Source: Agapetus fuscipes (lineage: Eukaryota; Arthropoda; Insecta; Trichoptera; Glossosomatidae). Taken from it: DNA of 64,000 nt. Positions 1 to 64,000 of the stretch are shown here, in pieces. The position numbers and the translations under genes are program-made. How positions within the stretch are numbered: position 1 is the stretch's first letter; each line of letters starts with the position of its first letter. Under the pieces are notes generated by a model, which searched no databases, was not told the DNA's origin, and worked only from the letters and a program-made list of their open reading frames with translations. Location: NCBI GenBank assembly GCA_951799405.1, contig OX637337.1:310001-374000 (forward strand), read 5' to 3'.

Positions 1-48
1 AAATCAAATAAAAAAAACGAAACCAGTTTTAATTTGCTCCATCATAAT

Positions 49-318
49 CCTTGACTTATATGTTGGTATGAGGCTGACCACCCAAACTGTTAAAAAATGT
101 TGCACTTTGCCAATGTCACCCAACAAAAGAAGAGCCTGTATGAAGAAGGTTATGACTGGAGGAAATGAAAGAAGTATGTAAGGACAGAAAGAAATGGCGG
201 TTGATCTGTAATGTTGGCGGCTATCTATCTATAATCTAAGCTGCAAAGATAAATTAACATCTAAGGCTCATATTAAATGCATGCCCACAGACAGGCACAT
301 GTAGGTTCGCGCCTAGGG
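49..318. repeat. Element A fragments flanking an RTE-like LINE scrap
   Basis: Positions 49-122 match the 5' part of Element A on + (ccttgacttata, then ggctgaccaccca). Positions 123-223 are a short piece of the LINE ORF tail, encoding the KEV-KDRKKWRLICN-type end seen again at 47142 and 49802. Positions 228-318 are the 3' part of Element A on - (tataatctaagctgcaaag). This is a composite of at least two insertions. Confidence 0.7.
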
Positions 319-556
319 AATGCAATCTCGGTATACCGAGATCTTGAAATACCGAGATCTCGCATCAATCTTGAAAGACCAATCTCGCATCGAAAACAGT
401 GCGAGATCTCGCAAGATTTGCGAGATCAAGCGACAGCGCACCACATGTGCTATCAGCGCGCGAGTGACGACGCGGGTGGACGCAATTCTGTTAGTGTTGC
501 CTCTCTTGCTCCTACATCTACCCAATCTACTTTTGTGTTAATACAACTCGACAAAG
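319..556. other. Intron upstream of 53BP1 exon with GAGATCTCG cluster
   Basis: No coding homology is seen. Between about 325 and 430 the palindromic word GAGATCTCG and the half-word GCGAGATC recur in both orientations. This suggests the remnant of a small inverted-repeat element. The pyrimidine-rich stretch 497-535 could serve as part of a 3' splice region for the next exon. Confidence 0.4.
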
Positions 557-580
557 ATGACAACGTGCCACTCTCTGCAG

Positions 581-2586
581 TCTCTGCTAGAAACTTGCAG
601 CTTTAAACACAGCGGCGGCTCTTTTAATCAATCACTTCAGGAAGAGTTGGAAAATACCCTGAAATCTTGTAAACGCTCTACTCCAGTTCCTGATGATGAT
701 GTGAATGTTCAGGAAGACAGTGACCGGGACGAGTACTGCAAGTCATCCAGCACGGAGTGTGAGGACAGCAGCTTCTCGGACACGCCCTTCCTAAAGGAGC
801 GCCTGCGTGAGCAGCTGGTGCGCGGGGGCGGCACGGTGCACGCGCACTTCGAGGACATCCCGCCCAGCGTGTACAGCAGCTGCCGCCTCATCGCCCCGCG
901 CCCCTGCCTCACCGCCAAGTATATCCAGTGCCTGGCCGCCAACCTGCCCGGCCTGCAGCACACCTGGGTGGTGCAGAGCTGCTGCGCCAACCAGCCCCTG
1001 CCGCAGCACGCGCACACTCTGCCCGCCGGCTGGTCCACGCGCAGGAGGAGGTTCATCAACTGGGAGGTAATCAGCTCATCATACATACACACGCAGATTC
1101 TATCACTTCTATGCGACCTACATTCATGTTGGGGCTTTTTCATGGGTGATTTGGAAAAGTGAAGAGGTGAAAAACAATATTGAAATCTGGGAAACATAGT
1201 CCAGTTGATAGATAAGTTGGAATAGTGCTTTCGTTCAATGCCAGAGTGCTATGGTTTGATCTCTACCAAATTATTGTTATGATTTTACACGAGTTCTATT
1301 TGATTAAAACTGCGGTGATGTATTTTATACTATTTATTTCAGATTCGGTTCGGATACAGGGTCACTTTGCACATGCCGATATGACAGTCGGTTGATTTCT
1401 GAAGCTACAGAGAATTTGGTCCTTATTTTAAAGTAAGAATAAAGATCATTCTCGAAACATGGAAAATTGCTACTTGCTAGATTTTGCCAAAAACATGCTA
1501 CCTAACACTCGAGCAATTTCAAACAAATTATTAGACTTATAAGTCCCTAAAATCTATTTATTTCTAGGGAGACTTCACAGACTTTATTATTAACTCACAC
1601 AAACACAACACACAACTACATATTCGTAACAGTATCAAAAACGATTTCACATTCTGGTGCTTATTTCAAACCCAAAATCAAAATACCAACCCGGTTTACT
1701 CAACCTTCTCAGAAAATAAAACCTGCCCCCTCTGAAGCAGGGAAACCCCTTGGTTCAAGTAAAGTGGTTGGCATAAGACGTGTGAAAACAAGTAAGTTCC
1801 ACATTCAAATGGACAACATGGTAACCACTTGCACTATGTGTGCAGCTTACTTGCATTTTTTAAGGACTTCCCAGTCTTATTTTTACTATTTGAAGAATTG
1901 CTTTTTAACTATAGTTCCGAATGTGTGTCTGTGTGTTTTTACTTGTATTTGTTTGATGGTGTGAGCATTCGCTCCAAACTTCTAATTAAGAATATTCTAG
2001 CTTGGTATCGCGTGTTCCAGAATAACCCTTATACACCTATAAATGGAGATCGAGATGCTTTCAAGGGAGACTTGAAAGGGAGCTCGGAGCTGACGAGCAA
2101 TACAGTACAAAAGTTAACTGAGAAGGAACCAAATGTGAAGGGAATCTTAAAATAAATTGTGTGAAGTAAATCAACCAAAGTTTTTAAAAAATTGAACCCG
2201 TAAATCATAACACTATATTTTGAAATGACATAATTAGTATTGCATGTTATCTCCAGGTGAGTCCGGAGGAGCGGCACAACATGGCCCCGTTCCGGGACAA
2301 GCTGGTGGTGCTGTCGTGCGACAACGAGAGCTTCACCAAGTTCTGGGAGCGCGTGGTGTGCCTGGCGGGCGGGCGCACGCGCACTGTGGGCGACTGCTCG
2401 GCCGAGTTGCGCGGCGCCGTGGCCCTGCTCACGGACCACGACTGCCCGCACGACCTGCAGAACAAGGCCGCGGCCGAGGGCGTGCCCCTGGTAAGCACTG
2501 CCTGGGTGGTGCAGAGCCTCATCGAGGGCCGCCTGCAGGACCCACACGCCGAGCACACCTTCAGCTTCACCTACCAGCCCGACTAG
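581..2586 (+). CDS. TP53BP1: 53BP1 orthologue, C-terminal tandem BRCT exons (partial)
   Basis: 53BP1 is a nuclear DNA double-strand-break response scaffold; its C-terminal BRCT pair binds p53 and phospho-ligands. Two coding segments join in phase 0. The first runs from about 581 (after ctctctgcag; an in-frame ATG at 557 is an alternative left limit) to 1066, donor GAG|GTAATC. The second runs 2257-2586, acceptor ctccag. The first encodes an acidic linker and BRCT1, with LQHTWVVQSCCANQ and then LPAGW, which match the human 53BP1 pattern of HVWVHDSC and LPAGYS closely. The second encodes BRCT2 with STAWVVQSLIEG near the end and stops at TAG 2584-2586. The N-terminal bulk (Tudor region and so on) must lie left of the window. 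The unusually GC-rich exons contrast with AT-rich introns. The last 75 coding bases are repeated downstream (see 2512-2769). The family call is strong; the exact 5' edge of the first exon is uncertain. Confidence 0.87.
1067..2256 (+). other. Intron of 53BP1 gene
   Basis: This is 1.19 kb of AT-rich sequence between the two BRCT exons. Long open frames here are low-complexity and match nothing I recognise. No mobile element was identified. Confidence 0.6.
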
Positions 2587-2769
2587 AGCTCTGTCTCCTG
2601 CAGAGCCTCATCAAGGGACGCCTGCAGGACCCACACGCCGAGCACACCTTCAGCTTCACCTACCAGCCCGACTAGAGCTCTGTCTCCTGCAGAGCCTCAT
2701 CAAGGGACGCCTGCAGGACCCACACGCCGAGCACACCTTCAGCTTCACCTACCAGCCCGACTAGAGCTC
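2512..2769 (+). repeat. 89-bp tandem triplication of 53BP1 terminal coding end
   Basis: Copy 1 (2512-2600) is the true end of the coding exon. Copies 2 (2601-2689) and 3 (2690 to about 2769) repeat it with an 89-bp period, each keeping the stop TAG. Copies 2 and 3 share differences from copy 1 (atcaagggacgc instead of atcgagggccgc), so they arose from one another. Each later copy begins with a pyrimidine-rich tctcctgcag that looks like a splice acceptor. Confidence 0.9.
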
Positions 2770-2898
2770 CACCCAGCACCCGCTAGCATAGACATTGCCT
2801 GAACTCACCTCCAAGGTGTTCCTCAAAAAAGTTTAAAAAAACCGGATTGGCCACCCCTAGCGGAATGACGACAGAGTTACAGTTACAGGATCACTCCA

Positions 2899-3256
2899 TC
2901 TGATCTAATCTAAGTTGCAAAGATTACATTGGACATACACCCTGCAACTTTTGTCGTCCTTCCCTGAAACAGGGGTGACATTGTCAAAGTGAACCATTTT
3001 TACAGTATGGGTGGTCAGCAGCATACCAACCCATAAGTCAAGAAGTCTATAATCTAAGTTGTAAAGATATATTGACATTTAAGGCTCACATTTGATGCAT
3101 GCCCACTCGCAGGCACATGTAAGTTGGGGCTTATTCTTGCTGCATGTTTATATACAAAATACATCAAGCCTCACCTGAACATAAACTTTGCAACTCCTGC
3201 CACCTTTCCCTGAAACCGGGTGGTGTTGACAAAACTAAAACATTTTTTACAGTATG
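2899..3256 (-). repeat. Two Element A copies
   Basis: Positions 2899-3043 are an internally deleted reverse copy (ctaagttgcaaag, then ccctgaaacaggggtgac, ataagtcaaga). Positions 3049-3256 are a second, 5'-truncated reverse copy. The latter runs directly into the 28-bp minisatellite. Confidence 0.8.
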
Positions 3257-3327
3257 GCGAGAGAGGCACAGAATGTTTGATACTCGGGGTACTGCACAGC
3301 ATCACATGCACAAACTAAGATATCTGA

Positions 3328-3742
3328 ATGGCGAGTAGAGAGCATTGCTTACTGTATGGCGAGCAGAAAGCATTGCTTACTGTATGGCGAGCAGAGAGCA
3401 TTGCTTACTGTATGGCGAGCAGAGAGCATTGCTTACTGTATGGCGAGCAGAGAGCATTGCTTACTGTATGGCGAGCAGAGAGCATTGCTTACTGTATGGC
3501 GAGCAGAGAGCATTGCTTACTGTATTGCGAGCAGAGAGCATTGCTTACTTTATGGCGAGCAGAGAGCATTGCTTACTGTATGGCGAGCAGAGAGCATTGC
3601 TTACTGTATGGCGAGCAGAGAGCATTGCTTACTGTATGGCGAGCAGAGAGCATTGCTTACTGTATAGCGAGCAGAGAGCATTGCTTACTGTATGGCGAGC
3701 AGAGAGCATTGTTTACTGTATGGCGAGCAGAAAGCATTGCGT
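3328..3742. repeat. 28-bp minisatellite, about 15 copies
   Basis: The unit is built on tactgtatggcgagcagaga plus gcattgct, period 28, with only scattered single-base changes. It gives artefactual open frames in all three + frames. The unit resembles the end of the neighbouring Element A copy (acagtatggcgagagagg at about 3250), which probably seeded it. Confidence 0.9.
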
Positions 3743-4044
3743 AAATCTCACCTCAATTGCATAAACTGAAAATGTATGAAAAAAAAGATGAAAGGAAAAC
3801 GACTCCCACAGTGATTTAGTTTTAGATACTTATCTTTGTTTTGGTAGAAGCTTAATACTTGTATTTTATTTGCATGAAGTATTTTAGTTTATGTCAAATT
3901 GTATATAAATCAATAGATGTCTGTTTTACTTAAAATAAAATAAAATTATTCAACGCCAGTTATTTGCCAAATTTCAATGTAAAAATTGACCTGAAGCTCA
4001 GCAGGAGCATATTAAAAATATATTGGGGTGCCTACACCTACTCA

Positions 4045-4135
4045 CTGAAGTGCACATCTTCTCTATACTATAAAACCAAAAAACGTTTGTTGGTAACGCG
4101 ATAACATGGTGAAGGACTAAACGATTTTGGCTGTT
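4045..4135 (+). mobile_element. Possible Helitron 5' end fragment
   Basis: The stretch tctatactataaaacc, followed by gtttgttggtaacgcgataac, resembles the TCTATACTA-type 5' terminus common in lepidopteran Helitrons. The body is lost. The call rests on a short motif only. Confidence 0.35.
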
Positions 4136-4224
4136 GATGATGTAGAATGTATGTTGATGATGTAGAATCCATCTCTCCGGGCTTGTAGACCATGTTCATA
4201 ATTGTAGGCTGCTTTATTATTTTT

Positions 4225-4300
4225 TCTTTTTGGAAGCCTGCCACGTTTCGTCAGTGACATACAACTGACTTCGGGCATACGACTGATTTTGGCTGTCTTT
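4225..4300 (-). mobile_element. Decayed Penelope-like fragment with hammerhead-like core
   Basis: On the - strand a GTCAGT/ACTGAC stem is followed by GAAACGTGG, the downstream part of a hammerhead core. The upstream CUGANGA box is degraded. Compare the better copies at 9112, 22664, 55272 and 63628. Confidence 0.35.
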
Positions 4301-4649
4301 CGTTTCAGAATAAAGTACGTAATCTGGGAAAGGTTTTAGCTTACAAAAAAGTTGGTAAAATAACGCAGAACATGTTTAAATTTGTGAAATGCTGAACGTC
4401 GTTTTTATATGGGAATTGATCATTTCCAACTTCATCTATTTCACAGATTTTTGTTCCATATTCAAATTTCATTAAAATGTGTTCGGTTTGAAATATTATA
4501 GTACGCTAAAGAAATCAAATTAATAAAATAAACTGGTAGGTACAAAATTTGAAAATGGAATAAAATATATTATTTATCAACAGCCTTTACCAAACAGAAC
4601 TCTTTTTTAAAAATTGGAATTTAGCTTTTCAACTGTCAAAGTCATAAAA

Positions 4650-4915
4650 ACCGTTCATGGTTAAATAAATAAGTCTTTAATCTCTGTTACAAATATATGC
4701 ACACATTTAAGGTTTATTTTGGGTGCCCAAAAGGAAACACATGTTAGTTTGCGCATACACATAATGCATGTATATTTTCAAAATAAGACCCAAACGCAAT
4801 TCCCAAATGTCAGATTAACATAAAAACTGTGCAACTTAGTGAAACTATTTGTACATATATGCATTGGCAAAGTAAATCATTTTCGTCAGCCCCAAACCAA
4901 CGTATAAGTCAAGGA
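4650..4915 (-). repeat. Degenerate Element A copy
   Basis: This is a weak reverse-orientation match that ends in ccaacgtataagtcaaggaa, the diagnostic 5' end of Element A. The internal sequence is strongly diverged, so this is an old copy. Confidence 0.6.
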
Positions 4916-5119
4916 ACATACACAATAAATTACATTTTTTAAATCAATAAACAAAAATATATATGGACATCCAAAACTACCCAAAACATCCAAATCTACC
5001 CTAAATTATCTTATTGATTTTACTTCTTCTAATATCAATCAATATGTATACACTACACATCAACGGTTGAAAATAGCTTTATTTAAATACCATCATTTAA
5101 AATCTATAAATGATAATTT

Positions 5120-5665
5120 AATAAAATAAAAGCACGGTCCCCAAAATTAGTGCGTGTCTGACGTGACGGCTGGACTAAGTCAACCACCCCACACTCCGCA
5201 GATCTAAGAGTTTGGCGTCTCAAATCTATCTCAACAGGTGAGACCATGTCAGACAAGTATGTAGGAGCCGTACCATTGACAGCTTTGTAAACCATCAGAC
5301 AAACACGGTAGACCACCCTCTCCGGAAAACGAAGCCAATGCAGTTTTTTCAACAATGGAGTAATATGATTAAATTTGGACATCCCGAATAAGAGTCTTGC
5401 TGCAGAGTTCAGCACAGATTGAAGCCGGCTGAACTGTTTTTTCGGCTGACCTATATACAGCGTTGAGCAATAGTCAACCCGAGACATCACAAAAGCGTTA
5501 ACCAGGGTCCTGACCGCCCCTGACGGTAAACATCTCCTGATTGCCTTTATCTGGCGAAGTTAAAAAAACCAGGAGGATACCGTATTATTCAACTGCTCTC
5601 CCATTGTGAGGTTCTGATCCAGTGAAGAACTCCACTCCTAGAAGTCTCACTGAATCTGACAATTT
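5120..5665 (-). mobile_element. CR1-like LINE fragment (reverse transcriptase C-terminus)
   Basis: On the - strand the peptide includes MSRVDYCSTLY, AARLLFGMSKF and LKKLHWLRFPERVVYRVC. These match the region after the RT palm in CR1/jockey-type LINEs and are near-identical to the copy at 45693-46325. The fragment lacks its 3' end (it breaks within TNFGDRAF) and contains a stop and a frame change near 5560, so it is dead. Confidence 0.85.
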
Positions 5666-5815
5666 TTCACAAAACGGCGCTATATTAAATCATCATCATT
5701 TTTTTTTTCTTCTTTACCTGTAAGTATGTTTTACTTATAAATAATGTATCTAAATATGTAAAAGGCACCCAGTGCAGTGTATTTTGATAAAATAAAATCA
5801 TCATCATAGGACAGA
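5666..5815 (+). mobile_element. CR1-like LINE 3' tail
   Basis: The run cacaaaacggcgctatatta followed by (ATC)n resembles the 3' UTR ends seen at 22500, 46350 and 61990. It abuts the oppositely oriented RT fragment, which suggests two adjacent insertions. Confidence 0.45.
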
Positions 5816-5965
5816 GCTTCATAATTTTGATACAATATTATGTACTGAAGTTTGAAAAGACACTAAAGTGCACTGGGTTTCCATTTCACATTTAGCATTT
5901 CTGTCAACTGCATGGGCCAGAGTGCGGTGAAGTAGATAAAAATCCTAATGGTAGAGAATGCATCT

Positions 5966-6059
5966 TTTATTTACTATTGTTAACATCACATAGCCAAGAA
6001 ACATTAATTGAAATCATAATAATTAATGGTAGGAAATATTGTTTAGAATGTTATTTATT
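5966..6059 (-). promoter_or_regulatory. Candidate STX18 polyadenylation signals
   Basis: AATAAA on - occurs at 6059-6054 and 5971-5966, that is 66-160 bp after the STX18 stop codon. Either could end the transcript. Confidence 0.45.
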
Positions 6060-6124
6060 TGTTACACAAAGCAGCAATAGTTCAATGCATGACAACACAT
6101 GTGTGGGAAGTTGGGGTGGTGGCG

Positions 6125-9100
6125 TCAGTCGTTGTACCAGTCCAGGAAGAGCAGCGAGGCGGACATCACGAGCAGGAAGAAGAGCAGCCAGGTGCGCAGG
6201 CCGGCGTTGCGCTGTATGGCTTGCTTGAGCTGCTGGTTGGCGTCGCGCACATTCTCCGTGGCTGACAGCACCGTGCCCGCTATGCGGTCTATGTCTCCCT
6301 CTTGCTGGAGGACCTGCATAACATATCATTTCATAATATTAGGATGATTCATCTGGTGAGCACTGTTTGTCTGTGACTTCAAGTGTCTTATATAGATGTA
6401 TATTGTATGGAAAGCACGTTATGAGAAATGAGAAATATCCACTCCCACATCTCATACAGGGATGAGTTGAGAGAAGCCAGAGAAGAGTGCCAGGGCGAAG
6501 GAGATCATCTTGGCTTGAGAACCTCAGACAGTGGTTTGACAGAGGAAGGAGATCATCTTGGCTTGAGAACCTCAGACAGTGGTTTGACAGAGAAAGGAGA
6601 TCATCTTGGCTTGAGAACCTCAGACAGTGGTTTGACAGAGGAAGGAGATCATCTTGGCTTGAGAACCTCAGACAGTGGTTTGACAGAGGAAGGAGATCAT
6701 CTTGGCTTGAGAACCTCAGACAGTGGTTTGACAGAGGAAGGAGATCATCTTGGCTTGAGAACCTCAGACAGTGGTTTGACAGAGGAAGGAGATCATCTTG
6801 GCTTGAGAACCTCAGACAGTGGTTTGACAGAGGAAGGAGATCATCTTGGCTTGAGAACCTCAGACAGTGGTTTGACAGAGGAAGGAGATCATCTTGGCTT
6901 GAGAACCTCAGACAGTGGTTTGACAGAGGAACAAGATCCTTCTTTCGTGCAGCAATATCTTCATAAAGACCTGTCACAGAAGAATGGGCCTTTTTTAAAG
7001 GTTCACTTCGCCAATGTCACCCCTGCTTCAGGGAAGGTCGGCAAGAGTTGCAGGGCTTATGTTCATTTGAGATTGGGTTTTTTTATATTGTAGGTCCCCA
7101 TGCGGCATGTGTAAGTGCGAAATTATGCATGTCTGCTTGTGGGAATGCATTTAATAATTAATATGAATCTCAAATGATACATATCTTTGCAGCTTAGATT
7201 TAGATCTTAGGGGAAAAGCCGAAGGCAAATATTAGGTCGTAGTGCAGTTCTTAGACAAGCTTTCTTTTAACCTTACTGGATAGTCTTCCTGCTTTATATG
7301 GTGGGCACATTTGTTTTGTGGCAATCCCCTGCAAAAGCAACAGGAATAATTTTCCTGTGTCCAAAAAGCTCGGATAAAACAAACATCTTAGCTGTGTTCC
7401 AGTAGATTCCTCCCTGCTCAATTGTTTGAATGGTTCATTTAATCAGACACTAAGTACTAAAATGTTCAATTTTATTATACATATAGTTTGGTTCTAACTG
7501 CCAAGGAAAAATATGGCCGCAGTCCCTAAAAAATGTTTTTACATGTTAAGAACTGTTTCAAACACTGAAGGTGGCAACGCAACTAACCTACACAGATAAT
7601 GTAACCTCTTGTAGCGTTCTCGCCGAAGAGTGGAATCTATTTATTTTTTACAGTTAAGGGGGCCGGCTTTATGCCAACCACAAGTTGAAACGGGATTTTG
7701 GAAATTTAAAAAGCAAGTTAATATGTACCTTGCACGGTAAATGACGCTTTGTACCAAAATATATGTGGACGTAGGGGGAGCTGCATAACAAAAATACTCT
7801 GTTGGTTTTTATGAAAGATCTGATATTTTTTTCTCACATAAGTAACTACTTTTTCTCAGTTTGGCTACCATACTACGTCTTTTCTCAGTTTGGCTACCAT
7901 ACTACGTCTTTTCTCAGTTTGGCTACCATACTACGTCTTTTCTCAGTTTGGCTACCATACTACGTCTTTTCTCAGTTTGGCTACCATACTACGTCTTTTT
8001 TAAATAAATTATTCAATAATTGCCCTAAGATAATATGTACCTGTAGAATTATTTACAGACAAAATAATAATTATTGTTTATAAAGTTTTAAACTTTCACT
8101 AACACTTTCATGGTCGGTAATATACTGAGTTGTTTTTGTGGTTTTTCGGATTAGACCATGGTCTACACATCTTGTAGACAATGGTCGAACCTGAAAAACC
8201 ACAACAACAATTAATTATTGTTTATATTCAGTCATTACACAGTGATACTATATAAGAGAAGAGAAGAAAGTGATGAATGCTGAAGAGATATCCAGCTGGA
8301 AAAAAGAAGGTGCATCTGCGGAGGTACAGGACACCCCTAGTGGAACTACAGTTCCAGTTCCAGCTCTCCTTAGTGATTTACCTTCTCCGTGAAGGCCTCC
8401 TGCAGGTCAGCGATGCGCAGCACCTTGGACTCTATCTGCCGCACTTCCTCGGACAGGCTGTTGAGCTCCTCATACAGGAGCAAGTTCTCTGACTCAAACA
8501 CCTGCAGCTCCTCAGGGGACAGCTGCTTGTCCGGGGGCGCCGCCATATCCTGCTCCACCGCCAGGGCGGAGCGGCTGAGGGCGGGGGTGGGGGCAGCAGG
8601 GCTTCTCCTGGGAGAGGCGGCAGCGGGCTCTAGGCGGGATAGCTGCCGCAGCTCCAGGGCGCGCTTCACACGAGCAGCTTTCTGCTCAGCGTGAAGTCCA
8701 CACACAGCCTGGTACACAATGAAAAGAATGCACCTTTAAAATTCATTTAATGCAGGAACTTTAAAAAAATACATCTTCTGCAATTAATCTTATTTGTGTT
8801 TTTCAATACATGTTTAATGTTTTCTTTGACGTTCCGAGTCAGACGCTAGTGCTATAAAAATAAATTGTACAGTGGACTGCACATGACTATAGCATTAAAT
8901 ACGGTCATGTTCAGGTCATACCAATTTTCATAAAAAAATATTTAGTTTGTAATATTAATAGGGATGGGCCGAACCTCGTTTTACATGCGGTTTAACCGAA
9001 TTTCGGCAGCTTGAACCAAACTTCGGTATTCGGCCGAATTTCTGAAAGAAAAAATGATCTTGATGAGAACTGTGATGACACAGTTCTCATCAAGATCATC

Positions 9101-12100
9101 ATCATCATCATACTTCACGCTGAAGAAGCCCATCGTAGAAATGGGCGAAACGTCCGGAAGCTCCAGCTCCCACAGACCACGGCAACAGATCCCGGAAAGC
9201 ATCACTCCTTTAAATTATTTGTTTCTCTTGTATGGCAACCCCCAAAACAAATAATATTAAGAGGCAATGGTTATTATTGTTACATAGCACTATTGTAGGC
9301 ACGATTACACAAAAAAATTAAAGAAAAACGTAGGAGCCATTTCTGAGTAAATCTCTTTGAAATTTTCAGCTGTTCAATCTGTGATTATCGGGAATGTTTT
9401 TTAATTTCCTATGGGTGACGTCACATAGCCAAGGGATATTTTTAATGTTGGGAGTCCATGAATAGTGACCTTGAGGTATCCCTCAAGCAGGCGCATGACA
9501 GCCTCTGAGAAGTCTGTGGGCAGGCTGGTAGCAGGTGCGTCCTTCTTGAGAGAGCGCAGAGCGCGCGCACACGAGCTGGCGATGCTGCTGAAGCCCGCAT
9601 CCAGCTGCTGCCTCTCTGCATCTGTCAGCCGCTGCTCCCCCGCCCCCCCCATGCCCAGGTCCAAGTACGCTGCTCTGTTGGTGATAAGGAAGTCCCGCAA
9701 TCTGGTCACCTGAACATACAGGATAACATAAGAGACTAATGCCCAATTTCACTTTTTTGCCTAAATCTGCCGTTTTTGTTTCTTACATTTTATGGTTTTA
9801 GCAAAAGAGTGACAGTAATGAAAAAAATCAAGCATGTTTATTATTTTTTTATCTTAATTATAAAGTTTGAACAAAATATAAAATTTAAGAATTGCCACCA
9901 CAAAAAAATATTTAAAAAAAACAGGTTTTTTTCAACTTTTGTAGCTACTTTCTTGTGTGTGCTATGTTTTAGAAATATTTTTTTTCTTTTTATTTATAGA
10001 ACTAAACATTGTATAGTGTAGCATCAGAACATATTTTGTATAATGTCGTTTTTATAATTACCATTCAAAAATTAAAAGACACAGGGATTATCCCGCATTG
10101 TAAACGGTTGTACATACTGTTATAGATACATCAATAGTGTATGCAAATCTTGATTTAATATCAATATTTCTATATTCTCATTTGCCCACCCTATGATCTG
10201 TCATTCATCGGGATTATCATGCACCGTAAATGGTTATAGATTTTATCAGAATAAGTTAATCGACACTGTTAGAAAATATCGATTTGATATAGGAAGGCAC
10301 ATCGATATATGAATGCCATTAAAAATATATCGGAAATCTGATAGATTGGTATGAAACTGAACCCCATGCTGTATACACCAAGTTCACTTTTGCCAATGCC
10401 ACAATGGCGTAGGGCGGTTCGTGTGAGGTTTGTTTTTTGTGCACATGCAGCAAGTGTAAACACGATCGTGCTTGCTTGTAGGACTGCATGTAATATGAAT
10501 CTTAAATGTACAATACCTTTGCAACTTTCGTTGAATCATATGTTGGCATGAGGCTGACCACCCTGTAAACAATGATTCACTTTGCGAATTTCACCCCTGT
10601 GTCAGGGAAGGTCGCCAAGAGTTGCAGGTCTTATGTTCATTAAAGATTGGGTTTCTATGTTGTTAGTCCACATCTAGCATTTGCAGGCGTGAACTTATAG
10701 GAACGGGTCTGCTTGTGGGAATGCATTTAATATGAATCTCAATTTAATATATCTTTGCAACTTAAATTATATAGACCTAAACTAAATAATTTCCTTGACT
10801 TATAGGTTAGTATGCGGCTGACCACCCATACTGTAAAAAATGGTTCACTTTGCAAATTTCACCTATTTTTGAGGGAAGTTCGGCAAGAGTTGCAGGGCGA
10901 ATGTTAATTTGATATAAGGTTATTATGTTCTAAGTCATCATGGGGCATGTGTAAACGCGAACTTATACCTGTCTACTTGTGGGAATGCATTTGATATGAA
11001 TGTCAAATGTAATGTATTGTGCAACATAGATAATAGATTATATAGGTATTAGGTAGTATATCTCTCAAAAAGCTTGTACGTATTTGAAAATATTTGATGA
11101 GAAAAAATAATTACTGACTACTATTGTTGAAAAATTATATGCAAAATCTTCTTCTGCCATGATCTGTATTTCTAAAAACTGGTTTGCGTCCCCGCTCGAA
11201 TTTATAAATATTTATTAGAGAACGCAAAATAGATCGATGAATTGCATTCCTTTCAAATTTATTAAAAAAAAGGGACAAAGAAAAAAAAAAAAAAAAAAAA
11301 AAACAAAAACAAACATTTCATCTCCAGGCCCGAACCCGGGTCCTTCTGCATCAAAGACGCGGACGTTACCGCTAGCCCACGACGCCCTTGCGGGGTAGTG
11401 AGAAAATTGTTGTACATATTCAGAACGTTTTTCCAGGCATATTTATTATCGTTTACTGTTTTTTCGCAAACTACATAATGCTTACATCGACAGTGTTTAA
11501 AAATATTGATTTAAAATAGAGATATCGATCCATTAATGCAATCAAAAATATATCGGAAATCGGAAATACTATGTTTTTTTAGTGCACATACAGCATGTGT
11601 AAGCGCGACAGTACACGTGTCTGCTTGTGGGAATGCGTGTAATAAGAATCCTGAATGTACTATATCTGTTTGGGCGAACTGTTAGGTAGGTTTGTTATGG
11701 GTAGCTGGCCATAAAATCCTTGTCCTTGTGCCTATAATCTGACCTATCCGATTTGCCCAATCACCTGTCTCCAGCCAGTACTTCTACATACGCGGCCTTG
11801 GATAGACGTGTTCATCGCAGTGTACACCGCGCGCGAACGAAGGAGAAACCACACACAAAAACGCGACCAGTGCTCCGCGAAAGAGGCATCCATTGGAGAT
11901 AAGGTGAGTCCAGACCATTTGATTCCGTGATTCCTTCCCCCTTGCTCCATTGGTTGGCTGCCTAGACAGATTTGTTGGGCAGTTCGTCCGATCGCGATAA
12001 TCGAGAACCAGTTTGCGATCTCAAATCCTCCCCCTCGCATCCCCTTATGATAACGTCAAACTTGGCGTTGTCATAATTTTGGTCCTTACAGAACCGGATC

Positions 12101-15100
12101 GTAAATTAAAAATTAGATTCACGTAATATTAATTCAGATTCTTATAGTTTGAAATCGGATTCAAAAAAATATTCGCCATTTTTATTGCTACAAAAATGCA
12201 ATTCGTGACGCGTTCATACATTATTATCATAATTATCGCTTTGGAATCGAAGTGCGGGTTAATTCTTTAATTGCCTTGTAAGTATACCTATCTCTTGCAT
12301 TTTAGGTACATTTGAATTAAGCCCGCGGTATAAGTAACTACCTAGGTACTAGCATTGTTTACTTTCTTTGTTTACATTATTTGTTTACATTTTGATAAAA
12401 TTATTATAACCTTCTTCTTTCTTTGCTACTTCAATTAATAAGGACTTGTACGTACGGGATTAGTAAAAATTATTATTAATTTATCAAATTTAATTTATTA
12501 AAGCCAAATTTAAAACATGACGTCAGAACGCGAGAAACGGGCATTTCAACGACGTAAGGAGCGCCTCCAGAATGAGATAGAGACGTACTTGGAACGGGCA
12601 CAATGCATTTTCGATACCATTAATTCAATTCATTTGGGAGAAATTTATTTGCGTAAATTTAAAGTGCACGCGGCAGGCATTGACAACTGGCGTAAAGAAT
12701 TTTTATTACTGGTGAAAGAAAAAAATGATTTAATTGCAGAAAGTGAGGAAGATGAAGCAACAGATAATAATATAATTCTTTCATTTGAAGACTTATACGC
12801 TGAAATTAAATATACTTACGAGAATTTAAAAGACACAACAAAATCCTCAAGTGCAAATGATATTCCTTTAAAAAGGAGCATCCAACTACCACGATTAGAG
12901 CTGTGTGCCTTCAACGGAGATGTAAACAATTGGCCGGTGTTTTATGAAAATTTTAAATCTATGGTCCATGAGAATGACAGTCTAACGGAAGGTGAAAAGA
13001 TTCAATATTTAGTTGGAAAACTGGTAGGAAAAGCTCAAAGCATTTGCCAAGGTTTATTGCCAACTGCTCAAAATTATACAATTTTATGGAATTCGTTGGT
13101 CAAGAAATACAACGATAAGCGCGTTCTGGCAACAACTTATCTAGAGAAATTGTTAAATATTCCTGCAGTAAAGGAACCATCTGCCTCAAACTTGGAGGAC
13201 TTTATTGATCTATTTTCAGGTTTAACTGCTGCAATCAAACAGTTGAACATGGAGAATCTAGAAGACTTTATATTCATACACATTGCGTGTAAGAAACTTG
13301 ACATGGATACGATTAAGGCTTTTGAAGTTTCTATACAAGATTCTTCAGACTCAGTAGATTCAATAAAATTTGTGGAATTCATTAGAAATTACTCGCGAAT
13401 ACTACAGCGCGCAAACGGAAGTAGAAGCAGTAAAATTAACAATCAAATTAACGCGATGCCGCGCAAGCCCTCAGCTTCCCAGAAAAACGTTAGGGCATTT
13501 GTGACAGTTAATACTGACAAATGTTTGTTGTGCGGAGATAACAACCACTCAAAGTTGTACCAGTGTCCGAAATACACTATCCTGGACGCTCGGGAAAGGT
13601 ACAATTTTATAAAATCAAAGAAATTATGTGTCAATTGTCTAAGTACGATGCATAATCTCAAGAATTGTAAATCAAAGGGAAGATGCAGCGTTTGTAATCG
13701 ATCCCACCATACTAGCCTGCATTTCAACTTGAATTTGCAAGCCGCGGCCGAAGAAAAGGCGGAGCCCCTAGCGCTTTGTGCTATGGGCCCTAATTCTAGT
13801 GAGGTAGAATCTACGGTTTTACTAGGAACTGTTTGTTGTGTAATCTTAGACAAGCGGGGTCAAAGACACACTATTCGCGCTTTATTAGACAGTGCTTCAC
13901 AGAGAGACATAATAACGGCCTCCTGTTGTCGAGAACTTCATCTTGATGTAAAGACGACGCGAGACAAAGTTGTTTCAGGAATAGGGGATATTGTCAACCC
14001 TATCAAGGGAGTGACAACAATTACCCTTCTTTCGAGAGTTGAGAAATCGGTCAATTTTAAACTATCGCCTTTGGTGGTTAATCAAATAACTGATAAAATA
14101 CCCGTCGCCAACATTAATATTGAAAATTTAGAATATTTAAAATCATTACGTTTGGCTGATGAAAAATATTTTATTCCCGGAAAAATTGACATGATTCTGG
14201 GTGCAGATGTATTCTCCCGTGTGATAAAACACAACACTATCTCACGAAATTTAGGCGAGCCAGTTGCACTGGATACCCTATTTGGGTATGTGATACTAGG
14301 GAAAGTTCCAGTGCTACCGGCAATCAAAACAGATTATTGTTTCTTTTCAACAATTGAAATTGAAATGAAAAATATCTTGGAGTTGGAGGACGTACCGGAC
14401 GTCTCCACTCCACAAATCGAGGAGCTGGTATGTGAAGAGAAATATACCAACACCACCACGAGAGACAAGACTGGTAGATTTTCCGTAATGCTGCCTTTCA
14501 AGACCGATCCGGGGCAGCTTGGTGATTCTCAGAGAGCGGCAGAGCGGAGATTTTACGCGTTGGAAAGGAAACTGCTTTCAAACTCTTCTGTAAAATTGGA
14601 ATACGACCTTATTTTCAAAAATTATATACAAGAAGGGTATTTAAATCCTGTAAATATAAATTCGGATCAATGCTTGAGCTTGCAATACATAGCACCGCAT
14701 CATGCAGTGATACGTGAAAATAAATCCACAACTAAGGTTCGCGCAGTAATAGATGCTAGTATGAAAACTACATCAGGATTATCGCTGAATGATGTTCTAC
14801 ATACGGGTAGAAATCTTCAAAATGATCTATTTAAAATAATATTACACTTTCGCTTGTTTCCAGTTGCTCTAAGCGCTGACATACGTAAAATGTATATGCA
14901 AATTCTGGTAAATAAAGAGCATAGATGCTATCAGAGAGTTTTATATCGGTTTGATAAAAATGATCCACTTCAGCTTTTTGAATTTACACGCGTACCATTT
15001 GGCTTAAAGTGCAGCCCATACCTTGCAATGCGTACCGTTCGTCGTTTAATTGATGATGAGCGAACACGTTTTCCATTAGCGGCACTTGTAGCAGAGAGAG

Positions 15101-18100
15101 ATATTTACATGGATGATTTGGTTTCTAGCTGTTTAAATGATGAAGAGGCTATCGCACTTTCAAACCAATTGATTGAATTATTTCTTGCGGGCGGTTTTGA
15201 ATTGGTGAAGTTCTCGAGTAATTCACCATCAGTCATGGGAGGCATTCCCTCAGCTTGTCGCATTTCTGAAGCTGTGGAGTTCAGTTCAGAAGATCAATGT
15301 ACCATCCTTGGTTTGCATTGGTTGCCTGGAAAGGATGTTTTTACCTTTAGTGTCACTAACAAATTTCGTAAATGTACAAAACGAAATATTCTGTCGACAA
15401 TTGCGCGCTTCTGGGATTTGATGGGGTTTGTCGCACCCGTGATTGTAACAGCTAAATTAATGATTAAATTTCTCTGGGAACATAAAATCGATTGGGACGA
15501 TTGTCCTCCTCAGAGTATAATTTCAACTTGGGAAAATTATGAATCGGAACTCCCACTCCTTCAAAGTATTCAGCTGCCACGGCATACAGGTGTAACGCAG
15601 GAGTCGATTATATCCCTATTGGGATTCGCGGACGCAAGTGAGAGAGCATATGGAGCGGTGATATATATTCATGTATATAATCCTCCAAGTAAACGCGGAG
15701 AAATAAGTTTAGCTTGTGCAAAGTCGCGAGTAGCTCCAAGTCGTACAATATCTTTAGCAAGACTTGAATTATCGGGAATATTGATATTGTCAAAATTAAT
15801 GCGTGTAGTCATTGATACATATTCAACTCGCTGCCAAATTAATAATGTATACGCCTTTTCTGATAGTACAGTGGCACTCGCTTGGGTTCATTCACACCCA
15901 TCCCGCTGGCAGACTTTCATCGCGAATAGAGTAACTATAATTCAGGATAATATACCTCCAAGTCAGTTTTATCATATTGCCGGGAAAGACAATCCCGCGG
16001 ATTGTCTCTCACGCGGCCTAACTCCCGCACAATTAATTGACCACCCGCTCTGGTTTAAAGGCCCTGCCTTCGCGCGCTCACCGATTGAAGAATGGAATTT
16101 TGGTAAATTTGATCCAAATACTATTGAAAACCCGCCGGAACAAAAAATAAAAGTTATGACTGTAATGGATAACTTACCCAAGCAACCAACTTTATTAGGT
16201 TCACTCGCTGAACGAATCTCTTCCTGGAGTAAATTGTTAAGAGTTGTTATTTACATATTTCGTTTTATAAAAAGATTGTCATCAAATTTTGAAGTCTCTC
16301 ACCTACGGTTTGCAGAAATCGTAGTTATAAAAGACTTACAAAATCATCATTTTTCGAACGAAATTAAAAAACGCGAAAGCCGGTAAAGTCTTATCTCCTG
16401 CATTTCGTAAGCTTAATGCCTTTATCGACGCCGATGGGTTGTTACGAGTAGGAGGGAGACTTGTAAACGCTGACTTAGCTTATGACAGTAAACATCCAAT
16501 ACTTTTACCAGGTCGCGGTCATATTTTGAATTTAATCATTGATTACTATCATAGAAAATTCTTGCATTCCGGACCTCAGTTACTGATGTCCCTTTTGCGA
16601 CAAAATTTCTGGATTTTGTCGGCTAGAAATATTGTGCGTAAACGCGTCCAATTATGTAATACTTGTTATAAGGTTAATCCAAAATCACGCTTCCCCCTCA
16701 TGGGGGATTTACCTGCCTGTCGGGTAAATGAAGGTAAGGCATTTTTCCACTGTGGCATAGACTACGCGGGCCCCTTAAGTGTGATTCCTTATAGAAAAAG
16801 AGGTGTGCACAAAATTAAAGCATACATTTGTGTGTTTGTGTGCTTGATCACGAAAGCGGTTCATATCGAACTCGCATCAGATCTAAGCACGGAAACATTT
16901 ATTAACGCTCTTAAGCGATTTTTGTCGCGACGCGGGCCGGTAAAAATAATGTACTCAGACTGTGGGACAAACTTCATTGGTGCAAAATCTCACCTCGATG
17001 CTCTCTATGGTCTCCTGGAGTCTGAAGATTTTCAAAATAAGTTCGACAGGGAACTAAGAGACCATCGGATAGATTGGAAGTTCAATCCCCCATCCGCCCC
17101 GCATTTCGGTGGAATTTGGGAGAGTAACGTGCGGAGTATCAAACTCCATCTGAATCGAGTAATTGGTAAACAATTATTGACATTCGAGGAAATGTCTACA
17201 GTACTTGCGCAAATTGAAGCAATTTTAAACTCCAGACCGCTTTCATGTTTGAGTGCCGATCCATCCGAACCTATTGCTCTAACCCCCGCACATTTTCTCA
17301 CATTGACTCCTCTAAAGTCACTTCCGGCGACAGATACCTCCTCTAGAGACATTAGTTTACTGTCTCGTAAACAGTATGTGGACCATTTAGTTCAGTCTTT
17401 CTGGAAACGGTGGAAGGTGGAGTACCTTCACACTCTCCAAACGCGTCAGAAATGGAACACGGAAACAGAGCCAATCAAGATTGGATCTGTTGTCTTGTTA
17501 AAAACTGAAGGTAGTGCACCTCTTAATTGGCCACTAGGAGTTATTGAGGATGTCTTTCCGGGAGCGGACGGTATAGCTAGAGTAGTTAATGTCCGGACGA
17601 AAACTGGAACTTATAGGCGTCCAGTTGTCAAGGTTTGTCCGTTGCCAAATCAATAACATTACAAAATAATATACAGTCCACTCGCTAAATTAAGTAGATT
17701 TAAGTTATAATAATAAACAAATAAATAAATAAATCATTGTTTTGAAAGGACTACGTCCTCTCAAGCTGGGGGGCATGTTTGGGCGAACTGTTAGGTAGGT
17801 TTGTTATGGGTAGCTGGCCATAAAATCCTTGTCCTTGTGCCTATAATCTGACCTATCCGATTTGCCCAATCACCTGTCTCCAGCCAGTACTTCTACATAC
17901 GCGGCCTTGGATAGACGTGTTCATCGCAGTGTACACCGCGCGCGAACGAAGGAGAAACCACACACAAAAACGCGACCAGTGCTCCGCGAAAGAGGCATCC
18001 ATTGGAGATAAGGTGAGTCCAGACCATTTGATTCCGTGATTCCTTCCCCCTTGCTCCATTGGTTGGCTGCCTAGACAGATTTGTTGGGCAGTTCGTCCGA

Positions 18101-21100
18101 TCGCGATAATCGAGAACCAGTTTGCGATCTCAAATCCTCCCCCTCGCATCCCCTTATGATAACGTCAAACTTGGCGTTGTCAATATCTTTGCAACTTATT
18201 TGAGATTCTTATGTTGTAAGTTCGCATGCGTTAAATTTCATGAATCTCATTTTTCAGAATCAGAATTTCATTCATCAGTTTTTTTTTGTCAAAAATTATA
18301 TTTGTTATGAATTGAGTTAATGTTTAGCGCCTCTATGTTCTAATTTATGTACATAGTTTTGTATGTAAAAAATATTTGTTTAAAAATAGGATAGCGCCTC
18401 TATATAATTACAATTTCTATACATAAAATATGAGGTTTGTATCGCTTAAATACATTTTATTTTCGCACACTGCCGAGCAGGCAGTTTAGCGTAATCGGCT
18501 AAACCACCGGTTCTTTCGGCGGCCCCATTCCGGGAGACGCGGGTTCGATCCTCGCGGCGAGACATTTTGAAAATTGAAAATTTTAAAGTCCAAACGAAAG
18601 ACGACGACGAAGGACAATATAATAAAGGACTAGGGGCGTTGCCCCTGGCTGCTACGCAGCCCAACCCCTTAACATTTGGGGAATATGTATATTGCGCATA
18701 GTTTCGTCGCGTTAAAATTCGGAAAACATGTAAAATAAAAACATGCAGTCTTTGTAAAAGAAAATCGAGTTTTGTTAGGCTTCGATAAAATCAATTTATA
18801 AAAAACCACCATAAAAAAAAACACTGGGAATATCCCGCACTGTAAACGGTTATATATAAATATAATATTTACATGGATAGTGTAAGCAAATATTGAAATT
18901 TTTGAGTTATAGGTTGGTATGAGGCTGACCACCCATACTGTAAAAAAATGGTTCACTTTGCAAATTTCACCCCTGTTTCAGGGAAGGACGGCAAGAGTTG
19001 CAGGGCTTATGTTTATTTGAGATTGGGTTTTTATGTTGTAAGTCAACATGCATTATGTGTAAGCGCGAACTTCTAAATGTCTGCTTGTAAGAATGCATGT
19101 AATGTGAATCTTGAATGTAATATATATTTGCAACTTAGATTGTATAAAGAAATTTATATAATAATTTCCTTGACTTATACGTTGGTATGAGGCTGACCAC
19201 CCATACTTTAAAAAATTGTTCACTTTGCAAATTGCACCTCTGTTTCAGGGAAGGTCGGCAAGAGTTGCAGGGATTATCGCACGTTTAATAATAAAGAGCA
19301 ATAACTGAAAAAACATGAATGTTGGGAAATCACGTTTGAAGTTCAGACAACCAGTACAACTTGTATGGGATGAAAAAGGCGGCCGATGTTTTATCTCAGT
19401 CATATTCGTCCAAATTGAACGGCTGTCGCATTCTACCTATTCTTCTCGCATTGTTCTTGCGTTTTATTACAAAATCTCGATTTTCCCAATTTTCGAGTTA
19501 TTTCTCTTTATTATTAAAGGTGCGTTATGTTCATATGAGATTAGGTTTTTATGTTGTGAGTGGGGACTAAGTGTGGTAAGATGGGGCATTTGTAAGCGCG
19601 AACTTATACCTGTCTGCTTGTGGGAGTGCATTTAATATGAATCTCAAATGTAAATTATCTTTGCAACTTAGATAACAGATTTAAATCCATTTTTTTTTAG
19701 TTTTTTTTTTTTTTTTAGTTTGCATCATTCGAAAAGAAGTATGCAAGGATAGAAAGAAATGGCGGTTGATCTGTGATGTTGGCGGCTAGGGTTTGTTAAA
19801 GTGAAATTGGTTTTATGATTTAGTTTTTTATGTCCATGTATATATTGTTATTTTTATTCTTTGATTTAAAAAATGTAATTTGTCATGTATGTTCCTTGAC
19901 TTATAGGTTGTTATGCGGCTGACCACCCATAATATAAAAATTGGTTCACTTTGCCAATGTCACCCCTGTTTCAGGGAAGGACGGCAAGAGTTGCAAGGCT
20001 TATGTTCAATTGAGATTGGGTTTTTATATTGTAGGTCCACATGCGGCATGTGTTATTATACATTGCGCGAAATTATACATATCTGCTTGTGGGAATGCAT
20101 TTAGTATAAATCTTAAATGATATATATCTTTGCAGCTTAGATTAGATTAGATTAGATCAAATAAAAGAACATATCGTAAATATAAAAAAAACTTTCCACT
20201 TTTGCCGCTAGATGTCAATATATTTTTCATACATTTCAATAAGGGTTCTATGAGGGTTTATGAGTGTATTTTATTAGGCGACTCAAACACATACGTGTAA
20301 TGGTACACGTTTGCAACATATATACAAAATTTTATTCGCTATACATTGGGAATGTGTTTCATCTGCTGTGATGGCATTGATTTTGAAAATCAAAACTCCA
20401 AGCGATTGACGACCAAGTAGGACAATATAATAAAGGATGAAGGTGGATGTCAAAGGCTCAATTTCCACACACAAATATTTTTTTAATAAGTATTGATAGT
20501 GACGTCAGTGACCGATTTTAAGCGGCAACTATCGATTTCCCTGCGGAGTGCGGAGCGGCCATCTTGCTTGACGTCACTATCGATACTTATTCACTAAATA
20601 TTATTGTGTGGAAACTGAGCCTAAGACACAGAGGTTAATGCCCGCTTTCCACTGCGAGCGGGAAATAGCTGAGCGGGAGCGGGAAATAGCTGAGCGGAGC
20701 GTAGTGAAATAGTTTTGGCCTTCCATTGCGAAAGAGTTTTAAAAAATAATGGTATTTGCCTTCCACAGCTAACGAGCTCGGCGGAGTGAGCTAGGCGGGA
20801 AATGAGATGAGTCAGATGAAAGAGTTGTTTGCCTTCCATCTACAGCTGGCTTAGCGGAGCCAACTAGTGTGTGACAGCTCGTTGCAGCCTACGCCCAGAT
20901 CAAACGTTTTAATTATTAGTAAAAAAAGTTTTTTTTTTTGTTTCGAAAAATAAAAAGTAATATATTATTTTGCTTTAATACATAAAAAGTAGATGTTTGA
21001 AATAAAACATACATTTTAATATTTTCAAATTTATAAAATAATGTATGATGTGCAGTGTGTGACAGCTCGTTGCAGCCTACGCCCAGATCAAACGTTTTAA

Positions 21101-24001
21101 TTATTAATAAAAGATTTTTTTTTTGTTTCGAAACATAAAAAGTAATGTATTATTTTGCTTTTAACATAAAATGTAGATGTTTGAAATAAAACATACATTT
21201 TTATATTTTCAAATTAATACAATAATGTATGATGTGTCTTTGTAAATCATGTATGATGTGTTTTATCGCTGTCACGCAACTACGCGGGTTGGCGCGGGGG
21301 GCACGGGGGAGCGAAGTCAGTTGAAAACTAGCGGCCGAGACCATGACACAGCGGAGTCATTTTTACTCGCTCAGCCTGCTCCGCTCACTCCGCTGTCGGT
21401 GGAAGCACTTCTATGAAATTTACTCTTGCTAGTCGAGCGGAGTCCGTACGGAGTCCGCTGGAAACTCGCTCAACTCTGCGACCACTTTCGTAACTCTTTG
21501 TACTCGCTCAGTCCGCTCCGCTGACTCGCTGTCGGTGGAAGCACTTCTATGAAATTTACTGTTGCTAGTCGAACGGAGTCCGTACGGAGTCAGCTCCGCT
21601 CGCAGTGGAAAGCGGGCATAAGAGCCCATAGAGTAAATAAGTCCAAAATGGTGTTCTGGGTTTTAAATGTCCATTATATTTACTTTATTTTAAAAATCTG
21701 TTACTGTCAGAATAAAATAAAGAAATGTATAATTTTACAGATTACCTGTTTCCAAAATAATAGAAGTTATTTGAATTCTGTCGAAATGAACACAAATTTA
21801 TGAAATATTACGAAATAATGCGAAACGAAATATTACGAAATAATAAATAATTAAAGTGAAATTGGTTTTATGATTTAGTTTTTTATGTCCATGTATATAT
21901 TGTTATTTTTATTCTTTGATTTAAAAAATGTAATTTGTCATGTATGTTCCTTGACTTATAGGTTGTTATGCGGCTGACCACCCATAATATAAAAATTGGT
22001 TCACTTTGCCAATGTCAACCCTGTTTCAGGGAAGGACGGCAAGAGTTGCAAGGCTTATGTTCATTTGAGATTGGGTTTTTATATTGTAGGTCCACATGCG
22101 GCATGTGTTAGCGCGAAATTATACATATCTGCTTGTGGGAATGCATTTAGTATAAATCTTAAATGATATATATCTTTGCAGCTTAGATTAGATTAGATTA
22201 GATGCTATCTGAGTTTCATGAATAACTTGAATTTGTTTAATGAAAATATACAAATTATGATAATATACAGACACTAAGATCCGCGGGCGATGGAGTAGTC
22301 AATTTGGTTCAGCCACGCCGTCAGATTCGTACAAATTTCGGAGACCGCGCTTTCCGTGTTGCGGGTCCGGTGGAGTGGAACAGACTGCCACCCGGAGTGA
22401 AGAACTCCAAATCTGTGGATGTATTTCGCGGAGCACTCAAGACACACCTTTTTAGACAGTCTTATCCATGATCGGAGAGGGCCCTTGAGGTGTGACACAC
22501 ACAAAAACGGCGCTCTCTTATAATTTGTAATTTATAAATAAATTAGCCTGATATTATTATTATTATTATACAAATGGTAGGTTTATTAATCAAACTCAAA
22601 ATCAGCAGCATTTTTTTTTGTGATAATGCATGTTCATTTTACAAAATAAAATAAAAAGAACATTTTGTCCTGAAGATGCCTTGTAGGCGAAAGTACTAGA
22701 CAGAAATAAAATTGTAAAAAGTGAATTAATACTTTGTTATTTTAATTATATACAATGGACTTTCACTGTGTAAACCACCAAAACCTTAAAAATATTAAAA
22801 AGAACAGCTTCAAAAATTCCATACAATATTTGTATGGAGAAAACGATGCTTTAAAACCATATACGCCAGCGTGTTTTTGCTCAGTCTTGAGGATCATGTT
22901 GACGAGAGAGGATGTCCGTGACCAGCTCACACACACACACACACAGATACAGTAACACGTAGATTCACTACCCGATGTTGAAAAAAGTAAATGTGTGTGA
23001 ATCCGCTGGCTCACTCGCCCTTTTCACCAGGGTCGCACTCAAGGAAGATTAACTACAACAAATTAATTGTTTTTTCTTGTTTTCTCGTAGCCTCTTAATG
23101 TCTGTCTGCAGCCACTATTGCTTGTATGACAACATCTGCCTTCTTATGTTCAACATGAAAGGAAGCATGCTGTAAGGCTGGTTTTAGTGTCGCGCTGACA
23201 ACACGCTGACCTTCAGCGCTGACAGTCAAAATATATGAACTTGTAGGAAGCGTTTTAGAATGGTGCGTAGCTGTCAGCACGCACGGCGGTCAGCGCTGAC
23301 GGCTCAGCGGTCGTGCGCGCAGCTCGTCAGCGCGACACTAAAACCAGCCTAAGAAGGCCTCTTGCTGAGCTTGTTCCATGTCTCTGCTCACTGCATGAAG
23401 TTATAGTAGGATTAGGATTGGGAACAACACATTTGGTGATGCAAAGTGAGGAAGATTTTTTAGTATAAAGATGATCAAGAATCAGTTGGCTTTTTGATTG
23501 GGACTGATTTGTGACATTGTCACTCTAAGGGAGCTCAAAAGATTCGGTGAACAGATCGATCTTGAGACGTCTCTTGAAGTGACTGCTGGTAGCATTCTCT
23601 CAAACCACAGGATGCAGTTGGTTGTAAGTATAGGGAGCATTGTATCCACATGTACAGCCATTTCACACTAGACGCGCTCTGTCACCATTCTACCCGGTTT
23701 GTCTAGTGCCGGTTCGGAAGCCTAGAAGCATATGGAGATGTATGAAAGCTTTCATACAGTTTGTCCGGTATTCCATAGACAATCCGGGCAGAACGCGTTG
23801 TGCCTGACCCCTGCCCTTATGCTAGTGTGACCTCACCTGTGAGGAGATGTCCTTGGCCTTGGCCAGGAAAGCGTTCTTGGGTCTCTCCCTCAGGATGCGA
23901 CTCCTGTCTCCCCTCTCCCTGTCTCTGTCCTGCTCCCCGAACGCCTTGTTGCGCGTGCGGACTGTCTTCACGCAGGCCTTAAACACAGGCGTGATGTCCA
24001 T
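6125..24001 (-). CDS. STX18: Syntaxin-18 (Qa-SNARE of ER), four exons
   Basis: Syntaxin-18 is the ER-resident Qa-SNARE that fuses Golgi-derived retrograde vesicles (NRZ tether, Sec22b, BNIP1, USE1 partners). Exons in transcript order are 24001-23837, 9709-9470, 8708-8382 and 6313-6125, all in phase 0, giving 306 aa against about 335 in human. Exon 1 encodes MDITPVFKACVKTVRTRNKA, the syntaxin-18 N-terminal signature. Exon 2 covers the KLRDFL-like helix (VTRLRDFLITNR). Exon 3 has RVKRALELRQLSRLEP, a variable Ala/Pro linker and LSEEVRQIESKVLRIADLQE. Exon 4 has the zero-layer Gln (VLQQEGDIDR), ATENV and a C-terminal anchor ending LLFLDWYND. Donors are GTGAGG, a weak GTCACT after exon 2, and GTAAAT. 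The start is the only upstream ATG giving the family N-terminus. Intron 1 (14 kb) is packed with mobile DNA, including an antisense BEL element. Confidence 0.92.
6497..6930. repeat. 48-bp minisatellite, 9 copies, in STX18 intron 3
   Basis: There are nine almost identical 48-bp units starting at 6497 and stepping by 48. The period is a multiple of three, so several frames on both strands stay open. One + frame reads RRSSWLENLRQWFDRG per unit and then TRSFFRAAISS, which resembles the C-terminal tail of RTE-type LINE ORFs. The array therefore probably amplified a piece of LINE coding sequence. It lies within a spliced-out intron. Confidence 0.92.
6985..7200 (+). repeat. Element A copy
   Basis: Matches from ggttcacttcgccaatgtca through ccctgcttcagggaaggtcg to atctttgcagcttagattta. 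It directly follows the LINE-derived minisatellite, consistent with one LINE 3' end. Confidence 0.85.
7561..7690 (+). repeat. Dispersed repeat of the 'tacacatatagtgtaac' family
   Basis: The segment cgcaactaacctacacagat, followed by atgtaacctcttg, is related to copies at 32085, 35318 and 58445. The class is unknown; the gcgttatccccgaaggggt part is shared by the better copies. Confidence 0.5.
7852..7998. repeat. 29-bp minisatellite, 5 copies
   Basis: The unit ttctcagtttggctaccata plus ctacgtctt repeats with period 29 and is near identical between copies. Confidence 0.9.
8131..8209. mobile_element. Short fold-back MITE-like element
   Basis: Inverted ends are gttgtttttgtggtttttc and gaaaaaccacaacaac, around an inner inverted pair tagaccatggtctaca and tgtagacaatggtc. 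The class is not assigned. Confidence 0.5.
8225..8365 (+). mobile_element. RTE-like LINE 3' fragment next to STX18 exon 3
   Basis: The run ggtgcatctgcggaggtaca, then gacacccctagtgg, matches the LINE tail at 61815-61870. It ends about 15 bp from the STX18 exon 3 donor (8381). Confidence 0.6.
8945..9045 (+). repeat. Fragment with TTCGGCCGAA-type inverted words
   Basis: The text tagggatgggccgaacc, aaccgaatttcgg and cggtattcggccgaatttct looks like one end of a hAT-like MITE. No matching right end is visible. Confidence 0.3.
9057..9098. repeat. Perfect 19-bp hairpin
   Basis: Positions 9057-9075 and 9080-9098 are perfect reverse complements (gatcttgatgagaactgtg) with a 4-base loop, followed by (ATC)n. 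Confidence 0.9.
9100..9235 (+). mobile_element. Penelope-like fragment with hammerhead-ribozyme-like motif
   Basis: CTGAAGA (9120-9126), a 6-bp stem GCCCAT/ATGGGC, and GAAACGTC (9147-9154) form a type I hammerhead core with a minimal stem III. Flanks CTTC(A)CG and CGGAAG can pair as stem I. A related downstream sequence (accacggcaacagat) recurs at 42724. Such motifs are known from Penelope-like retroelements; no RT is present here. Confidence 0.6.
10345..11045 (+). repeat. Three head-to-tail Element A copies
   Basis: Copies lie at about 10345-10530 (diverged), 10539-10775 and 10790-11045. Each carries ggctgaccacc, the atttcacc/gtcagggaagg core (altered in the first copy) and a cttgtgggaatgcattt-type 3' part. 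Confidence 0.85.
11318..11392 (-). repeat. tRNA-derived SINE head
   Basis: On - the sequence tgggctagcggtaacgtcc fits a pol III A box, and gacccgggttcgggcc fits a B box, spaced as in a tRNA. A poly-A tract lies at 11281-11302 (on +). There is no clean cloverleaf, so it is a SINE or tRNA pseudogene. Confidence 0.5.
11571..11666 (+). repeat. Element A copy split by the BEL insertion (left part)
   Basis: Text from tagtgcacatacagcatgtg to gaatgtactatatc is the 3' half of Element A. Its missing tail, atatctttgcaactta, lies after the right LTR at 18183. The BEL element therefore landed inside Element A. Confidence 0.85.
11667..12073 (+). repeat. BEL 5' LTR
   Basis: 407 bp starting TGTTTGGGCG and ending GTTGTCA. 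It is followed within a few bases by tttggtccttacagaacc, a possible primer-binding site whose tRNA I cannot name. The 12074-12516 leader has no ORF. Confidence 0.95.
12517..16386 (+). CDS. BEL/Pao Gag-protease-RT-RNase H polyprotein (frameshifted)
   Basis: This 1289-aa frame encodes the front of a BEL polyprotein. It has a DUF1759-type Gag region (LPRLELCAFNGD and on, about aa 127-210), CCHC-type knuckles (CLLCGDNNHSKLYQC near aa 335, CSVCNRSHH near 390), and an aspartic protease with ALLDSASQRD (about 455). The Pao-type RT has the catalytic YMDD box (IYMDDLV, about 863), and the RNase H-like part has GFADASERAYGAV (about 1035). It stops in EIKKRESR just after an A6 run at 16364-16369, and homology continues one base out of phase in the next ORF. 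One extra base in that run explains the break. BEL elements normally use one continuous ORF, so this copy is probably non-functional unless the base is an assembly error. Confidence 0.93.
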   Translation: MTSEREKRAFQRRKERLQNEIETYLERAQCIFDTINSIHLGEIYLRKFKVHAAGIDNWRKEFLLLVKEKNDLIAESEEDEATDNNIILSFEDLYAEIKYTYENLKDTTKSSSANDIPLKRSIQLPRLELCAFNGDVNNWPVFYENFKSMVHENDSLTEGEKIQYLVGKLVGKAQSICQGLLPTAQNYTILWNSLVKKYNDKRVLATTYLEKLLNIPAVKEPSASNLEDFIDLFSGLTAAIKQLNMENLEDFIFIHIACKKLDMDTIKAFEVSIQDSSDSVDSIKFVEFIRNYSRILQRANGSRSSKINNQINAMPRKPSASQKNVRAFVTVNTDKCLLCGDNNHSKLYQCPKYTILDARERYNFIKSKKLCVNCLSTMHNLKNCKSKGRCSVCNRSHHTSLHFNLNLQAAAEEKAEPLALCAMGPNSSEVESTVLLGTVCCVILDKRGQRHTIRALLDSASQRDIITASCCRELHLDVKTTRDKVVSGIGDIVNPIKGVTTITLLSRVEKSVNFKLSPLVVNQITDKIPVANINIENLEYLKSLRLADEKYFIPGKIDMILGADVFSRVIKHNTISRNLGEPVALDTLFGYVILGKVPVLPAIKTDYCFFSTIEIEMKNILELEDVPDVSTPQIEELVCEEKYTNTTTRDKTGRFSVMLPFKTDPGQLGDSQRAAERRFYALERKLLSNSSVKLEYDLIFKNYIQEGYLNPVNINSDQCLSLQYIAPHHAVIRENKSTTKVRAVIDASMKTTSGLSLNDVLHTGRNLQNDLFKIILHFRLFPVALSADIRKMYMQILVNKEHRCYQRVLYRFDKNDPLQLFEFTRVPFGLKCSPYLAMRTVRRLIDDERTRFPLAALVAERDIYMDDLVSSCLNDEEAIALSNQLIELFLAGGFELVKFSSNSPSVMGGIPSACRISEAVEFSSEDQCTILGLHWLPGKDVFTFSVTNKFRKCTKRNILSTIARFWDLMGFVAPVIVTAKLMIKFLWEHKIDWDDCPPQSIISTWENYESELPLLQSIQLPRHTGVTQESIISLLGFADASERAYGAVIYIHVYNPPSKRGEISLACAKSRVAPSRTISLARLELSGILILSKLMRVVIDTYSTRCQINNVYAFSDSTVALAWVHSHPSRWQTFIANRVTIIQDNIPPSQFYHIAGKDNPADCLSRGLTPAQLIDHPLWFKGPAFARSPIEEWNFGKFDPNTIENPPEQKIKVMTVMDNLPKQPTLLGSLAERISSWSKLLRVVIYIFRFIKRLSSNFEVSHLRFAEIVVIKDLQNHHFSNEIKKRESR
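16439..17656 (+). CDS. BEL/Pao integrase portion
   Basis: 405 aa continue the BEL polyprotein in the +1 frame. Homology starts upstream of the first ATG-like codon, near 16370. The H2C2 zinc region is HRKFLHSG then CNTCYK. The integrase core has D in HCGIDYAGP (about aa 106), D in YSDCGTNF (about 172) and E in GGIWESNV (about 226). A C-terminal DUF5641-like part (RWKVEYLHTLQTRQ) follows. It inserts element cDNA into the genome. All catalytic residues are visible, so only the upstream frame break prevents translation as a fusion. Confidence 0.93.
   Translation: MLRVGGRLVNADLAYDSKHPILLPGRGHILNLIIDYYHRKFLHSGPQLLMSLLRQNFWILSARNIVRKRVQLCNTCYKVNPKSRFPLMGDLPACRVNEGKAFFHCGIDYAGPLSVIPYRKRGVHKIKAYICVFVCLITKAVHIELASDLSTETFINALKRFLSRRGPVKIMYSDCGTNFIGAKSHLDALYGLLESEDFQNKFDRELRDHRIDWKFNPPSAPHFGGIWESNVRSIKLHLNRVIGKQLLTFEEMSTVLAQIEAILNSRPLSCLSADPSEPIALTPAHFLTLTPLKSLPATDTSSRDISLLSRKQYVDHLVQSFWKRWKVEYLHTLQTRQKWNTETEPIKIGSVVLLKTEGSAPLNWPLGVIEDVFPGADGIARVVNVRTKTGTYRRPVVKVCPLPNQ
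17776..18182 (+). repeat. BEL 3' LTR
   Basis: 407 bp and identical by eye to the 5' LTR. It is followed by the target duplication ATATC and the tail of the interrupted Element A copy. Confidence 0.95.
18478..18575 (+). repeat. tRNA-derived SINE
   Basis: A clean B box (gcgggttcgatcctc) and an A-box-like ttagcgtaatcgg lie in tRNA spacing. The body through ggacaatataataaagga is shared with 20390-20440, so this is a family, not a single tRNA gene. Confidence 0.55.
18625..18690 (-). mobile_element. Helitron-like 3' terminus
   Basis: On - a GC hairpin (ggggcaacgcccc) is followed directly by ctagt, the CTAG|T end typical of Helitrons. A related end on + lies at 35862-35907, with the same ggctgc-agcagcc upstream hairpin. 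Confidence 0.45.
18903..19680 (+). repeat. Element A copies, one interrupted by a MITE
   Basis: Copy one spans 18903-19140. Copy two starts at 19166, breaks at 19277 and resumes at 19525-19680. The break is an exact 247-bp insertion (see next entry), so the second copy is otherwise complete. Confidence 0.85.
19278..19524. mobile_element. MITE with 29-bp TIRs in Element A
   Basis: The ends CGCACGTTTAATAATAAAGA... and the reverse complement CGCACCTTTAATAATAAAGA... match over about 29 bp with two mismatches. TTAT flanks both sides (19274-19277, 19525-19528), as expected for a target duplication in the Element A sequence. No transposase is present. Confidence 0.8.
19735..20160 (+). mobile_element. 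RTE-like LINE 3' end including Element A
   Basis: It starts with the ORF tail (gtatgcaaggatagaaagaa, then atggcggttgatctgt), passes a T-rich 3' UTR and ends in a full Element A (from 19891) with tail ttagattagattagat. This is one of the copies showing that Element A is continuous with a LINE 3' end. Confidence 0.8.
20454..20622. mobile_element. 169-bp fold-back MITE
   Basis: Ends aggctcaatttccacacaca and the inverted tgtgtggaaactgagcct pair across most of the length. Inner arms share aagtattgatagtgacgtca and its inverse. No clear target duplication is seen. Confidence 0.75.
20639..21618. mobile_element. PIF/Harbinger-like non-autonomous element
   Basis: TIRs TGCCCGCTTTCCACTGCGAG and its inverse are flanked by TAA on both sides (20636-20638, 21619-21621), the 3-bp target preference of PIF/Harbinger. 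The interior has a tandem duplication of about 185 bp (20869 and 21054, gtgtgacagctcgttgcagc) and another of about 138 bp near the right end. No transposase is encoded. Confidence 0.8.
21845..22204 (+). mobile_element. LINE 3' UTR plus Element A
   Basis: It is near identical to 19795-20160: aaagtgaaattggttttatg, then the complete Element A from 21950, ending ttagattagattagat. The 5' truncation lies within the 3' UTR. Confidence 0.85.
22268..22570 (+). mobile_element. 5'-truncated CR1-like LINE
   Basis: This is the end of the ORF (TNFGDRAFRVAGPVEWNRLP, then stop at SYP). The 3' UTR is gatcggagagggcccttgag, cacaaaaacggcgctc, followed by an (ATT)n tail. It is over 90% alike by eye to 46118-46395. 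Confidence 0.88.
22664..22740 (+). mobile_element. Hammerhead-like motif, Penelope-like debris
   Basis: CTGAAGA (22670-22676), stem GCC/GGC with loop TTGTA, GAAA (22689-22692), loop GTAC, then UA. TTGTC and GACAG flank as a 5-bp stem I. This fits the minimal type I hammerhead of Penelope-like elements. No RT lies nearby. Confidence 0.5.
23176..23349. mobile_element. 174-bp PIF/Harbinger-like MITE
   Basis: It has perfect 24-bp TIRs (GGCTGGTTTTAGTGTCGCGC and on) and TAA target duplications at 23173-23175 and 23350-23352. Confidence 0.88.
23663..23830. mobile_element. MITE-like element abutting STX18 exon 1 donor
   Basis: Ends TCACACTAG and CTAGTGTGA are inverted, and inner segments (cccggtttgtcta versus cccggattgtctat on the other strand) continue the fold-back. 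The right end at 23830 lies immediately after the six donor bases GTGAGG of STX18 intron 1. No clear target duplication is seen. Confidence 0.55.
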
Positions 24002-24292
24002 CGCTAAGTTCTACTCTGCACTTTGCTAGTGGTAGCCTTTGATTGAATACACATTGCTCCCAGTTTTTTTTTATAAATTCGATACACGTGTCACTTATTT
24101 TTAAATTATTATCGAATTTGAATATAATTAATTAGATTTGACATATTTACATCAGCTATCTTTCTTCTTCTTCTTCTGGAAAGCCAACAACCATAGATAA
24201 TAATGCCAACAACCGTTGCCGTGTTCGGGCTAAATACCTATTTTTCCCGATAAATTCATAATATTATAAACTTGTCTACGTAAATATGAAAC

Positions 24293-25445
24293 TCTCAGTT
24301 TGACTAAAGGATCATGCGTCTTAATCACCATTTTTGTTCAAGTTTTGGGTCAATGAAGGCAGATATTAGGAAATATAAAATACAAGAATCTGTAAAACTT
24401 ATAACTTCACTGGTTTATGAAATTTTGTTTAAATCGCCGTGTCTAATTCATGATCAAATTATAAAGTGAAATATAATTACTACGCTCGCTCTGCATGTAG
24501 AAAAATCAACAACATTGAACAGCCATTTCCGTTTGTTGTTTGCATGTCGGTACTTCACCCCGCGCGGAGTGAAAAAGTTTGTCGTCGATCTAAAAAACGT
24601 TAAATATTTAATAAAAAGGACATAATATTCCATCGCTTTAAGTTTTTCTCGTAGAGAAGGTAATATTACACTTATTATTATATGGTGAAGTTCATTTGAA
24701 ACATCCGATACGATATTTTATCATATTGTTTTTTTGCAGGTGGGATGCATGTTTTTCTCGACCAGAAGAATTTCAAGCCGCAGGTAAAAGCGATCCAGGA
24801 AGTGTCTCAACTTGAACCAATGTACGTGTATCGCAAAAAACGTGTATTGCCGCTTCCACTTCGAAGAAAACTTTATTAGAAATCCGTCGGGAAGATTATA
24901 TGGACCGCTACTCATAAAATGGCATGTGTATTGTTATTTTATTCATTTGCTGAAAGCTGTTTATGTTCTCCGCTGGCAACTTAACTCAAGACCTTTGGAT
25001 ATTGAGTCTGTGGCTTCAACCACTAGACTATACACCGGTGAAAAATGTGAAAAAATGTTTTGTGATTTTGTGTTGTGATTTTGGAGAAAAGTGTCAAAAT
25101 AAATATTTGTTACTACAATAATTGCTAACCAAGGTCCTTACATAGGTAGTTTAGGTTATATTTTATAATTTTCTGTATCTGATCTTGTATGTTATCTGCC
25201 AATAAATGAAACACGTAAATATTCACTTTTCGTTTTATTTTTTGTACGAAATAGGAGTAGGTATGGAATAATAATATGAGGTAATATTATAGGAGCATGG
25301 CATAGCGCGTATGTATAAGTGCACTAACACACGCACATAGTACACGCACACGCCGTGGTTAATGCTCTTAACACTACGTGGTGCTCGTATCTCGATAAAA
25401 CCGGAAATACAAAGAAATATTAGGAACTCAGCTCTCTATAAACCT
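24293..25445. repeat. 1.15-kb tandem duplication, copy 1
   Basis: From tctcagtttgactaaaggat to ctctctataaacct, this copy is repeated at 25551-26703 with offset 1258 and very few differences. A 105-bp spacer (25446-25550) separates the copies. No terminal inverted repeats or LTR-like ends are evident, so it is a segmental duplication. It contains an acceptor-like tttttttgcag, a piece reading YCRFHFEENFI in one frame (weakly THAP-like, broken), and a decayed tRNA-like head on - near 24970-25040. Confidence 0.9.
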
Positions 25446-25550
25446 CTCTGTGTTCGTGCTTGACTTGACGTTTGTCGCAGACCCGGAAAAGTCGGACCTA
25501 CCTATCGTTATAAAGAGCTTTGACTGCTCTTATAAGTAGAGGCGCTAATA

Positions 25551-26703
25551 TCTCAGTTTGACTAAAGGATCATGCGTCTTAATCACCATTTTTGTTCAAG
25601 TTTTGGGTCAATGAAGGCAGATATTAGGAAATATAAAATACAAAAATCTGTAAAACTTATAACTTCACTGGTTTATGAAATTTCGTTTAAATCGCCGTGT
25701 CTAATTCATGATCAAATTATAAAGTGAAATATTATTACTACGCTCGCTCTGCATGTAGAAAAATCAACAACATTAAACAGCCATTTCCGTTTGTTGTTTG
25801 CATGTCGGTACTTCACCCCGCGCGGAGTGAAAAAGTTTGTCGTCGATCTAAAAAACGTTAAATATTTAATAAAAAGGACATAATATTCCATCGCTTTAAG
25901 TTTTTCTCGTAGAGAAGGTAATATTACACTTATTATTATATGGTGAAGTTCATTTGAAACATCCGATACGATATTTTATCATATTGTTTTTTTGCAGGTG
26001 GGATGCATGTTTTTCTCGACCAGAAGAATTTCAAGCCGCAGGTAAAAGCGATCCAGGAAGTGTCTCAACTTGAACCAACGTACGTGTATCGCAAAAAACG
26101 TGTATTGCCGCTTCCACTTCGAAGAAAACTTTATTAGAAATCCGTCGGGAAGATTATATGGACCGCTACTCATAAAATGGCATGTGTATTGTTATTTTAT
26201 TCATTTGCTGAACGCTGTTTATGTTCTCCGCTGGCAACTTAACTCAAGACCTTTGGATATTGAGTCTGTGGCTTCAACCACTAGACTATACACCGGTGAA
26301 AAATGTGAAAAAATGTTTTGTGATTTTGTGTTGTGATTTTGGAGAAAAGTGTCAAAATAAATATTTGTTACTACAATAATTGCTAACCAAGGTCCTTACA
26401 TAGGTAGTTTAGGTTATATTTTATAATTTTCTGTATCTGATCTTGTATGTTATCTGCCAATAAATGAAACACGTAAATATTCACTTTTCGTTTTATTTTG
26501 TGTACGAAATAGGAGTAGGTATGGAATAATAATATGAGGTAATATTATAGGAGCATGGCACAGCGCGTATGTATAAGTGCACTAACACACGCACATAGTA
26601 CACGCACACGTCGTGGTTAATGCTCTTAACACTACGTGGTGCTCGTATCTCGATAAAACCGGAAATACAAAGAAATATTAGGAACTCAGCTCTCTATAAA
26701 CCT
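25551..26703. repeat. 1.15-kb tandem duplication, copy 2 (ZPR1 promoter side)
   Basis: This is the second copy of the block above. It ends at 26703, 77 bp before the ZPR1 ATG at 26780, so it probably contains or abuts the ZPR1 promoter. Differences from copy 1 are single bases. Confidence 0.9.
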
Positions 26704-26779
26704 TTACTCTGTGGTTTGTCGTACGACGTACGTTGCATCGCTCATTTAAAAAAGTAGTAATTAAATTCAGCCCAGAATA

Positions 26780-29700
26780 ATGGGTGGCGGAGACAAAGCA
26801 ATCTTCCGGGATCTGACGGCCGATGACGATGAGCCAGGAGTGACTGAAATTGAGTCGCTCTGTATGAACTGTCATGAAACGGTAAGTTGACAATTGCAGG
26901 ACAGGTTATCTCTCCACATGACAGTCATGTTGATGGTGGAATGTTTATTGTGCAGGGCATGACGCGGCTCATGCTGACGCGCATCCCCTTCTACAAGGAG
27001 GTGGTGATCATGTCGTTCAGCTGCGGGGCCTGCGGCTTCTCCAACAACGAGCTGCGTGACGGGGGCCTCGTGCCTCCGCGGGGCGCACGCCTCTGCCTGC
27101 GCGTGTCGCGGCCCGCGGACCTCAACAGGCGCTGCGTGCGCACGGACCACGCCAAGGTCTCCATCCCAGAGATAGAGCTGGAGATGCCGGCGCTCAGTCA
27201 GAAAGCAGGTACAGCACTTGCTCGCTATATCCGTGTCAACCTACCTCAACACTATATAAGTACTTCCCCTTCAAAAGAGAGCAAAGGTGCTCCCAGTGTT
27301 ACCTCATTGTTAACAGGCAAGGGAAACAAATGTTTAAATTTTGTTCTGCGTTGTTGGTATTACTAAAATGCCTTCTTTGCTCAGAAATTGTATGCTCGCG
27401 TTTAAATTGTTTTGGTCGGTGAATTTGTCAAGTTTGAAAGACAAAAAGGCATAATTTTGAAACTTAATGTTTTGTGTAATTATTGGGTGTCGAAACACAA
27501 TATAGAGAAAGCTAGAAAAATAGGGTTTCAGATGATTACTAAGGATTTTGTGGTGTTTGACGAGTCTGTGGTTGACAGGCTGGCTGACAGTTTGTCTCAT
27601 TGTATGTTTTAATGCCGTAAGCTAGTTTTGTGTACTAATATCTCAATGCTCGCCGCTCTATTTGAGGCAAGTCCTTCCTGTTGAATGATTTACAAGTTGA
27701 CTGACATGTTGTTTAGAGGTCACGACCATTGAAGGAATTATTGACCGAGTCATCGCAGGACTGGAACAGGATCAGCCTGCCAGGAGGGAGCAGCATCCCG
27801 AGGATGCGGAGAAGATAGAGCAGTACCTGGTGAGGGTGAGGCAGCTCAAGAAGGTGGAGGAGCATGGAGGCTTCACAATCATCATAGAAGACATCAGTGG
27901 TAACTAGGACACACTTGGGAGCCACACATGCATGTCAAGTTGTGGATAATATTGTAAGAAAAATGAAATATTTCAGGGAATAGTCACATTGAGAATCCTG
28001 TTGCTCCCCTCAAAGATCCTGACTGCACGGTGACTTACTTTGAAAGGAACAAACAACAAAATCATGATTTGGGAATTTTCACTCATGAGGAGGTACCTAC
28101 TCTCTTCCTAGTACAAAATGATAGACAGCTCACTGGTGAAAGCCATGTTACTCCTGATGTTCTTCTCGTTTAGGTGACTGACCAGGCAACAAATGGCATC
28201 GGAGAGAGTTCAGGATCCCTGCTGGCTCCTATAGCTGAGGGAGAGCATTCTTTGCAACAGATGGAAGCAGGAGAAGTGATGTCCTTCAGGACCAACTGCC
28301 CTGACTGTAATGCTCCGTGCGAAACCAACATGAAGATGACAGGTAGTGCACATCAATGCCTTCTTCAGTGGCGCTGCAGCCCCTACAGCCTTGTCTCCTT
28401 CACCTCCTCCTGTGGTCTGACGCTGTTTTCCAGCTCACAATGTGTTGAAACTGAGCTGCATCCCTCCCCACCTCAGTCTAGGCCTTGTCACTCCTCTTCC
28501 TCCCGTGTGGCCACTAGCCAGTCATTGTTCTTTAGTCCACCCTCCCTAACTTTGTGGTCCTAGGGTTGAGATCCTGGGTGTTTGGTGTGTTCTGGACATC
28601 ATTTGCCTTATGTGCCACTCTACTTCATCCTTCCCTGGACCTGATTATTTGGCAAAGCACATTCCTGTCAAACACTTAAGCGCTTCAGCTGATGGAGATG
28701 TCAGTGTAAGCGCTTCATATCCATGTACATTCCTTGACTAATAGGTTGGTATGAGGCTGACTCCGCCATGCTATAAAAACTTGGTTCATTTTTTCCAATG
28801 CCACCCTGGTTTCAGGGAAAGGCAGCAGGAGTTGCAAGTTTATGTTCATGTGAGGTTTGCTTTATTTTGTATGTACACATGCAGCATGTGTAAGCGCAAA
28901 CTTACATTTGCCTGCTTGTAAGCATGTATTAAATATGAACCTTATATGCCAATATATCTTTGCAACTTAGATTATAGATTATAAAATACACAAAATTATT
29001 TTGAGGACAGATGGTACTCCGTAGCTGCCACTACAGATCTCAGCTTGTTTTTGTGTGAAGAAGTGCTGCATAGTGGGTGATTTTCATGTGGTCCTTTTTG
29101 TGAAGTGACAGTGAACAGTTTTTGGGGCGTCTAATTGTTTAAATTTTCTATCTATCTCGGGTATTGTTGCAAATAAAACAGTTATTCTCGTAATATAGTC
29201 ATTTTTGGACTAGCCTTACAAGGGACAACAAAGGGTTTTGCAAGTTTTTTCTCGATGGTTCAGCCTCTCAAAAGACCTGTGTGAAAATCGTCCGACAGGC
29301 GCCAGCTCAAAGTGTAAATTTCCCCATATATTTAAAAGTATATACTAAAACTTCATTAAAAAGTAGTAAAACAATAATTAGTGTTAGTTAATTTAGGTTT
29401 AGATTTTTTAATGCAAATATCTATGTATGAATTGAATGAAACTATATTACAATGTAATGAAAAACTCAGTTCTCAACAATACAATGTTTGGTGAAAACTA
29501 TTGTGTATAGCAGAAGTGCCCAAACGGACGATCGCGAAGGGTTTTAAAGTCGATCGCCGAGGATATGGAAAAATTTCAGTGATCTTTCTTAAAACTAGTT
29601 TTTTGCAAAAGAAAATTTATTTTTGTAATGTCAGAGATCAATTTTATACAGATTTGACATTTTGGGGATTTGATTGTGTGCCTACCTTATCTTCCTTGAC

Positions 29701-32700
29701 TTATAGGTTGGTATGAGGCTGAACACCCATACTGTAAAAAATGGTTCACTTTGCCAATGTCACCCCTGTTTCAGGGAAGGTCGGCAAAAGTTGTGGGGCT
29801 TATGTTCATTTGAGGTTTGGATTTTATTTGTAAGTACACATTCAGCATTTGTAAGCGCGAACTACACTTGTTGGTTTGTGGGCATACATCTAAAAGCTTT
29901 AAATGAATATATCCTTGCAACTTAGATTATTATTATTAATATTATTATCTGAAATTATGAAAGTAAAATGCAAATTTTGAGTGCATATTTTATTGCGATG
30001 CTTGTCTATCAAAATCAAAGGAACTGGCTTTTTCCGCCTTAAAACTTGACCTTAAATATTTTATAATATCATTCTCAATAATAGTGTTATATAGGTCACA
30101 AAGAAAGTACTCGTAAAGTGTAAAACTACATTAATTCACTTTCAACCAACGAAAACAATCTATTGTGCATTATTATTTTTGTATCATAGGTGGCGCGCAT
30201 CGACACGTGGATAAAGTAGATACATGTTTTACCGACGCTATAATATTTCTATGATACTCAGTGTGACTACTATGACTCTCGATCCTGTCAACTATTCGTT
30301 ATATAGATGATAATTCCTATTCTACATCATTATTTGCCATAATGTCAGGTAGGTCACAAAAAACATAAGGAATGAGTTTGCGAATACATTTATTTAGGTC
30401 ATTAAAGAAAATAAGTCAGTTATTTGTAATAATCTACTGCCAATTTTCTGTCCTTTGCTGTACCACGGGGTAAAACGGCCGCGTTCAATTCTGACAGTTG
30501 CGAGCGATTAACCACCTTCAGAGGAGATATCCTTCAGTCAAATTTGATTAAGAGAATCGCAATTCACCTTTCATTCGGCAACGAATTGGTATCTGTCGCC
30601 TTCGGGCCGTAAGGAATTTAACAGAATACCGCTTCAGGGTGACATAGACCCCCAAGCCTTTTAAGAACTGGGGAGCCTCCGGCACAGGAATCAATAAAAG
30701 AAAATGTCTATGTATTCAATAAGGTGCTATTTGCATGTGTACATGTTATGTTCTAGACATCCCTCATTTCAAAGAAGTCCTGATTATGGCTACGAATTGT
30801 GAGCAGTGTGGGCACAGAACAAATGAGGTAGGATACAAATATATTGTTAATACTATTTGTGCTAGGGATAGATCAATGTTGAATTGTTTTAATCTCCTTG
30901 ATTGCAGGTTAAATCTGGAGGAGGTATTGAAGATATGGGGGTTAAGATCGAGTTGAAAATAAGAACCAAGGATGACTTCTCCAGAGATGTTCTCAAGGTA
31001 AAGACATCGCAAACACACCGATAGCATATTTCGTCAATAAATGTGTTGTTTTACTTCTATATTCAGAGGACCCTTATGCCATAAAATAACAGAACATCCA
31101 CAAATAAATCTGATCCCCAAATACATTGGGGTATTCTTAGACATTTTTGTCGTCAGTTGAGCCCACGCTTTGACAAACTAATGATGCATTTGTATGAAGA
31201 ACTGTCAATCCAAGATGGCCGCAAGTGAACAGCTGATTAGTCTTCATACAAATATTACCAAAATTCGGTAGGTAAGAATGACCGTGGTGATGAGACTTCC
31301 AACCAGTGGCGTGACTATCATACAAGCTAAAAAGCTAAGCATGCGTACCATGAGAAATGCAAATAATGAATATTTTTGAGTAGATTACAGACATCCGTCT
31401 TTTTTAATTTCCCCCCATCAAAAGTCGTGCTGCTGCCATCTGTGTGTGGCAGTAGGTTATTATTATTAGGCATTGATGAAGTAAACTCTGTTACGCAACC
31501 GTTATTGAGAAATGTAATGAAAAAAGCTTGATCTCTGTAAGCTTGTATGAATATAGTCGGTTAAGCTCTTTTGTCATTATAAATGAACACAATATTATTA
31601 CAGATTGTGCTTGGGAGTACACATGATAATAATATCACCATATACTTAGCTTTTCGTCCATTCAATTTTACGATTCCAGACTGGAGCCATTTACAGTTGT
31701 ATGAATGACCGATTGTATTTTCAATAAACTGTCGCGTCAGGTGCGTTTTATTCGAATATCAGAATAATTGACTTATTCCTTGTTTGCGATCGAACCCACT
31801 ATTTTGCAAAACCAAGATAATATTATTTTATTTATTTTATAAAGATTGTTAATTTTGTTTTTTAATTAAAAATTAATAATCATTAGATTATTAATTTTGC
31901 TTTTTTATTTTTGTCTTTTTTTGTCCACCTTTTTTGATAGTATATAAAATTAATTCCGGTGAAAATATTGTTGTGCCTTGTGAGGATCTTAAGTGTGTGA
32001 AGGTTTTATTGTTTCAATCCAAAATCTAAGTCTGAAGAAATTAAGAAGCACTGGGGAAAAGAAACATCGGGGTAACGCAACGCAACGCAACGCAACGCAA
32101 CGCAACTAAGCTACACATATAGTGTAACTTCTTGCCACGTTATCCCCGAAGGGGTCGCATGTGGCGAGTTGAACCTATGGGGTAAGATGTATTATTTGTC
32201 ATTTAGTGCAACCTTAATTATCCAGCATGCGTACGGCAGAAACTGTAGGCACGCCACTGCTTCCAACCCAGGCATCTTTAGTTTGTCAAAGCGTGGGCTC
32301 AATCGACGACTAAAATGTCCAAGAATAGCCCCGATTGTATACACCGTGTAGGTCAGATTTGCTTGTGAATGTTGTACTGTTATTGTATGACATTAAGGTT
32401 ACCAAAAATATTTAATCTTAATACAAAAGCCAGGTGATATGAGTAACATAAGCCGATGTTGGTGTGTCGTATAGTCTGACACGTGCAGCCTGTGTGTGCC
32501 GGAGCTGCAACTGGAGTCGGGGCCGCAGTCGCTGTGTGGGCGCTTCACCACGGCGGAGGGGCTGCTGCGCGCCACGCAGGAGCAGCTCACCGGGGGCGGG
32601 GGCAGCGGGGCGGCTGCCCTCATCACAGGGGATGCAGCAGAGCCCGGCTCAGCCGGCAGGCTCCACACGTGAGTACTGACTAACATTGCCAAAACGTCTC

Positions 32701-35700
32701 AAATAAATAAACAAACGTATGAAAACTAAATCACTCTCTAAGAGTGCCTGTTTATATTATAAAAAAGATAAATACCAGTTTCAGGGAAAGGCGGCAGGAG
32801 TTGCAAGGTTGATGTTTTTGTGAAGTTTTTTTTATTTGTAAGCACACATGCAGCATTTGTATGTGTGAATTGACACGTTTCTGTTTGTGGGCATTCATTT
32901 AATAAGAATTTTAAATCCCCCTATAATATAAAATTCAACGGCCTCCCCATACAAAATAATTGTGCGTTAATGGATGACAAACTGAAGAACTCCTGAACAG
33001 ATGCACGTCATATTCACAACAAAATATTGTTCAGGACTTGGGATGTGCTTCCTCATCATTAATAGATTTTTAATTGTTGTTTTTTAAATAAATAAACATG
33101 ATCAATCACAACACCTTTTTATGTAAAACCTATGCGAGAAACAAAACTCATTTTGACATTCGAATTTCAAATAAATTGCCAACACTTCAACATACGCTTC
33201 AAAGTTGCCATACAAGTCGATTCTTTTTCGGTTGAATTCCGTTGAGTACCTACCTATATTCTTTATTTATTTCAAAATTATACTTCAACCAGTTATAACA
33301 TGTATTTTTTAGAAATAATGACGATCGATTAGGTCAACTTTTTATATGAAACCATACTTATTGCGGCATTTAATTTTTTTTAAGTATTATTATAATATAC
33401 AATCTAAGTTGCATAGACGCATTAACATTTATAATTCATATTCAATGCACTACTCCACGGAGACACGAGTGAGTTTGCGCTTACAAATGCTGCATGTGTA
33501 TTTACAAATAAAAATTTCAGCCTCTCATGACCATAAGCCCTGCAACTTTTGCTGACCTTTTCAGAAACAGGGGACACATTTGTTAAGTGAACCCATTTAT
33601 GCGATATGGGTGGTAAGCCTCATACTAACCCTTAAGTCAAGGAATTTGATTCAACAACGTTAAATTTAATTTATAATCTAAAGTTGCAAAAAAAGTTATT
33701 TGATGATTCAAATTGAATGCACGCCCACAAACTGGCAAATGTCATTTCACGCTAACCTATAGTTGTGGCGCTTGATTTTTTTTAAATATTAGAATATAAA
33801 ATCTAAGTTGCACAGATACAATAACTTTTATGATTCATATTCAATGCATGTCCCCCTGGAGACACGAGTGGGTTCGCACTTATAAATGCTGTATGTGAAC
33901 TTACAAATTCAAATTAAGGCCTGTAATGAACATGAGCCCTGCAACTTTTGCCACCCTTTTCAAAAACAGGGGAAACATTTTTCAAATGAACCATTTTTTG
34001 CAATATGGGTATTCAGGCTCATACTAACCTATAAGTCAAGGAATTTCTAATCTAATCTAAGCTGCAAGGATATATATCATTTAAGATTTATATTCAATGC
34101 ATTCCCACAAGCAGACATGTATAATTTCGCGCTGGCACATGCCGCATGTGGACCTACATTATAAAAACCCAATCTCAAATGAACATAAGCCCTGCAACTC
34201 TTGCCATCCTTCCCTGAAACAGGGGTGAAATTGGCAAAGTGAACCATTTTTCACAGTATGGGTGGTCAGCCGCATACCAACCTATAGGTCAAGGATTTGA
34301 GTTTGAAAAATCCTTAAACAACGTTAATCTTAATTTATAATCTAAAGTTGCAAAAAAACTTATTTGATGATTCAAATTAAATGCACACCCATAAGCTGGC
34401 AAATGTCATTTCACGTTAACATATAATTGTGGCACTTGATGTTTTTAATATTAGAATATAAATCTAAGTTGCATAGATACATTTTATAATTCATATTCAA
34501 TGCATGCCCCCAAGCAGACATGAGTGAGTTTGCGCTTACAAATGCTGCATGTGTAACTACAAATAAAAATTTCAGCCTCTCATGACCATAAGCCATGCAA
34601 CTTTTGCCGACCTATTCAGAAACAGGGGGAACATTAGTTAAGTGAACCCATTTATGCGATATGGGTGGTAAGCCTCATACTAACCCTTAGGTCAAGGAAT
34701 TTGGGTTTGAAAAATCCTTAAACAACGGTTATCTTAATTTATAATCTTAAGTTGCAAAAAGACTTTTGATGATTCAAATACAATGCACACCCACAAGCTG
34801 GCAAATGTCTTTTCACGCTAACATATAATTGTGGCACTTGATGTTTTTAATTTTAGAATATAAATCTAAGTTGCATACATACATTTTATAATTCATATTG
34901 AATGGATGCCCCCAAGCAGACATGAGTGAGTTTGCGCTTACAAACGCTGCATGTGTAATTATTACAAATAAAAATTTCAGCCTCTCTTGACCATAAGCCC
35001 TGCAATTTTGCCGAACTTTTCAGGATTCAGGAACAGAGAAACATTCGTTCAGTGAACATTTTTTTAGGTATGGGAGGTCAGCCTCATACCTCATGCTTCA
35101 TACAAGAATCTCAGAACATGAAAGAACTAAATAACCCTTTTACCGCAATTTTTTTTCAAATTACTTCTTAAAGCATTTAATTACTATGAAGGAGGTGTGA
35201 GGAAAAATTATTGCGAAGCCAGACTCACTCTGCCCGAAGGGCCTAGCAGACAACCGTGCGCAGCACGGTCAGTCTGCTAGTGTTAATATATATTTGCGAC
35301 ATAGATTATTGTAGATAACGTAAACGTAACTAAGCTACACATATAGTGTAACTTCTTGCCTGCGTTATCCCCGAAGGGGTCGCATGTGGCGCTTCGAGAC
35401 CTATTTATTTTTACAGGTAACCCCCTTAAGGGTTTAATCTGCAATGCTGATTTGAAATGTTGGTTTATTAGTTTGCTACATTTTTTGCATAATAAATTTT
35501 TGACTTTTTTTTGTATAGATTTATTTTTAAGGTTTTGTTATTTTTTATATTTAAATGTAATTTATTATTCATATTCCTTGACTTATAGGTTGGTATGAGG
35601 CTGACCACCCATACTGTAAAAAATGGTTCACTTTGCCAGTGTCACCCCTGTTTCAGGGAAGGTCGGCAAAAGTTGTGGGGCTTATGTTCATTTGAGGTTT

Positions 35701-37417
35701 GAATTTTATTTGTAAGTACACAATCAGCATTTGTAAGCGCGAACTACACGTGTTTGTTTGTGGGCATACATCTGAGAGCTTTGAATGAATATATCCTTGC
35801 AACTTAGATTATAGATTATAGATATAGAAACTATGTGCAATATAGTACACATTGCCTAATGTTAAGGGGTTGGGCTGCATAGCAGCCAGGGGCGGAGCCC
35901 CTAGTCTAATAAATTATCCTACATATATTTATTAATTGCGATTCAACGGCTCAAAGCCTTTTACAAATAATTATATGTTTGATACTCCTATACACATGAA
36001 TAATACAACATAAATACATGTATGTCTTCAGAGACTCAATTATTGATATTAAGAAGTATTGATCGAAAGGTCGTAGGCGACCCCGATTTCTAATCTAATC
36101 TAATCTAATCTAAGTTGCAAAGATATGTTACATTGGATATTCACATTACATGCATTCTCACAACCAGACATGTACAAGTTTGCGCTTGCACATGCCTCAT
36201 GTGAGCCTACAATATAAAAACCAAATCTCAAATGGACATACACCCTGCAACTCTTGCTGTCCTTCCCTGTAACAGGCCGATTTCATGGCGCTTAAGCTCT
36301 TTCTATCCATTGCATTTGGCAGTTGGTGGTCAAATCAGTTGCGCACTATTTATGTATTTGTACGGGAAGTCCACGCCTACCAATGGATTTGGAGACAGCG
36401 GATCTCAACGTAGAAAAGAAGTATGCCATATCTCTATTATTCTACGATCTGTGATAACAAGTGTCATCGACCCCTAGAGTCTCTTGAATCTAGGGAGTCT
36501 CCCGCACAGGCTTTCTTAAAAAAAAAAAAAGTTCTAAAATTAAAAAAATAAAGGCATTGATTGGCATTCCTGTTAATGTGGTTTTACGATTTTTTTTATG
36601 TCACAAGCGCCTTTAAGATAAAAAAGGCTTTTTGGTTTTTTTCTTCTTAAATTTTTTTGACCAAAACGTCGCTTATGGTCTACTTCCTTTTAACCGTCGA
36701 TATGTGTTTCTGTATCTAGAGCATACACATTAGGTATATTTTTGTTCTCTTGTTAGTTACAGGGTGCACCTATTGGATCAAGTAGAGCTATTTTATGTAA
36801 AATAAAGTAATAAGTCTGGCCATGACTGTGCCTCTCATAAATTTTGTATTGTTTAAGTTTCCTGGCGACCTTGGACAAAGTGATAGAAGGCAAGATGCCG
36901 GTGACCATGATCCTTGATGACCCCGCGGGCAACTCTTATGTGCAGACGCTGAATGATGACGGCACCCTAGATGAAGGTATTCCATGTCATGTGTTGTGTG
37001 TGCAAGGGCAGCGCATTACTCGCTGAATGATGACGGCACCCTAGATGAAGGTATTCCATGTCATGTGTTGTGTGTGCAAGGGCAGCGCATTGCTCGCTGA
37101 ATGATGACGGCACCCTAGATGAAGGTATTCCATGTCATGTGTTGTGTGTGCAAGGGCAGCGCATTGCTCGCTGAATGATGACGGCACCCTAGATGAAGGT
37201 ATTCCATGTCATGTGTTGTGTGTGCAAGGGCACCCCGGCTGAATCCCCAATTTAAAGTCCATTTTAAATTTTGTGCTGATTCCGTTGCATGTAGCAACTG
37301 AAGTGAATTATTGTTTCAGGTCTGACAATAAGCAAATATGTGCGGAGTCACGAGCAGAATGAAGACCTTGGGCTCAACGATATGAAGACAGAGAACTACG
37401 AAGACACTGCCTCATAG
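26780..37417 (+). CDS. ZPR1: ZPR1 zinc finger protein, ten exons
   Basis: ZPR1 is an essential eukaryotic protein that binds eEF1A (it acts as its folding chaperone) and, in animals, is tied to SMN and growth signalling. Exons are 26780-26881, 26956-27208, 27717-27899, 27977-28092, 28174-28342, 30757-30827, 30908-30997, 32475-32668, 36858-36976 and 37320-37417. All have GT-AG ends and compatible phases, giving 464 aa (human 459). The first ZPR1 unit has C4 finger CMNC and CGAC around [19 protein letters not shown], then [20 protein letters not shown]. The second unit has CPDC and CEQC around [13 protein letters not shown], then [18 protein letters not shown] and [12 protein letters not shown]. 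The ATG is chosen because it starts the only frame leading into [10 protein letters not shown]. Intron 5 (2.4 kb) and intron 8 (4.2 kb) are inflated by repeats. Exon 9 overlaps a 74-bp tandem repeat. Confidence 0.95.
28733..28985 (+). repeat. Element A copy (ZPR1 intron 5)
   Basis: Full length from ttccttgactaataggttgg to tatctttgcaacttagatta, moderately diverged. Confidence 0.88.
29509..29690 (-). mobile_element. Fragment of hAT-like MITE
   Basis: The run gcagaagtgcccaaacggac, then gatcgcgaagggttttaaag, matches the right end of the element at 60596-60966 in inverse orientation. Only one terminus remains. Confidence 0.55.
29693..29935 (+). repeat. Element A copy (ZPR1 intron 5)
   Basis: Full length from ttccttgacttataggttgg to cttgcaacttagattatta. 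Confidence 0.9.
30420..30708 (+). mobile_element. Jockey-like LINE 3' end
   Basis: It shares the tail gggtgacatagacccccaag, then ggggagcctccggcacagg, with the ends at 36470 and 42140. It is heavily truncated and lies just upstream of ZPR1 exon 6. Confidence 0.6.
31128..32332. mobile_element. 1.2-kb DNA element with long inverted repeats
   Basis: Left ggggtattcttagacatttt and the inverse of right aaaatgtccaagaatagccc match. The similarity continues through tgagcccacgctttgacaaa and further inwards with indels. No transposase ORF is seen. The interior holds another repeat (32085-32160). It lies in ZPR1 intron 7. Confidence 0.7.
32075..32165 (+). repeat. CGCAA microrepeat plus 'tacacatatagtgtaac' repeat
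   Basis: The microrepeat (CGCAA)n is followed by ctaagctacacatatagtgt and tatccccgaaggggtcgcat, shared nearly verbatim with 35318-35400. Confidence 0.7.
32775..32925 (+). repeat. Element A copy, partial
   Basis: From gtttcagggaaaggcggcag to aataagaattttaaatc, 5' truncated. It lies in ZPR1 intron 8. Confidence 0.75.
33395..35095 (-). repeat. Higher-order array of Element A copies
   Basis: Reverse copies alternate between a near-full unit (starts at about 33400, 33795, 34455, 34865) and a roughly 120-bp partial unit (aagttgcaaaaa type, about 33670, 34333, 34738). This gives a compound period of about 395-410 bp. One extra, less diverged copy (34060-34300) lies between repeats two and three. 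The whole array sits in ZPR1 intron 8. Confidence 0.85.
35205..35281 (+). mobile_element. Helitron-like 3' terminus
   Basis: The hairpin accgtgc-gca-gcacggt is followed after about 7 bases by ctag and then t, matching the hairpin plus CTRR|T end of Helitrons. The body extends left for an unknown length. Confidence 0.45.
35315..35825 (+). mobile_element. Repeat, LINE 3' UTR and Element A
   Basis: The tacacatatagtgtaac-family repeat (35318-35410) is followed by T-rich LINE 3' UTR and a full Element A (35574-35825). This may be a single truncated LINE copy. Confidence 0.65.
35860..35910 (+). mobile_element. Helitron-like 3' terminus
   Basis: The hairpin ggggcggagcccc is directly followed by tagt, with gggctgc/gcagcc upstream. 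It is the mirror of 18625-18690. Confidence 0.45.
36085..36280 (-). repeat. Element A copy, partial
   Basis: It starts with a (TCTAA)n tail then ctaagttgcaaagatatgtt and ends at cttccctgtaacagg. A jockey-like LINE tail replaces the rest. Confidence 0.8.
36282..36535 (+). mobile_element. Jockey-like LINE 3' end
   Basis: It ends ctagggagtctcccgcacag, then gctttctt and A-run, as at 42170-42205. Coding traces upstream are not recognisable. Confidence 0.55.
36947..37240 (+). repeat. 74-bp tandem repeat over ZPR1 exon 9 donor, 4 copies
   Basis: Units start at 36947, 37021, 37095 and 37169. Each holds the last 30 coding bases of exon 9, the donor GAAG|GTATTC and the first 44 bases of intron 9. Donors therefore recur at 36977, 37051, 37125 and 37199. 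Reading past the first donor soon meets a stop (TGA at 37024). Confidence 0.92.
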
Positions 37418-37840
37418 TGTTGACTGTCTGATAATGTATTTAATAAGTTGGAATCGTCAAGCCATTCCTGAAATAGATTTCATTAGCTGGAGTATATTTT
37501 GTTGTTAAGGTGGGCTTTACCTCGTCGGTGATGAGAGCACTGCCCACTAATGTTTTGGATCACTGCCAACATAACCATAACATGGGAAAATCAACTTTTC
37601 GGATAATTCAAACTCATGCATTTGTTTTTAAACAGTTATGTATTTTGTGAGTCTTTGTTCACATTACTTTTATTGGTATGTGACTGTACATGCAATTCTA
37701 TTTAAGTGAGGTGCGTTACTGTGTTCTTGAAGTACGCTGCATTTTATTCAATACTTGATAAAAAACATATTTTGTATTTTTTTAATGTATGAATTTAGTT
37801 CTTTTGTAAATTGAAAAATCAAGTTAAATTAAATTTTGTG

Positions 37841-37846
37841 ATTAAA
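37841..37846 (+). promoter_or_regulatory. Candidate ZPR1 polyadenylation signal (ATTAAA)
   Basis: This is the first canonical-variant hexamer in a suitable AT-rich context, 424 bp after the ZPR1 stop. No AATAAA is obvious before it. Confidence 0.35.
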
Positions 37847-37849
37847 GAA

Positions 37850-38980
37850 GTGTTTGATTGTAAGGCATTGTATTACTGCATTAGGATTAAGTAGAAATTA
37901 AGATTGGTGAAGCCAACATGACTCCACCCTACGAGTTACAGAGTTGTTGGTTCTTGAATTATTCCGCGTTTGAGTGAAGTGTCACTGATTCAAAGACAGG
38001 ACTGACCTCACTCCTGTTTGATCTTTGTGGGTTTCTGTTTCTCCTTAATGCTTTGATGGATGCTCAAGTATAGGGGACACACACCTTCTCTCAGGGGTCA
38101 GTCTCCCCTCCACTGACCCACGCCCTGTATATCCATCCCATCCGGGGATGTGTCACAGGACTCGCATGCAAAAGTTATGTGAGATGCGAGTGGCAGAAGG
38201 CCCTCCCGTGAAGCTACACTTTCCCAAGTGTTTACACAAAGCAAAGGAGGCTCAGAAATCACTGAAAGATTATAGCCGTGAGAGTTTAGGGCTCGAGGAT
38301 TTTAAATTTACAAACAAAAATGCAAAGGACAATTTGCGTCTGCCCACTCTCGAGATTTAAATTGCAGTGAATCTCATCCTGGGGTATTGTTACATGATGA
38401 GCAGGTAATCAGGATGGCCAAGGCTAATATATGGCTAAAGGGGAAAGGAATTCAATAGCCCGTGACCCATAGACAAAATCTACCTAATGATACGCTTTAA
38501 CAAAGATGATTCTTGAGATGCGCTCCTATTGTATTTTCATAAAGAGTTGAAGAGAGTGGACACAGCACACAAGTGTGGAACTCGGCCGGACCAGAGGCAG
38601 GACAGAGAGTAATAACTTGAATACAAAATTATCTAGGTAACTTGAAAAGTCACTAAAGCGCAAGGACATGGCCGTCGGAAGGGGGGGGGGGGGGGGCGCT
38701 GCCCCCCCCTGGAAATTTTGAAGGGCAGGAAAGGTGATAGAACCAGCAAAGCAGCCAGCAAACAAAGTGGGAAAATAATTATATTTATGAACATTCCCAA
38801 TGATTTCTTAAAAGTAAATATTATAGAAGCTTTACTAAAATATGAATGAAATAAGGATGATGTACCTGCCACTAACGCGACGGCGCCACCAAGGCGAACA
38901 CCTACAATGAACAATGAGCTCAATCTTTGAGGTGCAATAAACCAATTTGTGAATAGATATGATTTTTTTTCTCATTTTTT
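37850..38980. other. Unassigned sequence with poly-G/poly-C hairpin
   Basis: No coding homology is recognised. Short ORFs at 38148-38360 (70 aa, Lys-rich) match nothing I know. A G-run of about 18 directly followed by cgctg and a C-run (38677-38708) forms a strong hairpin and may also form a quadruplex. Confidence 0.5.
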
Positions 38981-38984
38981 ACTC

Positions 38985-39052
38985 ATTCTGTTGCTAGTCG
39001 AGCGGAGTCCGTACGGAGTCCGCTCCGCTCGCAGTGGAAAGCGGGCATAAGA
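38985..39052. mobile_element. 3' fragment of the PIF/Harbinger-like element
   Basis: The run ttgctagtcgagcggagtcc to gcagtggaaagcgggca is near identical to the right end of 20639-21618, and like it is followed by TAA. Confidence 0.8.
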
Positions 39053-39054
39053 GC

Positions 39055-39705
39055 TTTGGCACCAACTGAAAACATCCCTTGTACAAAAGATGTTTAATTT
39101 ATGCTATGAATACAAACAAATGGTACCAACTAACTCTCCCAATTTAGCAATTTTCAGGCTCAGTCAGTCTTAGGGCCAATCTTATAAATGTTGGACTAAA
39201 TATCCGTAAGTAAATCCTCATTTTACCAACGGATGGACGATTACGGACTGATCTTACCGATGGTCGTCCTATAAAGCTTTTTTAACCGTCCGTTAGTTCT
39301 CAATAATGTACTCGTATTTTCGATGATGGGCTGGGAAAAGGTGACGGTCTGCCCAACATTTACGGATAAAGTGATGGACATCTTCGGTCAAACACCAAGA
39401 AAACTGGTATTCGTTTTATTAGTTTTCCCATCTGGCCATCTCTACTCTCCGCCACTGCGCAAGGACAAGGCGGGAACCGGCAAGGATTCCACTGCCGCGC
39501 CACAACGTTGTCGGTTATTTGGCTAATGGTTATTGGCTGGGTTATTGACAGCCGTGAAATTTGAATGTTTAGTCTGGAGATGAAAATGCTAATAAATAAT
39601 AATTGCAATTTATTCAGGGCTCCCCCTCCATGCCTGCCGGTGTGAACTCTCGAGTAGGTAACTCACTCTGGCCGAGTCCTGTACCCCGAGGATAAAGCAT
39701 CGTGG
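39055..39705. other. Unassigned intergenic sequence
   Basis: No gene was recognised. Around 39170-39300 related words (ttacggac, taccaacggatgg, ccgtccgtta) hint at a decayed fold-back element. Confidence 0.35.
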
Positions 39706-39708
39706 AAA

Positions 39709-39811
39709 TCTCACCCCGATTACGTAAATCGAAAATGTACGGAATATACCACTGCACTCTAAGAGAGTGATTAGTTTTCATACATTTTTCGATTTACGCG
39801 ATCGAAGTGAG
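39709..39811. mobile_element. Short MITE, 'tacgtaaatcgaaaa' family
   Basis: Ends tcaccccgattacgtaaatc and the inverse of gatttacgcgatcgaagtga pair over about 30 bp with few mismatches. Related ends occur at 57288-57377 and a fragment at 40965-40988. Confidence 0.75.
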
Positions 39812-39814
39812 TTT

Positions 39815-40648
39815 AGGCAGGGTTGTATATTCCTACTGGCTCCTGGGAGGTCCTGCTGGCTTCAGCATGATGGCCAACTTTACGAAGTGAGAGAAATGCA
39901 GATTACAGATCAGCCGCATAAATCCTGTATGGGAGATAAGTGGCCCATAAATAATGATATGGACTCTCCAGCTCACTTACATAGGTCAGGCCTGTCTAAA
40001 ATGTCTATATAATGTGTACCTACCGAACTCGCATAGGGAATACCGCGAATAGGAGCACCTATATTATTATGTACTGGCTTCGCATGTATTACGCCGAATC
40101 GCCCGCACTGACTGTGACTGTATCTCGCAGTGTACGTGAGTATTAATGGTGCAGGAGGGAAGTGGAGACCGCAGACTGTTTATGAGGACAGATAAGTGAG
40201 GAATACGAGGTGCTGAGACGCCGACTCTAACACTTACACTTGCAGCTCAAATGGACCACACTCTGACATTTCTGGCTGAGACGGTGCTCGACGAATTTCG
40301 TATATCAATCTTCTCTTCTACCGGCCCGTAGATTGGAGAATTTTTGGATTTTTACGTTCTCAGAATTTTGACAAAGTGCCTACATGCTTTCTTAAATTCT
40401 AAAACTCCAAAATATTCAGGTAGGTACATATAAAATTATGATATTATATTATGGAGTTTATCTAGCATTGATTTATTTTATTTACGCAACGAGTAAAACT
40501 TGTTATAAAATTATGAAAGCGACAAAAAATAGCTTGCGCGAAGAAAACAAAGAGCCGACCTGAAAGAAAAAATCTTTGAAGTGTCTAATATAAAACTCGA
40601 CTTTAACTTCCCTAAATCGTGTAAAAAGATAAAAAAAAATCTATGATC
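39815..40648. other. Unassigned intergenic sequence
   Basis: No gene, RNA or mobile element was identified. Base composition is ordinary. Confidence 0.4.
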
Positions 40649-40649
40649 T

Positions 40650-41272
40650 ATAATCTATAATCTATAATCTAAGTTGCAAGGATATATTCATTTAAAGCTC
40701 TCAGATGTATGCCCACAAACCAACAAGTGTAGTTCGCGCTTACAAATGCTGAATGTGTACTTACAAATAAAATCCAAACCTCAAATGAACATAAGCCCCA
40801 CAACTTTTGCCGACCTTCCCTGAAACAGGGGTGACATTGGCAAAGTGAACCATTTTTTACAGTATGGGTGGTCAGCCTCATACCAACCTATAAGTCAAGG
40901 AAGATGATAACTACTTAAATCAGTCACCGATGGTGTTGTAGTATTTCCCATTCATTTTTTTTCTTTTTACGCGATCGAGAGGAGCTTATCTATAATCTAA
41001 GCTGCAAAGATATGTTAACATTTAAGGCTTATATTAAATCTATGCCCACAGATAAGCATATTATGTAGGTTCGCGCCTATACATTCTGCATATGTGCTGT
41101 GCAGAATGTATGGGCGCGCTATATGTAATATAAATAAACAAAACCTCACATGTACATAAACCTTGCAACTCTTGCCGCCTTTCGCTGGAACCGGGGTGGC
41201 ATTGGCAAAAGTGAACCAATTTTAACAGCACGGGGGGTCAGCCTCATAGCAACCTATCAGTAAAGGAGCCTA
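40650..41272 (-). repeat. Two Element A copies
   Basis: Positions 40650-40903 are full length, ending cctataagtcaaggaa. Positions 40988-41272 are a diverged full copy with a small internal inverted insertion around 41080-41130 (acattctgcata, gcagaatgta). Confidence 0.88.
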
Positions 41273-41454
41273 TGTGGTAAAGGTGGACAACATTAAAAAA
41301 TGTTGACCATATTTTGAAAATCCCAAAATACTCTTCAGGGTGAGGAGGCCAGATAAAGCAAGCATTTTATCCTGTAGGAGGATAGAGGCAGGGATGTGTA
41401 CACGCGAGTGGTAACAAAGTTTACTTAAAGAGCAAGACTTAACTGAGGATATGA

Positions 41455-42205
41455 GTCAGACAACGTCTCTCTCCCTAACCATGAATACTTGAATCTTATC
41501 GGCGTTTCTCTCTCATCAGAGTTAAAATACCATGATGCTATTGAGTCTCGCACAACTTCCGCCTTCCGGCGACTCGGCATACTATACAGGGCATACAATG
41601 CAGTTTTTTACTTCAGCCCAGCTATTGACTCTGTATAAATCCCAAATCCACCCCATTATTGAGTATGGTATGGCAGCCATCTCTGGTCTGGTATGTCCAA
41701 GAAGTTGAGTGACCAACTATGTAGATTCTGTGCCAAGGAGGGCAGTGAAGTTGATGAATGATCCTTCTCTGACATCCGATCTGCAGCCGCTCCAGCACAG
41801 AAGAAAAGTTGGAATGCTTAGTCTTTTTTATCGATATTACCACGGAGCTTTTTCCAATGAGCTCCATTCATTAATCCCTCCCCCTCGCATTTCAAAAAGG
41901 GAAACTCGTAGTACGACTCTCATTCATCCCTTTGCAGTCGATCTCAAAACTATGAGAACTTGGCGTTTTCATGACTCATTCCTTTGCCAAACTGCCCGTT
42001 TATGGAATGATCTACCAGTATCTGTGTTCCCTTCCCAATTTAATCCGGTTTTATTCAAAACCAACATCAATCACCACTTCCTTGCAGCGCCTCACGATAG
42101 AAGCAAGAACTCAAGCAACACCACTGCGGCACCCGCCCAGGGTGACATAGATCCTCAAGACTTTCAAGAGTTGGGGAGCCTCCCGCACAGGATTCCTTAA
42201 AAAAA
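41455..42205 (+). mobile_element. Jockey-like LINE remnant (RT C-terminus and 3' end)
   Basis: Coding traces include PRRAVKLMNDPSLTSDLQPL, HRRKVGMLSLFYRYYHGAFS, LIPPP and ARLWNDLPVSVFP, the hallmark post-RT region of jockey-type LINEs. Earlier frames (SELKYHDAIESRTTSAFRRL) are broken by stops. It ends gggagcctcccgcacaggat plus an A tail. Confidence 0.85.
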
Positions 42206-43325
42206 AAAAAAATCATGGCCCGACAACGAAGAAGTGCTAAGTGCCAATATCCCTCATATACTCGTAAGTCTTTCATATTAATTACTCAACATTTACTTGA
42301 TGACCTAAAAGATGGAACGGTCAGATGGAAATGCCATTTAACAATATTTCCCGGTATTGGATCTCGCGGCTTTGCTGCTATAGGTTTTGTTTTCATAGCA
42401 TTAGTTGCTGAGTGCTCTCGTGAATTATTATCTGTGTCCATTCTGCGAGAGATTTAGATTGTCTTAAATAAATACGTATGAATACATATTACACAAATGT
42501 AACGTTATACTATTTTACAATAATACTTTTTCTACTCCCATTTGGTAATTTACGAAATACAAAACGGCTAACGCAATCACAATGCCATACATTTCTACAG
42601 CCCGTTGCGTAATGGTCATTACGCAACGGGTAACCGTGTTAAATTGAGAATGTGCGCATGCGCATTGTCAAAAATGGAACCATTTTTTTATTTCTATTAT
42701 CAAACTTGTAGGGGGGGTATGAAGACCACGGCAACAGATACCGGAAATCATCACTCCAGCATCATCAGCCGGCCGTGTAAGCCTAAAACTCTTATTCAGT
42801 ATAGTTTTAAGTACTTCAAATGGACGAGTACATTATATTGACTATTATTTACAATTTTGTTATTTATGTCATGATCGTAGAAAAAGTAGTGTATGCCACT
42901 GCGCGTAATAAGCCTTTGTAGGCTGTCATTACTAGGCAGTGGCATACATAACTATTTTTATGGACCGACTTTTTAAAAAAAATTAGCAAATTTGGGTAGT
43001 ACCTAATATGTTTTACTTACGACACGACAAACGCTTCATCGTGTAAGTTTATTAAATTACGAGTAAAATATCCATAAGTAAGTAAAGCAAATCTTTCGTT
43101 GTGTTTTCCTATCAACACTTGAGCAGTGAGTATCCCTTCCCCTTCCCCTTCCTTTCTTCCCTACTACTTCTATTTATATTATTTTATTATTGTTGTTTGA
43201 ATTTTTGAATGTTGTATTCCGTTTTAAAAAAAAAAAAGTTTGTATCCTTAGTATGTAAGTGAAATTATTTTGATATTTTTGTGTGCTTTTTTTATCACAT
43301 TGTATTACGCTTACACCGGTAATGG
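42206..43325. other. Unassigned, with small fold-backs and Penelope-like scrap
   Basis: Positions 42601-42630 form a perfect 14-bp hairpin (cccgttgcgtaatg, gt loop). Positions 42718-42765 (accacggcaacagata) match the flank of the hammerhead-bearing fragment at 9175. Positions 42885-42953 form a MITE with ends gtgtatgccactgc and gcagtggcatac. No gene was recognised. Confidence 0.55.
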
Positions 43326-43897
43326 GGTGCAACTAGGGATTGCAATCCAGCAGCATTTTCAATCCAGCTGGATTTTTGCTGGAACAACACAATTCCAGCT
43401 GGATCCAGCGCGGATCCAGCAATTTATTGATTTTCGAAGAAATGAAACTGTTTTTTTTTAAATACTTAAGAAACGTGTTAATTAAACATTTTAACAAATC
43501 ACAATAATCAAAATTTTAACATAAACTCTTACTTTTTAGAGGTAGAGTAGACAGACAGAGTAAAAGTTATAACAAAAATAAGTCTTTTCTTGATTTTTTA
43601 TTACGACAAAATGTATTTTTTTTCTGGATATCTCAAGAAACAAATGGTATTAATGGTGTTGTCTCCCAGCTGGCTTCTTAATGAACTGCATATAATATTA
43701 TATCCTGCTGCATAAGAGGCCCTTTCTGCCTCTACGCTTGTTGGTTAGTTTCTGATAATCGTAATATACCTACTTGTAAGGTTCATAATCGTAAATTAAA
43801 GTTAGGTATTCACTTCCTACTCCCTCACTTTCATAAACACTCATTTCCTTTTTTAATATCGTATCATAGTTCTTCTGAGTTCTCGTTTATTTCGTTT

Positions 43898-44520
43898 TCA
43901 TGAAGTTTTCTTTCTCACATTATAGCTCAATCTCCAGTTCTTGTTTAAATTCAAATTCAGTGAATCCGGTTTATCCTGTCTATAGTTTTCTACTTCCGTT
44001 ATATCTTTTTGCTCTTGCACTGTTAATGGTTCCACTAAATACGCGCTTACATGATCCAGCATATTTTCATCTCCTGACGCATTGCATATTGTTTTGGTAC
44101 TGCGAAATTTCTTCGTCATACTTCTTCGGTTCTGTAGATACATTTTCTGCATGCCTGTGACATCGGTAAGACGCCGTTTTTCGATTCTGTTGTGGAGTGC
44201 CTCAGAAAGATCTGCACTCAAGATTGTGTCCTGGCTTTTTAGTTTGTCTAAGACAAATTTTAGGGTTGTGTCAGCAGTTATCAAACTCGGCTCTCTTCTT
44301 CAGAGAACTTCAACGGCCAGTTTAACCGGTTGAAGACTGGCGTCCTGGCGATCAATTCACTGATTAGTGACCACTCGTCCGCTGAGAATTTAGTTTCTGA
44401 GGTGTCTATGAATGCTTTATCGATACAAACTTTTCAACTTTTAGCATAAACGTTCCAACATGCTGAGCAAACTGTTCCACCTAGTGCAGCAGTCAAGAAT
44501 CAAACTCAATTCTTTGCCCT
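43898..44520 (-). pseudogene. hAT transposase, C-proximal remnant
   Basis: Readable pieces include SLILDCCTRWNSLLSMLE, the conserved hAT TRWNS motif, then LITADTTLKFVLDKLKSQDT in the helical segment that follows. Several stops lie between them. The dimerisation domain and remaining catalytic region are lost, so it is not functional. Confidence 0.75.
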
Positions 44521-44528
44521 TTGCTTCT

Positions 44529-44767
44529 ATAATCTAAGTTGCAAGGATATATTCATTCAAAGCTGTCAGACGTATGCCCACAAACAAACACGTATAGTTC
44601 GCGCTTACAAATGATGATTGTGTACTTACAAATAAAGTCCAAGCCTCAAATGAACATAAGCCCTGCAACTCTTGCCGACATTTCTGAAACAGGGGTGACA
44701 TTGGCAAAGTGAACCATTTTTTACAGTATGGGTGGTCAGCCTCATACCAACCTATAAGTCAAGGAAT
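44529..44767 (-). repeat. Element A copy with target-site duplication
   Basis: Complete from tataatctaagttgcaagg to cctataagtcaaggaa. It is flanked on both sides by TTTGCTTC (44521-44528 and 44768-44775), so this copy defines both ends of Element A as a discrete mobile unit of about 239 bp. Confidence 0.92.
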
Positions 44768-44769
44768 TT

Positions 44770-45080
44770 GCTTCCTTTATGTATTTTTGCAAAAATTTCT
44801 CATCTTTGGTAGGTGATCTTATAAAAGTCTTAACAAATTTTTGCATTTTATTAAGAAGTTCACTGTATCGCTGAATTACTTCATGTTCAGCTGGTGTTTG
44901 TTCAATTACTACTTCTAAGCCTTCATTGGTGCTCGTGTCTTTGTCATCATAATAGAGCGGCAACATCGCTTCCGCCGAGCTGTAAGAGCATCTAGCAAAG
45001 CGCCAATGCTGGCAAGCCAAATTTTGCGACATTATTTGGAAAGTTTTATACTTGCGGATCCGCAGCGCTGGATCCAGCAT
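44770..45080 (-). pseudogene. hAT transposase, N-proximal remnant
   Basis: On - the peptide HEVIQRYSELLNKMQKFVKT continues into KFLQKYIKEA, where the Element A insertion interrupts it. It resembles the region before TRWNS in hAT transposases. No BED finger is visible. Confidence 0.6.
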
Positions 45081-45264
45081 CTGGTGCTGGATCCAGCAGG
45101 CCGAAAAATGCGCTGGATCCAGCTGGATTGCTGGATGAGGGATCCAGCAATTGCAATCCCTAGGTGCAACATGATTTCTTCTTTTGTTAATTTGCCTAAT
45201 GTGCTATTTTTATGTTGTGCCTGTTGGTGTATGATTGTGAATAAATAAATAAATAAAAACACCT

Positions 45265-45314
45265 CTTAGTGTAAGTAGTGGTTGTGGCGCTTTACCTCCC
45301 GTTGTATACAGTTA
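45265..45314. repeat. Single unit of the 49-bp minisatellite
   Basis: It matches the unit of the array at 46447 (gtgtaagtagtggttgtggc). The CR1-like LINE at 45325-46395 separates it from the rest. Confidence 0.85.
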
Positions 45315-45324
45315 TAGCGTGTTT

Positions 45325-46395
45325 GTGATAGTGTCTCATCTACCTACTCGCTGTCCTCTGGGGTTCCACAGGGCTCTATGCTGGGTCTGATTCTTTTTAT
45401 ATTGTATACTGCTGACATTGAGAGTATTGTTGAAAAATGGGGCCTCATCTCACATTCATATGCAGATGACTGGCAAATATACTTTCACTGTTAGCCAGAC
45501 ATGGCTGAGGACCTCAGTTGTAGGGTCTCTGGATGTATCTCGGAGGTCGGTGAGTGGATGGTGAACAATGGCCTAATCCTGAACATGGATAAGACAGAGA
45601 TACTCTGGGCAGCCACATCTAGGCGCGACCATCTATTGGTTAATGGGGTAGCACTCTCCATAGGAGGTAAGCTGATCTAGCCTTCCGATTCGGTGAGACT
45701 TCTAGGAATCTTACTGGATCGGAACCTGACATTGGAAAGGCAAATAGATGCCAAAATAGCTTCCTCCTTTTTTTCACTGCGCCAAATAAAGGCAATTAGA
45801 AAGTGTCTTCCGTCAGATGCGGTTAAGACCCTGGTGAGTGCGTTTGTGATGTCTCGGATTGAATATTGCTCAACGCTTTATAGTGGTCAGCCAAAGAAGC
45901 ATTTCAACCGCTTTCAATCTGTGCTGAATTCAGCAGCGAGGCTCATATTCGGGATATCCAAATTCGCTCACATCACTCCGCTGTTAAAAAAACTACATTG
46001 GCTTCGTTTCCCGGAGAGGGTGGTCTACCGTGTTTGTCTGATGGTATATAAAGACATCGATGGCTTGGCTCCACCTTATCTGACTGACATGATTTCGCCT
46101 GTTGAAATGGGTGTGATGAGGCAGACACTTAGATCCGCGGGCGATGGTGCAATCAATTTGGTTCAACCACACCGTCAGATCCGTACAAATTTTGGAGACC
46201 GTGCTTTCCGTGTTGCGGGTCCGGTGGAGTGGAACAGACTGCCACCCGGAGTGAAGAACTCCAAATCTATGGGTATATTTCGCGGAGCTCTCAAGACGCA
46301 CCTTTTCAAAAAGTCTTATCCGTGATCGGAGAGGGCCCTTGAGGTGTGACACACACAAAAACGGCGCTCTCTTATCATGTGCAATTTAAAATAAA
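45325..46395 (+). mobile_element. 5'-truncated CR1-like LINE
   Basis: It starts within the RT (SSGVPQGSMLG, then HSYADDW, the active-site box with ADD) and runs to the ORF end (HLFKKSYP, stop). The 3' UTR contains cacaaaaacggcgctctctt. A few stops before 45690 show it is dead; 45693-46325 remains open for 210 aa. A (TA)n tract (46408-46445) follows. Confidence 0.9.
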
Positions 46396-46407
46396 TAAGC
46401 CTGACAT

Positions 46408-46445
<38 letters not shown>
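46408..46445. repeat. (TA)n microsatellite
   Basis: An uninterrupted AT dinucleotide run directly after the LINE 3' end. Confidence 0.95.
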
Positions 46446-46446
<1 letters not shown>

Positions 46447-46447
<1 letters not shown>

Positions 46448-47137
46448 TGTAAGTAGTGGTTGTGGCGCTTTACCTCCCCTTGCATACAGTTATTAGTGTA
46501 AGTAATGGTTGTGGCGCTTTATTTCCCGTTGTATACAGTTATTAGTGTAAGTAGTGGTTGTGGCGCTTTATTTCCCGTTGTATACAGTTATTAGTGTAAG
46601 TAGTGGTTGTGGCGCTTTATTTCCCGTTGTATACAGTTATTAGTGTAAGTAGTGGTTGTCGCGCTTCCCCTCCCGTTGTATACAGTTATTAGTGTAAGTA
46701 GTGGTTGTGGCGCTTCCCCTCCCGTTGTATACAGTTACTAGTGTAAGTAGTGGTTGTGGCGCTTTACCTCCCGTTGTATACAGTTATTAGTGTAAGTAGT
46801 GGTTGTGGCGCTTCCCCTCCCGTTGTATACAGTTATTAGTGTAAGTAGTGGTTGTGGCGCTTCCCCTCCCGTTGTATACAGTTATTAGTGTAAGTAGTGG
46901 TTGTGGCGCTTTACCTCCCGTTGTATACAGTTATTAGTGTAAGTAGTGGTTGTGGCGCTTCCCCTCCAGTTGTATATAGTTATTTGTGTAAGTAGTGGTT
47001 GTGGCGCTTCACCTCCCGTTGTATACAGTTATTAGTGTAAGTAGTGGTTGTGGCGCTTCCCTCCAGTTGTATATAGTTATTTGTGTAAGTAGTGGTTGTG
47101 GCGCTTCACCTCCCGTTGTATACAGTTATTAGTGTAT
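46447..47137. repeat. 49-bp minisatellite, first block (about 14 copies)
   Basis: The unit gtgtaagtagtggttgtggc, then gctttacctcccgttgtata and cagttatta, has period 49. Variants (ttacctcccg, tcccctcccg, tcccctccag) alternate along the array. It continues after the LINE insertion at 47720. Confidence 0.95.
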
Positions 47138-47141
47138 ATGT

Positions 47142-47716
47142 ATGTTAGTAGTATATGCTGCGAGAATTGATGGATGTCGTGGAAGAGGAAGACCGACAAA
47201 GGTATGGATGGACCAAATTTTTGAAATAGCGAATGAATGGGATATCCAGAGTCATAATAAAAGGAGAGCTTGTATGAAAAAGGTTATGGCTCTGGATGAA
47301 ATGAAAGAAGTATGCAAGGATCGAAAGAAATGGCGGTTGATCTGTAATGCTGGCGGTTAAAGCTGAGGCTTTTAAATTAAAAAAAAAAATGTTTTGTAGA
47401 TTTTTAATTTTTTACTGTTTAATTGTTTAGAGTTTATTTGTTTTATATATTTGATTGTATTAATTGCTTGTACTCCTTGGCTGATAGGTTGGTATGCGGC
47501 TGACCACTCATACTGTAAAAAATGGTTCACTTTGCCAATGTCACCCCTGCTTCAGGGAAGGTCGGCAAGAGTTGCAGGGCTTATGTTCATTTGAGGTTTG
47601 GATTTTATTTGTAAGTACACAATCAGCATTTGTAAGTGCGAACTACACGTGTTTGTTTGTGGGCATACATCTGAGAGCTTTGAATGAATATATTCTTGCA
47701 ACTTAGATTATAGATT
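47142..47716 (+). mobile_element. RTE-like LINE 3' end inserted in minisatellite
   Basis: The ORF tail (GRGRPTKVWMDQIFEIANEW, then MKEVCKDRKKWRLICNAGG, stop) is followed by T-rich UTR and a full Element A (47484-47716). It interrupts the 49-bp array. Confidence 0.88.
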
Positions 47717-47719
47717 ATA

Positions 47720-48199
47720 GTGTAAGTAGTGGTTGTGGCGCTTTACCTCCCGTTGTATACAGTAATTAGTGTAAGTAGTGGTTGGGGCGCTTTACCTCCC
47801 CTTGCATACAGTTATTAGTGTAAGTAGTGGTTGTGGCGCTTCCCCTCCCGTTGTATACAGTAATTGGTGTAAGTAGTGGTTGTGGCGCTTTACCTCCCCT
47901 TGCATACAGTTATTAGTGTAAGTAGTGGTTGTGGCGCTTCCCCTCCAGTTGTATATAGTTATTTGTGTAAGTAGTGGTTGTGGCGCTTCACCTCCAGTTG
48001 TATACAGTTATTAGTGTAAGTAGTGGTTGTGGCGCTTCCCCTCCAGTTGTATATAGTTATTTGTGTAAGTAGTGGTTGTGGCGCTTTACCTCCCCTTGCA
48101 TACAGTTATTAGTGTAAGTAGTGGTTGTGGCGCTTCCCCTCAAGTTGTATACAGTTATTTGTGTAAGTAGTGGCTGTGGCGCTTCACCTCCCGTTGTAT
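47720..48199. repeat. 49-bp minisatellite, second block (about 10 copies)
   Basis: Continuation of the array at 46447-47137 with the same unit and variants. Confidence 0.95.
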
Positions 48200-48252
48200 T
48201 TTTTTTATTGTGATTTATTTATTTTCCCGTTGCTGAAGCAAAATGTAAAATT

Positions 48253-49731
48253 ATGAAGATGATCAAGGCCATACGTAGATTATATAAACATCAATCAATA
48301 ATGAAAGACTGGCGAAGAAAGTATAGGTTGCAAGAATACATAGATGGATGTCGTGGTAGACGAAGACCGAGAAAGGTTTTTTTGAAAAATTTTTGGAAAA
48401 ATTTTTTTATATCGAAAATTATTGAGAAGGCCGTTGTTTGGCAACTCACTCAGCACATGGAGCGAGGCGGATATCTGTCTAAGTTTCAGTCAGCATATAG
48501 AAAAGCTCATTCCACTGAGACTGCCTTACTTCGCATTGTGAATGATGTGATAGCTGCGGTTGGGGACGGTGCTCTTGCCATGGTGGCAGTACTTGACATG
48601 AGCGCTGCCTTCGACACTGTTGATCACAGTATACTCATCACTAAGCTTGATAGGTTGTACGGAGTCCGAGGAGGAGTATCTAAATTGCTATCTTCATATC
48701 TGAAAGGCAGATGTCAGACTGTGGATGTTGATGGTGAGTCATCAGGTATGCCCATGGACTGTGGTGTGCCTCAGGGATCTGTGCTCGGGCCTTTACTTTT
48801 TACCCTGTACACAAATGATCTTGAGAGCACTGTACTGATGAACGGCACCAGCTACTATTCTTATGCTGATGATATTCTACTTTGTCGTTTCTGTCAGCCA
48901 TCTATGACAGATGCCTGTAGTCTTGAGATGGTCCGGTGCATTGAAGTGGTGGCTGAGTGGATGGCAAGGTGTCGCCTTAGAATGAATCCAGACAAGACAG
49001 AATTCATCTGGATGTCGTCTCCTGGTAGGAAACACTTGCTTGGCTCTTCACCAATTAAAGTAATGGGCCTGGATGTATATCCATCTAGCTCAATTAAGTT
49101 TCTTGGGGTCCATCTTGACAACACTCTCTCCATGAGTACGCAAATAAGCTCGACTGTGAGCTCCTGTTTTTTTCACCTGAGGCAGTTGAGATGGGTCAGA
49201 AACTGTTTGACATCCGAAGCTGCTAAGATTCTCATTGCGTCCTTTGTTGTGTCGAGACTGGATTATTGCAATGGTCTGTTCTGGGGTCTTCCAAGGTTTC
49301 AGCAGTCTAGACTGCAATCCGTCTTTAATGCTGCAGCCAAATTACTTTTAGGAGGACGAAAAACTGACCATGTCTCTCCTCTGTTGCGGCGCCTTCATTG
49401 GCTGCGAGTCCCAGAGAGGATTGAGTACAAAATATGTGTTTCTGTTTTTAATGCCCTCAGAGGAGTTGCCCCATCGTACTTGTGTGAATTGTGCAGAGTC
49501 GACCAGATAGGTGGAAAACGATGCACTCTTCGTTCTGCACAGAGTGACGCCGTAAACAGGCTTCAACTGCCTCTTCGACGGAACAGAACTGGTTTCGGAG
49601 ACAGGGCTTTTAGTTCGGCTGGTCCATCCTGCTGGAATAGTCTACCTCTGGAGTTGAGAACAGAGACCAGTGTTGGCAGTTTCAGGAAGTTGCTTAAGAC
49701 ACATTTGTTTAACAGAAGCTTCAACACATAA
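48253..49731 (+). CDS. CR1-like LINE reverse transcriptase fused in frame to RTE-like LINE scrap
   Basis: Of this 492-aa frame, the first 40 or so residues (to RRRPRKV) belong to the host RTE-like LINE. The rest is a CR1/jockey-type RT: FQSAYRKAHSTETALLRI, VLDMSAAFDTVDH (first Asp), GVPQGSVLGPLLFTLYTND, YADD active site near residue 205, LRMNPDKTEF, LDYCNGLFWG and HWLRVPERIEYK, ending HLFNRSFNT. The endonuclease domain is missing (5' truncation). The RT part is open throughout, hence young. The predicted N-terminus is an insertion artefact. Confidence 0.9.
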   Translation: MKMIKAIRRLYKHQSIMKDWRRKYRLQEYIDGCRGRRRPRKVFLKNFWKNFFISKIIEKAVVWQLTQHMERGGYLSKFQSAYRKAHSTETALLRIVNDVIAAVGDGALAMVAVLDMSAAFDTVDHSILITKLDRLYGVRGGVSKLLSSYLKGRCQTVDVDGESSGMPMDCGVPQGSVLGPLLFTLYTNDLESTVLMNGTSYYSYADDILLCRFCQPSMTDACSLEMVRCIEVVAEWMARCRLRMNPDKTEFIWMSSPGRKHLLGSSPIKVMGLDVYPSSSIKFLGVHLDNTLSMSTQISSTVSSCFFHLRQLRWVRNCLTSEAAKILIASFVVSRLDYCNGLFWGLPRFQQSRLQSVFNAAAKLLLGGRKTDHVSPLLRRLHWLRVPERIEYKICVSVFNALRGVAPSYLCELCRVDQIGGKRCTLRSAQSDAVNRLQLPLRRNRTGFGDRAFSSAGPSCWNSLPLELRTETSVGSFRKLLKTHLFNRSFNT

Positions 49732-49802
49732 AAGCGCCCTTGGGGTGGCTAGTGCCACTAAACGGCGCTGTATACAAATTGTCCAATTATTATTTTTTTA
49801 TT
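48377..49802 (+). mobile_element. 5'-truncated CR1-like LINE nested in RTE-like LINE
   Basis: It lies between GAGAAAGGT (left) and TTAAAGGT (right), giving a target duplication of about 6 bp (AAAGGT). The 3' end reads aaagcgcccttggggtggct, aaacggcgctg and then a T/A-rich tail. Confidence 0.85.
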
Positions 49803-50130
49803 ATTAAAGGTATGGATGGACCAAATTTCCGAAATAGCAAATGAATGGGAAATCCAAAGTCATAACAAAAGGAGAGCTTGTATAAAAAAAGTTATGACTC
49901 TGGATGAAATGAAAGAAGTATGCAAGGACCGAAAAAAATGGCGGTTGAACTGTAATGCTGGCATTTAAGGCTGAGGCTTTAAAAAAAAATCACTTTTTTT
50001 TAGAATATGTTTTGTAGGTTTTAATTTTTACTTACTGTTTAATTTTTTAGGCCCGGTAGTTTCATCGTTAGCATACGCGCCTAATAGCATAAAAATGACT
50101 TACTATAGCTTAAAATCTTAAAAACGGTAT

Positions 50131-50604
50131 TGTTATGTAAATATAAATATTGAAATAAGTATGGGTAGTTATAGTTATAAGAGTCCTCATAGGTATAGGT
50201 AGGTAAGATCGATAATTATGTATAAGTGTAGAATTCTCTAGGCTAAGTAGGTATTTGTTATAATTATAGGAATACTGTATTGCATTGGTAGGTAGGATTT
50301 TGGTTGTATCTCTAGGTAGTACGTGAAGCGTCGAGAAGTAATAATTACTCTGGAACCGTCTGGCGACTTTAGTTCTGGATCATACTGCTCTGAAGAGTAT
50401 AAAGGTGCGAATGGCCTGCAGAGCGGGCCAGTATCATAGCGACTAACAAAGACATCGAAGCCATCTGATCAGTGAACCGAAACCAAGTAGAATAATCGAG
50501 AAAGTAGTGTGAAAATAAATATTGTAACAGTGTAAAATAAATAACTATTGAAGAAGACCTGTGTATTTTTAATTTGAAGACAATTGAACCCTAATTTCGT
50601 AACA
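50131..50604 (+). repeat. 5' LTR of the macro-Gag element
   Basis: 474 bp, TG...CA, followed by attggcgtcaggtgcgg. The leader 50605-51280 is AT-rich, contains a long A-run at 50909-50940 and is non-coding. Confidence 0.93.
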
Positions 50605-50907
50605 ATTGGCGTCAGGTGCGGAATTGTCAAGAAAAATTAAGATCTTCTGTCTAAAAATAAATAAAATAAATTAAATAGTGTTAAAATGAACTTTATTCAA
50701 ATTGAACTTTGTGTGAACTGACTTTTGTGAAAACAAGTGTTTAAATAAATTTTTGTTAAAAGAAAAGACGCAAAAGCAAGTTGCTTATAAATTCTGGAAC
50801 ATCATATGGAACATAATTCTGGACATAATTCTGGACATAACATAATGACTATTTTACCGCATTGAGAAAGTCATCAAATTGGACCATAGTTTTTATTATT
50901 GTGTGTG

Positions 50908-50944
<37 letters not shown>

Positions 50945-51280
50945 GAAAAATATTACAAAAGAACGTTCCAGATTCATCGAGAAAAAGTTTTTGAATAACT
51001 ATCCTTTGTTTACAAGTGTGTGAATGTACATTAAGTACCTACCTGTGTGTTTGAAAGACTTGAGACGAAATAAATAATTATGTACTATCAGACATTATTA
51101 TGTTAAAAATATTGGGGATTTAAAAATAAATATTAAAAGACAGTACCTACCAATCAGTGTAATCAGATAAATTATTATTTTGCTAAAGTACGTATTCAAA
51201 ACAGCTATATATATAAAACTCAAAACTTGTATTAAATAAATTTAAAAATATTTTTGTTTTGAAGTAAATTTTGAAAAAAA

Positions 51281-53659
51281 ATGGCAACCAAAGTGAACAT
51301 CAAGGACCTCAAAGTCACTGAGCTTAAAAATGAGCTTCTGGAGAGGGACCTGGAGACCTCAGGAGGGAAGGCGGCCTTACAGGCACGCCTCATGGAGGCC
51401 TTAGAACAGTCAGGCGAAGACCCGGCATATTTTGTCATGGCGTCTGGAGGGGACCGCGCCTTGGACGAGCTAAACCTCAGCATCACCGGAAACTTCACTT
51501 CCATGGAGGAAAAGCTGAAAGGGGAGATGGCTGACAACGCCAAGACCCTGAAAGTGGAGATGGCTGACAACGCCAAGACCCTGGAGGAGAAGATGGCTGA
51601 CAACGCCAGGACCCTGGAGGAGAAAATGGCTGACAATTCCAAGACCCTGAGGGAAGACCTGAAGGCGGAGATGGCTGACAACGCCAGGACCCTGAAGGCG
51701 GAGATAGCGGATAGTCTCACAACCCTGAAAGGAGAAATAGAGGAGAAGATGACAACCAACCTCTCGGCCCTGAAGGGGGAAATGGAGACTCGGATGTCAA
51801 ACCTGGAAGACCGTCTGCGTGCCGAGCTGGCTGACAAGTGCCAGATGGAGTCCACCAGAATCTCCCCCAAAGGCGGCCTTCACGACGAGACCGACCAGGG
51901 ATGCTCAACTCCAACCAGGATCACAAGAGGGGATGATGACCCTTCCCTAGCCAAGCACAACCTCCCAACCTTCGACGGGAAGACGTCGTGGGAGGAATAC
52001 TTGACCCTCTTTGAGACGGCTGCCATGATGGGAGCCTGGAGCCAGCAGAAGAAGGCTTCGGTTCTCAGCCTGTCGCTCCGAGGAGACGCTCTCAGGGTTC
52101 TGCAGGCCATACCCCTGGACAACCGTGGTGACTTTGGGCAGCTGAAGCAGCGCTTGGATATGCGCTATGGCCACAAGTGCCTGGGGCAGCTGTACAAGTC
52201 ACAGCTGAACACAAGGGTGCAGAAGCCCAACGAGAGCCTCCAGGAGTTTGAGATGGACATCGTCCACCTAGTACGAGACGCTTACCCGACATTCCCTGAT
52301 GACATCTGCGAGAGCTTGGCAGTGGACAAGTTCCTGAACGGATTGAGAGAATGGGAGACGCAGCAAGCAGTGAAGCTGGCTCTTCCGAAGACGTTGAACG
52401 AGGCGCTAAGCCGAGCTCTCGAATTTGAGGCTGTCAAACAGTCCATCAGGGGCCACGCCAGGGTTTGTGCAATCAAGGCAGAGGAGGTCAAACTACCTAC
52501 AACCGAGGAAATAATAGAAAAAGTGCTGCAGCAACTTGAGCCAACGAGACAGAAGGCGCACTGCTGGACGTGTGGCCAGCAAGGACACCTGAGCGCGAGG
52601 TGCCCAAAGTCTCAAGGACCGGAGAAATTGGAAGACGACCGCAAGGATGTAGAGACCACCATGGAGATGAACAAACGGCTGAGGAAACAGCTCCAGGATG
52701 CCGAGAGAAAGGTCAAAGTCATGGAGACGGAGAACAGGCAGCTGACGAAGAACTTGGCCAGCAGTGAAAGGGTCCGGCGAACAGCGGAGGCCGAGAGGGA
52801 CGAGTTGCACGAGACTGTGCTGAGCCTGGAGAGACAGAACAAGGGGCTTAAGACTAAGCTCCAGCAGCTGGAAGCTGGGCAGGGGCCCAGGACGAAGGAC
52901 ACCATCGCCAACCTGGAGTCCAAGAACAGCAACACCAAGGAGGCGGGAGCTCGAATGAAGGATAACCACCGGCCAACTCAAAGAGCAAAGTGGTCAAACA
53001 ATGACCAGCCCGCCCAGAGAGTACAAAAATGCGTCGCAACCAAAGAAGCGCCCCTGTTTGAGACGTTCTGGAGCAAGGTGCAAGAGGGACAGAAGATTCG
53101 CCATGGGGTGACCACAGAAGTCCACAAGGACTTATTTGAGGTCACTGGGGACCACACACTGGCATGCAGTGTACCGGAAGATCTAGATATGTCTAGAGGA
53201 ATTGCACGGGTCTTCCGATACAAATTCGGAGAACCGCAACCCTCGAGCAGCCCGCAAGGAAGAGCTCTGAGACTACCGAAGGGGCGTCAACAAGCATACT
53301 GCCTGGTTGTCCCGGATTCCAGCAACCTGGAAGAGGACTACAAGGCATTGTGGGACGGCCTTGTTGAGCTGCGTGACTACATGTTGGAGGATCAGCAGGC
53401 GCGTCTGGCAATACCGAAGATGGGTGGCGGCCGCGCTAATCGAGACTGGCGGATAATCCGGAGTATGATTGAAGCAGTGTTCTCGGGAGTCGGCATCAGC
53501 GTCATGGTGTGCTGCGAGCAAGCGCAGCCGAGAGCCAGTGGGGAGAAATCCGTGGACTGCCACTTCTTCCTGACCACAGGGTGTCGACGTGGATCAGCAT
53601 GCCCCTACCTACACAGAGTCAAGACTGTTCCGGGACGAAACAGTCTAGGTGGGGGGTAG
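51281..53659 (+). CDS. Gag-like protein: SAP, coiled coils, Gag, CCHC, macro domain, CCCH finger
   Basis: This 792-aa ORF fills the LTR element. Residues 6-43 (LKVTELKNELLERDLETSGG...) read as a SAP DNA-binding motif. Residues 75-185 are about 11-residue repeats (EMADNAKTLK type), probably coiled coil. Residues 224-395 (LPTFDGKTSWEEYLTLFE and on) look like a Ty3/gypsy-type Gag. CCHC knuckle CWTCGQQGHLSARC lies near 428, then a heptad-rich coiled coil (450-535). Residues about 605-745 resemble a TARG1-type macro domain: KDLFEVTGDHTLACSV, RGIARVFRYKFG, AYCLVVP, PKMGGGRANRDW, MIEAVF. A CCCH finger (C-x7-C-x5-C-x3-H, about 761-778) closes it. The usual TARG1 catalytic Lys and Asp do not appear conserved, so binding without hydrolysis is possible. 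The start is the first ATG in a long open frame, in aaaaaaATGG context. Confidence 0.85.
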   Translation: MATKVNIKDLKVTELKNELLERDLETSGGKAALQARLMEALEQSGEDPAYFVMASGGDRALDELNLSITGNFTSMEEKLKGEMADNAKTLKVEMADNAKTLEEKMADNARTLEEKMADNSKTLREDLKAEMADNARTLKAEIADSLTTLKGEIEEKMTTNLSALKGEMETRMSNLEDRLRAELADKCQMESTRISPKGGLHDETDQGCSTPTRITRGDDDPSLAKHNLPTFDGKTSWEEYLTLFETAAMMGAWSQQKKASVLSLSLRGDALRVLQAIPLDNRGDFGQLKQRLDMRYGHKCLGQLYKSQLNTRVQKPNESLQEFEMDIVHLVRDAYPTFPDDICESLAVDKFLNGLREWETQQAVKLALPKTLNEALSRALEFEAVKQSIRGHARVCAIKAEEVKLPTTEEIIEKVLQQLEPTRQKAHCWTCGQQGHLSARCPKSQGPEKLEDDRKDVETTMEMNKRLRKQLQDAERKVKVMETENRQLTKNLASSERVRRTAEAERDELHETVLSLERQNKGLKTKLQQLEAGQGPRTKDTIANLESKNSNTKEAGARMKDNHRPTQRAKWSNNDQPAQRVQKCVATKEAPLFETFWSKVQEGQKIRHGVTTEVHKDLFEVTGDHTLACSVPEDLDMSRGIARVFRYKFGEPQPSSSPQGRALRLPKGRQQAYCLVVPDSSNLEEDYKALWDGLVELRDYMLEDQQARLAIPKMGGGRANRDWRIIRSMIEAVFSGVGISVMVCCEQAQPRASGEKSVDCHFFLTTGCRRGSACPYLHRVKTVPGRNSLGGG

Positions 53660-54133
53660 TGTTATGTAAATATAAATATTGAAATATGTATGGGTAGTTA
53701 TAGTTATAAGAGTCCTCATAGGTATAGGTAGGTAAGATCGATAATTATGTATAAGTGTAGAATTCTCTAGGCTAAGTAGGTATTTGTTATAATTATAGGA
53801 ATACTGTATTGCATTGGTAGGTAGGATTTTGGTTGTATCTCTAGGTAGTACGTGAAGCGTCGAGAAGTAATAATTACTCTGGAACCGTCTGGCGACTTTA
53901 GTTCTGGATCATACTGCTCTGAAGAGTATAAAGGTGCGAATGGCCTGCAGAGCGGGCCAGTATCATAGCGACTAACAAAGACATCGAAGCCATCTGATCA
54001 GTGAACCGAAACCAAGTAGAATAATCGAGAAAGTAGTGTGAAAATAAATATTGTAACAGTGTAAAATAAATAACTATTGAAGAAGACCTGTGTATTTTTA
54101 ATTTGAAGACAATTGAACCCTAATTTCGTAACA
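53660..54133 (+). repeat. 3' LTR of the macro-Gag element
   Basis: 474 bp, one visible mismatch to the 5' LTR. The ORF stop codon (53657-53659) abuts the LTR start. Confidence 0.93.
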
Positions 54134-55170
54134 GTATTTTGAAATATGCTATAGCAAGAAAATAGTCTAATAGCAACGATAGTTTTGCTAGCCAATTTTG
54201 CGGAGCATACGTTTTATGCTTTAGCTTATTCCAATATGGCGTCTTTTCTCGTCTGTTATTTACAGCGGCTATGTTGTTTTGAGTCGAATTTCCTCAATTA
54301 TTACCTTAGAAAACACACAATATTTACTTCAATTTTGTCAAGGAAAGCAACGGTTCAGATGACGAAAGAATTGCTGATTATATTTACATGTGCAAATCAA
54401 AAATATTTTGTCTCGGAATATTTGGTAGGAAAGCGGAAGAATTCACTGGGCACAACGTTTGAAATTATTGGCAAGCAAATACAACACAGTCTATAAAATC
54501 CGATTTAAAATGTCTTACGCACTTATAATTTAAAATCATATTATAACATTAATCTACGGCGTCATGCCATCATTTTTGATGCACTGCAGGCGGAACGCCA
54601 ATATGGCATGTGACAGATGGAAAAAACAACCATAGACAACAATTTAATGAATTCGTGGCTGCTTACCATATTATTTATGTGGCCAAATGCAGTATTTGAG
54701 GTTTTTTTTTTAATTTTTCAAATTTTGTCACGATGCATCAATGGAATTACTTCGGGTATCTTCGGTATATACTAGAGATAGCCTATAGGCAAAATGGGAA
54801 TCAAAATACTGTTTTGGCGTTACTATAGCATATCTCGGGCCATGTCTCGGGCATAAAATATGCTATATAAACTACTTCAGCTAAAAATGTGAAACTACCG
54901 GGCTTAGTGTTTGTTTGTTTTATATACTTAAATGTAATTAATTGTTTGTATTCCTTGACTTATAGGTTGGTATGAGGCTGACCACCCATACTGTATAAAA
55001 TGGTTCCCTTTGCCAATGTCTTCCCTGTTTCAGGGAAGGTCGGCAAAAGTTGCAGGGCGTATGTTCATTTAAGATTGGGTTTTTATATTGTAGGTCCACA
55101 TGCGGCATGTGTTAGCGCGAACTTATACATGTCTGCTTGTTGGAATGCGTGTAATATGAATCTTAAATGA

Positions 55171-55355
55171 TATTTTGACAATTATATTAATTTTAATACT
55201 AAACAAATTTCAAAACTTAATTTAACTCGGATATTTCACGAACCGTTTAGAGAGAACTTACATCATTCTCGACGTTTCGTCAGCGACGTAGCCAACGTCT
55301 TCAGGAGAACATCCTCTCTGCACGACGACTGAGGATGAACTGATATATTATATTG
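55171..55355 (-). mobile_element. Penelope-like fragment with hammerhead-like motif
   Basis: On - it carries CTGAAGA, a 6-bp stem GTTGGC/GCTGAC with wobble pairs, then GAAACGTC and GAGAAT; the GTTCTC upstream pairs with GAGAAT as stem I. It interrupts an Element A copy. Confidence 0.6.
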
Positions 55356-55389
55356 ATATATATCTTTGCAGCTTAGATTTAGATTTAGA

Positions 55390-56190
55390 ATCCGGGAAAA
55401 ATATTACTTTTACATATGCTTATTATGCTTATCAAGAGTAGGCCATACTTTACATTTTCCCCTTTTCGAAAGTAAAGTACGAATTTAGTTTAAGAACCAT
55501 AAGGAATTTTTCAATTAAAAAAACACAACTCTTGACTTTGCTACAAGCATTAGAAAGGTTTCTGTACACTGGCAACACCGAATATAACTTACACACACTC
55601 GTATATAAGGTTGGTACGTTTATTCGACAGTGAAATGCTACCGTTAAGATAGGTTTGTTTACTTAGGATGTTTTTAAGATAATAAACTCAGATATCAATA
55701 ACCGTAATAAAGTGCGTAGACGTCAATGTATAAGTAATATGACACACACATGTTGCCCAATTCCAGCTTGGTGAAATGTACTTATAGGTGGATTACGAGT
55801 ATCATTCCATGGTTCATGTGATGTATTAAAATGAATTTCTAATGTAAATAAATGCTCTTTCTATTTTATCAGCGGCGTCGCTATCTAACTGCTAGACTGC
55901 ACTATGCAGGGAGTCAATAAAAGGATTACTTTGCATCCTTTGAGATTGGAGTTTTTTTTTAATTACGAAGCTGTGTTAATAGTATATGCGTGCTAACCTA
56001 GGTGTATCGACGAGCTATGATTTGATGTGGATTTACACCATACTTTATTTATTGAAATGTTAATAATCATAAATCGTGTATTGAAAACGAAACAATAGGT
56101 ACTAATACTCTTATAAATTATTTTGTGTCGGCTCGACAGCAATTCTCGAAGTTTTCCTTTAACCTTGAGCCTCCTTCGGCCTATGTATGT
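55390..56190. other. Unassigned intergenic sequence
   Basis: No gene or mobile element was recognised. AT-rich with only short frames. Confidence 0.4.
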
Positions 56191-56197
56191 ACAGCTT

Positions 56198-56335
56198 GGC
56201 ACCCTACCAGTGGCACCATCGTGGCACCCTACCAGTGGCACCATCGTGGCACCCTACCAGTGGCACCATCGTGGCACCCTACAAGTGGCACCATCGTGTC
56301 ACCCTAACAGTGGCACCCTATCAGTGACACCATCG
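56198..56335. repeat. 25-bp minisatellite, about 5 copies
   Basis: Unit ggcaccctaccagtggcacc plus atcgt, period 25, degenerating at the right end. Confidence 0.88.
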
Positions 56336-56339
56336 TTAA

Positions 56340-57285
56340 AGCAGATTTGAAACGAATCCTAGCACTATGCTACAGTATTGTCCAGTGCCACCGTCAGAAC
56401 GCGAATTACCAGAGCAAGATGTGTAATGGGAAGTACTAATACTTGTAGAGCTGAGAAGGGCCAATTCCTTCCTTGCTCATATTTGTTGAGTTGCCTCTGG
56501 GTTGAGGAGCGGCCCCTGTGTGGGAGGGGGCGATTTATGTAGCTCGCCCTGTCACGCCGACAGAGCCGCGGAGTTGTTGGCTTGCTTTGTTGCACTCTGA
56601 GGGTTCGTAGTCGCAACTATTATATGCAGCTGCGCTAATGGTTATCATTTATCATTTAATATAAATACAAATATGAAATCAATGCACCGAGCCGTCATTT
56701 CCCTGAGCGTGGTGGGTGTTACACGACATGTTGATAATGCAGCATGTAATGGGCCCGTGCTCCATGCTGCTATGTCCTGTCGCCATTACAGCTGATTGTG
56801 ATCTCCATCTTTAGTTGGTCTTTCTCCGCGTGCGACGTCACAGCCATGATTACAATATACACAATGCGTTGTGCCGCATCATCGCTCAGTCCGGGATTAA
56901 TGCATTGGATTTAAATTGAATTACATCAGGTTGTTCACTATTCACGTGTATGAAAGTGTTGGTACCTACTCGTGTTCGTTATGTTTCTGGGAATGCACGC
57001 AGTCCACGGATGCTATGAGAGATCAGAGGAAAGCGAGTCTGTGTGGAGATGCGAGAGAGTAGAGATCTAAGTAAAGAGTAGAGACCTATACTTCCAAAGA
57101 TCCCAGTCTTACTTTTCAAACGTACATTGTGAATCAAATAATTTCCTGTTTTATTTAATAACCGCACACAGCATATGCACAGGACAAGATCAGTTGATAT
57201 ACATAAGTATGTTTTTATTAAATTTGCACGTCCTGCAGCACCAGCTCGTCGCTAACGTGTCCTTTACCCGAGTATAAAGAATTGC
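56340..57285. other. Unassigned intergenic sequence
   Basis: No gene was recognised on either strand. No repeat of the families above is present. Confidence 0.4.
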
Positions 57286-57287
57286 GT

Positions 57288-57377
57288 AATCTCCCCTTGA
57301 TCACGTAAATACAAATACATGGAAGATGAACTAGCACCCTTAGTGGGAGATTTATTTATTTACGTGATCGAGGGGAT
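57288..57377. mobile_element. Short MITE, 'tacgtaaat' family
   Basis: Ends aatctccccttgatcacgta and the inverse tacgtgatcgaggggatt pair; related to 39709-39811. Confidence 0.7.
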
Positions 57378-57709
57378 TTATGTAAATGCTTGGCGTACTT
57401 GCTCAGGGCAGAATACTTCTAGCCCGGGTGTCGCGTTACACAAAAATATTGCAAACGCAGAAAGCAGACAACAAGCGTGCAGGAGAGTTAGCATCAGTAA
57501 TCAATGTGTAAACACGCGTCACGGGGACTGAACAGCAAATAGTCGTGTCTGAAGTTAAGCTCAGGGATTAACAACCAGGCGCTGTTTCATACTCTACTAT
57601 GGTCTCTTGCAAAGCTTTTTTGGGATGACCACAGGGCGTTTGAAGATTCCTATGGATTTCTGTTTTTTAATCTGATTTAATTATTCAATTTTGAATTTTA
57701 GGTGGATTA

Positions 57710-57820
57710 AATATTATGTGTACCATGTAGAATGTAGAAATAACTTGTATTATGTATACCACGTAGAATTTAGGAATAACTAGTATTATGTATACCACGT
57801 AGAATGTAGGAATAGCTTAT
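57710..57820. repeat. 36-bp tandem repeat, 3 copies
   Basis: Unit tattatgtataccacgtaga plus atttaggaataactag, three diverged copies. Confidence 0.8.
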
Positions 57821-57824
57821 TGCA

Positions 57825-58440
57825 ATCCATTTGAGCCATGATTTTTTTACATAAAAAAGCAGAATAGTAATTTGGACCCCTTAACGTCCACGCGGAAGTC
57901 CTGGGAGTACCTAAGGGGACCATGGAGGGAAGCGGCACAAGACACAGAGTCCTGGAGGATTGTGAGGCAGGAAGACCTGATCCTTCGAAAAATAAAAACA
58001 AGAATTGAAGTGAACTCTCTAGCTTATATTACACGCGCGAAAGGTAACATTTATTACCGCCACGCAAAGCATTTTACAATATTACAAGAATAGTGAGCGT
58101 TGTGTTCCTGACATGTGGGAGAGATTGTGATGTGTGAATGACCTGATGGCAGCAGTATCTGTAGACAGGGACAGCAGCTCACGGAGCCTAATCTCCAGCA
58201 AAAGTTCTATTGATTATGGCCGTGCTCCGATAAGCTTCATTCATCAAATCATAAATGAATGACTGAGATAGCGAGGTGCGCGCGCGCTGCTCGCAACTAC
58301 ATGCACATCATGTTATCTGTGATAAACTAAATCCTTTAATATTTTTTAGTGTTGATCTGTTAAATCTGTTAAATCCTTTAAGATTTTCACTCAAATTTTC
58401 ACAGAGCGCCAGTTTGAACGGTCCGAATGCTTGTCAATTT
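57825..58440. other. Unassigned sequence
   Basis: A 73-aa frame (57872-58093) begins with a moderately GC-rich stretch that may be decayed retroelement coding, but I cannot place it. Nothing else was recognised. Confidence 0.3.
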
Positions 58441-58444
58441 TATA

Positions 58445-58765
58445 TGTATTCATATATTCACTGCACATATAGTGCAGTTCTTAACCGCGTTGTCCTCGAA
58501 GATGTGGTAAATGAAAGCTTTTTAATTGCTGCTGAATTGGGGCTGGCGTTACGCCAATCACTTTTCCTGAAGCGTAGATTGCCAAGCTCCCAGAGAGCGG
58601 GCTGGGTCTCGTTTCTTATGAAGGCTGAATAAGCTCCTAATTCGGTTGAAAGTTAAGTCGGTAGAATGCTTGCGCCCCATGCCAGATGCCTCCAAGGGGC
58701 AGAAGTGACATCCCGTTTTGGTGTTTTTAATTGCAAACCCAAAAAAATAAATACCGGCAGGTTCA
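58445..58765 (+). repeat. Longer copy of the 'tacacatatagtgtaac' repeat
   Basis: The run ctgcacatatagtgcagttc, then gcgttgtcctcgaag, resembles 7561, 32085 and 35318 and extends about 250 bp further. Class unknown. Confidence 0.5.
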
Positions 58766-58784
58766 AATCATTCAGTTCAATATA

Positions 58785-58932
58785 AAACATAATCTATGTT
58801 GCAAAGATATATTGGCATTCAAGGCTCATACTCAATGCACGCCCACAGGCATACACGTGCTGCATGCGCACTTACAAAAAAAATAACAAAAAACCTTGCA
58901 TGAGCATACCTAAACCTTACAACTCCTGCATT
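58785..58932 (-). repeat. Element A copy, partial
   Basis: From ataatctatgttgcaaagat to aaccttacaactcctgcat, truncated at its 5' side. Confidence 0.75.
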
Positions 58933-58939
58933 TTTTGTG

Positions 58940-59015
58940 CTCCGCCGGGATTCTAATTCACAGCCTTCTATTTACGAGACCGAAGCGCTAACCACTAGAC
59001 TACGGACCGGTCGCC
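58940..59015 (-). repeat. tRNA-like sequence (SINE head or pseudogene)
   Basis: On - ccgtagtctagtggttagcg fits an A box and gaattagaatcccgg fits a degenerate B box at tRNA spacing. The arms do not pair well enough for a functional tRNA. Confidence 0.5.
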
Positions 59016-59334
59016 ATTCTTGATTCTGGAGCATGTAGCTGTTGTGGTTTACCTGTTTAGCGCAGTTCACTTATAGCTCCAGCAGACGCAATAATGCAGA
59101 AGCTGTGGGGCGCGGGCTGCCAAATCATACATCACACTTCTCTCAGCGCCTGCGCACTCTACTACAAGTTACTCACGCTACTCTGTATTACAAGTCATAA
59201 CATCACACAACACATGTAAGAAACCCTCTTAAGTTGGAATTACAGGAAAGTGTATAAAGCTGGAGATACACACATGGCGCATAGGTAAATGTACTTGCGT
59301 GTCACTCAACTTACCGAAAAAAATCAGTATAGAG

Positions 59335-59612
59335 GGATAAAGGGATATTGGGATAGAGAGATAGCGGGGTAGAGGGATAGAGGGAAAGAGGGATAGCGGG
59401 GTAGAGGGATAGTGGGAAAGAGGGATAGAGAGATATCGGGATAGTGGGATAGAGTGAAAGAGAAATAGAGAGATAGCGGGGTAGAGAGATAGAGGGAAAG
59501 AGGGATAGAGAGATAGCGGGGTAGAGGAATAGAGGGATAGAGAGATAGTGGGGTAGAGAGATAGAGGGAAAGAGGGATAGAGAGATAGCAGGGTAGAGGG
59601 ATAGAGAGATAC
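59335..59612. repeat. Purine-rich GGATAGAGA-type satellite
   Basis: Almost 280 bases of G/A with regular T, in irregular 8- to 25-bp units (agagggatagagagatagcg). Strong strand asymmetry. Confidence 0.9.
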
Positions 59613-59807
59613 AGCCAAGAGGTTCTTCTCCGACCTTCTCCTTCTTTTTTTAAACAGACATGTATTATTTCTCTTTTTACTTTCTTGCTAAAGCTGATGG
59701 CTATAAGAAAGTTTTGATTTGGTGTGAAATTTTGTTTTCGAGGTTTTCACGGAAATGAGTTGTCCTGGTGCAGGACATGCCAAAAACACTATCTTTCAAA
59801 AACGTCC

Positions 59808-59908
<101 letters not shown>

Positions 59909-59909
59909 T

Positions 59910-60590
59910 GTCACTTTCCAAAGTATAAGACCTAGAGATACCAAATTTTAGCTAAATCAACTTTTTTGGACATGTATTAAGTATGAATAACATGGCATTA
60001 CACCAACTGGAAAATTCAAGATGGCTGTGATACAAAAAAAACATAAAATTGCACTTTTCTCAAAAACGGCTCAAAGAATATTTCTTAAATTTTCAGAGTT
60101 GCCATTCATTAGTTTTTAATTTAATAAATTAGGTATGGCAACACTCTTACTAATCTGTGTCTATGGGTTGCCATAGGAAAAAAACAAACGATTGTGATTT
60201 TCTCGAAAGTTAAAAGGGGTCAACAAATATAATATAATGTTCTACAATATTATAGACAACATAAATTACGACAAAACATTTTTTTTTTTTTTGAAAAAAT
60301 AAATATAAAGCACCGTTTACATGACCTGAAATTTTAAATCGAAAATATTGCAAAAACCCATTAAAAGGCAAGATATTTCAATTTGTTTTAGATTTGATAG
60401 AAAGAACAAATTTATCACTTTAATTCATAATTAACAGAATCCATTTATAAAATAGTGCTATCTAATAATTATAATCATTTCTTCATCATAATCTCGGTTT
60501 AGGGATTTGCAATATAAAAGAAAAAAATAATGAAAAAATTCTCGGCAGTTAGAGGGTTAAAAAAAAAGAAGGGTTCAATGAATGACCATC
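59910..60590. other. Unassigned AT-rich sequence
   Basis: No gene was recognised. Text such as caagatggctgtgatacaaa and tttctcaaaaacggctcaaa may be old repeat sequence. Confidence 0.35.
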
Positions 60591-60595
60591 TATAC

Positions 60596-60966
60596 CAGGG
60601 GTGCCCATATCTTTTCTTGAGGAGATCGACTTGACGAGCAAAAATTTATGAAAAGGAGATCGACATTTTAACAGTTTAGCCCAGGGGTGTCCAAGGCACG
60701 CAATTTTAGAAGTTCATTTTACAAATTCTGTTGACGGAGGGGGGAGGGGGGGGGGTAGGCACGCAACTTTAGAAATTCCAAGGGGGTTGGCACACAATTT
60801 TCAAATCCTCAAAATGTCAAATCTGTATAAAATTGTTTTACAAAAATAAATTTTCTTTGCCAAAAAACTACAGTTTTAAAGTCGATCACTGAATTTTTTT
60901 TTAAATTTCGATATCCTCGGCGATCATCTTTAAAACCTTTCGCGATCGACCGTTTGGGCACCTCTG
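60596..60966. mobile_element. hAT-like MITE with 8-bp target duplication
   Basis: Ends CAGGGGTGCCCAT and the inverse of GGGCACCTCTG match the hAT CAGRGGTGCCCAA consensus. Flanks ATCTATAC and ATCTATAA (60588-60595, 60967-60974) agree at 7 of 8 bases. A second similar end (caggggtgtccaaggc, 60682) inside suggests nesting. Confidence 0.72.
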
Positions 60967-60969
60967 ATC

Positions 60970-61183
60970 TATAATAATCTAGAATCTAAGTTGCAATGAA
61001 ATATAAACATTCAAATCTCATATCAAATGTATGCCCACAAACAGGCACGTGTAAGTTCGCGCTTACGAATGCTGAATGTGTACTTACAAATTAAAACCAA
61101 ATCTCAAATAAACATAAAACCTGCAACTCTTGCCGACCTTCCTTGAAACAGGGGTGACATTGACAAAGTGAATAATTTTGTAC
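60970..61183 (-). repeat. Element A copy, 5' truncated
   Basis: From gaatctaagttgcaatgaaa to gacaaagtgaataat. It then switches abruptly into LINE coding sequence on +. Confidence 0.8.
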
Positions 61184-61184
61184 A

Positions 61185-61885
61185 CTTTGGGAGGACTGAA
61201 GAATGCGAGGAAATTGAGATAAGACTGAATGAAACAAGAGTGGAGGTCGTGAAAGGATTTGATTATCTGGGAAGCAAGTTTGAGTCAAATTCGAAATTGA
61301 TGAAAAAATTGGAAAAATGCGCTAGTAGAGGAAGAAGTGTAATGGGAACGATTGGAAGAATTGCAAGAAATAGGAAACTTACGAAGAATATGAGATCGGC
61401 GGTCCACAATGGCATATTGGTTGGTGGAAGTGAGGCTTAATGAATGTGAGCTGATTAAAGTATGTACGGTTGAAATCGCTTACCTGAGAGCAATGGCTGG
61501 AAAGACACTGAGTGATAGAGTACGTAATGATTGGGTGATGAACAAGTGTGGTATAAAAGAGAATATGAGAATGAAAGTACAAAAAAGTACGATGAGATGG
61601 TTCGGACATCTTGAAAGAATGCATGATGAACAACTAACGAAGAAAGTGTATAAAGAAAATGTCAGAGGAAAGCGCGGAAGGGGAAGGCCGAGGAAAGAAT
61701 CGTTAGACCAAATAGCTGAGATTGCGAAAGAATGGAATATGCAGAGTGTGAATAAGAGAAGAGTATTTTTTTAAAAAGTGATGAATATTGAGGAAATGAA
61801 AGTGGTTTGTTAGTACAGAAAAAAGTGGAGGCGCATCTGTGGAGGTACCGGCCACCCCTAGTGGAACGGCGGCAGGATACACTAC
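61185..61885 (+). pseudogene. RTE-like LINE RT C-terminal region, decayed
   Basis: The first piece (61185-61440) reads VVKGFDYLGSKFESNSKL and RGRSVMGTIGRIARNRKLTK. The second, in another frame (61409-61774), reads EIAYLRAMAGKTLSDRVRND, MRWFGHLERMHDEQLTKKVY and GKRGRGRPRKESLDQIAEIA. These follow the thumb-to-C-terminus order of RTE-type LINEs. The frame change and a deletion of the segment between NGILVGG and the LRAMAG helix, plus a stop at 61772, make it dead. The tail gcgcatctgtggaggtaccg, then ggccacccctagtgg, matches 8310-8340. Confidence 0.8.
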
Positions 61886-61887
61886 AG

Positions 61888-62040
61888 TACACTACAGAGG
61901 TCAGTTTCATACCAACCTATAAGTCAAGGATCTTTCTTGTGTAATTGGCGCTTTTTCCAGATAAGACCAACCTCGCAGAGGGCTCTTGAGGTGTGATTCA
62001 CACAAAACGGCGCTCACCAAATAAATCATCCAAATATTTT
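61888..62040. mobile_element. Element A end plus CR1-like LINE 3' tail
   Basis: Positions 61895-61932 are the 5' end of Element A on -. Positions 61965-62035 (gagggctcttgaggtgtgat, then cacacaaaacggcgctc) are the 3' UTR of a CR1-like LINE on +. Confidence 0.7.
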
Positions 62041-63590
62041 TTATTCACTTAAGAATTTATATGGCTATTGCCTATTTCCATATTGTAGGAGTATGCAGGT
62101 ACACACCGCGGTGGAATAAAATTGATTTATTATCGATATATTATATTTTCATTGAAACTGCATAAGCTGGTAGATGATTCTAGCTTTACATACGTCATAC
62201 AGTGGGTTAATTTATGTAAGAAAGTCGAGTGCAGATTCTGTGCAATTTATTATTTCATGTAATTTGTCAAGTGCTTTTCTTTATTATCGTAACTCCATTC
62301 TTTATCTTTATCTTGTGCCCTGCTTCAGTAGATAAATATATTAAACTGTGTTATGAAAAATTCCCTGGTTGAAAAAAACATATTTATTACTTAACATTAC
62401 TCTGTACCTGTTGTTTTTCCCTAAAAAATTAAAAAAAAAGTCAGCATGGTTGTTTCACTTCCAGCAGTGGCATGTATGGTGGCAGTGGCAGTGGCAGTTA
62501 CAGTGGCAGGGCTCATGTTGCGGTGATTTGCTCCGCATTGTGTGGCCACTAAGTAGTCGGGACCAGCAGTGTGTGTGAGACTAACAGCTGAGAGAGGTGA
62601 CCTGAGGAGAACAGGGCGGGCAAGTCGTCATGTGGGATCAGACCTAACTTATAGCCTAGAGATTTAACGTTAAAAACATGAAAGTAAGGGATACATGAGA
62701 TAGTGCTGTTTAACGGCTTATGAAGAGTGTTTTCCCTAAAATTTATGGAATTTTGATAGTTTATATATTTATTAGGCATCTCTTAACGATTTCTCATTGA
62801 TATGTAATTGGAAATTTTTGACGAAAAATATGTATCTCACATGACAAAGTAAAAATCACAAGTAAGATGCATGAGTATGCATGTAAGTACCTAAATACTT
62901 CTGCAAAAGGGAATATGAATTATTAGAGGATTTTCATCGGGTTTCCTCTTCGTTAAAATTTCAGAAAATTCAATTCGACTGTTTCGAGTACCGATAATAA
63001 ACTTGTGATCTTCGAGTATATGTTCCCATGTATATTCAGCACACCTCTGAGATGACTTTTGCTCCAGCAACCAACATATCTGGATAAAATGTATTACGGT
63101 GGATTTCAAGTTCTCCTGCAAAATTCGAAAAATATGTCAGCTTTCCTTCCTTATTTTGTACTGCAACCTACGAAGATCAGGAGCGACATTAATAAAATGC
63201 TTCAGAAGGTATTTTCAAAAGAATATAATATATTGTCAACAAATTTGCCATAATATGATTGGGTTACCTAAAGCCATTGCACACTTGAAGTTGTGGACCC
63301 AGTGCGTTGACATGGTCATTGTTCACAGCGATCTCGGAGGCCGCTCCCAGCCAGCCGTAACCTCTGACCGGGCTACTTCTCTCACTAATAAACTATGTAC
63401 GGCAGCTAACAATGTCTGTGCGCTTTGTGCGGAGCTTTTTCACCACAACTTTGTAAAGTCTTCAGGTGACGTAGTATGGTAAAAATAGATAAACGAGCAA
63501 TTACTTACATTTTATTTACGACGGTTTCCATGTTAAAAACATGTTTCTATTGTATTATTATTTAACATGGTATTTGAAGCACATGTTTCT
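62041..63590. other. Unassigned region with one possible exon
   Basis: Mostly AT-rich. The GC-balanced frame 63249-63473 reads LKLWTQCVDMVIVHSDLGG and TNKLCTAANNVCALCAELFH. It is bounded by an acceptor-like ttgtggacccag and a donor-like TCAG|GTGACG. It could be an exon of an unknown + strand gene, but I recognise no family. Confidence 0.25.
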
Positions 63591-63594
63591 GAAG

Positions 63595-63720
63595 AAGCAT
63601 CAACTAATTTCTTTGTTGAAGAAAAATACATCTCCTGATGAAGTCGGATCTGGGTTCAACGAAACGTTGAGAATCCCGTTCTTGTCTACAACCTGGTTCG
63701 TAAAATGCGAATCTTTTGTT
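63595..63720 (+). mobile_element. Penelope-like fragment with hammerhead-like motif
   Basis: CTGATGA (63635-63641), a stem of about 7 bp with one mismatch (GTCGGATC/GGGTTCAAC area), then GAAACGTT (63661-63668) and GAGAATC; TCTC upstream pairs with GAGA as stem I. Related to the copies at 9112 and 55272. Confidence 0.5.
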
Positions 63721-63724
63721 ATGC

Positions 63725-64000
63725 TGAGAGTTTTTGTGATGAGAGGCTGAGAGAGATACTTTCTTGAAGAATTAAGAACTTGAAAGCTATTTCCGGTCCC
63801 TCAAGTATAAAGGTATGTAGGTAGGAACTAAGGGGCGTGTTATAATATGAAATGTTAGCAAGTTATGCTTGTTGGGCACTCTTTATTTTATTGTTTAACG
63901 ATGTATTCATGCGTGACCGCGGAGTTGACACTGCGGGCCATACGTTAAAGTGTTGTGCGAGGACATTCCTTCACACGTAAAATAATTAATAACGAGCAGC
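63725..64000. other. Right edge, unassigned
   Basis: No gene or repeat was recognised in the final 280 bases. Confidence 0.4.

What the first reader, a model, noticed from the sequence alone, without database searches (positions are those of the whole stretch)
51281..53659. LTR retrotransposon Gag carrying a macro (ADP-ribose) domain and a CCCH finger
Seen: a single 792-aa ORF between two 474-bp LTRs, ordered SAP-like, 11-mer coiled-coil repeats, Gag, CCHC, coiled coil, then a block with KDLF, DHTLACSV, RGIARVFRYKFG, PKMGGG and MIEAVF, then C-x7-C-x5-C-x3-H. Known: TARG1/OARD1-type macro domains share the GDLF start, the GIA..F..KFG loop and the P.(I/M)G.G segment. Inference: the element captured a host macro domain and uses it within its capsid protein. 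Possible roles are binding ADP-ribosylated host proteins or nucleic acid, or blunting PARP-type defence. The catalytic Lys/Asp pair of TARG1 seems missing, favouring a reader role. I know of no described Gag with this architecture, but could not search.
Basis: partly seen in the sequence, partly recalled or inferred. Interest (0 to 1): 0.92.

Follow-up and report, generated by a model that had tools for sequence, protein, structure and literature searches.

The report
Retrotransposon integrase with macro domain tail
A jumping gene, probably of an insect, carries a catalytically worn-down copy of an ADP-ribose-binding domain; in its full-length relative this domain sits at the tail of the integrase, where some other retrotransposons carry a chromatin reader, and the element in the window is a shortened derivative that kept it.

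Summary

The interpretation changes. The own genome has at least 57 such places (48 read, all intact) and a gag-pol element with the same LTR, leader and gag start. In it, and in two more gag-pol copies, macro-CCCH is the C-terminus of Pol, directly after integrase. The window element is a non-autonomous derivative: PR-RT-RH-IN is gone, an unrelated coiled coil stands there, and Gag runs in frame into the macro-CCCH tail. Its last 504 coding bases equal that parent's; the 156 before them differ at 33: a recombination edge.

A second lineage has the same integrase-macro-CCCH tail (52% identity, catalytic pair also lost). A third carries a TARG1-type macro domain with the pair intact between RNase H and integrase.

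Best mechanism (inferred): a non-catalytic ADP-ribose reader on integrase, as chromodomains are in chromoviruses. My searches found no paper describing it. Host capture is not shown.

The parts
50127..50130 (.). target-site duplication GTAT, left copy (right copy 54134-54137)
   Evidence: 44 of 48 fetched copies have a 4-bp TSD, 44 of 44 of form NTAN
50131..50604 (+). 5' LTR, 474 bp
   Evidence: 473/474 identical to the 3' LTR; 96.4% over 364 columns to the 5' LTR piece of the gag-pol element at C15
50605..50626 (+). likely primer-binding site (position only; tRNA not identified)
   Evidence: sequence directly after the 5' LTR
50605..51280 (+). 5' leader, shared with the C15 gag-pol element (93.1% over 683 columns)
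51281..53659 (+). Gag-macro fusion ORF, 792 aa
51299..51406 (+). SAP domain, residues 7-42
   Evidence: Pfam SAP is also listed for 14 of the 18 Gag relatives
51431..51850 (+). coiled coil 1 with 11-residue repeats, length-variable between copies
51953..52540 (+). capsid domain, residues about 225-420
   Evidence: piN/piS 0.14 among 28 copies
52562..52609 (+). CCHC knuckle (NC), residues 428-443
   Evidence: just under cut-off
52610..52996 (+). coiled coil 2, residues about 444-572, in the place of PR-RT-RH-IN; no DNA match in the gag-pol pieces held
52997..53656 (+). Pol-derived tail, residues 573-792, homologous to the C-terminus of the gag-pol element's Pol; recombination edge near residue 624/625 (window about 53152)
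   Evidence: 33/156 differences before the edge, 0/504 after it (against C15)
53114..53509 (+). TARG1-type macro domain, residues 612-743, catalytic K84/D125 (human numbers) replaced by P/A
53546..53614 (+). CCCH finger, C-x7-C-x5-C-x3-H, residues 756-778
   Evidence: just under cut-off; spacing kept in the C28 lineage
53647..53656 (+). polypurine tract overlapping the end of the ORF
   Evidence: sequence
53660..54133 (+). 3' LTR, 474 bp

Best explanation
The window holds a young, non-autonomous derivative of a Ty3/gypsy retrotransposon. In a gag-pol element of the same genome with the same LTR and leader, Pol ends with integrase followed by a degenerate TARG1-type macro domain and a CCCH finger, just before the 3' LTR. 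The derivative lacks PR-RT-RH-IN, has an unrelated coiled coil in its place, and reads from Gag through the coiled coil into the macro-CCCH tail. It must be mobilised in trans, most likely by that gag-pol family (inferred). In the parent the macro domain most likely works as a non-catalytic ADP-ribose reader attached to integrase that tethers the integration complex to ADP-ribosylated chromatin or DNA, the place and role of the chromodomain in chromoviruses. In the derivative it would bring the same reader into the particle as part of Gag. Shown: anatomy, kinship to the gag-pol element, copy number (lower bound), recombination edge, loss of the catalytic pair. Indicated by one comparison of two lineages: purifying selection on the domain. 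Inferred: ligand binding, tethering, trans-mobilisation.
For: Kinship: LTR 96.4% over 364 columns, leader 93.1% over 683, first 96 bp of gag 94.8% to the gag-pol element at C15. Its pieces carry protease, RT, RNase H (L109), then integrase, macro, CCCH, stop, LTR (L112). Gag-pol copies at C33 and C1 end alike. Second lineage C28: integrase then macro-CCCH, with a TARG1 match of E 2.3e-13 for its N-terminal macro part; C20 is of the same kind. Selection: macro, 138 codons, dN 0.43, dS about 3 (saturated), omega 0.145, bootstrap 0.086-0.349. K84 and D125 are conserved in human and in 55 of 55 bacterial/phage rows (4 rows dropped before the count; one record is in twice) but are P/A in the window, C15, C33 and C1 and R/A in C28, while D20, D37, G43, P118, G121 and W129 are kept. 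Spread: human OARD1 against the own genome gave 150 scored places of 995 candidates, 73 of them in frames of 1000 aa or more (hand count). Recombination edge: 33/156 against 0/504. LTR pairs, 24 of 28 copies measurable: 12 with 0, 10 with 1, one with 2, one with 4 differences.
Against: No binding or targeting data. S35 and T83, which line the distal ribose pocket (PMC6397177, passages), are lost in the window lineage, so even binding is unproven. The TSDs show a TA-centred site preference that needs no reader. In the derivative itself selection on the domain is not demonstrated: piN/piS 0.52, interval 0.10-1.92; omega against the C15 Pol 0.48, 0.24-0.97. The copy sample was ranked by similarity to the window protein. 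Of six places read with the integrase-macro arrangement (C15, C33, C1, C28, C20, C26), the one at C26 has a frame that closes at the start of the macro domain. Only the first 96 bp of the C15 gag were compared; the body of that gag was not fetched.
Confidence: 0.6

Rival explanations
1. In the derivative the macro-CCCH block is a passive passenger: it lies next to the polypurine tract and 3' LTR, which must be kept for reverse transcription, and was simply retained.
For: The block abuts PPT and LTR; within 28 copies piN/piS is not distinguishable from 1 and most variants there are singletons; its last 504 bases equal the C15 Pol's, so recombination could keep it fresh without selection.
Against: The frame is open through the block in 48 of 48 fetched copies, although these are young and were chosen by protein similarity.
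Confidence: 0.35
2. The domain blunts a PARP-type defence: it masks or strips ADP-ribose put on element proteins or nucleic acids.
For: Viral macro domains are thought to act on host macromolecular ADP-ribosylation (PMC9503650, passages). A third arrangement (L119) keeps the TARG1 pattern and both catalytic residues.
Against: In the window lineage and the C28 lineage both catalytic residues are gone, so stripping is unlikely there; masking remains possible.
Confidence: 0.2
3. Macro plus CCCH form a nucleic-acid-binding tail for RNA packaging or integrase-DNA contact, with no ADP-ribose role.
For: CCCH fingers commonly bind RNA (recalled). The pocket is eroded. A Chikungunya macro domain is solved with RNA (3gpq).
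Against: Asp20 (adenosine pocket, role recalled) and the glycines at 43 and 121 are kept in both lineages.
Confidence: 0.2
4. One reading: the Gag of this element directly captured a host macro domain for use in its capsid protein.
For: 0 of 18 Gag relatives from other sources carry the block after their NC.
Against: The block is the tail of Pol in the gag-pol element with the same LTR; no closer kinship to the two OARD1-like exons read or to human OARD1 than to bacterial rows.
Confidence: 0.03

Closest known systems
Chromoviruses (Ty3/gypsy with a chromodomain at the C-terminus of integrase)
   Same: Ty3/gypsy order PR-RT-RH-IN with an added domain behind integrase, before the 3' LTR. The hallmark is from the abstract start of PMC3605345 in the listing.
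   Different: The added domain is a degenerate macro domain plus CCCH, not a chromodomain; targeting is untested.
TARG1/OARD1 (C6orf130) macro domains
   Different: Catalytic K84/D125 are P/A or R/A; the published TARG1 pattern (PMC6397177, passages) is not met in the window or C28 lineage; the domain is fused to integrase or Gag.
TR-GAG, non-autonomous gag-only LTR elements of plants
   Same: LTRs, gag only, presumed trans-mobilisation (titles and abstract starts seen; definition otherwise recalled).
   Different: Probably an animal host, and Gag is fused to a Pol-derived macro-CCCH tail.
Macro domains of viruses (alphaviruses, coronaviruses, phages)
   Same: Macro domain encoded by a viral or mobile genome; alphavirus and coronavirus macro domains are among the fold hits.
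   Different: PMC9503650 (passages) mentions retroviruses only for 2H domains in the places found; I saw no retroelement macro domain there.

Membership tests
Ty3/gypsy LTR retrotransposon (C15 gag-pol element) | order protease, RT, RNase H, integrase between LTRs | tested here: met
   on pieces L109 and L112; LTR on both sides
Ty3/gypsy LTR retrotransposon (window element) | own pol | tested here: not met
   no pol domain in the ORF; no other ORF of pol size between the LTRs
Chromovirus | chromodomain at integrase C-terminus | tested here: not met
   no chromodomain among Pfam hits up to E 0.01; the place is taken by macro-CCCH
TARG1/OARD1 hydrolase | catalytic Lys84 and Asp125; pattern TKx(30,35)Px[IL]GxGxD | tested here: not met
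   (window P/A; C28 lineage R/A). The pattern alone is strict: 39 of 55 bacterial/phage rows meet it, and the two OARD1-like exons, which keep Lys and Asp, do not
TARG1-type macro fold | sequence and fold kinship | tested here: met
   The model's alignment contained TARG1-type bacterial rows, so the fold is not independent of the sequence match
TARG1-type hydrolase, third arrangement (L119, C21) | catalytic pair and pattern | tested here: met
   pattern present; PDB match E 5.1e-22. Activity not testable here
Retroviral-type Gag | two-lobe helical capsid plus CCHC | tested here: met
   E 3.6e-4 to Arc and PNMA2; TM-scores of the top three only 0.29-0.31 (query) and 0.38-0.49 (target)
TR-GAG-like non-autonomous element | gag without pol, mobilised in trans | tested here: inconclusive
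   gag without pol met; trans-mobilisation only inferred from the shared LTR and the recombination edge

The most novel reading that the evidence does not exclude
Ty3/gypsy retrotransposons of this genome use TARG1-type macro domains in two arrangements, possibly from two acquisitions. One keeps the catalytic pair and carries the domain between RNase H and integrase, as a candidate ADP-ribose eraser. The other carries a non-catalytic version with a CCCH finger at the integrase C-terminus, as an ADP-ribose reader that guides integration, so that mono- or poly-ADP-ribosylation is a targeting mark or battleground for retrotransposons. Shortened Gag-macro derivatives live beside their parents and keep exchanging this tail with them. 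(Probability lowered from 0.33 in my draft, because the tree does not exclude one acquisition.)
Probability: 0.29. Interest if true: 0.93.

Novelty: new variant of a known kind. Interest (0 to 1): 0.84.

Why it matters
If true, ADP-ribosylation joins histone methylation (chromodomains) as a mark read by a retrotransposon integrase, and macro domains, known from RNA viruses and phages, enter the toolkit of LTR retrotransposons. It also shows a gag-only derivative that has recently exchanged sequence with its gag-pol relative.

Tried and rejected
First idea from P0001: a second Gag lineage with a recombination edge. Rejected: P0001 begins with the end of integrase and is a Pol C-terminus (2 of 220 residues differ from the C15 Pol).

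Host or bacterial source of the domain: not resolved. BLAST scores tie. The tree (45 rows, after 17 bacterial rows were taken out to thin the set) puts window, C15 and C20 on a long branch. It places the four element rows, C21 included, on one side of a branch (93/84), so one acquisition is not ruled out; the program warns that these long branches may be joined falsely. Three OARD1-like exons in the genome (C31 twice, C52; 43-45% to human) were seen; two were read: they keep the Lys and Asp but show no special kinship to the element's domain.

Search with the region 590-792 of the whole protein found nothing; viral contigs gave no relative of the macro-CCCH part or of the capsid part; no plasmid DNA match. 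Phage and plasmid protein hits are genes of macro-domain size on their own. The two Rfam hits were below the families' thresholds. No tRNA was found in the window, and the primer tRNA was not sought elsewhere. Coiled coil 2: only generic coiled-coil matches (myosin, a designed protein); its source was not sought in the genome. Diversity among the first 28 copies is uninformative on selection in the macro block. TSDs: an earlier pass with fixed LTR limits missed six of 28 and a third script with other limits called almost none, because LTR starts vary and the matches ran into the duplication; one search is the one I use.

Literature, by titles, abstract starts and term counts: searches (5 papers; 12; 12 of 31 listed, 'macro domain' 0 times in those 12; none) showed me no paper on a macro domain in an LTR retrotransposon. 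Of the listed papers I looked inside PMC9503650, PMC7264820 and PMC6397177 (passages only). Only open-licence papers are held.

Full report

2. It is a large young family. The own genome (618 Mb, 148 contigs) has 57 scored places for the protein (45 aligned in one piece, 12 in two because the coiled-coil repeats vary), a lower bound since 57 of 2447 candidates were scored; one of the 57 shows a stop. I fetched 48 of the 57: 48 of 48 have an open frame of 766-819 aa with the same C-terminus. Of the first 28, 24 had measurable LTR pairs: 12 with 0, 10 with 1, one with 2 and one with 4 differences. In one search, 44 of 48 have a 4-bp target duplication, and 44 of 44 have TA in the middle (ATAT 15, GTAT 13, ATAC 8, TTAT 4, ATAG 2, ATAA 1, CTAT 1). 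This sample is the top of a ranking by protein similarity, so intactness is biased upwards.

3. Where the macro block comes from. 18 Gag relatives from other sources (45-62% identity over the capsid-NC part; one named Homalodisca liturata) share the capsid, and 14 of 18 the SAP domain. 17 of 18 end shortly after the CCHC and one, P0010, runs on into an integrase-type stretch; none of the 18 has the macro block (the display held 13 of the 18, the sequences of all 18 are). Whether the elements behind them carry it in Pol is unknown. P0010 as query in the own genome gave 78 scored places of 2150 candidates, 13 of them in frames of 1152-1872 aa. Upstream of the 1872-aa frame at C15, the LTR (96.4% over 364 columns), leader (93.1% over 683) and first 96 bp of gag (94.8%) match the window element. 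Its downstream pieces encode aspartic protease, RT and RNase H, then integrase (H2C2, rve, p58_C/SH3, ending at residue 497 of L112's frame). The block homologous to window residues 573-792 begins about 4 residues further on and the macro domain about 43 (offset from the CCCH positions), followed by CCCH, a stop and the LTR. Copies at C33 and C1 end in the same way. So the macro-CCCH block belongs to Pol. The protein P0001 is such a Pol end.

4. How the window element arose. LTR, leader and gag start follow the C15 element; the body of that copy's gag was not fetched, so the kinship of the two Gags beyond 96 bp is assumed. After the CCHC comes a coiled coil of about 129 residues without a DNA match in the gag-pol pieces held; from residue 573 the ORF follows the end of Pol. 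Between residues 573 and 624 the window and the C15 Pol differ at 33 of 156 bases, between 625 and 792 at 0 of 504 (C33: 33/156 and 1/504; C1: 33/156 and 0/504). Such an edge means recent exchange between derivative and gag-pol element, as expected if both RNAs are packaged together and reverse transcriptase switches template (inference). In line with a single young origin of the tail in the derivative, among 28 copies it is far more uniform than capsid, leader or LTR (26 to 28 copies per part); segregating fourfold sites are 19/91 in residues 191-420 and 7/137 in 448-792 (Fisher p 4e-4).

5. Age and selection of the domain. A second lineage (C28, pieces L108 and L113; C20, piece L120) also has integrase, macro, CCCH in this order. 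Its N-terminal macro part matches TARG1 at E 2.3e-13. Between C15 and C28 the macro domain is 52% identical over 138 codons, dN 0.43, dS about 3 (saturated), omega 0.145 (0.086-0.349); integrase is 77% identical over 457 codons with saturated synonymous sites. This one comparison suggests that the domain has been kept under purifying selection in Pol. In both lineages the catalytic pair is lost: P/A in the window, C15, C33 and C1, R/A in C28, against K/D in human and in 55 of 55 bacterial and phage rows (four rows had been dropped for stops, unknown residues or frame, and one plasmid record is in twice). The TARG1 pattern is met by human and 39 of 55 bacterial/phage rows but by none of the element rows. 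D20, D37, G43, P118, G121 and W129 are kept.

6. A third arrangement. Human OARD1 against the own genome scored 150 places of 995 candidates. Three are exon-like (C31 twice, C52, 43-45%), presumably host genes. By my hand count 73 of 150 lie in open frames of 1000 aa or more, 37 of these in frames of 1422 aa (presumably Pol in a frame of its own; not read). A group of eight rows at 35% identity (C21, C6, C143 twice, C14, C147, C12, C30) is different. In the one that I read, L119 (C21), the macro domain, E 5.1e-22 to TARG1, lies between an RNase H (also E 1.4e-21 to Ty3 Gag-Pol) and the integrase zinc-binding domain, with the Lys, the Asp and the TARG1 pattern intact. Two arrangements in two pol contexts suggest two acquisitions. 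Against this, the tree puts all four element rows on one side of a branch (93/84); with branches this long, and the program's warning, it settles nothing.

7. How it may work. Known: chromoviruses carry a chromodomain behind integrase (PMC3605345, abstract start in the listing); TARG1 uses K84 as nucleophile and D125 for hydrolysis (PMC6397177, passages). Inference: a macro domain without these residues, fixed behind integrase, is best read as a binding module, and its likeliest ligand is ADP-ribose on chromatin proteins or DNA ends, which would guide or anchor the integration complex. In the window derivative the same module hangs on Gag; whether it is used there or merely retained beside the polypurine tract is open (the selection in section 5 concerns Pol, not the derivative). 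Loss of S35 and T83 in the window lineage warns that the ligand may have changed.

8. Novelty. Literature searches showed no paper on a macro domain in an LTR retrotransposon, judged from titles, abstract starts and term counts; a survey of 21,191 viral proteomes (PMC9503650, abstract start and passages) mentions retroviruses only for 2H domains in the places found. Papers outside the open library were not searched. I call it a new variant of a known kind: Ty3/gypsy elements with a domain fused behind integrase are known, the macro domain there is new to my searches.

9. Limits. Copy numbers are lower bounds. No biochemical evidence exists for binding, targeting or trans-mobilisation.

Noticed in passing
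L119 (G000:C21:11274000-11275100): A macro domain with intact TARG1 catalytic pattern sits between RNase H and the integrase zinc-binding domain of another gypsy-type pol; eight rows of this group, one read.
   Followed up: partly
window 50127-50130 and 48 fetched copies: All 44 target duplications found have TA in the middle (mostly ATAT/GTAT/ATAC), a clear insertion-site preference.
   Followed up: partly
window 52610-52996: The coiled coil in the place of PR-RT-RH-IN has no DNA match in the gag-pol pieces held; source unknown, possibly a captured coiled-coil gene fragment.
   Followed up: no
window 12517-17656: Two long ORFs (1289 and 405 aa) that look like a Bel/Pao-type gag-pol element (from reading the sequence, not tested).
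   Followed up: no
window 48253-49731 and 45693-46325: Reverse-transcriptase ORF, probably of a non-LTR element (Pfam RVT_1), and a similar-looking fragment upstream (not tested).
   Followed up: no
window 56167-56316: 25-bp tandem repeat.
   Followed up: no
window 6339-7093: Overlapping ORFs on both strands over a repeated segment (GDHLGLRTSDSGLTEE units).
   Followed up: no
L117, L118 (G000:C31, C52): OARD1-like exons with the catalytic Lys and Asp kept, three places, two read; a short tandem repeat lies near both of those read.
   Followed up: partly
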